36,217 nt of DNA. It comes from Chthonomonadia bacterium (lineage in GTDB: Bacteria > Armatimonadota > HRBIN16). A model generated the notes under the pieces. The model had not been told where the DNA came from, made no database searches, and saw nothing but the letters and a program-made list of their open reading frames with translations. Location of the stretch: contig JABUFA010000036.1 of assembly GCA_013314755.1 (NCBI GenBank), positions 1 to 36,217 of the forward strand. The letters are read 5' to 3'. Of this stretch, positions 1-36,217 are shown in pieces; positions within the stretch are counted from its first letter, which is position 1, and each line of letters begins with the position of its first letter. Position numbers and translations under genes: made by a program.

Positions 1-836
1 TCATCAACGGGCAGTCCATCACCGTGTCGGGCAACGACACCGTGCAGACGCTGATTGATCGCATCAACGCGCTGACGAGCGTGACCGGCGTGAGCGCGAT
101 GTTCTCGTCGGGCAACGGCAGTGGCGTGGTGGTGCTGACCCAGGTGAACTATGGAGCACGGTTCAGCGTGGAGGCGAACCAGAGTGCGACGTTGCTGTTC
201 TCGGGCGTTAACTCCAGCTCCAGCACTGGTGTGGATGCGGTGGTGACGGTTTCGGTGACCACATCGGCTGGAGTGACCTCGGCGCTGTTCACGGGTGGTC
301 GCGCCTCTGGCGACAGCGGATTGAAGGTGAAGGATGCGTATGGCAACACCTTGTTGCTGACGGAGGCTGGGAACAGCACGGCGATTAGCAATGCGCGAGT
401 GGCGGTGGTTTCGGCGCAGAGCCTGGTGTTCCAGATAGGCGCAAACGCAGGACAAACGGCACGCATCTCCCTGCGCGACACCCGCGCCAGCCAGTTAGGC
501 ACCACGGTGGTTGCCAACAAATCGCTGCAGGACATTGATGTAACAACCCTGCAAGGCGCTCAGGATGCCATTCGCATTATCGACGAAGCTATCTCGCAAA
601 TCAGCCAGATTCGCGGTACCATCGGTGCGTTCCAGAAGAACGTTCTGGAGAGCACAATGCGTTCGCTGAGCGTTGCCCGCGAGAACCTGTCGGCATCGGA
701 GAGCGCGATCCGCGACACCAACGTTGCCGAAGAGGTGATGAACTACACCAAACTGCAGATCCTGCAGCAGGCGGGCATGGCGGTGCTGGCACAGGCGAAC
801 GCCGCACCACAGGCGGTACTCTCACTGCTACGATAA
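1..836 (+). CDS. fliC: Flagellin, C-terminal part (5' end outside window)
   Basis: Structural subunit of the flagellar filament, exported through the flagellar type III apparatus. The frame is open from base 3 to the TAA at 834-836, so the gene is cut by the window edge; the GTG at 24 is only an internal codon. The last ~100 residues are a typical flagellin C domain: heptad-like helices, an SQISQIRGTIGAFQ segment, SVARENLSASESAIRDTNVAEE, and the ending QILQQAGMAVLAQANAAPQAVLSLLR-type tail needed for export and polymerisation. The part before it is rich in Ser, Thr, Gly and Val and carries hook-IN-like sequence (INGQSITV near the window edge), as in the surface-exposed D2/D3 region. An intrinsic terminator follows directly. 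Identity is clear; the paralogue type cannot be judged without the N-terminus. Confidence 0.95.
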   Translation, partial: INGQSITVSGNDTVQTLIDRINALTSVTGVSAMFSSGNGSGVVVLTQVNYGARFSVEANQSATLLFSGVNSSSSTGVDAVVTVSVTTSAGVTSALFTGGRASGDSGLKVKDAYGNTLLLTEAGNSTAISNARVAVVSAQSLVFQIGANAGQTARISLRDTRASQLGTTVVANKSLQDIDVTTLQGAQDAIRIIDEAISQISQIRGTIGAFQKNVLESTMRSLSVARENLSASESAIRDTNVAEEVMNYTKLQILQQAGMAVLAQANAAPQAVLSLLR

Positions 837-852
837 TCTACACCCTCCTGAC

Positions 853-890
853 CGAAACGGAGCCGCCCCACCCGGGGCGGTTTCGTTTTA
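853..890 (+). terminator. Intrinsic terminator of the flagellin gene
   Basis: CCGCCCC (863-869) pairs with GGGGCGG (874-880) across a 4-nt loop. The stem is extended by GAAA (854-857) with TTTC (881-884), and the tract TTTCGTTTTATTA follows. It lies 17 bases after the flagellin stop and just before the end of the convergent DUF309 gene. The T-rich side faces the plus-strand transcript. Confidence 0.85.
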
Positions 891-1265
891 TTACACCAGA
901 TAGCGGATAACCAGCGGGCACGTGCCTGAATAGCCGGCAATCTGCTCGTCGCTCATCTGCTCGACTTCCTGCAAAAAGGTCGCAATCTGCTCGCGCAGGT
1001 CGGCGAGGTCTACCGTGTCTACCACCGCAGGAAACTGCCCCAGCTTTTGCAGACCCGCCCGCAGTTTACTGACCGCTCCATGCCGGTTGTGCCGCACGCT
1101 CAGGTGATAGCATCCCACCGCCACCTGCAGAACGCCCTGATACAGCAGGCGAAACGAGGAAGGCTCCGCCCGCCACAGCTCTTCCAGCACCTCGTGGCAC
1201 TCGAAGTACTCTCCTTCGTTGAAGAGGCGCACCGCTTCATGGAACTGCTGCGGCAGGCGGAACAT
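891..1265 (-). CDS. DUF309 family protein
   Basis: A 124-residue all-alpha cytoplasmic protein of the DUF309 family. The diagnostic N-terminal motif is visible: F-x(2)-GEYFECHEVLEELW at residues ~15-28, followed by a GVLQVAVGCYHL helix. The conserved Glu/His/Glu of this motif suggests a metal or ligand site, but the family has no agreed biochemical function. The ATG at 1265 is preceded by GGGAGGAT. It starts 12 bases after the stop of the GH106-like gene on the same strand, so the two are probably co-transcribed; that pairing does not explain its role. No signal peptide or membrane segment. Confidence 0.85.
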   Translation of the reverse strand: MFRLPQQFHEAVRLFNEGEYFECHEVLEELWRAEPSSFRLLYQGVLQVAVGCYHLSVRHNRHGAVSKLRAGLQKLGQFPAVVDTVDLADLREQIATFLQEVEQMSDEQIAGYSGTCPLVIRYLV

Positions 1266-1277
1266 CTTATCCTCCCG

Positions 1278-4200
1278 TCAGAGAACGACCAGCTCGGCGC
1301 CGCCGAGCAGACCGTAGTTGAAGCTGTTCAGCTCCTCGCGCAGGAACCATTCCTCCTGGAAGGCGTTGGGACCTGCCCACATGTTATCATCGCCGTTCTT
1401 CTCATGGAGCGGTCCCCAGGCGTTCTGCAGAGAGGAGACCACCTCGATGTCCAGCCGGTTCGTTCCCTGCCGAACCAGAGGCGTCAGCTCCAGCACATAC
1501 GGTCGCCAGAGGATTTTGCCCGCGTCGCTGTCGTTCAGGCGCACCTTGAACAGGATGCCGGATGGGCGAACCAGTCGCAGGAATACCCGCCTGCCCGAAG
1601 GGGCTTCGAACGTGGCATGGTATACCATCCTGCCCGTGTAGAAAGGATAGCCCTGCATGCTCCATGAACCGACACGCAGGCTCTTCGGCTCCGATACCAG
1701 CTTGCCCCGGAAGGGGTCCACCATCGCCACGCCGAAGTCGCCCACCACGTAGGCGGTCTCTATCTCAGTGAGGAAGTCGTAGTGAACGGCAAAGTCCACC
1801 ACGTTCTCGCCCTTTCGCACGAGGTCGGTGACCTCCACCATCTGGAAGCCCCTGTCCCAGTACCAGCCCAGGTCCTGCGGGCTATCCCACGAGATGCGTG
1901 AGCCGTTGACCCAGATTTTGCCCTTATGCAGGTCTTCGATCACCACATAGCTCTTCGGTCGCTCGAGGTCGCTGAGGAATCGGTAGCGCAGAACGATGTC
2001 CCCTCCCTTGCCCTCGAAGAGCTTCTTGCGGATAGCCACCCAGGGCTGCCACTGCAGGGTCTCTTCGGTGCCGAACCGCTTTGCCAGCGCCTTGCGCACG
2101 CGCCACTCGTAATCCTCCGGTTCGAAGGTGTTCCCCCCGTCAAACGAGACGCTGATGCGGTCCATCACCAGCACGTTCAGATCGGTGCGGGTGAAGGCGA
2201 ACTCGTCGGACAGAGGGATGACCTCGCCCTGTCGCAGGTCGGGCAGGCGTTCCTCTACCTGTGCGGTGGGCACATCCGCGCCGACCGTCAGCAACAGCGA
2301 ACCGCACGGGGGCAGGCTGAACTCGTAGCGCAGGTCGTTGCCCACTCGGCGCGGCACCACGCGCTCACAGGTTCCCTCCACCGCGTTCCACTTCAGCACA
2401 GGCTTGCCTGCCGCGCCCTTCAGCGTCAGCACGTAATCCCTGCCCGCGTTGCGGTCGGAGTTGACGATGAAGAAGATGTGCTCCTCGCCGTCAACACGAT
2501 GCTGGAGGTAGGTCATTGGCACTGCTCTGCCGTCCGCACCTTTCAGGGTAAAGTCACCCGGGGCGATTTCGTCGATGGCGTTCTGAATCGCCTCCACAGC
2601 GCACGGCAGAGAGCGTACATTGGGATGGGATGCCAGCTCCACCCACTTCTCGCGAGCAGGCTCACAGTCCAGCTCGCCCGGCAGTTCTCCCAGCAGGATG
2701 ACCTTCCCGCCATTGTGTGCAAACTGCTTCAACAGTTCGTACGTCTTCGGGCGCCAGGTGGTTGCCGGCGGAACCACCACCACCCGATAGCTCATCTCGC
2801 CGATGATGAAGCGGTCGCCCTGCACACTGCCCATATCCTGGATGTAGCCCTCGTCGCCCAGGTCGCAGTCGTAGCCGGCGTTGAGGATGGCATCCAGCGT
2901 CTTGCGCATCAGGCTGTCCAGTTCGTCCGCCGCGCGCATATCGGGCGTGGGCACATCCAGCGGGGTGCGCCGGGCGTTATCCTGCACCTGCCCCTGCACG
3001 TCCACGCCGAAGCGGCGGGCGGCGGTTGCGCTTTCTATGGAGTGTAGAAGCAGAATGTCCACCGATGCCCTGCCCCGCGTCAGCGCGTATGCCACGCGCG
3101 TGAAGTAATCGTTCAGCGGGTTCAGCTCCTTCCAGTAGGTCTGCTGGTAGTTCCAGTTGGGCGGATAGTCGCGCTTGCGTCGCCCCTTGCCGGAGTACCA
3201 GGTGAGGTGCGGGCAGAAGAAGTTCGCCCCCAGCACCAGGTCATAGTCGCCCAGCCACTTGAAGTCCTCAAAGGTGTTGGTGTGGCGGCTGACGCCGAAG
3301 ATTTCGGTCAACACCCGCTTCCTGCCCAGTTGCCTCGCCGCGGAGGAGACCTGCTTCACGGTGAACAGGTGATTGTGCGCCACCCGGCAGAGATGATCAA
3401 TGCCCGGTGCCTGCTGGTAGCGATAGTGCGCCATGATGCCCCCGTAGTGGCACACGATTTGCCCGTGGAAGGTGTCTTCGGCGTTGTAGTGCCCGGTGTG
3501 TTCCAGTCCATGCGCTTCGCACCATTCGTAGATGGGCTTGCTGTACGCCTCCAGGAACTGACGCAGGATGGTGCGATGGATGAGCAGGCGAATCTTGCGG
3601 GCAGGTGCTCCGTCAAAGAACAGGTACGGCAGGTCCTGCCAGAAGTCGCGCCCCGTCCACTCGCGGTAGCGGTCGGGCAAGCCTTCGTACCAGGCGAAAC
3701 CGTTGGGCGCCGAGGGAACCTGCGGCTCGTCGGTGAAGATGCCCGGAATGCGCTTGCCGAACTCCTCGCCCAGCTCCCTGTAGTATCGCTCGTGGGTCAG
3801 GCGGATGAACTCGCGCATCGCCTCCGGGTTCAGCAGGTTGGCATAAGACTCGCCCCCCCACCACCCCGTTTTGGGCTGGTAGGTGCGTATCAGGAACAGT
3901 CTCTCAAACCCTCGCGCCGATTCCAGCCTGTCTAACGGGATTTGCTCGTATTCCAGCAAGTTGAGGCGGTCGCGCTTCTTGATAGCATAGCACGCGCGCA
4001 GTGCCTGGTCCTGATGCAGAGTGGGTTCTGGCTCGCCGGGCGCAACCAGCACCGCGTTCAGCGTGGCAGCGCGGTACTCATCCTTCATACCCGCCACCAG
4101 TCCACCCGCGTTGCCGCTGGGCCACAGGTCTTCATCGTACAGCCACAGGTAGCCGTCGTGCTCTTTCGCCGCCTGAAGCGCAGCGCGCATGCACTCGAAC

Positions 4201-4385
4201 CACTCTTTGCCCAGATACTCGGTAATCAGTCCGTGTCGCGAATGGAAGAACCCACCCGACAGTCCGACGCTTCGCATATCCGCCATCTGCCGGGCGACCT
4301 CAGCCGGGTCCAGTTTGTCGTTAATCGCCCAGAAGGGTGCCGGGCGCAGGATGCTTTCGGGATTTCGGAACGCCTCGGTGTTCAT
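1278..4385 (-). CDS. GH106-like glycoside hydrolase (alpha-L-rhamnosidase type)
   Basis: A 1035-residue protein resembling the GH106/'glycosyl hydrolase family 2 sugar-binding' group, whose characterised members remove alpha-L-rhamnose. Supporting features: the N-terminal segment FRNPESILRPAPFWAIND followed by a MADMRSVGLSGGFFHS strand (the usual 'RPxxYWxW ... M...G..G' opening of a TIM-barrel), YDEDLWPSGNAGG near residue 125, and GIFTDEPQVPS with Glu220, a candidate catalytic carboxylate. The C-terminal third reads as beta-sandwich carbohydrate-binding modules (for example residues ~800-900 and 930-1035). I see no signal peptide, so the enzyme is probably cytoplasmic or exported unconventionally, which is unusual for polysaccharide degradation. 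ATG 4385 has AGGAGG at good spacing. The substrate is inferred from family only and could be another deoxysugar or glycoside. Confidence 0.7.
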   Translation of the reverse strand: MNTEAFRNPESILRPAPFWAINDKLDPAEVARQMADMRSVGLSGGFFHSRHGLITEYLGKEWFECMRAALQAAKEHDGYLWLYDEDLWPSGNAGGLVAGMKDEYRAATLNAVLVAPGEPEPTLHQDQALRACYAIKKRDRLNLLEYEQIPLDRLESARGFERLFLIRTYQPKTGWWGGESYANLLNPEAMREFIRLTHERYYRELGEEFGKRIPGIFTDEPQVPSAPNGFAWYEGLPDRYREWTGRDFWQDLPYLFFDGAPARKIRLLIHRTILRQFLEAYSKPIYEWCEAHGLEHTGHYNAEDTFHGQIVCHYGGIMAHYRYQQAPGIDHLCRVAHNHLFTVKQVSSAARQLGRKRVLTEIFGVSRHTNTFEDFKWLGDYDLVLGANFFCPHLTWYSGKGRRKRDYPPNWNYQQTYWKELNPLNDYFTRVAYALTRGRASVDILLLHSIESATAARRFGVDVQGQVQDNARRTPLDVPTPDMRAADELDSLMRKTLDAILNAGYDCDLGDEGYIQDMGSVQGDRFIIGEMSYRVVVVPPATTWRPKTYELLKQFAHNGGKVILLGELPGELDCEPAREKWVELASHPNVRSLPCAVEAIQNAIDEIAPGDFTLKGADGRAVPMTYLQHRVDGEEHIFFIVNSDRNAGRDYVLTLKGAAGKPVLKWNAVEGTCERVVPRRVGNDLRYEFSLPPCGSLLLTVGADVPTAQVEERLPDLRQGEVIPLSDEFAFTRTDLNVLVMDRISVSFDGGNTFEPEDYEWRVRKALAKRFGTEETLQWQPWVAIRKKLFEGKGGDIVLRYRFLSDLERPKSYVVIEDLHKGKIWVNGSRISWDSPQDLGWYWDRGFQMVEVTDLVRKGENVVDFAVHYDFLTEIETAYVVGDFGVAMVDPFRGKLVSEPKSLRVGSWSMQGYPFYTGRMVYHATFEAPSGRRVFLRLVRPSGILFKVRLNDSDAGKILWRPYVLELTPLVRQGTNRLDIEVVSSLQNAWGPLHEKNGDDNMWAGPNAFQEEWFLREELNSFNYGLLGGAELVVL

Positions 4386-4617
4386 CGTTGCCTCCTGTTG
4401 GTCTGGTTCGGTTTGCCAGGTTCTTGTTCGCGACGCAGGTGATTTTCCCTTTACGAGAAGGATGTGGCGACGCTAATGCTCGCCGTGCGAGGGTTCGGAA
4501 GACTAACTGTTGGGCCTAACAAAAATTGGTCAAAAAAATGGCAAAAATTTGGTATTGACGAGGTGAGAGAGGGTAGGATACAATGGCAACAAGAAATCTC
4601 AGAAAGGTGGAATAGCA
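4386..4617. other. Divergent intergenic region
   Basis: This 232-base region separates the divergent GH106-like gene (minus) and the cysteine-rich cassette (plus). It holds the glycosidase ribosome-binding site (AGGAGG, minus strand), three A-tracts at 4521-4525, 4532-4538 and 4543-4547, and the plus-strand promoter described separately. I found no convincing minus-strand promoter or coding sequence in it. Confidence 0.6.
4555..4584 (+). promoter_or_regulatory. Sigma-70 type promoter with phased A-tracts
   Basis: TTGACG (4555-4560), an 18-base spacer and TACAAT (4579-4584), 33 bases before the ATG of the 12-cysteine protein. Just upstream, A-runs centred near 4523, 4535 and 4545 recur about once per helical turn, as in UP elements or curved DNA. 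No operator is recognised. Confidence 0.7.
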
Positions 4618-4986
4618 ATGCTCTATCGCAAAGCTGCGTTTGGCTACTTACTGCGAGTGGTATTGATATTGTGCGCAGCGGTGCTTCTAGACATGGTGAT
4701 TGTTCTGTTCCCGGTTCGTGTGTGGGCAGCGATCCCTAACACCTGTGAAGTCGCCTGCAAAGACATCAACGACTGCGGGTGCATCCCCTTTTACTCCAAC
4801 AACCAATTGGTAGATTGCCTGCTGGGATGCAACGAAACAAGAACAGTGGAGACATGGGAGTGCTGTGGCGCAGGCAAAATGGGGTTCACCCGTCAGCGTT
4901 TCTACGACTGCAACAACGACGGACGAACTGACTGCGAATGCAAATTCAAAACGTGGATACATGACCAAGACTGCTACTCGCTGTAG
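4618..4986 (+). CDS. Exported 12-cysteine protein of unknown function
   Basis: A 122-residue protein with a long hydrophobic N-terminus (residues ~8-38, candidate cleavage after VWA near residue 37 or an uncleaved anchor) and a mature part of ~85 residues holding 12 cysteines: 43, 47, 53, 55, 67, 71, 82, 83, 98, 106, 108, 119. The even count and export suggest six disulfides. Only two tryptophans (80, 113) lie in the mature part. DCNNDGRTDCEC resembles a Ca-loop-like or disulfide-rich turn. CxC and CC pairs and two Trp recall the methylamine dehydrogenase light chain (12 Cys, Trp-derived cofactor), but cysteine spacing is not collinear and I do not assign it. ATG follows AAAGGTGG at good spacing. 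First gene of a cassette with a pseudopilin and redoxin-like genes; the latter could shape its disulfides. Confidence 0.75.
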   Translation: MLYRKAAFGYLLRVVLILCAAVLLDMVIVLFPVRVWAAIPNTCEVACKDINDCGCIPFYSNNQLVDCLLGCNETRTVETWECCGAGKMGFTRQRFYDCNNDGRTDCECKFKTWIHDQDCYSL

Positions 4987-4998
4987 TGTGAGGGGGCG

Positions 4999-5634
4999 AT
5001 GATCAGGGTGTGCAACAAGACCAACAGGCAAGCTTTTTCTCTAATTGAAGTCATGGTGGTGATAAGTATCATCGCCACCCTTTCCGCTCTGCTTTACCCT
5101 GTTGTCTCACACAGCCTGCGACGCACCTATGTCACCAGCTGCCAGAGCCAGCTGCACCAGATTGGGCAGGCAATCAAAATGTATCAGGCGGACTATCAGA
5201 GCGAGGACTGGCCGTGCAGGCTGTCGGCCCTGGCTCCACAATACCTGTCGGAGAGCCTGTATGTGTGTCCGTGGGCGAACCGGGTAGCGGGTGGTGCGAT
5301 CAGCCGGTTACAGGAGCAATGGAAAGGCAAGTGGATCTCCTACTTTGTCTTTTGCCGCAGAGGTCTGGACGATTTAGCAAACAGGGACGGCTCGATCACC
5401 TTTACCGAGATAATGATGGAGCGTGGAGAACGCACGCCCATGGTCATCTGCCGAGAGCATCGCGAGCCGTTTACCATCCGTTCTAATTACCCTATCGTTC
5501 CCTGCGCCTGGGACTTCCCCGAAGCACCAGTAGTTGTGCTTCGCAAGGACGGAAGTGTGGATTTAAGCATGAAAGGTGGAACACAGTGTCACTTCACGTT
5601 CCGGGATACGCTGGCAGACGCATGGGAACTATAG
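4999..5634 (+). CDS. Type II secretion/pilin-like protein (prepilin N-terminus), cysteine-rich
   Basis: A 211-residue protein with a class III prepilin leader: short basic head, then QA|FSLIEVMVVISIIATL at residues ~12-28, including the Phe+1 and Glu+5 needed for prepilin peptidase cleavage and methylation. The residue at -1 is Ala rather than the usual Gly. The body resembles GspG/H-type pseudopilins of the DUF1559-like kind (QSQLHQIGQAIKMYQADY helix, then a globular domain with a YVCPWA segment). It carries eight cysteines (one in the leader, seven after it), more than usual for a pseudopilin. Start ATG at 4999, 13 bases after the preceding stop. No pilin motor or secretin gene is nearby. 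It is probably part of the cassette rather than a core type II secretion component; what it assembles with is unknown. Confidence 0.8.
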   Translation: MIRVCNKTNRQAFSLIEVMVVISIIATLSALLYPVVSHSLRRTYVTSCQSQLHQIGQAIKMYQADYQSEDWPCRLSALAPQYLSESLYVCPWANRVAGGAISRLQEQWKGKWISYFVFCRRGLDDLANRDGSITFTEIMMERGERTPMVICREHREPFTIRSNYPIVPCAWDFPEAPVVVLRKDGSVDLSMKGGTQCHFTFRDTLADAWEL

Positions 5635-5662
5635 TTACGGTCCTGAGAGGCACGTCAACAGG

Positions 5663-6227
5663 ATGCTTGCAAAGATAAAGATACTCGTATTGACGGGCTG
5701 TGTGCTCTGTCTGGGAGTAGCATACCTTGCTGTTAGCACCGCAGACCGACGCACCTTACAGGAGCTGGGTTTACTGGACCCCGCACGCACACAGCAGGTA
5801 CTGGCACGCGACACCGCACCGAAAGGGTTACCCGTGCAACATGTTGCACGCTACTTGAGAGAGATTGACCCTGCTGGTCATGGAGCGGGGACGGTTCCTG
5901 CTGGTGTATGCTTTCGGATGTACGGGTTGTGGTGAAACATCGGTGGACATGTGGGCGAAAGTGCTTTCCAATCAGAAGGAGGTCACCGGTGTGTTGGTCG
6001 TGCATGCGGAGGAGAGCCGCCTGCAGGAGGAGATCAAGCGGCGAGGCTGGCACATACCCGTGATAGCAGATGATGGCAGTATCGCAAAAGTACTGTCACC
6101 GCGTTTTTCTCCACAAGCGTTTGGCTTTGCAAGGGGTCGCCTCGTGTGGATACAGGAGACGCCAGGGACGCCGGAAAAAGATCTGTTTACCGAGTTTTGC
6201 AACAGGCAAGGTAAAGGATATGGTTAG
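5663..6227 (+). pseudogene. Redoxin-like membrane protein, split by a frameshift
   Basis: Two open segments look like one protein. From ATG 5663 (frame 2) come a basic head, a membrane segment (KILVLTGCVLCLGVAYLAV) and residues up to about 5862. The rest continues in frame 0 from about 5859 to TAG 6227, giving RGRFLLVYAFGCTGCGET, a thioredoxin-fold strand-plus-CxxC (C-T-G-C) motif, then the strand VTGVLVVHAEES and a PVIADDGSIAKVL region as in redoxins. The break falls in TTGAGAGAGATTG at 5855-5867; restoring one GA pair would join the frames as ...LRERLTLLV.... Without repair the first frame ends at 5935, before the CxxC. Alternatives are two overlapping genes (TTG 5865 or ATG 5880 start) or a sequencing error. 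Predicted role is envelope thiol-disulfide exchange, inferred from the motif. Confidence 0.65.
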
Positions 6228-6885
6228 AGACCTTATCCGTTCCGTTTCGTGGAGCAAGGTGCTGCTCGTGCTGGTGCTGATACTGGTGCCCGCGTTGACC
6301 TGGCGGTACGTGTTGTGGCGAGAACATCAAAACCGCCTGCGCCTGATACAGATGGAAAGGCAGGAACGGCGAAACTGGCAGGAGCGCTTCGAGCAGATAC
6401 GCCTGGCGCGGCACGGGATAGCGCCCGGTTATCCGCTCCAGATTCCGAACGCGGTGATAGAGAGCGTAGGAGAGGTTCCGTCGCGCCCAGCGGGAAAGCC
6501 GATGCTGATATGGGCGCCGCACTGGTTTGAGGGCTCTCCTGCATGGGAGGCGAAAGGGTGGCAGAGATGGCGCGAACTGCTGACCAAGTGCCCAGATTTG
6601 CTGCTAGTGGGTGAGTTAACCTGCTGTCCTGAAGACGCCTCCACCTATCGCAGGCAACTGCAGAGATTAGTCACCCAGCTCGGTCACCCGCGCATCGGCT
6701 TCTGGCTGGCGATGAATGCCCAGTGGTGTAAGAATGAGATGCAGGATCCGTTCCGAGCAGGCTGGGTGATATTGATAGACAGTCGGGGCATCGTCCGCCT
6801 CACGACCAAGTTGAAGCGACTCACACCCTCCGAACAGGAAATCCGCCTGCTTGCCCAGGAATACGCCCGCCTGTCCACCCCATAA
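6220..6885 (+). CDS. Membrane-anchored protein, possible thioredoxin fold without CxxC
   Basis: I do not recognise this 221-residue protein with certainty. It has one N-terminal membrane anchor (residues ~10-30, VLLVLVLILVPALTW), a charged coiled stretch rich in Arg, Gln and Glu (~35-65) and an extracytoplasmic domain. Strand-like segments PMLIWAPHWF, DLLLVGELTCCPED and RAGWVILIDSRGIVRLTT suggest an AhpC/TSA-like or thioredoxin-like fold; the last piece matches the 'xxxFLIDxxGxIv' strand of redoxins. Cysteines are present (CP, CC, WC) but no CxxC. ATG 6220 is preceded by AAGGTAAAGG and overlaps the previous stop by 8 bases, so translation is coupled to the redoxin-like gene. Function unknown; cassette membership is well supported by spacing. 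Confidence 0.6.
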   Translation: MVRDLIRSVSWSKVLLVLVLILVPALTWRYVLWREHQNRLRLIQMERQERRNWQERFEQIRLARHGIAPGYPLQIPNAVIESVGEVPSRPAGKPMLIWAPHWFEGSPAWEAKGWQRWRELLTKCPDLLLVGELTCCPEDASTYRRQLQRLVTQLGHPRIGFWLAMNAQWCKNEMQDPFRAGWVILIDSRGIVRLTTKLKRLTPSEQEIRLLAQEYARLSTP

Positions 6886-6975
6886 GCGGGTAGCTGGTTC
6901 TCCATAACACACGGCACCATTTTCCCCGCCTTCGGGATTTTCGAAAAAAAATCCTAAAAAATCCCTCTCAAATCA

Positions 6976-6996
6976 CTTGACAATGATACACTCAAG
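6976..6996 (+). promoter_or_regulatory. HAIR-like HspR operator
   Basis: CTTGACA (6976-6982), 7 bases, ACTCAAG (6990-6996). This fits the HspR-associated inverted repeat CTTGAGT-N7-ACTCAAG with two mismatches in the left arm; the dyad is also visible as CACTTGA...TCAAGTG (6974-6998). It covers the -35 box and spacer of the dnaK promoter. An HspR gene ends the operon, which supports the assignment. Confidence 0.8.
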
Positions 6997-7005
6997 TGGT
7001 ATAAT
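6977..7005 (+). promoter_or_regulatory. Consensus promoter of the dnaK operon
   Basis: A perfect TTGACA (6977-6982), 17-base spacer, perfect TATAAT (7000-7005), 50 bases before the dnaK ATG. A-runs at 6944-6951 and 6956-6961 lie upstream like an UP element. Such a strong housekeeping promoter is expected when heat-shock control is by repression. A second small dyad, AATGAG-N5-CTCATT (7023-7039), lies in the leader. Confidence 0.85.
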
Positions 7006-7055
7006 AGTGCACGGAAAAACCGAATGAGAAGCACTCATTGAAGCGGAGGAAAGAT

Positions 7056-8882
<1,827 letters not shown>

Positions 8883-8892
8883 TCGGCAACAA

Positions 8893-8919
8893 CCTGCCTG
8901 CGGCTCGCCCGCAGGCAGG
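8893..8919 (+). other. Intergenic hairpin, dnaK-hsp20
   Basis: CCTGCCTGCGG (8893-8903) and CCGCAGGCAGG (8909-8919) form a perfect 11-bp stem with a 5-nt loop. No T-run follows, so it is unlikely to be a full terminator. It may protect the dnaK mRNA 3' end or mark a processing point between dnaK and hsp20. Confidence 0.65.
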
Positions 8920-8966
8920 ACAAGATAGCACCAACAACACTTCAACGGAGAAGGAGGTGACCGACG

Positions 8967-9422
8967 ATGGCATTGGTGCGCTGGGAGGACCCTGTGGACA
9001 TGCTGAATCGCTTTGAGCGCGAGATGAACGCGCTGATGAACCAGTTCTTCGGCAACGCCGCTGCACGTCGGAGCGAGCCAACCCTGCCTCGCGTGTGGGC
9101 GCCGGCGGTAGACGTGCGCGAGGACGACAACGAGATTACCATCAACATGGAACTGCCGGGCGTGAAGCCCGAAGAGGTGGAGATCGAGCTGACGGGCGAC
9201 ACGCTGTGCGTCAAAGGCGAGCGCAAGTTCCAGGATGAGGAGCGCCGCAAGGACTACGTGCGCATCGAGCGTGCGTATGGCACCTTCCAGCGGTCGTTCA
9301 CGCTGGGTACGCCTATTGACGCCGAGAAGGTGACGGCGCACTACAAGGACGGCGTGCTGACCATCACCCTGCCCAAAGCGGAGCAGGTGCGTCCGAAGAA
9401 GGTGCAGGTGAAGGCTGGGTAA
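8967..9422 (+). CDS. Small heat-shock protein, Hsp20/alpha-crystallin family
   Basis: A 151-residue ATP-independent holdase that keeps unfolding proteins soluble for DnaK. The alpha-crystallin domain runs from about residue 45 to the end: PAVDVREDDNEITINMELPGVKPEEVEIELTG-type strands, GERKFQDEE, YGTFQRSFTLG and the conserved HYKDGVLTITLPKAE near the C-terminus. The N-terminal region (WEDPVDMLNRFEREMNALMNQFF) is the usual amphipathic substrate-binding arm. AAGGAGGTGA gives a very strong ribosome-binding site before ATG 8967, consistent with high expression. It takes the operon position that grpE holds in actinobacterial dnaK-grpE-dnaJ-hspR operons. Confidence 0.96.
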   Translation: MALVRWEDPVDMLNRFEREMNALMNQFFGNAAARRSEPTLPRVWAPAVDVREDDNEITINMELPGVKPEEVEIELTGDTLCVKGERKFQDEERRKDYVRIERAYGTFQRSFTLGTPIDAEKVTAHYKDGVLTITLPKAEQVRPKKVQVKAG

Positions 9423-9446
9423 TCCCCCTTCACCACCAGGCGAAGA

Positions 9447-9476
9447 GGGGCAGGGCGGCGGCAACTGCCCTGCCCC
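9447..9476 (+). other. Intergenic hairpin, hsp20-dnaJ
   Basis: GGGGCAGGGC (9447-9456) and GCCCTGCCCC (9467-9476) form a perfect 10-bp stem with a 10-nt loop, followed by ATTATAATAAC. The following tract is AT-rich but has few T residues in a row, so it may act as a partial terminator or an mRNA-stabilising element that sets the hsp20:dnaJ ratio. Confidence 0.6.
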
Positions 9477-9509
9477 ATTATAATAACAGGATAGAGGTGG
9501 CGAGGCAAA

Positions 9510-10547
9510 ATGAACTTCAAATACAAGGACTACTATGCGATATTAGGCGTGCCACGTAACGCCACCGAGAAGGAGATTAAACAGGCGTATCGCCGGCTGG
9601 CTCGCAAGTACCACCCGGACGTGAACCCGGGCGACAAGAGCGCAGAGGAGAAGTTCAAAGAGATCAGCGAGGCGTACGAGGTCCTCTCCGACCCGGAGAA
9701 GCGGGCGAAGTACGACCAGTACGGCGAGATGTGGAAGTACTACAGCGAACAACAGCAACAGCCTGGCGGATTCTCCGGCGGTGGCGGATGGCAGGACCTG
9801 CGCGATTTCGGTTTCGGTGGGCTGGGCGACCTGTTCGCCACGCTGTTCGGCGACGTCTTCGGGCGCCAGAACACTACCGACACCGATTTCGGCTCGCCTT
9901 TCGCCGCCTCGCTGGACATTGAATATCCAATTGAAATCTCCTTAGAGGAGGCATACTCGGGCGCGACTCGCACGCTGGCGCTGACCGTGCAGGATACCTG
10001 TCCGCAGTGTGGAGGCACCGGTGCGTCGCGCACGCGAAGCGGTTACTACACACTGGGACAGCCCTGCCCGAACTGCCATGGGCGAGGAAGCATCCCACGC
10101 AACAAGCGGCTGGAGGTGCGCATTCCTGCCGGCGTGCAGGAAGGCTCCAAAATCCGCCTTGCGGGCGAAGGGGCTACCGGACGTGACGGACGGCGCGGCG
10201 ACCTGTACCTGCGCGTGCATATCCGACCGCATCCGACCTTCGAACGCAAGGGCGATGACCTGTATGTGGAGATAGACGTGCCGTACACCACCGCCGCGCT
10301 GGGCGGCGAGGTGCGCGTGCCCACCATGAAGGGCAGTGTGACCATGAAAGTGCCGCCGGGCACGCAAAGCGGACAGGTGTTTCGCTTAGCCGGGCAGGGC
10401 ATGCCGCGCCTGAAGGGCGGAGGCTACGGCGACCTGTATGCCCGGGTACGCATTACCGTGCCGCGCACATTGACCGCCCGCGAGCGCGACCTGCTTCAGC
10501 AGCTGGCACAGCTGCACGGCACGGCAACAACGACACGTACATCCTGA
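9510..10547 (+). CDS. dnaJ: DnaJ-family co-chaperone with half zinc centre
   Basis: Hsp40 co-chaperone that delivers substrates to DnaK and stimulates its ATPase. The 345-residue protein has a J domain (residues ~6-71) with HPD at 35-37, a Gly/Phe-rich linker (86-107), and C-terminal substrate-binding domains I and II ([31 protein letters not shown]). Between them are only two CxxCxGxG units, CPQCGGTG (C164, C167) and CPNCHGRG (C186, C189), where canonical DnaJ has four. It could therefore bind one zinc ion rather than two, an intermediate between DnaJ and the zinc-free CbpA type. Start ATG 9510 has GATAGAGGTGG upstream. Third gene of the HspR-controlled operon. Confidence 0.92.
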
Positions 10548-10566
10548 TAGTCAGGGGGGAGAGAGT

Positions 10567-10944
10567 ATGGCAAACGGAACTCGCGACAAACACGAGCCGG
10601 TGTACCTGATTAGCGTCGCGGCAAGGCTTTGCGACATGCACCCGCAAACCCTGCGTATGTACGAGCGCATGGGGCTGGTGCGACCGCGACGGGTGAACCA
10701 GAAGAACCGCCTGTACTCGGAGGCGGACATCGAGCGGCTTCGCCAGATCCAGCGGCTGACGCGCGACCTGGGCGTGAACCTGGCAGGAGTGGAGATTATT
10801 TTAGACCTGCTGGACAAAGTGGAAAAGCTCCAGCAGGAGCTGGAAGCGATGCACGCTCAGATGGAACAGATGGTGCAGGAGCGAGTGGAGCAGATTCTCG
10901 CCGAGAGGCAGACGCTTCCCGCCAAAGTGGTGCGCGAGCTGTAG
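10567..10944 (+). CDS. hspR: HspR-type MerR family repressor
   Basis: Heat-shock repressor that binds HAIR sites, usually together with DnaK as co-repressor. The 125-residue protein opens with a MerR winged helix-turn-helix: VYLISVAARLCDMHPQTLRMYER (residues ~12-34), GLVRPRR and the wing NQKNRLYSEADIERL, as in HspR of actinobacteria. The second half is a long coiled coil (LLDKVEKLQQELEAMHAQMEQ) for dimerisation; there are no metal-binding cysteines of the MerR metal sensors. ATG 10567 is preceded by GGGGGAGAGAG, 20 bases after the dnaJ stop. Position at the end of a chaperone operon with a HAIR-like operator at its promoter makes autoregulation very likely. Confidence 0.92.
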   Translation: MANGTRDKHEPVYLISVAARLCDMHPQTLRMYERMGLVRPRRVNQKNRLYSEADIERLRQIQRLTRDLGVNLAGVEIILDLLDKVEKLQQELEAMHAQMEQMVQERVEQILAERQTLPAKVVREL

Positions 10945-11052
10945 AAAACGCCGTACCTTCCCCCTTTCTCCAGCCGCTGCCCTTCGAGCATACCGCCCTT
11001 GCAGGCAATCACCCCGGCACTGGTGAATCAGCATTATCAGGAGGCGTTAGCG

Positions 11053-11886
11053 ATGCGTGTCTTTTGCGATGTGCTGGGTGTGGAGGTAGAGATTCCAGAG
11101 CATCCTCAGCGTATTGTCTGCCTGGTATCATCCCTCACCGAGACGCTGTTCGAGATGGGCTGTGCACACAGGCTGGCGGGCATCTCCGCCTACTGCCACC
11201 GCTATATTCCTCCAACCGACCTGCCGGTAGTGGGCGATTACCTGCGCGTGGACGAATCGCTGCTGAGCCAGATCGCTCCCGACCTGATCATCGTCACCAC
11301 CGGCGTTCAGCGTGCCCTCGGACAGCGGTTAGTGAAGGCGGGCTACCCGGTGTATGCCCTTCCCCTGCCCTCCAGCATCAGCGGAGTAATGGAAAACGTG
11401 AACCTGCTGGGTGGGCTGGTCAACGAGGTGGAGTCTGCCCGGCGGTTGCGTCAACGGTGGGAACAGCAATTTCAGACGCTGTGCCTGTCTGCGCCCGTGC
11501 GTCGCCCGCGCGTGTATATTGAGCTCTGGTTCGGCAGGCACATGCGCACGGTGGGCGCACTCTCCTTTATTCATGACCTGGTGGAAGCCGCTGGTGGCGA
11601 TAATATTTTCGGGCGGGACCGGCGTGCCTACTTTGTGCCCGACTTCGCGGAGGTGGAGCGACAGCGGCCGGACGTGCTCCTGTTCCACACCGAACCCGAT
11701 GACTATCCGGTGGACGTGGCGGCACTCATCGAGGAGCGCGGCTGGCATCAGTGGAACCCCGCGCCGTACGTGGTGATAGCCACGGTGAATAAGGGGCAGA
11801 ACATCATCCACGAGGGTCCCTCCATGATGGAGACCGCCACCTGGCTGCAGGGGCATTTCCACTTCTGGGCGAGGCACTACCGATAA
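11053..11886 (+). CDS. BtuF/FepB-like substrate-binding protein without signal peptide
   Basis: A 277-residue member of the helical-backbone metal-receptor group (BtuF-like, class III periplasmic binding proteins), which capture cobalamin, haem or iron-chelates. It contains the opening PQRIVCLVSSLTETLFEMG, GISAYCHRY, VVGDYLRVDESLLSQIAPDLIIV, and the second lobe with FIHDLVEAAGGDNIF and FAEVERQRPDVLLF, matching the family layout. ATG 11053 with CAGGAGG upstream is preferred over the TTG at 10999. There is no signal sequence and no ABC permease or ATPase nearby, so it may act inside the cell or as an orphan. It is 108 bases after hspR; operon membership is uncertain. The ligand cannot be told from sequence. 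Confidence 0.82.
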   Translation: MRVFCDVLGVEVEIPEHPQRIVCLVSSLTETLFEMGCAHRLAGISAYCHRYIPPTDLPVVGDYLRVDESLLSQIAPDLIIVTTGVQRALGQRLVKAGYPVYALPLPSSISGVMENVNLLGGLVNEVESARRLRQRWEQQFQTLCLSAPVRRPRVYIELWFGRHMRTVGALSFIHDLVEAAGGDNIFGRDRRAYFVPDFAEVERQRPDVLLFHTEPDDYPVDVAALIEERGWHQWNPAPYVVIATVNKGQNIIHEGPSMMETATWLQGHFHFWARHYR

Positions 11887-11892
11887 GACAGG

Positions 11893-12564
11893 CTATCCCG
11901 CGTGCCGGGTTTCGGAATGGGTGTGGTTGCCGACAGGCTCCACCACCACCCCATCGGGGCGTACGTCCGTGACCCGTACGCGCGTGTTGGGGGGTAGGAA
12001 CTCCTGTTCGGTGATAACGTGCAGGTTGACATCGCCAATCCGCGCCATCCCGCCGGGTGTCAGCTCGGTAACGGTCACTCCTTCCTCACCAACCAGCCCG
12101 CGCTGAGCCTCCCAGCTGGCAGGCATGGAGACCTGCATTCTGCGCTGTATCTCGCGCCACAGGTGGCTCTTGGGCAGGTAGACGAAGAAGACCACCATGC
12201 TCATCAGCGTCAGGATAGAGGACACCACAAGCGCAAACAGGGGGTGAGATTCTATCATTATTGCCTCGCGCATTCCGGCGAAGATGCACAGGAAGCCGAG
12301 CAGTGCAAAGATGCCTCGTCCGGGCAGAAGATGGGTTTCCACGATGACCAGCGCGGCTCCAAGCGCGAACACCGCCATGCCCCACCACTGCGAGCCGCTG
12401 AAAAGATGCGCTCCAAACACCGCTCCCAGGAACAACACGCCGACCGTGCCTACCCACGACCACACCGGGCGCGTGAGAAACTCCACCACCAGAAACGCCA
12501 GCCCGATGAAGGTAAACAGCACCGTGCCCCAGGGAGTCTGAAGCCATTGCACCAGAGTCTCCAT
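11893..12564 (-). CDS. NfeD-like membrane protein
   Basis: A 223-residue integral membrane protein of the NfeD family, which usually partners stomatin/flotillin proteins in membrane-domain maintenance. It has about four to five membrane segments (TVLFTFIGLAFLVVEFL, VGTVGVLFLGAVFG, WGMAVFALGAALVIVETHLLPG with the family's Glu and LPG turn, IFALLGFLCIFAGM, LFALVVSSILTLMSMVVFFVYL) and a C-terminal OB-fold domain (LVGEEGVTVTELTPGGMARIGDVNLHV... region, ending VRVTDVRPDGVVVEPV). The GLVGxxGxxxTxLxPxG motif is diagnostic. ATG 12564 lies 5 bases after the anti-sigma stop with GGGGTGAT upstream. No stomatin gene is adjacent; co-transcription with an ECF sigma/anti-sigma pair suggests an envelope-stress role (inference). 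Confidence 0.85.
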   Translation of the reverse strand: METLVQWLQTPWGTVLFTFIGLAFLVVEFLTRPVWSWVGTVGVLFLGAVFGAHLFSGSQWWGMAVFALGAALVIVETHLLPGRGIFALLGFLCIFAGMREAIMIESHPLFALVVSSILTLMSMVVFFVYLPKSHLWREIQRRMQVSMPASWEAQRGLVGEEGVTVTELTPGGMARIGDVNLHVITEQEFLPPNTRVRVTDVRPDGVVVEPVGNHTHSETRHAG

Positions 12565-12569
12565 CGCTA

Positions 12570-12971
12570 TCACCCCTGTGCCGGTCGCCCGTAGGCGGTA
12601 TGTTCCGGTTCCACAATGTATCGCGACAGCGTGATGGTCATCTGGTAGGTGACCACCTGCAGGAACAGGATAATGCCATAGCATACCTGCGATACCAGGC
12701 GGCTCCACTGGCGGCGCAGTCGCTGGGTGAATGGCAGTTTCTGCTCCGCGATGATTTCCGCCAGCATCGGCTGAAGCTCCTGCCACAGGTCAATCTTGGG
12801 CTCTGGTTGCTCCAGCTGTCGGCAGAACTCCACAAAGCGACGCAGTTCCCGGTATTCGCGCGAGCAAGCTTCACAGGCCATCAGGTGGTTTTGCACCTGT
12901 TCCCGTTCCTGCTGGCTCATCTGCTCGTCGATCAGCGCGCTCAGCCGCTCCTGGACCTCTTCGCAACGCAT
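12570..12971 (-). CDS. Zinc anti-sigma factor, membrane-bound
   Basis: A 133-residue anti-sigma factor of the ZAS/zf-HC2 type that should sequester the adjacent ECF sigma factor. The N-terminal domain carries CEEVQERLSALIDEQMS and the zinc motif HLMACEAC (H-x3-C-x2-C, residues ~29-36), with an upstream Cys at residue 3. A helix (~40-90) precedes one C-terminal membrane segment (VCYGIILFLQVVTYQMTITL). The small extracytoplasmic tail (RYIVEPEHTAYGRPAQG) leaves little room for a sensor domain, so signal sensing may depend on another protein. ATG 12971 starts 2 bases after the sigma stop (TAGTGATG; a GTG one codon earlier overlaps it), indicating translational coupling. Confidence 0.88.
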   Translation of the reverse strand: MRCEEVQERLSALIDEQMSQQEREQVQNHLMACEACSREYRELRRFVEFCRQLEQPEPKIDLWQELQPMLAEIIAEQKLPFTQRLRRQWSRLVSQVCYGIILFLQVVTYQMTITLSRYIVEPEHTAYGRPAQG

Positions 12972-12973
12972 CA

Positions 12974-13621
12974 CTACTCACCTACCCCCTGATAGTAAGA
13001 TCGGTAATAAGGTTCAAAAAGACGTTTGAAAGCCTGTCGGGCGCGGTGCAGACGCGATTTGACGTTGGCTATCGTCAGCCCGGTGATGTGGCTGATCTCT
13101 TCGTAAGAGAGCTGTTCGAAGTCCCGAAGTATCAGCATAGTTCGGTAATCCTCTGGCAAGCGTGCCAGCACCTCGCGCACCTTGCGCTGGAGCTCCTCCC
13201 GTTCCACATGCGCCTGCAGGTCTTCATCGGATGCGGGTTCGTAGCCGCCGTTTTCGCGCTCCGCCATCTCCTCCAGCGACTCGGCGCTCTGCCTTTTCAT
13301 GTCGCGCAGGCGGTTACAGCACAGGTTATGCGCGATACGCAACAGCCACGCGCGAAAGCTGCTGTCTCCGCGGAAGGAGCGGATGTTCTTAAACGCCCTG
13401 ATAAACACCTCCTGCGTGAGGTCATGCGCCTCCTCACCGGGCACCATGCGATACACCACGCTGTACACTAACCGCACATACTTGCGATGCAGTTTCTCGA
13501 AGGCAACAGGGTCGCCGTCGCCGCACTGACGAACCAGTAAGATGTCTTCGTCCAGCGGTGCAATCATGTTGAATGCCAGGTCTTGTGCTGCCTCCCTGGG
13601 CGTGCCAGCTGTCAGGACCAT
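12974..13621 (-). CDS. ECF RNA polymerase sigma factor (RpoE-like)
   Basis: A 215-residue group IV sigma factor. Region 2 is seen from DEDILLVRQCGDGDPVAFEKLHRKY through GEEAHDLTQEVFIRAFKNIRSFRGDSSFRAWLLRIAHNLC (core binding and -10 recognition). Region 4 is RLPEDYRTMLILRDFEQLSYEEISHITG, followed by the helix-turn-helix TIANVKSRLHRARQAFKRL for -35 recognition. ATG 13621 has AAGGTG upstream; a later in-frame ATG (13567) lacks a ribosome-binding site. It is followed by its anti-sigma factor with 2-base spacing. An RpoE-type promoter before the upstream Met-rich gene (14650-14678) suggests that the operon is self-activated. Confidence 0.95.
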   Translation of the reverse strand: MVLTAGTPREAAQDLAFNMIAPLDEDILLVRQCGDGDPVAFEKLHRKYVRLVYSVVYRMVPGEEAHDLTQEVFIRAFKNIRSFRGDSSFRAWLLRIAHNLCCNRLRDMKRQSAESLEEMAERENGGYEPASDEDLQAHVEREELQRKVREVLARLPEDYRTMLILRDFEQLSYEEISHITGLTIANVKSRLHRARQAFKRLFEPYYRSYYQGVGE

Positions 13622-13651
13622 TCGTCACCTTCCCTTTCCAGAGTATGTTGA

Positions 13652-13675
13652 GGAGGGCACGCCAGCGCGCCCTCC
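13652..13675 (-). other. Hairpin between Met-rich gene and sigma gene
   Basis: GGAGGGC (13652-13658) and GCCCTCC (13669-13675) form a GC-rich stem in the 61-base gap between the Met-rich gene stop and the sigma ATG. No T-run follows on the minus strand, so an mRNA processing or partial attenuation role is more likely than full termination. Confidence 0.5.
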
Positions 13676-13682
13676 CGCATGA

Positions 13683-14615
13683 TTACCGCCCTGGAGCAGG
13701 TGGTCCGGGTGGTGGTCCCCCCTGGAACATCTGCTGGAACATCTGCATCCCTTGCTCCACCAACATCCTGCGCTCTTCGGGCGACATGTTCATGAACAGG
13801 CGCATCCCTTCCTGCATCATCTGCATGCGCACCGACGGGTCCATGTTCATGAACATCTGGATGCCCATGCGAATCGCACGCTGGCGCTCTTCGGGCGACA
13901 TGTTCATGAACATCTGCATGCGCTGCTGTTCCAGAGCCAGAAGGTCTTCCGCGCGCGTCTGTCCCTGCCGCTGTCCCCCACGTTGAGTCATCTGCGCCAG
14001 GGTGGGCTGTTGATAGAAGACCACATACACCGGGCGCGTCTTGAACGCCGGCACCATCTGGTTCAGCTGCTGTTCAAAGTCCGGCGACACGGTCACGTTG
14101 CGCACAAAGGAGGTAATCCGGCTGGCAGTGTTATCCGCCACAATCAGCCCCTGCGCCTCCAGGTTTACAAGCGTGCGCACCCAGTTTACCAGTGTTTCGG
14201 CAGCAGGGGTCTCCATGTCGGCGCGCAGGTACACCTTGCGCCACGTGACGCCAGGAATCTGCTTTGTCACAGCGTCCAGCGCGCTCTGGGCGTCCTTTGC
14301 CTGGCTGGGCGGCGTCACCCGCGCCTGCAGGAGCGGGTCCACCACTACCTGCAGTCTGAACTGCTGGGCGATGTCTGCCAGCACCTGGCGCACGTCGCTG
14401 CCGGTTTGCCGGGTCTGTTGACGGGGTTGTTGATTGGGCTGCACGGCAGGCGGTTGCAGTTCGGTTGGCGGTGGTGGCGGCATCACTGGCTCCGAAGGGA
14501 CATCCACCGGTGGCTCAGGCGGCGGTGCAGGCTCGTTCGGCTCCGGCTGTGCCCACAGCCCAGCCGCCATACAGAAGGACACCATCAGGACGGCAGTTAT
14601 TGTTCTCCAGCGCAT
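13683..14615 (-). CDS. Secreted Met-rich repeat protein, co-directional with ECF operon
   Basis: A 310-residue exported protein not matched to a named family. It has a signal peptide (RTITAVLMVSFCMAAGLWAQ, cut after ~22), a Pro/Glu/Gln-rich linker (~23-72) and a compact domain (~73-220) with an opening like secretin/TonB short N-domains (DVRQVLADIAQQFRLQVVVDP). The C-terminal Met-rich region has three 19-residue repeats (234-252, 253-271, 272-290) on the pattern (Q/R)(M/L)FMNM(S/D)P...R...M..G(M/I), a partial fourth and a Gly/Pro tail. The MSPEER helices recall CpxP/Spy/CnrX-like periplasmic metal sensors (LTPEQ-type), but this is only similarity of style. ATG 14615 has GAGGAGGTCG upstream. 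It sits between an ECF-type promoter and the sigma gene, so it may sense or respond to the same envelope or metal stress. Confidence 0.75.
   Translation of the reverse strand: MRWRTITAVLMVSFCMAAGLWAQPEPNEPAPPPEPPVDVPSEPVMPPPPPTELQPPAVQPNQQPRQQTRQTGSDVRQVLADIAQQFRLQVVVDPLLQARVTPPSQAKDAQSALDAVTKQIPGVTWRKVYLRADMETPAAETLVNWVRTLVNLEAQGLIVADNTASRITSFVRNVTVSPDFEQQLNQMVPAFKTRPVYVVFYQQPTLAQMTQRGGQRQGQTRAEDLLALEQQRMQMFMNMSPEERQRAIRMGIQMFMNMDPSVRMQMMQEGMRLFMNMSPEERRMLVEQGMQMFQQMFQGGPPPGPPAPGR
13725..13916 (-). repeat. 57-bp tandem repeats encoding FMNM(S/D)P helices
   Basis: Three near-copies of a 57-bp unit plus a partial fourth. The plus-strand core CATGTTCATGAACA recurs near 13789, 13843 and 13900, and every copy keeps the reading frame, so the protein gains 19 residues per unit. 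A 57-bp in-frame unit could vary in copy number between strains. Confidence 0.8.
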
Positions 14616-14649
14616 TTCAGCACGACCTCCTCGTTTCCATCATTTTTTA

Positions 14650-14678
14650 TTAGACACCATACGTGTTGTAAAAGTTGC
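14650..14678 (-). promoter_or_regulatory. RpoE/ECF-type promoter of the Met-rich/sigma operon
   Basis: On the minus strand, GCAACTT (14678-14672), a 17-base spacer and TCTAA (14654-14650). This is close to the classical RpoE promoter GGAACTT-N16/17-TCTGA/TCTAA. It lies 35 bases before the ATG of the Met-rich gene, which leads to the ECF sigma gene, as expected for self-activation. Confidence 0.65.
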
Positions 14679-14727
14679 GCTCCATCGGAAGTGATGCCCG
14701 CAATCGCAACTTTTCCTCACCGTATGG
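14657..14727. repeat. 71-bp nested inverted repeat
   Basis: CCATACG (14657-14663) pairs with CGTATGG (14721-14727), and AAAAGTTGCG (14670-14679) with CGCAACTTTT (14705-14714). The two arms are separated by 6 bases on each side and the centre is 25 bases. The whole dyad is symmetric to the base. It lies between the GH172 stop (14742) and the Met-rich gene, overlapping the ECF-type -35 box, so it may be an operator, a read-through structure or a transposable palindrome. Confidence 0.75.
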
Positions 14728-14741
14728 TTATTGTACCTGTA

Positions 14742-16394
14742 TTATCGGCGTGCATCCAGCCCAAACCATCGGTGTTTCCAGCCGCCCGGTGCAGTGCTTT
14801 CCACCACAAAGGCGTCGCCTTCCACGCGAGACACCAGAGGGAAACCGTTCTCATCCGTCAGGTAGCGTGCAGGCATGATGCCGGTTTGCACCAGCACCTC
14901 CAGCGATTCGGGCAACCTGTCATAAGCCAGCCGATAGGCGTATACCGCTCGCCCGATGCCCAGTCGGATGAAGTGCGCCTCGTTATGCGTTTTGACGGTG
15001 CGTATCGCCTCAGGCGGAAGATTGAGCAGGCGCAGCATCTCTGCCTGCAGGACCGCTTCCGCAACACGCGCCCGAAAACCGAGGGTATGTTCGCCGGCGG
15101 TGAGGTGGTGCGTGCCCAGCAACAGGTCTATCTCATCCTCGCCGCGAAAGTCTGCACTCTCGCACACTCGTTCATCGTCCAGCAGGATGTCAAACACAGC
15201 GGGCGTTTCCGAGCCGAACGCGGTAAGACGCAGGGCATATCTGCCCTCCTCGCGCACGGTGAACGGGAAAGTGAGCCTGCTGCCCGGCTCAGAGGCACGC
15301 CAGACAACCAAGGGTCTTCCCCCAAAAAAGCCCGCCGTCTGAATACCGAGATTGCCTCTGCCGTCCATCTGCGCCCGCGTGAAGGCTCGCACGAGATGGT
15401 GCTGTTCCCACGGGACGCAGCGATCGGGATAGGGAGGCAATTCGCCAAAGGGTTTTGGCTCGCCCAGCTGATACCAGAACGCCACGCTGTTGATGAAGTC
15501 CGGTCGTTCAATGTACCAGCCATCCTCCGAATTCATTCGGTTCCCCTTATGTTCGATGGTCACTTTCAGCGACCGGGTGAAGGCAACCGGATCCAGAAGA
15601 TGCCACCGGTAGAACACGCCGCTATCGCCGGCGCGGTAGCCCTGCCAGCGTGGCTGTCCAAACCACAGGCTGGTGCGCGGACGAAACCCCCAGGCGTCGT
15701 TGAAGTAATCCTCGGTGCCGGTGCCCTGCAGGCTGGGGACCTCTTCCCCGTCGATAAAGAAGAAATCGTCGCCCTCGCCGAACCAGCCGTCCTGCGCCAG
15801 GGTTATCGACATGACCGTGCCCACATAGAAACCGCGCCCTTCGATATCGGCGATGAGGTAGTCACGCCCCATTGTGGCGGGGTACTCCTGGCGATACCGG
15901 GCATAGAAATAGGGCGTATCGGGAGGCAAGGAGTCCAGCTCCACCCAGTCCACCTGCCAGTACAGCCCGGTAGTGCGGCTGGGGTTGTCGTTGGAAACGA
16001 CAATACGTGCCGATTTGGCGAACGGCATTCTCCAGTAACAGGTAAGGCTACCGGTAGGCGACACCTGCACAGGGATGCTGTCGACCACAGCGGGCTTTCC
16101 TTGCCCCACCGCAAAGAACTCGCCCAGCGGCACCTCCACTCCCGGTGTTTCGCGGTCATCCCAGTAGATACGCAGGCTCAGTGCGTTCAGCTCGTTGACG
16201 CCGCCGGCATGGCTGGTCATCCAGATGTGCGTAATCATGCCGGGTCCACGAAGTACGGGTAATTCCAGCACCTGCCCGGGGGCAAGCGGGGTCATGTCGA
16301 AATTGCCATCGTTCCAGTTGGGCTGTTCGTTGCTGGAGACACGACGATTACGCCCCCTGGGTATTGCAGGAATGCCGTTCAAGTAGCTCAGCAT
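14742..16394 (-). CDS. DUF2961 / GH172 family glycoside hydrolase
   Basis: A 550-residue protein with a DUF2961 domain, now classified as GH172, whose known members act on difructose dianhydrides and alpha-D-arabinofuranosides. The double jelly-roll (residues ~15-360) includes RRVSSNEQPNWNDGN, GPGMITHIWMTS, LRIYWDDRETPGVEVPLGEFF, DGWFGEGDDFFFIDGE and LQGTGTEDYFNDAWGF. Glu207 and Glu228 sit 21 residues apart, the same spacing as the catalytic pair I recall for GH172, so the active site looks intact. The C-terminal part (~360-475) adds a beta-sandwich (GRYALRLTAFG..., DDERVCESADFRGEDE) and a tail about a 'NGFPLVSRVEGDAFVV' prepilin-like or pseudopilin-like small domain. No signal peptide. ATG 16394 with AGGAGG. 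The next gene upstream on the same strand is the papain-like protease (13 bases). Confidence 0.88.
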   Translation of the reverse strand: MLSYLNGIPAIPRGRNRRVSSNEQPNWNDGNFDMTPLAPGQVLELPVLRGPGMITHIWMTSHAGGVNELNALSLRIYWDDRETPGVEVPLGEFFAVGQGKPAVVDSIPVQVSPTGSLTCYWRMPFAKSARIVVSNDNPSRTTGLYWQVDWVELDSLPPDTPYFYARYRQEYPATMGRDYLIADIEGRGFYVGTVMSITLAQDGWFGEGDDFFFIDGEEVPSLQGTGTEDYFNDAWGFRPRTSLWFGQPRWQGYRAGDSGVFYRWHLLDPVAFTRSLKVTIEHKGNRMNSEDGWYIERPDFINSVAFWYQLGEPKPFGELPPYPDRCVPWEQHHLVRAFTRAQMDGRGNLGIQTAGFFGGRPLVVWRASEPGSRLTFPFTVREEGRYALRLTAFGSETPAVFDILLDDERVCESADFRGEDEIDLLLGTHHLTAGEHTLGFRARVAEAVLQAEMLRLLNLPPEAIRTVKTHNEAHFIRLGIGRAVYAYRLAYDRLPESLEVLVQTGIMPARYLTDENGFPLVSRVEGDAFVVESTAPGGWKHRWFGLDARR

Positions 16395-16406
16395 GTAATT
16401 GTCCTC

Positions 16407-17093
16407 CTACTCTATCCACACGGCATCGTTCAGGTAGGTGCGAACGTACTCGTATGGTATCATGGCTTCGCGCTCACTGCTCCCTGAATTGAAAATGAAG
16501 AAAACGCCTCCGCCGGGTTGTTTTGCGTCGTCCCTGTAGCCGACCAGCAACACGCTGTGTCCGTCGAACACCTCTTCCGGGGGGCACATCTGCAGAACAC
16601 CGTTCACCCACTTTTCCACTTTGTGCCAGCGAAAGCCGCCGCTAACAGGAAACCCGTGCTGCAGAACTCGCTTGATGGTGAGGAGCTGTTCCTCCGTGGC
16701 GCCTGTACGCACATCCCATTCCTTAATCCAGTGCAGTTTCAACCCAAGCGATTTGAACCGTTTTGCCTGCTCCTTTGCCTGTGGAGAGGGTTCCATCGCG
16801 GGATTGTAATCTGCGCTATAGGGCATCAGCTCTTCGGGGCAGATGCCGTATGTCTCAAATCCTTGCCAGATTTCAGAGAAGAACCCACCGTCCGCTGTGC
16901 GCCCGGTGGCGCGGTGTCCCGCCCAGTTGAGATACTCGGCACTCAAGCGAATGCCTTTGCGCAGTCTTCGCGCCACAGCGTACTCTATCGCCCCGACCAT
17001 CGCAAACACGGAACATGTACCCCGTGCGCCCTGTGCACGCGGCTCCAGCCCCCATCGCTTGAAACGCGAGCGCAGGTCAACACTCGTTTTCAC
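16407..17093 (-). CDS. Papain-like (C1) cysteine peptidase, no signal peptide
   Basis: A 228-residue peptidase of the papain clan. The triad and oxyanion residue are in place: Gln21 and Cys27 in QGARGTCSVFA, His179 in DGHSVLLVGY and Asn202 in FIFNSG. The protein starts directly at the mature enzyme (VDLRSRF opening), with neither pro-domain nor signal peptide, so it is likely active in the cytoplasm or needs another control. GTG 17093 is the start, with GGAGGATACGGTAGG before it. It precedes the GH172 gene with 12 bases between them and diverges from the S9 peptidase. Bacterial C1 enzymes are uncommon in cytoplasm; substrates are unknown. Confidence 0.85.
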   Translation of the reverse strand: MKTSVDLRSRFKRWGLEPRAQGARGTCSVFAMVGAIEYAVARRLRKGIRLSAEYLNWAGHRATGRTADGGFFSEIWQGFETYGICPEELMPYSADYNPAMEPSPQAKEQAKRFKSLGLKLHWIKEWDVRTGATEEQLLTIKRVLQHGFPVSGGFRWHKVEKWVNGVLQMCPPEEVFDGHSVLLVGYRDDAKQPGGGVFFIFNSGSSEREAMIPYEYVRTYLNDAVWIE

Positions 17094-17213
17094 CCTACCG
17101 TATCCTCCCTTTGTGCGCGGTTATACCCATTTTCTGGCAGGAGAAGGTTTTCACCTGCCCGCAGAGAACTGTACTTCGCACACACATTCGCGCACACAAG
17201 GAGGAACCCTGCC

Positions 17214-19238
17214 ATGTCAAGGCTCATCACCATAGACGACCTGTTCCGCCTCAAACTGGTCAGCGATGCCCAGATTTCGCCCGATGGCGAACGGGTGGTA
17301 TGCGTCGTGAAGAGCATTGACCGCGAGAAGAACAAGTACTTCAGCCATCTGTATCTGTGCGACCTGCGCACCCGCGAGGTACGCCAGTTTACCAGCGGCG
17401 AGGTCGCCGATAGCCAACCGCGCTGGTCGCCCGACGGCAGATGGATAGCCTTTGTGAGCAACCGCCAGAAGCCCAAAACGCAGATATTCCTGATACCTGT
17501 TGACGGCGGCGAGGCGCGGGCACTGACCTCGCTGGAGGAGGGCGGTATCGGCGAAATCGCGTGGTCGCCCGATGGCACGAAGATTGCCTTCACCTTCCGC
17601 CTGACGCCCGAGCAGTGGCGCGAACAGACGGTGAAGGAACGCAAAGAGAAAGGTCTCTCCACCCCACCCCGCATCATCACGCGCCCGGTCTATCGGCTGG
17701 ACGGCTTCGGCTATTTCGACGGCGAGTATTTTCAGGTGTGGGCGGCAGATGTGAACACCGGCGAGGCGAAACGCCTGACGGACGAGAACACCTCCTGTGG
17801 CAGTCTGAGCTGGTCGCCCGACAGCCAGCGCATCGCCTTTGTGTGCAACCGCAGCGAGAACCCCGACCTGAACCCGAATCTGGAGGACATCTGGCTCGTT
17901 CCCGCCGAGGGCGGTGAACTCCAGCGCGTGGAAGCACCGAAGGGACCCAAGAGCGGTACCGCCTTCTCGCCAGACGGCACGCGCATTGCCTATATCGGGC
18001 ATACAAAGGTGGAGGACATCTGGGGTGTCAGCAACGACCACCTGTGGGTGGTTGACCTGGCTAAAGGCGAAGCGCGAGACATCACCGAAGGCTTTGACCG
18101 TTCGCTGGGCAACCTGACGCTCAGCGACATGCGCGATGTGGGAGGTCAGAACCGCCCGTTCTGGACGCCGGACGGCGGTCGCCTGCTCTTCCTCGCCAGC
18201 GACAGGGGCAGCACCATCCTGTACAGCATCTCCGCCGAGGGCGGTGAGCCTGTCCCCCTGCGCGGCGAACGCGCCGACATCACCAGCTTTAGCCTCAGCG
18301 GGGACGGCAGGCGAATCGCCTGGTGCGAGGGCACACCCACTCAGCCGCACGAGGTGTTCACCGGCACGGTGGAAGGCGACTCAATAACGGGAGCAGAAGC
18401 GATAACCCGTTTCAACGCGGAGTGGCTGGCAGAGGTGCAACTGCAGGAACCCGAGTCGTTCACCTGCCTCTCGCCCGATGGCAACGAGGTGCATGGCTGG
18501 CTCCTGCATCCGCCGGCTTTTGACCCCTCCAGGAAGTATCCGCTGATACTGGAGATACACGGCGGACCGCACGCGCAGTACGGATGGGTATTCTTCCACG
18601 AGTTCCAGCTGCTGGCGGCGCAGGGCTATGTGGTGATGTACACCAACCCCCGCGGTAGCAAAGGCTACGGAGAAGCGCACGCCGCCGCTATCAAGGGCGC
18701 ATGGGGCGGTCCTGACTATACCGACCTGATGTGCGCCGTGGACTTCGTGCTGGGGAGGGGCTACATTGACGAAACGCGCATGGGCGTGATGGGCGGCTCG
18801 TACGGCGGATACATGACCAACTGGGTGGTTTCGCATACCGACCGCTTCCGCGCCGCCATCACCGACCGCAGTGTGGTGAACCTGCACAGCATGGCGGGAA
18901 CCTGCGACTATCCCCTTCTGCCGGGCGATTACTTCCGGGGCAACGCCTGGGCAGAACCCGAGCACCTGTGGGAGCACTCTCCCCTGAAGTACGCGGGCAA
19001 CATCCACACGCCTCTGCTCATCATCCACAGCGAGGGCGACCTGCGCTGTCCTATGGAGCAGGCAGAGCAATTATTCGCCGCGTTGAAGGTGCAGGGCAAG
19101 GAGGCGGTGCTGGTGCGCTATCCGCTGGAGAGCAGTCACGGCATGTCGCGCTCCGGTCCGCCCGACCTGCGCGTGCATCGGCTGGAACAAATCCTGCAGT
19201 GGTGGAGCCGACATCTGGCGCCGGCATCGGCGGAGTGA
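17214..19238 (+). CDS. S9 family prolyl-oligopeptidase-type peptidase (acylaminoacyl-peptidase-like)
   Basis: A 674-residue serine peptidase that cleaves short peptides. The N-terminal half is a beta-propeller of WD40-like/TolB-type blades with repeated WSPDGxxIAF(V) motifs (for example SQPRWSPDGRWIAFVS, EIAWSPDGTKIAFTF, LSWSPDSQRIAFVC, FSPDGTRIAYIG). The C-terminal alpha/beta-hydrolase has Ser529 in MGGSYGGYMTNW, Asp609 in HSEGDLRCP and His642 in ESSHGMSR. These fit family S9C. Start ATG 17214 follows AAGGAGGAACC; the frame is open further upstream but there is no plausible ribosome-binding site and it runs antisense to the papain-like gene. No signal peptide, so cytosolic. Followed 53 bases later by the zinc-ribbon gene. 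Confidence 0.95.
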   Translation: MSRLITIDDLFRLKLVSDAQISPDGERVVCVVKSIDREKNKYFSHLYLCDLRTREVRQFTSGEVADSQPRWSPDGRWIAFVSNRQKPKTQIFLIPVDGGEARALTSLEEGGIGEIAWSPDGTKIAFTFRLTPEQWREQTVKERKEKGLSTPPRIITRPVYRLDGFGYFDGEYFQVWAADVNTGEAKRLTDENTSCGSLSWSPDSQRIAFVCNRSENPDLNPNLEDIWLVPAEGGELQRVEAPKGPKSGTAFSPDGTRIAYIGHTKVEDIWGVSNDHLWVVDLAKGEARDITEGFDRSLGNLTLSDMRDVGGQNRPFWTPDGGRLLFLASDRGSTILYSISAEGGEPVPLRGERADITSFSLSGDGRRIAWCEGTPTQPHEVFTGTVEGDSITGAEAITRFNAEWLAEVQLQEPESFTCLSPDGNEVHGWLLHPPAFDPSRKYPLILEIHGGPHAQYGWVFFHEFQLLAAQGYVVMYTNPRGSKGYGEAHAAAIKGAWGGPDYTDLMCAVDFVLGRGYIDETRMGVMGGSYGGYMTNWVVSHTDRFRAAITDRSVVNLHSMAGTCDYPLLPGDYFRGNAWAEPEHLWEHSPLKYAGNIHTPLLIIHSEGDLRCPMEQAEQLFAALKVQGKEAVLVRYPLESSHGMSRSGPPDLRVHRLEQILQWWSRHLAPASAE

Positions 19239-19291
19239 ACAGGAAACCCCATCGTCAGAGCGAACCGATGTGGTAAGGAGGTGAGTTTTGA

Positions 19292-19660
19292 ATGTGGCGA
19301 ACGGTAGCATGGGTACTGGCAGTGGTTCTGGTACTGAACATCGCCGCACAGGCACAGAAAGGCACCAAACCCAAACCGGCGCAGACAGGTCCCAAGTATA
19401 TCTGCCTGATGTGCAAGGTTGGCGCAGACAAGCAGGGCAAGTGCCCGCTTTGCAATCTGCAGATGTTGAAAGCAGGGGTGTATGTTTGCACCGGATGCGG
19501 CGCCATGGCAGATAAGCCGGGCGACTGTGCCCAGTGCAAAAAGCCGATGGTGAAGCTCGCGAGCCTTGCGAAAAAGTGCAAGGTTTGCAATTACTACAGC
19601 GACAAGAATAAGAAAGAGTGCCCTGTCTGCGAATATCGCAAGAAAACAAAGCCGAAATAA
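19292..19660 (+). CDS. Secreted triple zinc-ribbon protein
   Basis: A 122-residue small protein of unknown function. A signal peptide (residues 1-~21, VAWVLAVVLVLNIAAQA) is followed by a Lys/Pro-rich linker and three zinc-ribbon-like units of the form CxxC...CxxC: CLMC/CPLC (~38-54), CTGC/CAQC (~66-83), CKVC/CPVC (~96-113). The motif is like the heavy-metal-binding (YHS/HMBD-like) and rubredoxin-type knuckles, where four cysteines hold one Zn or another metal. In the second and third units the knuckles are 11-15 residues apart. Such units are common inside cells but less so in exported proteins. ATG 19292 is preceded by AAGGAGGTGAG, a strong site. It may be co-transcribed with the S9 peptidase. 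Confidence 0.75.
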   Translation: MWRTVAWVLAVVLVLNIAAQAQKGTKPKPAQTGPKYICLMCKVGADKQGKCPLCNLQMLKAGVYVCTGCGAMADKPGDCAQCKKPMVKLASLAKKCKVCNYYSDKNKKECPVCEYRKKTKPK

Positions 19661-19713
19661 GCACAGAAAGCATCTGGAGGGCGAAGCTTCTGGTGAGTCA
19701 ACCCCTCTCCCGA

Positions 19714-19891
19714 CCTCTCCCCGACGCGGGGAGAGGTGAATCTCCCCTTCCCTCGCAGGGAAGGGGCTGGGGGTTAGGTGGCGCTACTGAAACCCCGAAC
19801 GCGGAGGGATGTCCCCCTGCTTGCGGGGGGACGACAGGGGGGCTGATAACTCCTGCAAAAGCCCCTCCTAGCCTCCCCGCAGGCGGGGAGG
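19714..19891. repeat. Cluster of four GC-rich palindromes
   Basis: The gap between the convergent zinc-ribbon and serpin genes (19661-19909, 249 bases) holds four hairpins: CCTCTCCCCG-ACG-CGGGGAGAGG (19714-19736), CCCCTTCCCT-CGC-AGGGAAGGGG (19744-19766), a GTCCCCC...GGGGGAC arm pair (19811-19832) and CCTCCCCGC-AG-GCGGGGAGG (19872-19891). The second also occurs, reverse-complemented in context with (C)CTAACCCCC, at the window's right end. It may serve as a bidirectional terminator region, and looks like a dispersed repeat family. Confidence 0.8.
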
Positions 19892-19909
19892 AACCCCTCG
19901 CCCTCCAGC

Positions 19910-21166
19910 CTACTGCGGGTCGTATACCGCCCCGAGGAACAGCACAATGCCCGCGCGCGTGTCGCGGATGGCGAAGAGGAACGGACGGTCAACCACCATC
20001 TTGAACGGTGGGCGCGGTTGCTGTACCGAAGTGATGCCGACCTGCACCGAGGTGACTGCAGCCGCTTCTGTGCCTTCTTCGTCCACCTCCACCACCGCTT
20101 GGTGATGCACCTTTTGCAGGAACAGGTCGCGCTCATTGCGCATCCCGCTGAAATCCGCCCGGTCGGGAAGGAACGCTACCTCCATTCCCAGCGACTTCAG
20201 CGCGTCGTTCAGCGTCCTGCCGTAATCCATCTTGAAGCGTGGCAGTTGCAGTTCGCCATCGGTCATCACCAGGCGGGAGGTCCACTCTTTCCACCTGTTA
20301 GCGTCCAGCGTGCCCATCCACTCGCTCAGGCTGACGCCCTCGTCGGGCAGAACAATCACCATGCTGAACCGACCGCCTCCGTACGGAAGGCTTACCATCT
20401 GGAACCCCTCGCCTTTCAGGTAGGAGAACCTGCCGGTTTGCTTCATCATCGGCACGGGCTTCTGCTCGCCGTTTGCGAGGTGGAAGGGCTTCTGCTGGGT
20501 CAGCGATTTGTCGAACGGTTTCTGCCACTTGCCGTTGAAGTAGATGGCGTTGATGAGGAACATTACCGTGTTGGCGGGAATGTTGTCCACTATCTTCTTG
20601 ATTTTGCCCTTTGTGTTGCCGTCCACCCAGCGGTTGATGGTGGCGGGAGCGTTCGGGTCGCTGAAGTCCAGTACACTGATTTGTGCGCTGTAGTACTGCT
20701 TGTTGACTTCAAGGAACTGCTGTTTGAAGGTCACTCCCTGCCGTGCCCATAAGGAGTTAGCAATGGTTAGTTCCACTTTCGAGTCGGCGTTCTGCAGGCT
20801 CTGGCGCAGGTCCAGCACCGCCTGGTTCAACGTCTCCCTGTCCATCTCGCCCAGCGACATCGCCTTTGCCATTGCCTGCTCGGTCTCACCCGCCGCACCG
20901 TTGTAGGTCATCGCCAGCGCAAGGGTAATACTGGCAGGCGACAGCAGGATATTCTTCCCTTTGTCCGCCTCGCGCAGCGCGTGCAGTAGTGCAAAGCCGA
21001 ACCGGTTGTTTGCCTCAATCAGTTTGGGGTCCACCTTTCTCGGGGTTTCGGTTGTTCTGTTGTTGTTTTGCTGGGGCGACGGCTCGTTTCCCACGCCGGT
21101 GGTCGCCACGCTTCCACACCCTGCCATCAGAACCGCCAGCACAGGCAGAAACCAGATTGCTCTCAT
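19910..21166 (-). CDS. Serpin (serine/cysteine proteinase inhibitor), lipoprotein
   Basis: A 418-residue serpin that traps proteases by insertion of its reactive-centre loop. The N-terminus is a lipoprotein signal peptide (AIWFLPVLAVLMAGC, lipobox LMAG|C), so it is anchored to the membrane outer face, followed by an NQ-rich linker. Core motifs: NILLSPASITLALAMTYNGAAGETEQAM, ANSLWARQG, INRWVDGNTKGKIKKIV, FLINAIYFNGKWQKPFD and the C-terminal DRPFLFAIRDTRAGIVLFLGAVYDP. The hinge EEGTEAAAVTSVQVGITS is of inhibitory type (small residues at P12-P10); counting from Glu as P17 puts P1-P1' at Thr-Ser. ATG 21166 follows GGTGAGGGAG. It lies 3' of pgl by 70 bases on the same strand. Targets unknown; its own S9 and C1 peptidases appear cytoplasmic. 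Confidence 0.94.
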   Translation of the reverse strand: MRAIWFLPVLAVLMAGCGSVATTGVGNEPSPQQNNNRTTETPRKVDPKLIEANNRFGFALLHALREADKGKNILLSPASITLALAMTYNGAAGETEQAMAKAMSLGEMDRETLNQAVLDLRQSLQNADSKVELTIANSLWARQGVTFKQQFLEVNKQYYSAQISVLDFSDPNAPATINRWVDGNTKGKIKKIVDNIPANTVMFLINAIYFNGKWQKPFDKSLTQQKPFHLANGEQKPVPMMKQTGRFSYLKGEGFQMVSLPYGGGRFSMVIVLPDEGVSLSEWMGTLDANRWKEWTSRLVMTDGELQLPRFKMDYGRTLNDALKSLGMEVAFLPDRADFSGMRNERDLFLQKVHHQAVVEVDEEGTEAAAVTSVQVGITSVQQPRPPFKMVVDRPFLFAIRDTRAGIVLFLGAVYDPQ

Positions 21167-21236
21167 CGCTCCCTCACCTCCGGGCTTTGTCCGCACACGT
21201 TTTAGACGTGATGACGGGCACAAAAGTTAGACTGCA

Positions 21237-21965
21237 TTACCATTCCACCAGCGAAGCCGCCTCCCGGTCCAGCCACCAGACCACCTCGCCCGACTCGGGT
21301 TTCACCATTCCCGCGGGAAGCGGTGCGTTTTCCCAGAGTACTTTCCTGACCATCTGCGCCTTGTCCTTCCCGGCGACAAGGAAGTAGACGCGCTTCGCGC
21401 TGTTCAACACGGGCAGGGTCAGGGTCAGGCGGACACGCGGTTCGGCTGGCGCCTCGCCCACGGCTACCCATCGTTCGCGCTCCGCGAGGGCGGCTGTGCC
21501 CGGAAAGAGCGAGGCGGTATGCCCATCTGCACCCATGCCCAGCAGTATCAGGTCGAAGCGCGGCATCTCGCCAAAGAACTCGCGCAGGTGTTCCTCGTAG
21601 CGCAGAGCCGCGCGACAGGGGTCTGGCTCGTCCGTTGGCATGGGATGGACGTTTGCCTCCGGTATCCCCAGCGGCTCTATCAGCGTCTCGCGCGCCATGC
21701 GATAGTTGCTGGCAGGATGGTCATGCGGCACGTAGCGTTCATCGCCCCAGAAGAGATGCACCCGGCTCCAGTCCATACGAAGACGATACTCGCTTGCCAG
21801 CAGGGCGTATAGCGCACACGGGGTGCTTCCCCCCGACAGAGTCAGGGTGAAACGCGCCTCCTGCACGTGCCCCGCAATCGCTTCCGCAACCGCGCGGTAT
21901 AGCTCTGCGGACGTGTCGGCTATCCGCACGCTTTGTCGCCCGATTCGCCCTTCAGTGGTCGCCAT
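21237..21965 (-). CDS. pgl: 6-phosphogluconolactonase
   Basis: Hydrolyses 6-phosphogluconolactone to 6-phosphogluconate, second step of the oxidative pentose-phosphate pathway. The 242-residue protein belongs to the DevB/NagB-like family: LTLSGGSTPCALYALLA near residues 40-56, HLFWGDERYVPHDHPASNYRMARETLI, and the C-terminal DLILLGMGADGHTASLFPGT loop with the conserved His. ATG 21965 gives the normal length; an upstream open frame is an extension that runs inside zwf. Its start lies 46 bases inside the end of zwf, which indicates translational coupling of the two successive enzymes. Confidence 0.95.
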   Translation of the reverse strand: MATTEGRIGRQSVRIADTSAELYRAVAEAIAGHVQEARFTLTLSGGSTPCALYALLASEYRLRMDWSRVHLFWGDERYVPHDHPASNYRMARETLIEPLGIPEANVHPMPTDEPDPCRAALRYEEHLREFFGEMPRFDLILLGMGADGHTASLFPGTAALAERERWVAVGEAPAEPRVRLTLTLPVLNSAKRVYFLVAGKDKAQMVRKVLWENAPLPAGMVKPESGEVVWWLDREAASLVEW

Positions 21966-23386
21966 CGGTGTGTCGGCAGGTCCAGAATCCTGTCCGCTTC
22001 GCGCGGTCCTTCGCTTCCGGCAGGGTAGAACGCCATCGGCAGGTTTTGGGTCTGCCACGCCCGCAGGATGGGGTCCAGCACTTCCCATGCCATCTCCACC
22101 TCGTCGAAGCGCAGGAAGTAGGTGCGGTCGCCCTGCAGGATGCTCAACAGTAGCGTTTCGTAGGCTTCAAAGCCCTCTTCGCCCGCCTCGCGGTAGCACG
22201 CCCTCAGCACAACGGTGCGCGCCCGCATCTCCAGTCCAACCGTCTTCGCCTGCGCCACCAGCGACATCGATTCGGACGGCTTCATTTCGAACACGAAGCA
22301 GTTCGGGACAAGCGTGTCCAGCGGCGTCTGTCGGAACAGATGCACCGGCGCCGACTTGAACTGGATGGCGATTTCACTGCGCTCTGCCGCCAGGCGTTTG
22401 CCTGTGCGAAGGTAGAAGGGCACGCCCTGCCACCGCCAGTTATCCACGTACAGCTTGAGTGCAACATAGGTTTCGGTGGTGGAGTGCGGTGCCACGCCGG
22501 GCTCTTCCAGATAACCGGGCACATCCCTTTCACCGATTCGCCCGCGAGTGTACTGCCCGCGCACGGCAAACGCGCCGACCGCGTTCTGGGGAATGGGGCG
22601 CACGCATTGAAGCACCTTTACCTTCTCGCCGCGCAGGGCATCCGCGTCCAGACAGGGCGGCGGCTCCATCGCGGTCAGGGTGAATAACTGCATCAGGTGG
22701 TTCTGCACCATGTCGCGCAGGGCGCCCGACTGGTCGTAGTAGCCAGAGCGGTCTTCGACACCGGCGGTTTCGGCGGCGGTAATCTGCACGTAGTCCACGT
22801 AGTTGCGGTTCCACAGCGCCTCCATCAGCAGGTTGGCAAAGCGAAAGACCAGAATGTTCTGCACCGTCTCCTTGCCCAGGTAGTGGTCAATGCGGTATAT
22901 CTGCTCTTCACGCCAGTGGCGGCTGACGCGCTGCTGCAGCTGGCGTGCGCTCTGCAGGTCCTGCCCAAATGGTTTCTCTATCACCAGCCGGCGATAGCCA
23001 GCGTGTTCATGATGAAGCCCCGCCGCCGCCAGATATTCGGCAGCCTCGGCGAACAGCCCGGGCGGAAGCGCCAGGTAAAACACCGCGTTGCCGTCGGTCC
23101 AGTCGCGCAGCTGGCGCACCCCTTCCGCATCCAGTCCACCCTGCACATACGCCACAAACCGGCGGGCGAACTCGGTCCATGCGCTCATCTCTTTGCCCAT
23201 CTCGCGCAGGGCGTGCTCCATACCCGCCAGGTAAGTCTCTAGCGTCATCGGTCGGCGGGCGTAGATGACAATCTGCAGGTCGGGTTCCAGCAGACCGGCG
23301 CGGTGCAGGCGATAGAGCGCAGGGACCAGAAACCGCCTCGTCAGGTCGCCCGTTGCGCCGAAAATCACCAGTCGTGTATTAGGCAT
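21920..23386 (-). CDS. zwf: Glucose-6-phosphate 1-dehydrogenase
   Basis: Oxidises glucose 6-phosphate to the 6-phosphogluconolactone, producing NADPH (or NADH). The 488-residue protein has the normal length. It shows the Rossmann fingerprint VIFGATGDLTRRFLVPALYRL (residues ~7-27), the conserved EKPFGQDLQSARQL region and the active-site motif YRIDHYLGKETVQN (His and Lys for catalysis), followed by the beta+alpha domain with FRFANLLMEALWNRNYVDYVQI and GYYDQSGALRDMVQNHLMQLFTL. It starts at ATG 23386, 9 bases after the DUF985 gene stop, and ends within pgl. All three are likely one transcript. Confidence 0.98.
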   Translation of the reverse strand: MPNTRLVIFGATGDLTRRFLVPALYRLHRAGLLEPDLQIVIYARRPMTLETYLAGMEHALREMGKEMSAWTEFARRFVAYVQGGLDAEGVRQLRDWTDGNAVFYLALPPGLFAEAAEYLAAAGLHHEHAGYRRLVIEKPFGQDLQSARQLQQRVSRHWREEQIYRIDHYLGKETVQNILVFRFANLLMEALWNRNYVDYVQITAAETAGVEDRSGYYDQSGALRDMVQNHLMQLFTLTAMEPPPCLDADALRGEKVKVLQCVRPIPQNAVGAFAVRGQYTRGRIGERDVPGYLEEPGVAPHSTTETYVALKLYVDNWRWQGVPFYLRTGKRLAAERSEIAIQFKSAPVHLFRQTPLDTLVPNCFVFEMKPSESMSLVAQAKTVGLEMRARTVVLRACYREAGEEGFEAYETLLLSILQGDRTYFLRFDEVEMAWEVLDPILRAWQTQNLPMAFYPAGSEGPREADRILDLPTHRWRPLKGESGDKACG

Positions 23387-23395
23387 CGGCTCTCT

Positions 23396-23896
23396 CTACC
23401 TCGTCAGTCGCTCAATCAGTTCGCGGTGCTGGGGATAGCGTTCCAGTAACTGCTGGCGGTCGCCCAGTTCGAAGTCTTCGAACTCGAAGCCGGGTGAAAC
23501 GGTACACCCCACCAGCGTGTAGCCTTCGGGGTCATCCACGGTCGCGCCGAACCAGCACCCTGCCTTCACCACCGCCTGAAAGCTTTCGCCGTTTTCGGGG
23601 TTTGCTCCCAGCCGCACCTGCGAGAGGTTGCCCTGCGGGTCAATGATATGTATCGTCAGGGGACTGCCCGCATAGAAGTGCCACATTTCGTCCGAGCGCA
23701 GGCGATGCAGGGCGGAGAACTGGTCGCCCGTCAGCAGGAAGTAGATAGCCGTTGCCATGACACGCGGTCCCTCATGTTCGTGCAGGCAACAGCCAAGCAC
23801 CCGCTGTTCCGCCCGATAGGTTTCCCGATAGTATCCCCCTTCGGGATGGGGCTGTAGTTGCAGTTTTTCGATCCAGAAGCGCGCCTCCGGGTTCAT
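23396..23896 (-). CDS. Cupin-5 (DUF985) family protein
   Basis: A 166-residue beta-barrel protein of the DUF985/cupin_5 family (RmlC-like fold). The motif LQPHPEGGYYRETYRAE at residues ~15-30, the segment RVMATAIYFLLTGDQFSALHRLRSDEMWHFYAGSPLTIHII and the closing LVGCTVSPGFEFEDFELG are typical. Members are small cupins that bind sugar-like or other ligands; no reaction is established. It begins at ATG 23896 and ends 9 bases before zwf, so it is probably the first gene of the pentose-phosphate operon; this suggests, but does not show, a sugar-related role. Confidence 0.88.
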   Translation of the reverse strand: MNPEARFWIEKLQLQPHPEGGYYRETYRAEQRVLGCCLHEHEGPRVMATAIYFLLTGDQFSALHRLRSDEMWHFYAGSPLTIHIIDPQGNLSQVRLGANPENGESFQAVVKAGCWFGATVDDPEGYTLVGCTVSPGFEFEDFELGDRQQLLERYPQHRELIERLTR

Positions 23897-23954
23897 TGCT
23901 CATCCTCGTATGTGCAGGTACCATCCATTTTACCCCGTTTGGGAGGGCATAGAC

Positions 23955-23992
23955 AAACAGACCCCCTCCCCCGAAGGATTCGGAAGAGGGGG
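23955..23992 (-). terminator. Terminator of the dockerin/lectin-like gene
   Basis: CCCCCTC (23962-23968) pairs with GAGGGGG (23986-23992), with an inner CGAA/TTCG stem (72-75 with 79-82). On the minus strand the hairpin is followed by the T-rich TCTGTTTGTCT. It lies 14 bases past the stop of the minus-strand dockerin gene. Confidence 0.75.
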
Positions 23993-24005
23993 CAAGATTC
24001 AGAGA

Positions 24006-26042
24006 CTACTCATCCCCAATGGCACCGAAGTTGCGCACGAGGATGCCGAAATCAAACAGGGTGACCTCTTCGTCCCCGTCAAGGTCGGCATTGGGGTTCC
24101 ATCCCTCATCGCCGGGCATACTGCCAAAGGATGCAACCAGCGCACCGAAGTCGAACAGGGTCACCTCGTTGTCTCCATCGATGTCACCGTTGGTCAGGGT
24201 GACGTTCTGACCGGTGACCTCCTCCGCCAGCCCAAGCGTTACGCCCGTCAGGTTCACGCGCAACCAGTGGCTGGCTTTGAAGGAGACCTCGTATGTGCCC
24301 GGCTCCACCCACAGCGAGTAGTTGCCATCGCGGTCGGTGTAGACCGTGCGTTCCTCCGGGCTTCCACCGTCTTTGGTCAGGCGCACCGAGATGGGAACCA
24401 GCGAGGGATCACCGTCGTAATCGCCCAGCGTAATCTGACCGCGAATCACCGCCAGCTTGCCATACAGCACGAAGGCGCAGTTCCAGCGGTCTTTCGGGTC
24501 CTGCCCTGCCCTGGGCTGGATGTTGGTGGGCGCATACACTTCGAAGCCGGGGCTGGGGAAGCGGGCGGAGCGCCACATGAAGTCCTGTTCCACCTGCGCC
24601 GGCTGCAGGTCTGCGCCAGTCAACCACGCGAGCGCGGTGAAGCCGGTGGTGTTCCCTGCGCCGGTGCCCTCCGAGTAGATGGTCAGGTAGTAGTCGCCTT
24701 CGGGCAGGAAAATATTCAGCCCCGAGTAGCGATGGAGCCAGTCCTCACCGCCCGGAATGCGCGGGTCGTCCATGCCTGGCGCGTACGCCCCCAACACGCC
24801 CTGCGCCACCTGGTCGCCATCCACCGGTCGGTTCAATCCGTTGCGCCGCCAGACGATATAGCGCACCTCTGCACCCTCGTAACCCTCTACTACGAACCAG
24901 TTTGCCTCTACCTGGCTGATGAGCGCACCGCCAGCGGGGATGCTGAAGGGAATGGCTGACCATCGCTGGGGCAGAGTGGCGGAATAGTTGCCCGAGATGT
25001 AGCCGAGATACACCTCCTGGCCGCTTGAAAGCACAGTATGCGGCGCGCCGGTATCCCACACGGGCGCTTTGGTCGACTCGTATACCGCGGTGACGATGTG
25101 GTTGTCATCCAGCACCACCTGCAGTTCGGGATGCCCGGAGTAGTCGGCGTCATCAATCTGCCACTTCTCGAACTCGTTGCCATCGGGCGCGAACTGCGCG
25201 GGGACCAGCGTCACCAGCGACCCGGCGGGATACACACGGACAAACGGGGTGACTCCGTTGCCTGTGTTCACGAGGTCAGCAGGCGCAGAGACCGCCACGC
25301 CTTCGTACGGGTTATCACCCAGCACGATGAGCGTGCGAGCAGGCGCGCTGAACGGTGTCAGCGTCCAGTTCAGCACGTCGGTGTTCTGATACGCGAAGAC
25401 CGTTCGCCCACTGAAGCCAACCCATGCCGAGCCGGAACTGTCCACGATGCCCTGCGCTGCGAGGTCAACAGCAATCGCTATCACCGCCTCGCCGTCTACC
25501 GATACAGTGAGCCATCCGCCGGCATAATCTACCCGGGCAGTGTGTATCCCCTCATCGTTGATGTTGATGGTGTTGGGGAAGAGGCTGGTTGCGTCCACAA
25601 GGTTGCCGTTCAGGTAGACCGCCACCACATTCGGGAAGTTGCCCTCTGGCAGCTGGAAGAAGGTGGCGAAGCTGACCGTCAGCGTGCCCGCGGCGCCCCT
25701 CTCGTTCACGTTCAGAGTGCCCGACACGTTCTGCACGTGGAACCCCAGCCCATAGCCAAGTCCATCTTCCGGCGATTGTCCGTGCAGTTGGAACTGAAAC
25801 GTGGTGGAGAAGCCGTGCGTCAGGTTCTGTTTGGTGGCATACCATGCCGCCCCCTGTTGGTTCATTCGGTTTTCGGTGAGGCGCAGCCGATTCGCCGTGA
25901 CCTGGGCGTTGCCTACCAGATTAAGCCCCGCAGAAGAGCTGAAGTTGGGGTAGTTAATCTGCGCGAACGCGGGAGCGGATACCAGCACAACAAACGCCCA
26001 GCCCAGCAAACCGGCAGCAAAACGTAAAGCGCGACACATCAT
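24006..26042 (-). CDS. Secreted L-type lectin-like protein with C-terminal dockerin-like repeats
   Basis: A 678-residue exported protein. A signal peptide (~1-30, ending APAFAQ) is followed by a legume-lectin/concanavalin-like beta-sandwich (~30-215) with GFSTTFQFQLHGQ, SPEDGLGYGLGFHVQN, VAVYLNGNLVDAT and HTARVDYAGGWLTVSVDG, then a beta-rich middle (PEGA-like 'APADLVNTGNGVTPFVRVYPAG' and 'FEKWQIDD' pieces), a carboxypeptidase-regulatory-like domain (QITLGDYDGDPSLVPISVRLTK...) and a C-terminal pair of Ca-binding dockerin loops: DIDGDNEVTLFDFGAL and DLDGDEEVTLFDFGIL (~622-665). The dockerin type suggests binding to a cohesin on the cell surface, but no cohesin is in the window. ATG 26042 follows AGGAGG; a second in-frame ATG is adjacent. 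Single-gene unit with its own terminator. Confidence 0.85.
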   Translation of the reverse strand: MMCRALRFAAGLLGWAFVVLVSAPAFAQINYPNFSSSAGLNLVGNAQVTANRLRLTENRMNQQGAAWYATKQNLTHGFSTTFQFQLHGQSPEDGLGYGLGFHVQNVSGTLNVNERGAAGTLTVSFATFFQLPEGNFPNVVAVYLNGNLVDATSLFPNTININDEGIHTARVDYAGGWLTVSVDGEAVIAIAVDLAAQGIVDSSGSAWVGFSGRTVFAYQNTDVLNWTLTPFSAPARTLIVLGDNPYEGVAVSAPADLVNTGNGVTPFVRVYPAGSLVTLVPAQFAPDGNEFEKWQIDDADYSGHPELQVVLDDNHIVTAVYESTKAPVWDTGAPHTVLSSGQEVYLGYISGNYSATLPQRWSAIPFSIPAGGALISQVEANWFVVEGYEGAEVRYIVWRRNGLNRPVDGDQVAQGVLGAYAPGMDDPRIPGGEDWLHRYSGLNIFLPEGDYYLTIYSEGTGAGNTTGFTALAWLTGADLQPAQVEQDFMWRSARFPSPGFEVYAPTNIQPRAGQDPKDRWNCAFVLYGKLAVIRGQITLGDYDGDPSLVPISVRLTKDGGSPEERTVYTDRDGNYSLWVEPGTYEVSFKASHWLRVNLTGVTLGLAEEVTGQNVTLTNGDIDGDNEVTLFDFGALVASFGSMPGDEGWNPNADLDGDEEVTLFDFGILVRNFGAIGDE

Positions 26043-26134
26043 GGCGAAAACCTCCTTTCGTGAGCAGGTATCCTGCGAGATTCTACGGGCAAACAAAGTA
26101 TATTACAAAGCACAGAAAAACACAAGAGGGAGAA

Positions 26135-28651
26135 TCATCCCCCGGTGGTCGAAGCTCCCAGCCTCTGCAGGCTCTCCTTCGCGATGGTGTTGTTTGCGTC
26201 CCGCTTGAGCACCTCGCGGTACTGCTCGATGGCTTTCTCCTTTTGCCCTGCCTGTTCGTACATGCCCGCCAGGCGCAGGCGCGTGGGTATATCCTGCGGG
26301 TAGCCCGCCAGAATCCGCTCGTAGATGCTTGCGGCTTTTAACGGTTCATTGCGTTTTTCGTGTATCTGTGCGATACTGCGCAGAGCCTGCATGTTCGTGC
26401 CGTCTAACTGAAGCACCTGCTCGTAGCTTTTCAGGGCGTCTGCGTCCATTCCGGCGTCCTGCTGAAGCTGCGCCAGCGCCAGCCAGATACTCTTCCCCTT
26501 CGGCATCTTCTGCGCCAGGGCGGTGAGAACCGGAACGCCCTCCGCTGGTTTGCCCCGGTCGCGGTAGAAGCTCAGCAGGGAGCGAACGGCAACCTCGCTC
26601 GAATCCTCCCGCTCCAGATAGGGGGCGATTAGTGTGGGGAATTGCTCTTCCTGTTTCATTTGTGCCAGAACGCGCTGTAATCCGCTGTATGAGCCGGCGT
26701 CGGTGGGCGCAACCTGCAGAATCTGCTCGTAGACCTGCCGGGCAGACTGCCAGTCCTGCTTCTCCTCGTAGGCGCGCGCCAGCAGGGTGCGCAGGTAGGT
26801 GTCTTTGGGCGATTGCTGGATGCCCTGCTGGTAGACCGCTATCGCCTGGTCGGGCTGATTGTGTCTTTTGTACAGGGAGGCGAGCATCCCGTACAGGCGC
26901 ACCTCTTTGGGCTGACGGGCAATCAGCTTGCGGTACTCCTTGATGGCATCCTCCACTTTGCCCTGCGCCTCCAGCAGGCGCGGGATGTTCACCAGGTAGA
27001 ACATATCGCTGGGGGTTAACTTCTCAATCTCGCGAAGCGCGGCGATTGCCTCGTCTTGCTTGTTCTGCCGCTCCAGAGCGATGGAGAGCCTCCACCATGC
27101 CACGACGTTTTTGGGGTTCTTCTGCACGATCTGGCGCATCTCCTGCGCCAGCCCGGCGTAGTCTTTGTCCTGCTCGTACAGGTCGGCGATGGAGAACAGC
27201 ACCTGCGAATTATTCGGCTGAAGCGCCAGCACCTGCCGGTAATAGCTCAGAGCCTCTTTTGTGCGCTTCAGACGGGTGCACATCAAGCCTGCTCCGTTCA
27301 GGGCACCCAGGTGTTTGGGGTCTACCTTCAGGATGCGCTGGTATCGCTTGAGGGCTTCTTCATACTGATTTGCCTGTGCCAGCACGTCTGCCACCTGCAT
27401 CAGCACGCCCGTGTTGCTGGGGAACCGTCGCTCTGCGTTCTCCAGCACACTCAGCGCCTGCGGCAGCTTATCTCGCTGGAGCCACACCCGTGCACTGCGC
27501 AACAGCGGTTCGGGGTTGTTCGGCTCCCACTTCTGCCACTGTTCGTATTCCTTCAGCGCATCGTCCCATCGCCCCTGTGTCTCGGCGATATACGCCAGCC
27601 CCATCACCGCGTTTTTGTCGCGCGGCTGGAGCTGACGCAGCTTCTCATACTCCTTGCGGGCATTGTCCAGCTGGTTCTGGTTCAGCACGCACAGCGCAAG
27701 GTTCGCCTGCGCCGCCACGTTCTTCGGCTGAAACTCCAGCACTTTGCGGAAGGCTATCTCTGCCTCGCGATACTGCCGCAGGTTGAAATGTGCCTGTCCA
27801 ATAGCGAACCACAATCCTGCATCATTGGGGTGTGCCTTCACCAGCGTCTCCAGCATCTGCAACGATTCGCGGTGACGGTTCATCCGCGCCAGCACCATTG
27901 CCAGACGCAGGGTCAAATCTTCGTTCTTGGGCTGAAGAGACAGGGCGCGTCGGTAGGCGTCGTGCGCCTGGGGCAGGTCTCCCGCGATTTCGTGTGCCAT
28001 CGCCAGCCCAGCCCATGCGCCGGGGTTCTTCGGGTCCTGCTCGGTAAGCTTTTTCAGTATCGGTATCGCCTTGCGGGGCTGGCGCATCTGCAGGTACACG
28101 TATGCCAGATTGAACTGCGTGTTCACCGCCTTGGGGTCCAGCTCGCTGCTGCGCAGGAGGCTCTTCTCCGCCTCCGCGAACCGCCTCTGCGAGAGATAGA
28201 TCACTCCCAGCACGAAGTGCCCCTCTGCGCTCTTCGGAGCCAACTGCACCCCTTTTTGCGCGGTCTGGGTCGCCTCGCTCCACTTCTTCTGCTGGGCAAG
28301 CACGGTCGCCAGTCGGAAGTATCCCTCTGGCAGTTTGGGCAGAGCCTTCACCACCAGTCGGAACTGCTCTTCGGCGGCTTTCAGGTCGCCCTGCGCTGCG
28401 TAGAGCTCGCCCAGGTTGAACCGCGCCATCGGCGTGTTGGGCTGAAGCTTGAGCAGTTCGCGATAGGCGGCGATAGCCTCCTTCGCCTTGCCCGCTCGAT
28501 GCAGGGATACCGCCCTCTCGAACAGGGCGATAATCTTCTTGTCCTTCTCGGAAAGCGAAGGGGGCGTAGCCGGAGCCTTTGGAGCCTGCGCCCACGCTCC
28601 CGCGAGGAACAGAAGGTAAATGGCTATCAGCGATGCGACCCGGAATCTCAT
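26135..28651 (-). CDS. Secreted TPR-repeat protein
   Basis: An 838-residue protein made of about twenty tetratricopeptide repeats behind a signal peptide (VASLIAIYLLFLAGAWAQ). Repeats follow the usual pattern (for example PEGYFRLATVLAQQKKWSEATQTAQKGVQLAPKS; PKNVVAWWRLSIALERQNKQDEAIAALREIEKLTP) and fill residues ~45-830 without another domain. TPR solenoids bind proteins; here they act outside the cytoplasm, perhaps in envelope assembly or secretion, but no partner is given. GTG 28657 or ATG 28651 are both possible; ATG has GGGGTGAG at better spacing. It begins 6 bases after ribF, at the end of the nusA operon, an unusual passenger for that operon. Confidence 0.9.
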   Translation of the reverse strand: MRFRVASLIAIYLLFLAGAWAQAPKAPATPPSLSEKDKKIIALFERAVSLHRAGKAKEAIAAYRELLKLQPNTPMARFNLGELYAAQGDLKAAEEQFRLVVKALPKLPEGYFRLATVLAQQKKWSEATQTAQKGVQLAPKSAEGHFVLGVIYLSQRRFAEAEKSLLRSSELDPKAVNTQFNLAYVYLQMRQPRKAIPILKKLTEQDPKNPGAWAGLAMAHEIAGDLPQAHDAYRRALSLQPKNEDLTLRLAMVLARMNRHRESLQMLETLVKAHPNDAGLWFAIGQAHFNLRQYREAEIAFRKVLEFQPKNVAAQANLALCVLNQNQLDNARKEYEKLRQLQPRDKNAVMGLAYIAETQGRWDDALKEYEQWQKWEPNNPEPLLRSARVWLQRDKLPQALSVLENAERRFPSNTGVLMQVADVLAQANQYEEALKRYQRILKVDPKHLGALNGAGLMCTRLKRTKEALSYYRQVLALQPNNSQVLFSIADLYEQDKDYAGLAQEMRQIVQKNPKNVVAWWRLSIALERQNKQDEAIAALREIEKLTPSDMFYLVNIPRLLEAQGKVEDAIKEYRKLIARQPKEVRLYGMLASLYKRHNQPDQAIAVYQQGIQQSPKDTYLRTLLARAYEEKQDWQSARQVYEQILQVAPTDAGSYSGLQRVLAQMKQEEQFPTLIAPYLEREDSSEVAVRSLLSFYRDRGKPAEGVPVLTALAQKMPKGKSIWLALAQLQQDAGMDADALKSYEQVLQLDGTNMQALRSIAQIHEKRNEPLKAASIYERILAGYPQDIPTRLRLAGMYEQAGQKEKAIEQYREVLKRDANNTIAKESLQRLGASTTGG

Positions 28652-28657
28652 CTTCAC

Positions 28658-29587
28658 TCACCCCACCGTGTTCATCAGTGCCACGACCTGCTCCACGTCT
28701 CTGTCCATCTGCGCTTTCAGGGCAGACAGCGACTCGAACCTGCGCTCGTCCCGCAGGCGATGGAAGAAGGCAAGATGCACCTCCTCGTCATACAGGTCGC
28801 CGGAGAAGTCTATCAGATACGCCTCAATCGTGCGCGTTTTCCCATCTACCGTCGGGCGGACGCCGATGCTGATTGCCGCCGTGTAGAACCGACCGGTGCG
28901 CGGATGCAACAGCCTGCCCGCATAGATGCCATCCTTCGGCACGAGCTGGGCGGCGCGCAGGCTGAGGTTGACCGTCGGATAGCCCAGCGTCCTGCCCAGC
29001 TGCTGACCGCGCACGACCACTCCCTCTAAGATATACGCTCTGCCAAGCATGGCGGACGCCTCCTGCACCTCGCCGTCCAGCAGTGCCTGTCGGATGCGAC
29101 TACTGCTGATGCGCTCACCGCGATACAGCACATCGGGCACTGCCTCTACGGTGAAGCCAAAGCGCGACTGCGCTTCCAGCAGATATTGCACACTGCCCAG
29201 CCGCTGATGCCCGAAGCGAAAATCCCTGCCCACCACGATATGACGGGCGTTGAGGCGTCCCTTCAGCACCGATTGAATAAAGGCTTCGGGATGCATGGAG
29301 GCAAGCTCGCGGTCGAAGCGCAGGACCAGCACGTCGCGCAATCCGGTCTCCACCAGCAGGCGCAGACGGCTGGTAAGTGTGCTCAGATAGGGCGGCGCGT
29401 TCTGGGGCTGGATGGCTTCCTGGGGGTGACGGTCAAAGGTGACGGCAACGGCGGGAACGCCCATCGTCTGCGCACGCTGGAGAGCCGTCCGTATAATCGC
29501 CTGATGCCCCCGGTGCACGCCATCAAACGAGCCGATGGTTACCACACTGGCACGCAGACTCAGCGAGCGTATTCCGACACCGTTCAC
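28658..29587 (-). CDS. ribF: Bifunctional riboflavin kinase / FAD synthetase
   Basis: Phosphorylates riboflavin to FMN and adenylates FMN to FAD. The 309-residue length is standard. The N-terminal FAD-synthetase domain shows VTIGSFDGVHRGHQAII (the nucleotidyltransferase HxGH), VTFDRHPQEAI, GRDFRFGHQRLG and ISSSRIRQALLDGEVQEA; the C-terminal riboflavin kinase domain shows GRTLGYPTVNLSL, DGIYAGRLL and SIGVRPTVDG followed by EAYLIDFSGDLYDEEVHLAF. Its ATG overlaps the truB stop by ATGA (29584-29587). Confidence 0.97.
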   Translation of the reverse strand: MNGVGIRSLSLRASVVTIGSFDGVHRGHQAIIRTALQRAQTMGVPAVAVTFDRHPQEAIQPQNAPPYLSTLTSRLRLLVETGLRDVLVLRFDRELASMHPEAFIQSVLKGRLNARHIVVGRDFRFGHQRLGSVQYLLEAQSRFGFTVEAVPDVLYRGERISSSRIRQALLDGEVQEASAMLGRAYILEGVVVRGQQLGRTLGYPTVNLSLRAAQLVPKDGIYAGRLLHPRTGRFYTAAISIGVRPTVDGKTRTIEAYLIDFSGDLYDEEVHLAFFHRLRDERRFESLSALKAQMDRDVEQVVALMNTVG

Positions 29588-30519
29588 CCCAGGTCCTCCT
29601 CGACCTCACGTGGGCGATACAGGATACGCTCACCAAACACCTTGTAGGGCCACACCTCGTCCCGGCGCACCACCGCAATGGCGAACAGCTCGCCCTGCGC
29701 GTCCAGCACGGCGATGTAAGGCATGTTGTTGCGCAGGGGCACAGGGGGAAACGGCTTGGGCTTGACGAACCTGCCCAGACGGAACAGGCGAAGCACCCTG
29801 GGATACGGCGTCCACACCGGCAGGAGGTTTTCCACCGCCTTCGACATCGGGATAAGATGCTCGGTGGCGTCGCCTTCCTGCAACTGCTGAAGGGTGACTG
29901 CCGTCTCAGAGCGGAAGGGACCGATAGCGGTGCGCACGAGGTGTTTCATATATCCCCCCACGCCCAGCGCATCGCCGATGTCGGCGCAGAGCGTGCGGAT
30001 ATAGGTTCCGGTAGAGCATTCTACTTCGATATCTGCCTCGGGATGCTCGCCCGGCGAAAACCCCTGCAGGTACAGACGATGGACGGTCACCTTGCGAGGC
30101 TGTCTCGCGACCACCTGTCCCTGCCGGGCAAGGTCATACAGCCTTTTGCCCTCGTGGTGCAGGGCAGAGTGCATGGGAGGAATCTGCTCAATTTCGCCCG
30201 TGAAGCGAGGCAGTACCTCCTCCAGCATCTGCTGAGTCACGTGGCTGGCATCAGTGGTAGCGGTCACTGTGCCTTCGGCGTCCTGGGTGTTGGTTTGCAC
30301 GCCCAGCACCATCGTCGCGCGGTAGGTTTTAGGAAGCCACTGCAGGAACTCGTTCAAGCGGGTGGCTTTGCCCAGGCAGATGAGCAGGACGCCCTCCGCG
30401 CCCGGGTCGAGCGTGCCGGTATGCCCCGCCCGCTTCACGTTCAGCGCGCGACGCACCGCGTCCACTGCCTGCCGCGAGGTTATGCCCGCTGGCTTGTAGA
30501 GGTTGACCAGTGCATCCAT
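29584..30519 (-). CDS. truB: tRNA pseudouridine(55) synthase
   Basis: Makes pseudouridine 55 in the T-loop of tRNAs. The 311-residue protein has LVNLYKPAGITSRQAVDAVRR, HTGTLDPGAEGVLLICLGKATRL with the catalytic Asp, the KTYRATMVLGVQTNTQDAEG segment and ECSTGTYIRTLCADIGDALGVGGYMKHLVRTAIGPF, followed by a PUA-like C-terminal part. GTLDPGAEG departs from the common GTLDPLASG, but keeps the Asp. ATG 30519 lies 40 bases inside nrnA, and the stop overlaps ribF by 4 bases, so both neighbours are translationally linked. Confidence 0.97.
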   Translation of the reverse strand: MDALVNLYKPAGITSRQAVDAVRRALNVKRAGHTGTLDPGAEGVLLICLGKATRLNEFLQWLPKTYRATMVLGVQTNTQDAEGTVTATTDASHVTQQMLEEVLPRFTGEIEQIPPMHSALHHEGKRLYDLARQGQVVARQPRKVTVHRLYLQGFSPGEHPEADIEVECSTGTYIRTLCADIGDALGVGGYMKHLVRTAIGPFRSETAVTLQQLQEGDATEHLIPMSKAVENLLPVWTPYPRVLRLFRLGRFVKPKPFPPVPLRNNMPYIAVLDAQGELFAIAVVRRDEVWPYKVFGERILYRPREVEEDLG

Positions 30520-31475
30520 TCTCGTAACGCCTGAATCACCTTCTGTATCGCCTCGGTGATACTTCCTTCCACCCAGAAGCCCGCCGCCAGCCGGTGTCCG
30601 CCCCCGCCGAACTTTTCCGCCAGCTGCGCCACATCGATGCGCTCATCACGGCTGCGCACGCTCACACGCACCCGCCCCGGCTTCACCTCGCGCAACAGCG
30701 CAAGCACCACGCTGCCGCGCACCGCCCGCAACTGCGTGATGATGCCTTCGGTGTCCTCATCGGTGGCGCCCAGCTCGGTGAAATCCTCGTGGCTGAGGTA
30801 AGACCAGACCAGCCGCCCGTCCTCCTCTCGCTGGATGTGCTCCAGCGCACGCCCCAGCAGTTTCAGGCTGGAGAAGGAGCGGCTTTCGAAAACCTCTTCG
30901 GCGATTCGCGAGGGCGACGCCCCAGCCTCCATCAACACCGCGCTGAGACGAAAGGTGGACGGCGATACGTTCATATAGCGATACAACCCGGTGTCGGTGA
31001 TGATACCGGTGAGCAGGCAGGTGGCAATCGCAGGGGTGATGGGCACGTCCATGACCTTCAGCAGACGATAGACCACCTCCGCCGTCGCTGCGGCTTTGGG
31101 CTGTTGAATACGGATGTCCCCGAATGCGCCTTCGGTCACGTGATGGTCAATATCCACCACTACCCGCGCCGAGAACACCGCATCCTTCGCCTTGCCGATG
31201 CGCTCTGGCATGCCCGTATCGCAAACCACCGCCACGTCAAAACCGCGCTCTTCGGTGCAGGTCAACACCTTTTCCGAGCCGGGCAGGAACCGGTATATCT
31301 CCGGCACGCCATCACTGCTCAGGACCACCATGCGCTTGCCCATCTCCTCCAGAGCCAGCCTTAGCGCCAGCACACAGCCCAGCGTATCGCCGTCGGGATT
31401 AAGGTGGGAGGCAAGCACCACGCTCCGCGCCTCCCGCAGTAACTGAGCGACCTGTTGTAGCTGACGGCGTATCAT
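30480..31475 (-). CDS. nrnA: Bifunctional oligoribonuclease/PAP phosphatase (DHH family)
   Basis: Degrades short RNA oligomers (nanoRNA) and dephosphorylates 3'-phosphoadenosine 5'-phosphate. The 331-residue protein has the DHH domain (SHLNPDGDTLGCVLALRLAL with the metal-binding DGD, CDTG and IDHHVTEG) and the C-terminal DHHA1 domain ending GGGGHRLAAGF. The order rbfA-nrnA-truB-ribF is a familiar one in Gram-positive and deep-branching bacteria. It overlaps the rbfA stop by 4 bases (31472-31475). Confidence 0.95.
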   Translation of the reverse strand: MIRRQLQQVAQLLREARSVVLASHLNPDGDTLGCVLALRLALEEMGKRMVVLSSDGVPEIYRFLPGSEKVLTCTEERGFDVAVVCDTGMPERIGKAKDAVFSARVVVDIDHHVTEGAFGDIRIQQPKAAATAEVVYRLLKVMDVPITPAIATCLLTGIITDTGLYRYMNVSPSTFRLSAVLMEAGASPSRIAEEVFESRSFSSLKLLGRALEHIQREEDGRLVWSYLSHEDFTELGATDEDTEGIITQLRAVRGSVVLALLREVKPGRVRVSVRSRDERIDVAQLAEKFGGGGHRLAAGFWVEGSITEAIQKVIQALREWMHWSTSTSQRA

Positions 31476-31816
31476 CCCTGTTCCAGCTGACGCAGCAGCT
31501 CATGCACACGCATTCCTGCCTCAATGCCCTCGTCCGGCTCGAACTGGATTTCGGGCACAACCCGCAGGTGCGCACGACGTCCGAACTCGCCACGAATGCG
31601 CCCGGCAAGATTGCGCAGCACCTCCAGCGCCTTATCGCGTGCCTCGGTGCCGCCCAGTGCGCTGACGTAAACCTTTGCATGGCTCAGGTCGCGCGATACC
31701 CTCGCCTGCGTGATGGTCACTCCCTCGAGGCGCGGGTCTTTCAGCTCATTGCGTACAATATCGCTGATTTCACTGACCAGCAGGCTTTCTATCTTAGATA
31801 CTCTGTTACCGCTCAT
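31472..31816 (-). CDS. rbfA: Ribosome-binding factor A
   Basis: Assists late maturation of the 30S subunit and the 16S 5' end, and matters in cold adaptation. The 114-residue KH-type protein shows SNRVSKIESLLVSEISDIVRNELKDPRLEGVTITQARVSRDL-like sequence, then AKVYVSALGGTEARDKALEVLRNLAGRIRGEFGRRAHLRVVPEIQFEPDEGIE, matching the family closely. ATG 31816 lies 2 bases after the ylxP stop. Confidence 0.96.
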   Translation of the reverse strand: MSGNRVSKIESLLVSEISDIVRNELKDPRLEGVTITQARVSRDLSHAKVYVSALGGTEARDKALEVLRNLAGRIRGEFGRRAHLRVVPEIQFEPDEGIEAGMRVHELLRQLEQG

Positions 31817-31818
31817 CT

Positions 31819-32100
31819 CTACCAGAACTCCATTGTTACGTCGACCACCTCGATACGCGGGTCTGCGTACAGGGCGTCCAACGCTTTATTAAGGATGCCG
31901 TTCACATGCTGTTTGTCGTTTCCCACGCAGGAAAAGCCAAGCGTCGCTTGATTCCATTCGTCCAGATGGTCTACTTCGGCAGCCGAGAGATTGAACTTGT
32001 TGCGCAGGATGTCCAGCGTACTGCGCACGACGTGGCGTTTTTCTTTCAGAGAGGTTGCCTCGTAGATGTGCAACTCCACCGTAAGCACGCCGACGACCAT
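31819..32100 (-). CDS. ylxP: YlxP/DUF503 family protein
   Basis: A 93-residue DUF503 (YlxP) protein, with ferredoxin-like alpha/beta fold: VVGVLTVELHIYEATSLKEKRHVVRSTLDILRNKFNLSAAEVDHLDEW and a conserved C-terminal VVDVTMEFW. The family sits between infB and rbfA in many genomes and is thought to act in ribosome or translation processes. ATG 32100 gives normal length; the frame is open further but that part overlaps infB in a non-conserved manner. Function not established. Confidence 0.9.
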   Translation of the reverse strand: MVVGVLTVELHIYEATSLKEKRHVVRSTLDILRNKFNLSAAEVDHLDEWNQATLGFSCVGNDKQHVNGILNKALDALYADPRIEVVDVTMEFW

Positions 32101-32137
32101 ATCTGCCCCCAAACGACCTGATGTTCCGCGCTGAACG

Positions 32138-34102
32138 TTATGATGCTGCCGTGGCACTGCGCTGGGTGATGGCGTGACCGGCGCGAGACACTTCCCGCTT
32201 CTCAAAGCACTCAATGATGTCGCCTTCCTGGAAGCCCGTGAAGCCGTCCACCATGATACCGCATTCGTAGCCCTGGGCGATTTCGCGAACGTCCTCTTTC
32301 AGGTGGCGCAGAGAGACGATTTTGCCGGTGTGCAGGAGGTCCTTCTTGCGCCATACGCGCGCCTCGGCGTTTCGCACGATTTTGCCCTCGGTGACGTAAC
32401 ACCCCGCCACGGTACCGCGAGGCAGGTTGAACACGGCGCGTACCTCCGCTTTGCCCAGCGTGAACTCCTCCAGCACGGGCTGTAACATACCCAGCATCGC
32501 CGCTTTGATGTCTTCCACCAGCTCGTAGATGATGCGGTAGGTGCGCACTTCCACGTGCTCCTGTTCGGCGGCACGCTGTGCCTCTGGTTCCACACGCACG
32601 TTGAAGCCTATCACCAGCGCGTTGGACGCCGAGGCGAGCATGATGTCCGATTCGGTAATGTTGCCCACCGCTGCGTGCAGCACCCGCAGGCGCACCTCGG
32701 GATGTTCCAGACGCTCCAGCGAATTGCGCACCGCCTCCACCGAGCCGTGTACGTCCGCCTTCAGCACCACCAGCAGTTCTTTAATCTCGCCTTCCTGAAT
32801 CAACCTACTGAGGTCTTTCATCGTCACACGAGCACGCTGGCTCGCCAGCTTCTCCTGGCGACGACGCTGTTCGCGCTCCATGGCTATCTGCTTGGCGGTG
32901 CGTTCGTCCTTCACCACTTCCATCTTCTCGCCTGCCTCCGGCACCGCCGACAAACCGATAACCTCCACCGGCATGGCGGGTGTGGCTTTGGGCACGCGAT
33001 TGCCGCGGTCATCCATCAGCGCCTTGATGCGCCCGTAAGCCTCGCCAGCCACTACGGCGTCGCCCTGCTTGAACGTGCCCTGCTGAACGATGATGGTGGC
33101 AACGGGACCTCTGCCTCTGTCCAGCTTCGATTCGATAACCACGCCCTCGGCGGGCGCGTTGGGGTCGGCTTTCAGCTCCTGCACCTCGGCAACCAACAGA
33201 ATGGCTTCCAGAAGGTCGCCCAGCCCGATGCGCTGTTTTGCCGAAACGGGCACGAAGATGGTATCGCCGCCCCACTCCTCTGGCATCAAGCCCAGCTCAG
33301 CCAGCTGCTGTTTCACCCGGTCGGGATTGGCTTCAGGTTTATCTATCTTGTTGATGGCGACGATAATGGGCACATTGGCTGCTTTGGCGTGGTTCAACGC
33401 CTCAACCGTCTGGGGCATCACGCCGTCATCTGCCGCCACCACCAGCACTGCAATATCGGTGACCTGTGCGCCTCGCGCTCGCATGGCGGTGAACGCCTCG
33501 TGCCCTGGGGTGTCTAGGAACGTGATGCGCGCCTTCTCGCCAGCGTGTTCCACCTCGACCTGATACGCGCCGATGTGCTGGGTGATGCCGCCATATTCAC
33601 CTTCCGCCACGTTGGTGCGCCGTATCGCGTCCAACAGGGTGGTTTTACCGTGGTCCACGTGTCCCAGAATCGTCACCACCGGGGGACGCGGCTGCGGTCC
33701 GCCCGTAGACGCTGTGCGAGGGCGCGCGCTTTCGGGCACTTCGGGCTCCTTCGCCTCAACCCAGCGAACGCTGTAGCCCAGGTCATAGGCGACTCGCTCA
33801 ATCTGGTCTGCAGAGAGCTGCTGGTTCACCCCCGCCAGGATACCCACTGCCATCAGCTTCTGTTGAACCTGCGTGGGTTGCACCCCAAGTGCCTGCGCCA
33901 GCTCGCGCACCGTCATGGACGGAGGCAGTTCCACCACGGGGTGTCCTTTGTCCAGCACCTCACGCACCGCCTGCGCCGTGGAGATGTCTATCAGGCTGTT
34001 TGCGCCCTCCACCTCCACACCCAGGTCGGCGAGCGTGCTGAGCAGCTCGGCAACACTCATCTGCAGGTCTTTTGCTAAATCACTCACGCGAATCCGGTTC
34101 AC
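32138..34102 (-). CDS. infB: Translation initiation factor IF-2
   Basis: GTPase that places initiator tRNA on the ribosome and promotes subunit joining. At 654 residues it is a short form, with two IF2_N modules at the N-terminus ([36 protein letters not shown]) and little of the long charged linker found in many bacteria. GTPase motifs: GHVDHGKTT (G1), DTPGHEAF (G3) and NKIDKP (G4), followed by [15 protein letters not shown] (G5) and C-terminal domains with [17 protein letters not shown]. The start ATG 34102 overlaps the ylxR stop by 4 bases. Confidence 0.98.
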
Positions 34103-34392
34103 GAGCGAGTCACCTCCTCTTTCTCTGCCTGTTCAGCCATTTGCAGTAACATCTGAGCCGCCTCCGCTGACAGAGAAACCCTGAGCGACCTTTCCAGCCT
34201 TTTCTCCTTCAGCGCCTTCTGCACACAGGCGAGACTCCGGCACAGATATGCCCCCCGCCCCGGCTTCTTACCAGTCGGGTCCAGCTCCACCATGCCCTCT
34301 GGGGTGCGCACCACACGCATCAGCCCCCTTTTGGGTGCAGGGGTTCGGCACGCCACACAGGTTCGTATCGGTATATGTTTGCGGGCAGGCAT
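34099..34392 (-). CDS. ylxR: YlxR family RNA-binding protein
   Basis: A 97-residue YlxR (DUF448) protein, usually between nusA and infB; it binds nucleic acid or RNA polymerase/RNase P in the cases studied. Visible: RTCVACRTPAPKRGLMRVVR, LDPTGKKPGRGAYLCRSLACVQKAL with the conserved GRGAY loop. Four cysteines (two CxxC-like) are present, as in some family members. ATG 34392 has a GTGGAG site and starts 21 bases past nusA. Confidence 0.93.
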   Translation of the reverse strand: MPARKHIPIRTCVACRTPAPKRGLMRVVRTPEGMVELDPTGKKPGRGAYLCRSLACVQKALKEKRLERSLRVSLSAEAAQMLLQMAEQAEKEEVTRS

Positions 34393-34413
34393 GATAACTC
34401 CACTACTCTTCTT

Positions 34414-35481
34414 TCAGGACGCCCGTTCCTTTTCCTCTTTGCCAGACTGAGATACCTGCGAGCTGCTGCGAATGTCTATCTTCCAGCCGGTCAGGCGTGC
34501 TGCCAGACGCACGTTCTGTCCCGCCTTGCCGATAGCCAGCGACAGCTGGTCGTCCGGCACGATGACCAGTGCGCTCTTCTCTGCCTCGTTCAGCCGCACT
34601 TCCGACACCTTCGCCGGGCTCAGTGCCTCTGCGATGAACTGCGCCGGGTCGGGATACCAGCGGATGATGTCGATTTTCTCGTCGTACAGTTCGTTCACCA
34701 CCGCCTGCACGCGCGTTCCACGCAGTCCCACGCAGCTGCCCACCGGGTCAATGTTGGGCTCCTTCGCCCACACGGCAATCTTGGAACGCGCTCCCGGCTC
34801 GCGTGCCACCGCTTTGATGACCACGCTTCCCTCGCGTATCTCGGGTACTTCCAGTTCAAACAGCCGACGGATCAGGCTGGGATGACTGCGCGACACGATG
34901 ATGCGCGGCGCCTTCGTGGTCTTCTCGACACGCAGAAGGTACACCCGCAGGCGGTCATGCGGTCGGTAAGGCTCGTTGGGAACCTGTTCTTCGGGCGGCA
35001 GAATGGCTTCGACCCTGTCGAGGTCGATAATCACGTTGGGTCCTTCCCTGCGCTGGACGAAGCCCGACAGTATCTCTCCCACACGCTCGTGGAACTCCTG
35101 ATATATCTGCTCGCGTTCGGCTTCGCGCAATCGCTGAACAATCACCTGCTTGGCGGTCTGCGCCGCGATGCGCCCGAAGTCCTCCACCTCTACCGGCACC
35201 GACACAGTGTCGCCCAGCTCGGCGTCTGGCTTGTACCTCCGAGCCTCCTCCAGGCTGATCTGCGTGTGGGGATTCTCCACCGTTTCCACAACTGTACGCT
35301 CGCAAAACAGCCGAACCCCTGATTTACTCGAATCGAGACGAAGGCGTACATCCCCCACTGCCCCACAGTGCTTCTTGTAGGCGTTGGTCAACGCGGTTTC
35401 CAGCGCCTCCCACAGCACCGACAGTGGGATGTCCCTCTCTCGCTCCAGCGCACGTAATGTTTCCATGATTTCGCCGTTCAT
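34414..35481 (-). CDS. nusA: Transcription termination/antitermination protein NusA
   Basis: Binds RNA polymerase and nascent RNA, controls pausing and intrinsic termination. The 355-residue protein has the N-terminal polymerase-binding domain (MNGEIMETLRALERERDIPLSVLWEALETALTNAYKK), an S1 domain (GEILSGFVQRREGPNVIIDLDRVEAILP, residues ~125-190) and two KH domains (RTRVQAVVNELYDEKIDI-like, and LSLAIGKAGQNVRLAARLTGWKIDI). It lacks the E. coli C-terminal acidic repeats, as in most bacteria. rimP, which is usually upstream, is absent; a hairpin with a strong U-tract sits in the leader. ATG 35481. Confidence 0.98.
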   Translation of the reverse strand: MNGEIMETLRALERERDIPLSVLWEALETALTNAYKKHCGAVGDVRLRLDSSKSGVRLFCERTVVETVENPHTQISLEEARRYKPDAELGDTVSVPVEVEDFGRIAAQTAKQVIVQRLREAEREQIYQEFHERVGEILSGFVQRREGPNVIIDLDRVEAILPPEEQVPNEPYRPHDRLRVYLLRVEKTTKAPRIIVSRSHPSLIRRLFELEVPEIREGSVVIKAVAREPGARSKIAVWAKEPNIDPVGSCVGLRGTRVQAVVNELYDEKIDIIRWYPDPAQFIAEALSPAKVSEVRLNEAEKSALVIVPDDQLSLAIGKAGQNVRLAARLTGWKIDIRSSSQVSQSGKEEKERAS

Positions 35482-35513
35482 CGTCGCCCTCTATCTAAAA
35501 GGTCTGTTTGCAT

Positions 35514-35547
35514 GGTAAGAAAAAGAGTGGGCGAGCCTGCCCACTCT
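35514..35547 (-). terminator. Terminator-like hairpin in the nusA leader
   Basis: AGAGTGGGC (35524-35532) pairs with GCCCACTCT (35539-35547) across 6 bases. On the minus strand it is followed by TTTTTCTTACC, the form of an intrinsic terminator, 33 bases before the nusA ATG and about 60 bases after the candidate promoter. No minus-strand gene ends here, so attenuation of nusA is the plausible role. Confidence 0.7.
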
Positions 35548-35613
35548 CTTTCGAGATTATTGCTACCCCCCTTGTGCCGCCCTACCTGCTCCTCATACTC
35601 TCCATCCGTGTTA

Positions 35614-35643
35614 AGTATATCATATTGAAGCCCCCCATCGCAA
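35614..35643 (-). promoter_or_regulatory. Candidate promoter of the nusA operon
   Basis: Minus-strand TTGCGA (35643-35638), 18-base spacer and TATACT (35619-35614). It would give a leader of about 125 bases that passes through the hairpin at 35524-35547. The -35 is only partly consensus, so this is a candidate. Confidence 0.5.
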
Positions 35644-35712
35644 CCGTTAGCAGGAGATAATATCACCTGCAACGTAAGAAACGTACAAACATCGCTGGCA
35701 AAGGAGAGGACG

Positions 35713-35907
35713 ATGGCAAAACACTCTACGGAGGAGATCGAGGGACGCCCGCGCACGGTGGTGGAGCTCGAGCCAGGCGAGCGCGTGGCGCTGTGTCGCT
35801 GTTTTAAATCGGGCAAGTTCCCCTTCTGCGACGGCACACACAAGCAGTACCAGGGAATGGGTCCGGTCATCGTACAGGCGCCCGGCGAAAAGACACAGCA
35901 GGGATAA
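35713..35907 (+). CDS. CDGSH iron-sulfur domain protein
   Basis: A 64-residue protein with one CDGSH-type [2Fe-2S] motif: C-R-C-x2-S-x3-F-P-F-CDGTH-K. The cluster is held by three cysteines and one histidine (CRC, PFC and DGTH). Typical of small bacterial mitoNEET-like proteins used in electron or cluster transfer; here the protein is no more than the cluster domain, so a partner is likely. ATG 35713 follows AAAGGAGAGGA. Divergent from nusA with a shared control region of about 230 bases. Confident on domain, not on physiological role. Confidence 0.92.
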   Translation: MAKHSTEEIEGRPRTVVELEPGERVALCRCFKSGKFPFCDGTHKQYQGMGPVIVQAPGEKTQQG

Positions 35908-36217
35908 GACCACCTAACCCCAAGCCCCTTCCCTGCGAGGGAAGGGGCGTTCAGATTCCTCCCCGCCTGCGGGCAGGTCAGGTGGGGCTGTTCTGCTTCT
36001 CAGAGGGGCAACCACAGGAGGTCGCCCCTACAACAGCCTTTGGAGGGCAAGGCTCCTGCCGAGCCGTTGTCTACCTAACCCCCCAGCCCCTTCCCTGCGA
36101 TTGATTGCCCGCTTGCCCGTTGTGTATTAAGTGCTCCCCACCACTATGAAATCCACCCTCTTTTCCTCGTTAAAATGCACTACTAGTCGTCTGACCGGAA
36201 AGTAGGGAACATCATAT
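35908..36217. repeat. Repeat-rich non-coding end of window
   Basis: This 310-base stretch has no gene I can support. It carries palindrome CCCCTTCCCT-GCG-AGGGAAGGGG (35925-35947), a degraded CCTCCCCGCctGCGGGCAGG copy (35957-35976), a second imperfect palindrome AGGGGCaACC...GGTCGCCCCT (about 36004-36029), and a truncated half copy ACCTAACCCCCCAGCCCC followed by TTCCCTGCGA (36073-36100) that ends in unrelated sequence. The last 100 bases are AT-richer with no recognised feature. Confidence 0.7.

Follow-up and report, generated by a model that had tools for sequence, protein, structure and literature searches.

Why would a bacterium encode a small exported protein rich in cysteines directly beside a pseudopilin and two proteins of thioredoxin type, and do these genes form a system of their own? 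The question is raised by a gene group on contig JABUFA010000036.1 of a Chthonomonadia bacterium (GCA_013314755.1; Armatimonadota, HRBIN16), of which the whole stretch of 36,217 nucleotides that was analysed is referred to below as the window. A preliminary description had proposed four tightly spaced plus-strand genes behind their own promoter and, from their products, a dedicated oxidative folding or assembly system at the envelope. The features concerned are the following.

Positions 4555 to 4584, plus strand: promoter-like site of the sigma-70 type (TTGACG-18-TACAAT), from a consensus scan with 10 of 12 positions in agreement; a match in sequence alone.
Positions 4618 to 4986, plus strand: open reading frame for the cysteine-rich exported protein, 122 residues, with 12 cysteines after the leader.
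Positions 4999 to 5634, plus strand: open reading frame for a prepilin-type pseudopilin, 211 residues, 8 cysteines, with PF07963 and TIGR02532 matches.
Positions 5663 to 5935, plus strand: N-terminal anchor part of the redoxin, by translation, out of frame with the domain and ending at a stop codon (5933-5935).
Positions 5865 to 6227, plus strand: CTGC thioredoxin-like domain of the redoxin, by translation, in the other frame, with its first ATG at 5880.
Positions 6220 to 6885, plus strand: open reading frame for g4, a membrane-anchored thioredoxin-fold protein without CxxC by predicted structure, 221 residues.

The gene order in the window is cysteine-rich protein, pilin, redoxin and g4, all on the plus strand, and the group is flanked by a GH106-like gene and dnaK. 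The cysteine-rich gene and the pilin gene are 12 nt apart, the redoxin start follows the pilin gene after 28 nt, and redoxin and g4 overlap. The tight spacing and the common strand therefore stood as first described, as did the promoter in so far as the site is promoter-like by sequence, but the reading as four open genes did not, the redoxin being out of frame and the other three genes open.

The redoxin had been taken for a single CxxC-containing membrane protein, a reading that had passed through a frameshift: the anchor part, which starts at 5663, halts at 5935, and the CTGC domain (5865-6227) lies in a different frame. The HRbin16 homologue (locus L014, 323-883) spans anchor and CxxC domain in a single frame; its residues 11-74 align with the window anchor part, its residues 76-181 are 60% identical to the window CTGC domain, and when the two DNAs are aligned the window shows a net shift of one base at about 5872-5880. 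With anchor and domain in separate frames and a one-base shift, the window redoxin is therefore broken in the assembly, be it as a pseudogene, as a variant of the strain or through an assembly error, and the window copy may consequently not work. Programmed frameshifting was considered as an explanation of the split gene and rejected, as the sequence shows no evident slippery site and the HRbin16 gene is in frame.

The other three products agree with what had been proposed for them. The product of 4618-4986 has an N-terminal hydrophobic leader ending in ..VRVWA, all 12 cysteines lying beyond it, and an EF-hand-like D-x-N-x-D loop close to its C-terminal end. Six residues of its C-terminal half (D97, N99, D101, D105, C106 and E107) are invariant in all three cysteine-rich proteins of the genus, and the D97-E107 stretch, which resembles an EF-hand-type loop, may bind calcium; a likeness to NVEALA-type peptides and to excalibur/EF-hand loops is conceivable. 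AlphaFold2, run from three sequences, gave a low-confidence model of this protein (pLDDT 69, pTM 0.43), with which Foldseek returned no match (best E 0.6). The pilin scored above the cut-offs of both PF07963 (E 5e-7, 29.4 bits, cut-off 21.2) and TIGR02532 (27.2 bits, cut-off 16.3) and is 56-63% identical to its cassette homologues in the genus; its 8 cysteines compare with mostly 2-4 in other cassette pilins. For g4 a single N-terminal transmembrane helix is followed by a predicted thioredoxin-superfamily fold (AlphaFold2 pLDDT 85) that lacks CxxC and matches AhpC/TlpA-type structures (Foldseek, best E 1.4e-5). The Pfam/NCBIfam family search with the cysteine-rich protein and g4 gave nothing above cut-off, and the window redoxin domain had no match to AhpC-TSA/Redoxin (PF00578, PF08534).

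Relatives of g4 were found in HRbin16 (BEHS01) and in the Armatimonadetes isolate RSWS16 (JAPWUZ01), both of the same genus as the window. Among the ten genomes of the order, which comprise one genus, the cysteine-rich protein was present in three and g4 in five, the relatives of the former being confined to G002 (50% identity) and, as a fragment, to G007. A profile search with either protein gave no confident match elsewhere among 291 Armatimonadota genomes, and a related-locus search with the cysteine-rich protein over genome contigs yielded no confirmed relative. Sub-threshold profile matches in other genera were dismissed, five of the eight loci having been read in six frames and found chance-like.

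The genomic position of the cassette in the genus differs from that in the window. In G002, G007 and HRbin16 it lies between era and herA with an ECF-type sigma gene ahead, albeit with the site divided over two contigs in G007 and HRbin16, where the order is taken from G002. A tie of the cassette to GH106 or dnaK found no support, as in other genomes of the genus the available dnaK flank has no cassette and era/herA is where the cassette lies; several of the dnaK flanks in this comparison were short. Two second-tier pilins of the genus (L080, L081) were also discarded, their neighbour being an O-antigen-ligase-like membrane protein, as read from its sequence, and not the cassette.

In G002 the pilin gene has two TAG stops, g4 is frame-shifted, the sigma gene is shortened and the redoxin is absent; in G007 a truncated sigma gene is fused to the C-terminal half of the cysteine-rich gene, and pilin and g4 meet without a redoxin between them. 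A remnant of g4 lies next to era in G005, and G006 has no cassette at the era site. HRbin16 retains intact redoxin and g4 genes, its pilin gene being cut off at the contig end. The cassette is thus decaying in the sister genomes of the genus. Could the window cassette, with its frame-shifted redoxin, itself be a decaying relic without function in its genome? The stops, frameshifts, deletions and remnants in the sister genomes make this a real possibility, which we place somewhat below even. On the other hand, the other three window genes are open and preceded by a promoter-like site, and the dN/dS values (0.12-0.30, for gene pairs where computable) indicate that the cassette genes of the genus were under purifying selection.

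Whether the gene group extends beyond the genus was answered by the redoxin. A profile of two redoxins, those of the window and HRbin16 (A3), matched two redoxins in other families (G071, E 8.8e-28; G013, E 9e-10), and in both genomes a pilin, a 12-Cys exported protein and a membrane protein of about 200 residues adjoin the redoxin, with a sigma-like gene also upstream in G071. A four-sequence redoxin profile led to further loci, nearly all with the same neighbours, and a 22-sequence profile (A8) matched 118 of the 291 Armatimonadota genomes scanned at E <= 1e-4, the weak end including other thioredoxin-like proteins. The 65 redoxin loci that were read come from 45 genomes in 10 families, most of the genomes being fragmented assemblies. 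Counted on the same strand and within about 3 kb, a pilin lies beside 63 of the 65 redoxins and a membrane partner of about 200 residues beside 42, and an exported protein with at least 8 cysteines lies beside 50, a count from a simple rule that misses some proteins and possibly includes a few chance open reading frames. Conservation of the neighbours in relatives, which had been suggested as a check on the cassette, was thus found for both the pilin and the cysteine-rich protein.

Since the pilin and partner models had been built from the first locus set plus the window, 40 loci chosen by A8 score alone served as a fair test set, although all loci together had been used when the cysteine-rich rule was first tried. 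Under strict rules and within 2.5 kb, these 40 loci had a pilin in 38 cases, a cysteine-rich protein in 25 and the partner in 23; the corresponding figures for 20 control thioredoxin-like loci were 0, 1 and 0. Of the 52 loci at which the distance from redoxin stop to pilin start could be measured, 26 gave exactly -4 nt and 43 lay within 30 nt; the start codon closest to the redoxin stop was taken, which favours small distances but not exactly -4. Such distances are an operon signature. The commonest order, redoxin, pilin, cysteine-rich protein and partner, was seen at 31 of the 65 loci, and several cassettes occur per genome. The distances among redoxins go along with those among pilins (Mantel r 0.51), which common species history alone could also bring about. 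Taken together, the homologues in sister species, the dN/dS values and the phylum-wide recurrence of the gene association indicate a cassette beyond chance, whose composition, coupling, conservation and decay can be read from the genomes themselves.

Only 8 of the 65 loci had a recognisable sigma gene in the 1.5 kb upstream, a lower bound in view of the weak model and of contig ends. The cassette has an ECF sigma gene ahead of it in G002, G007, other members of the genus, L115, L149 and L150, and many ECF factors are known from Armatimonadota (PMC4959169). The thioredoxin-fold and cysteine-rich proteins might then sense the redox or stress state of the envelope and control the adjacent ECF sigma factor. 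The low number of loci with a sigma gene, the lack of a recognised anti-sigma domain and a window copy without a sigma gene make this explanation very improbable.

The redoxins themselves were compared in the 22-row alignment, in which the C90xxC93 pair is near-invariant (Cys93 in every row, Cys90 in almost all) and is followed, after the active site, by a motif of the family's own, LNAxWxPRxY. An N-terminal TM-like segment is present in 56 of the 65 redoxins. Weak Pfam matches, such as that of the G071 redoxin to AhpC-TSA/Redoxin (PF00578, PF08534; 21.9 bits, cut-off 26), and a weak sequence match to 2m72 suggest a TlpA/AhpC-like protein. About 44 of the 65 redoxins retain the CxxC: the rule counted 40, to which are added those of the window, L204, L217 and L233, which fall outside its position window and were read directly. 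The remaining redoxins have CC, CxC, one cysteine or none, and several of those without CxxC are still adjoined by the cysteine-rich protein.

As CxxC has been lost in some lineages and g4 lacks it, thiol chemistry is not obligatory, and assembly or anchoring is the main rival to a folding function. On that view the pseudopilin and the cysteine-rich protein would form a pilus tip, an adhesin or part of a matrix. The thioredoxin-fold protein would serve as anchor or as chaperone in the assembly, with disulfide formation left to general oxidoreductases. Such an arrangement would also fit the tightest coupling in the cassette, which is that of redoxin and pilin, and the 8 cysteines of the window pilin itself. 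We nevertheless regard it as rather unlikely, given that CxxC has been kept by some two thirds of a family that diverges so strongly, with Cys93 in every row of the 22-row alignment and Cys90 nearly so.

In an alignment of the phylum-wide cysteine-rich proteins some ten cysteines coincide, two of them as a CC pair. When a model was built from the first locus set, it recovered 10 of the 40 test loci (E <= 1e-3) but not a single control; the family is therefore real but very divergent. Pfam and NCBIfam hold no family for the phylum-wide cysteine-rich or partner proteins that were tested, and the 12-Cys protein of the window likewise matches no known family, although a match to a family of clear unrelated role had been named beforehand as something that would count against the proposal. 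Small, exported and very divergent proteins with a conserved cysteine framework, several cassettes per genome, a membrane protein directly downstream, and repeated loss and decay in the genus could also point to a secreted antimicrobial-like peptide, a diversified knottin-like effector against competitors, whose maturation by the redoxin would parallel that of sublancin by BdbB and against which the membrane partner would confer immunity. This is improbable: no leader-peptidase transporter or known bacteriocin family was seen alongside, and the most constant neighbour is a pilin, which is absent from known peptide systems.

How does the window copy relate to this cassette? Its redoxin domain matches A8 (E 1.3e-34) and its pilin the cassette pilin model (E 2e-43), each as a seed row of the respective profile, with the A3 matches to G071 and G013 as the independent direction. 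The window has a redoxin of the A8 family, an adjoining pilin and an exported protein with at least 8 cysteines; it departs from the cassette in the cysteine framework, in the usual gene order with its 4-nt overlap, and in the partner family. Comparison of its cysteine-rich protein with the phylum-wide framework gave E 12 in hmmsearch and no meaningful alignment in hhalign. Homology of g4 with the phylum-wide partner was rejected, the two aligning only by force and the partner model missing the window. The window copy is thus a permuted, divergent, genus-level (HRBIN16) variant of the phylum-wide cassette.

The explanation we prefer, with a confidence just short of even, is that the cassette is a dedicated disulfide folding or assembly module at the envelope, recurring in at least ten families of Armatimonadota and divergent in the window. 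For its export route, substrate relation, surface location and function we infer the following. Both the cysteine-rich protein and the pseudopilin would be exported; processing of the pilin would fall to the cell's prepilin peptidase and its handling to the type IV filament or type II secretion machinery. On the outer side of the membrane the anchored redoxin would form or reshuffle the disulfides of the cysteine-rich protein and might do the same for the pilin. The partner would hold or mature the product, whose final place would be the cell surface or the space beyond it. The window genus has a changed order, a thioredoxin-fold protein without CxxC in place of the partner, and a cassette in decay. 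The absence of the redoxin from G002 and G007 and its frameshift in the window are a counterpoint to a folding role. Of the dedicated oxidative system first suggested, the recurring association held, whereas the chemistry stays a proposal, most cassette redoxins keeping CxxC but some having one cysteine or none. The relic reading of the window copy is compatible with the folding module as the kind of cassette, so that the two confidences are not exclusive.

A further proposal, which we hold only tentatively, is a phylum-specific surface system in which the thioredoxin-fold protein, the co-translated pseudopilin and the protein with the cysteine framework form one assembly unit, present several times per genome with diversified cysteine-rich products. 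If true, the surface or secreted proteins concerned, linked to type IV filaments and locked by disulfides, would belong to a new class, and none of the secretion or peptide-maturation systems described so far would include the cassette as a variant.

No such cassette is described in the titles and abstracts found for Armatimonadetes/Armatimonadota, a literature survey mostly outside subscription papers. The Fimbriimonas genome has 79 pseudopilin genes (PMC4072686), and in C. calidirosea functionally related genes are dispersed and ECF factors many (PMC4959169). Against dozens of pseudopilins and dispersed related genes, a conserved and apparently translationally coupled cassette therefore stands out. 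It offers a handle on the role of some Armatimonadota pilins, brings to light two protein families that neither Pfam nor NCBIfam has modelled, and opens to direct test the idea that a thioredoxin coupled to a pilin is devoted to a single substrate.

No named system of this composition was found, as the preliminary description had supposed, and the known systems each share a part of it. Among pseudopilins, the DUF1559/GspG-like proteins have a similar prepilin N-terminus and Cx(S)NLxQIGxAxxMYxxD stretch, but the window pilin scores 31.7 bits against the cut-off of 88.85 for the T2SS major pseudopilin GspG (TIGR01710) and falls under the DUF1559 cut-off, which the cassette pilin L156 exceeds. 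Verru_Chthon cassette protein D (TIGR02596) comes from a different phylum, where it too is a pseudopilin encoded in a conserved cassette, but its match to the window pilin is confined to the N-terminus (20.1 bits, cut-off 70), and other Verru_Chthon cassette members were not seen here. The TlpA/AhpC-TSA membrane-anchored thioredoxins share the fold type with the redoxin, by weak sequence matches, and with g4, by its model, whereas the cassette redoxins stay under the Pfam cut-offs, have the LNAxWxPRxY motif of their own and have lost CxxC in some cases.

Both halves of the proposed mechanism have precedents elsewhere. In the competence system of Bacillus subtilis, BdbD and BdbC are thiol-disulfide oxidoreductases partly dedicated to a prepilin-type protein, the pseudopilin ComGC (PMC8262900); they are a DsbA/DsbB-type pair encoded away from comG, whereas the cassette has a single TlpA/AhpC-like protein, apparently co-translated with the pilin, and a separate cysteine-rich product encoded alongside. 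The sublancin operon (sunA-sunT-bdbA-sunS-bdbB) encodes a small exported disulfide product together with its thiol-disulfide oxidoreductase BdbB (PMC6391423). The cassette differs in having a pilin in place of a transporter/peptidase or glycosyltransferase, no peptidase-transporter having been seen in the annotated neighbourhoods examined, and 8-16 cysteines against few. The mechanism proposed here would thus resemble known pairs with a dedicated oxidoreductase, and if the cassette works otherwise it would be a kind of its own.

Three redoxin-family loci were found in each of four Armatimonadota genomes (G145, G075, G081 and G013), and the cassette is therefore often present in several copies, with Cys-rich proteins that differ between copies. 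The loci read (L numbers) are distributed as follows.

G145: L225, L226 and L230
G075: L206, L221 and L165
G081: L160, L207 and L213
G013: L116, L148 and L222

Within the genus of the window, cassettes in the phylum-wide order also occur at other sites.

L209 (G005:C5:173000-181500), cassette at 4131-7529, phylum-wide order: a redoxin lacking CxxC, pilins and Cys-rich proteins (two of each) and a sigma gene
L215 (G002:C13:29000-37500), cassette at 3936-6097, phylum-wide order: a one-Cys redoxin accompanied by a pilin, a protein with 16 Cys and a gene resembling the partner

In the one-contig, 3.44-Mb genome G054 the redoxin and the pilin, which looks shortened, are present (L197, 3455-4721), and no Cys-rich gene was detected at this cassette locus, apparently another decaying copy. 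G006 has a looser cassette of sigma/thioredoxin-like type, in which a frameshift at eight consecutive C divides the reading frame of a small exported protein (L105, 1892-2354); slippage or a sequencing error may account for this shift.

The era-herA gap of G006 (L085, 3514-4618) lacks the cassette and holds a gene pair that, as read from the DNA, looks like a HEPN/MNT-type pair. In HRbin16, a genome of the same genus as the window, a transposase-like ORF (L107, 339-1661) adjoins the cassette site, with the sigma gene on one side and era on the other.

Downstream of the cassette in the window, dnaK is preceded by a sigma-70-type promoter matching the full consensus at 12 of 12 positions.

6977-7005: dnaK promoter
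7038-10547: dnaK, a small-heat-shock-like ORF and dnaJ, in this order
8967-9422: the small-heat-shock-like ORF, assigned by eye

In three genomes of the genus (G001, G007 and G009) contigs break off within or next to the cassette (L005 at 13850, L013 at 7722, and L014, L106 and L107 each at 1), a possible sign of strain variation or of repeats at this site.
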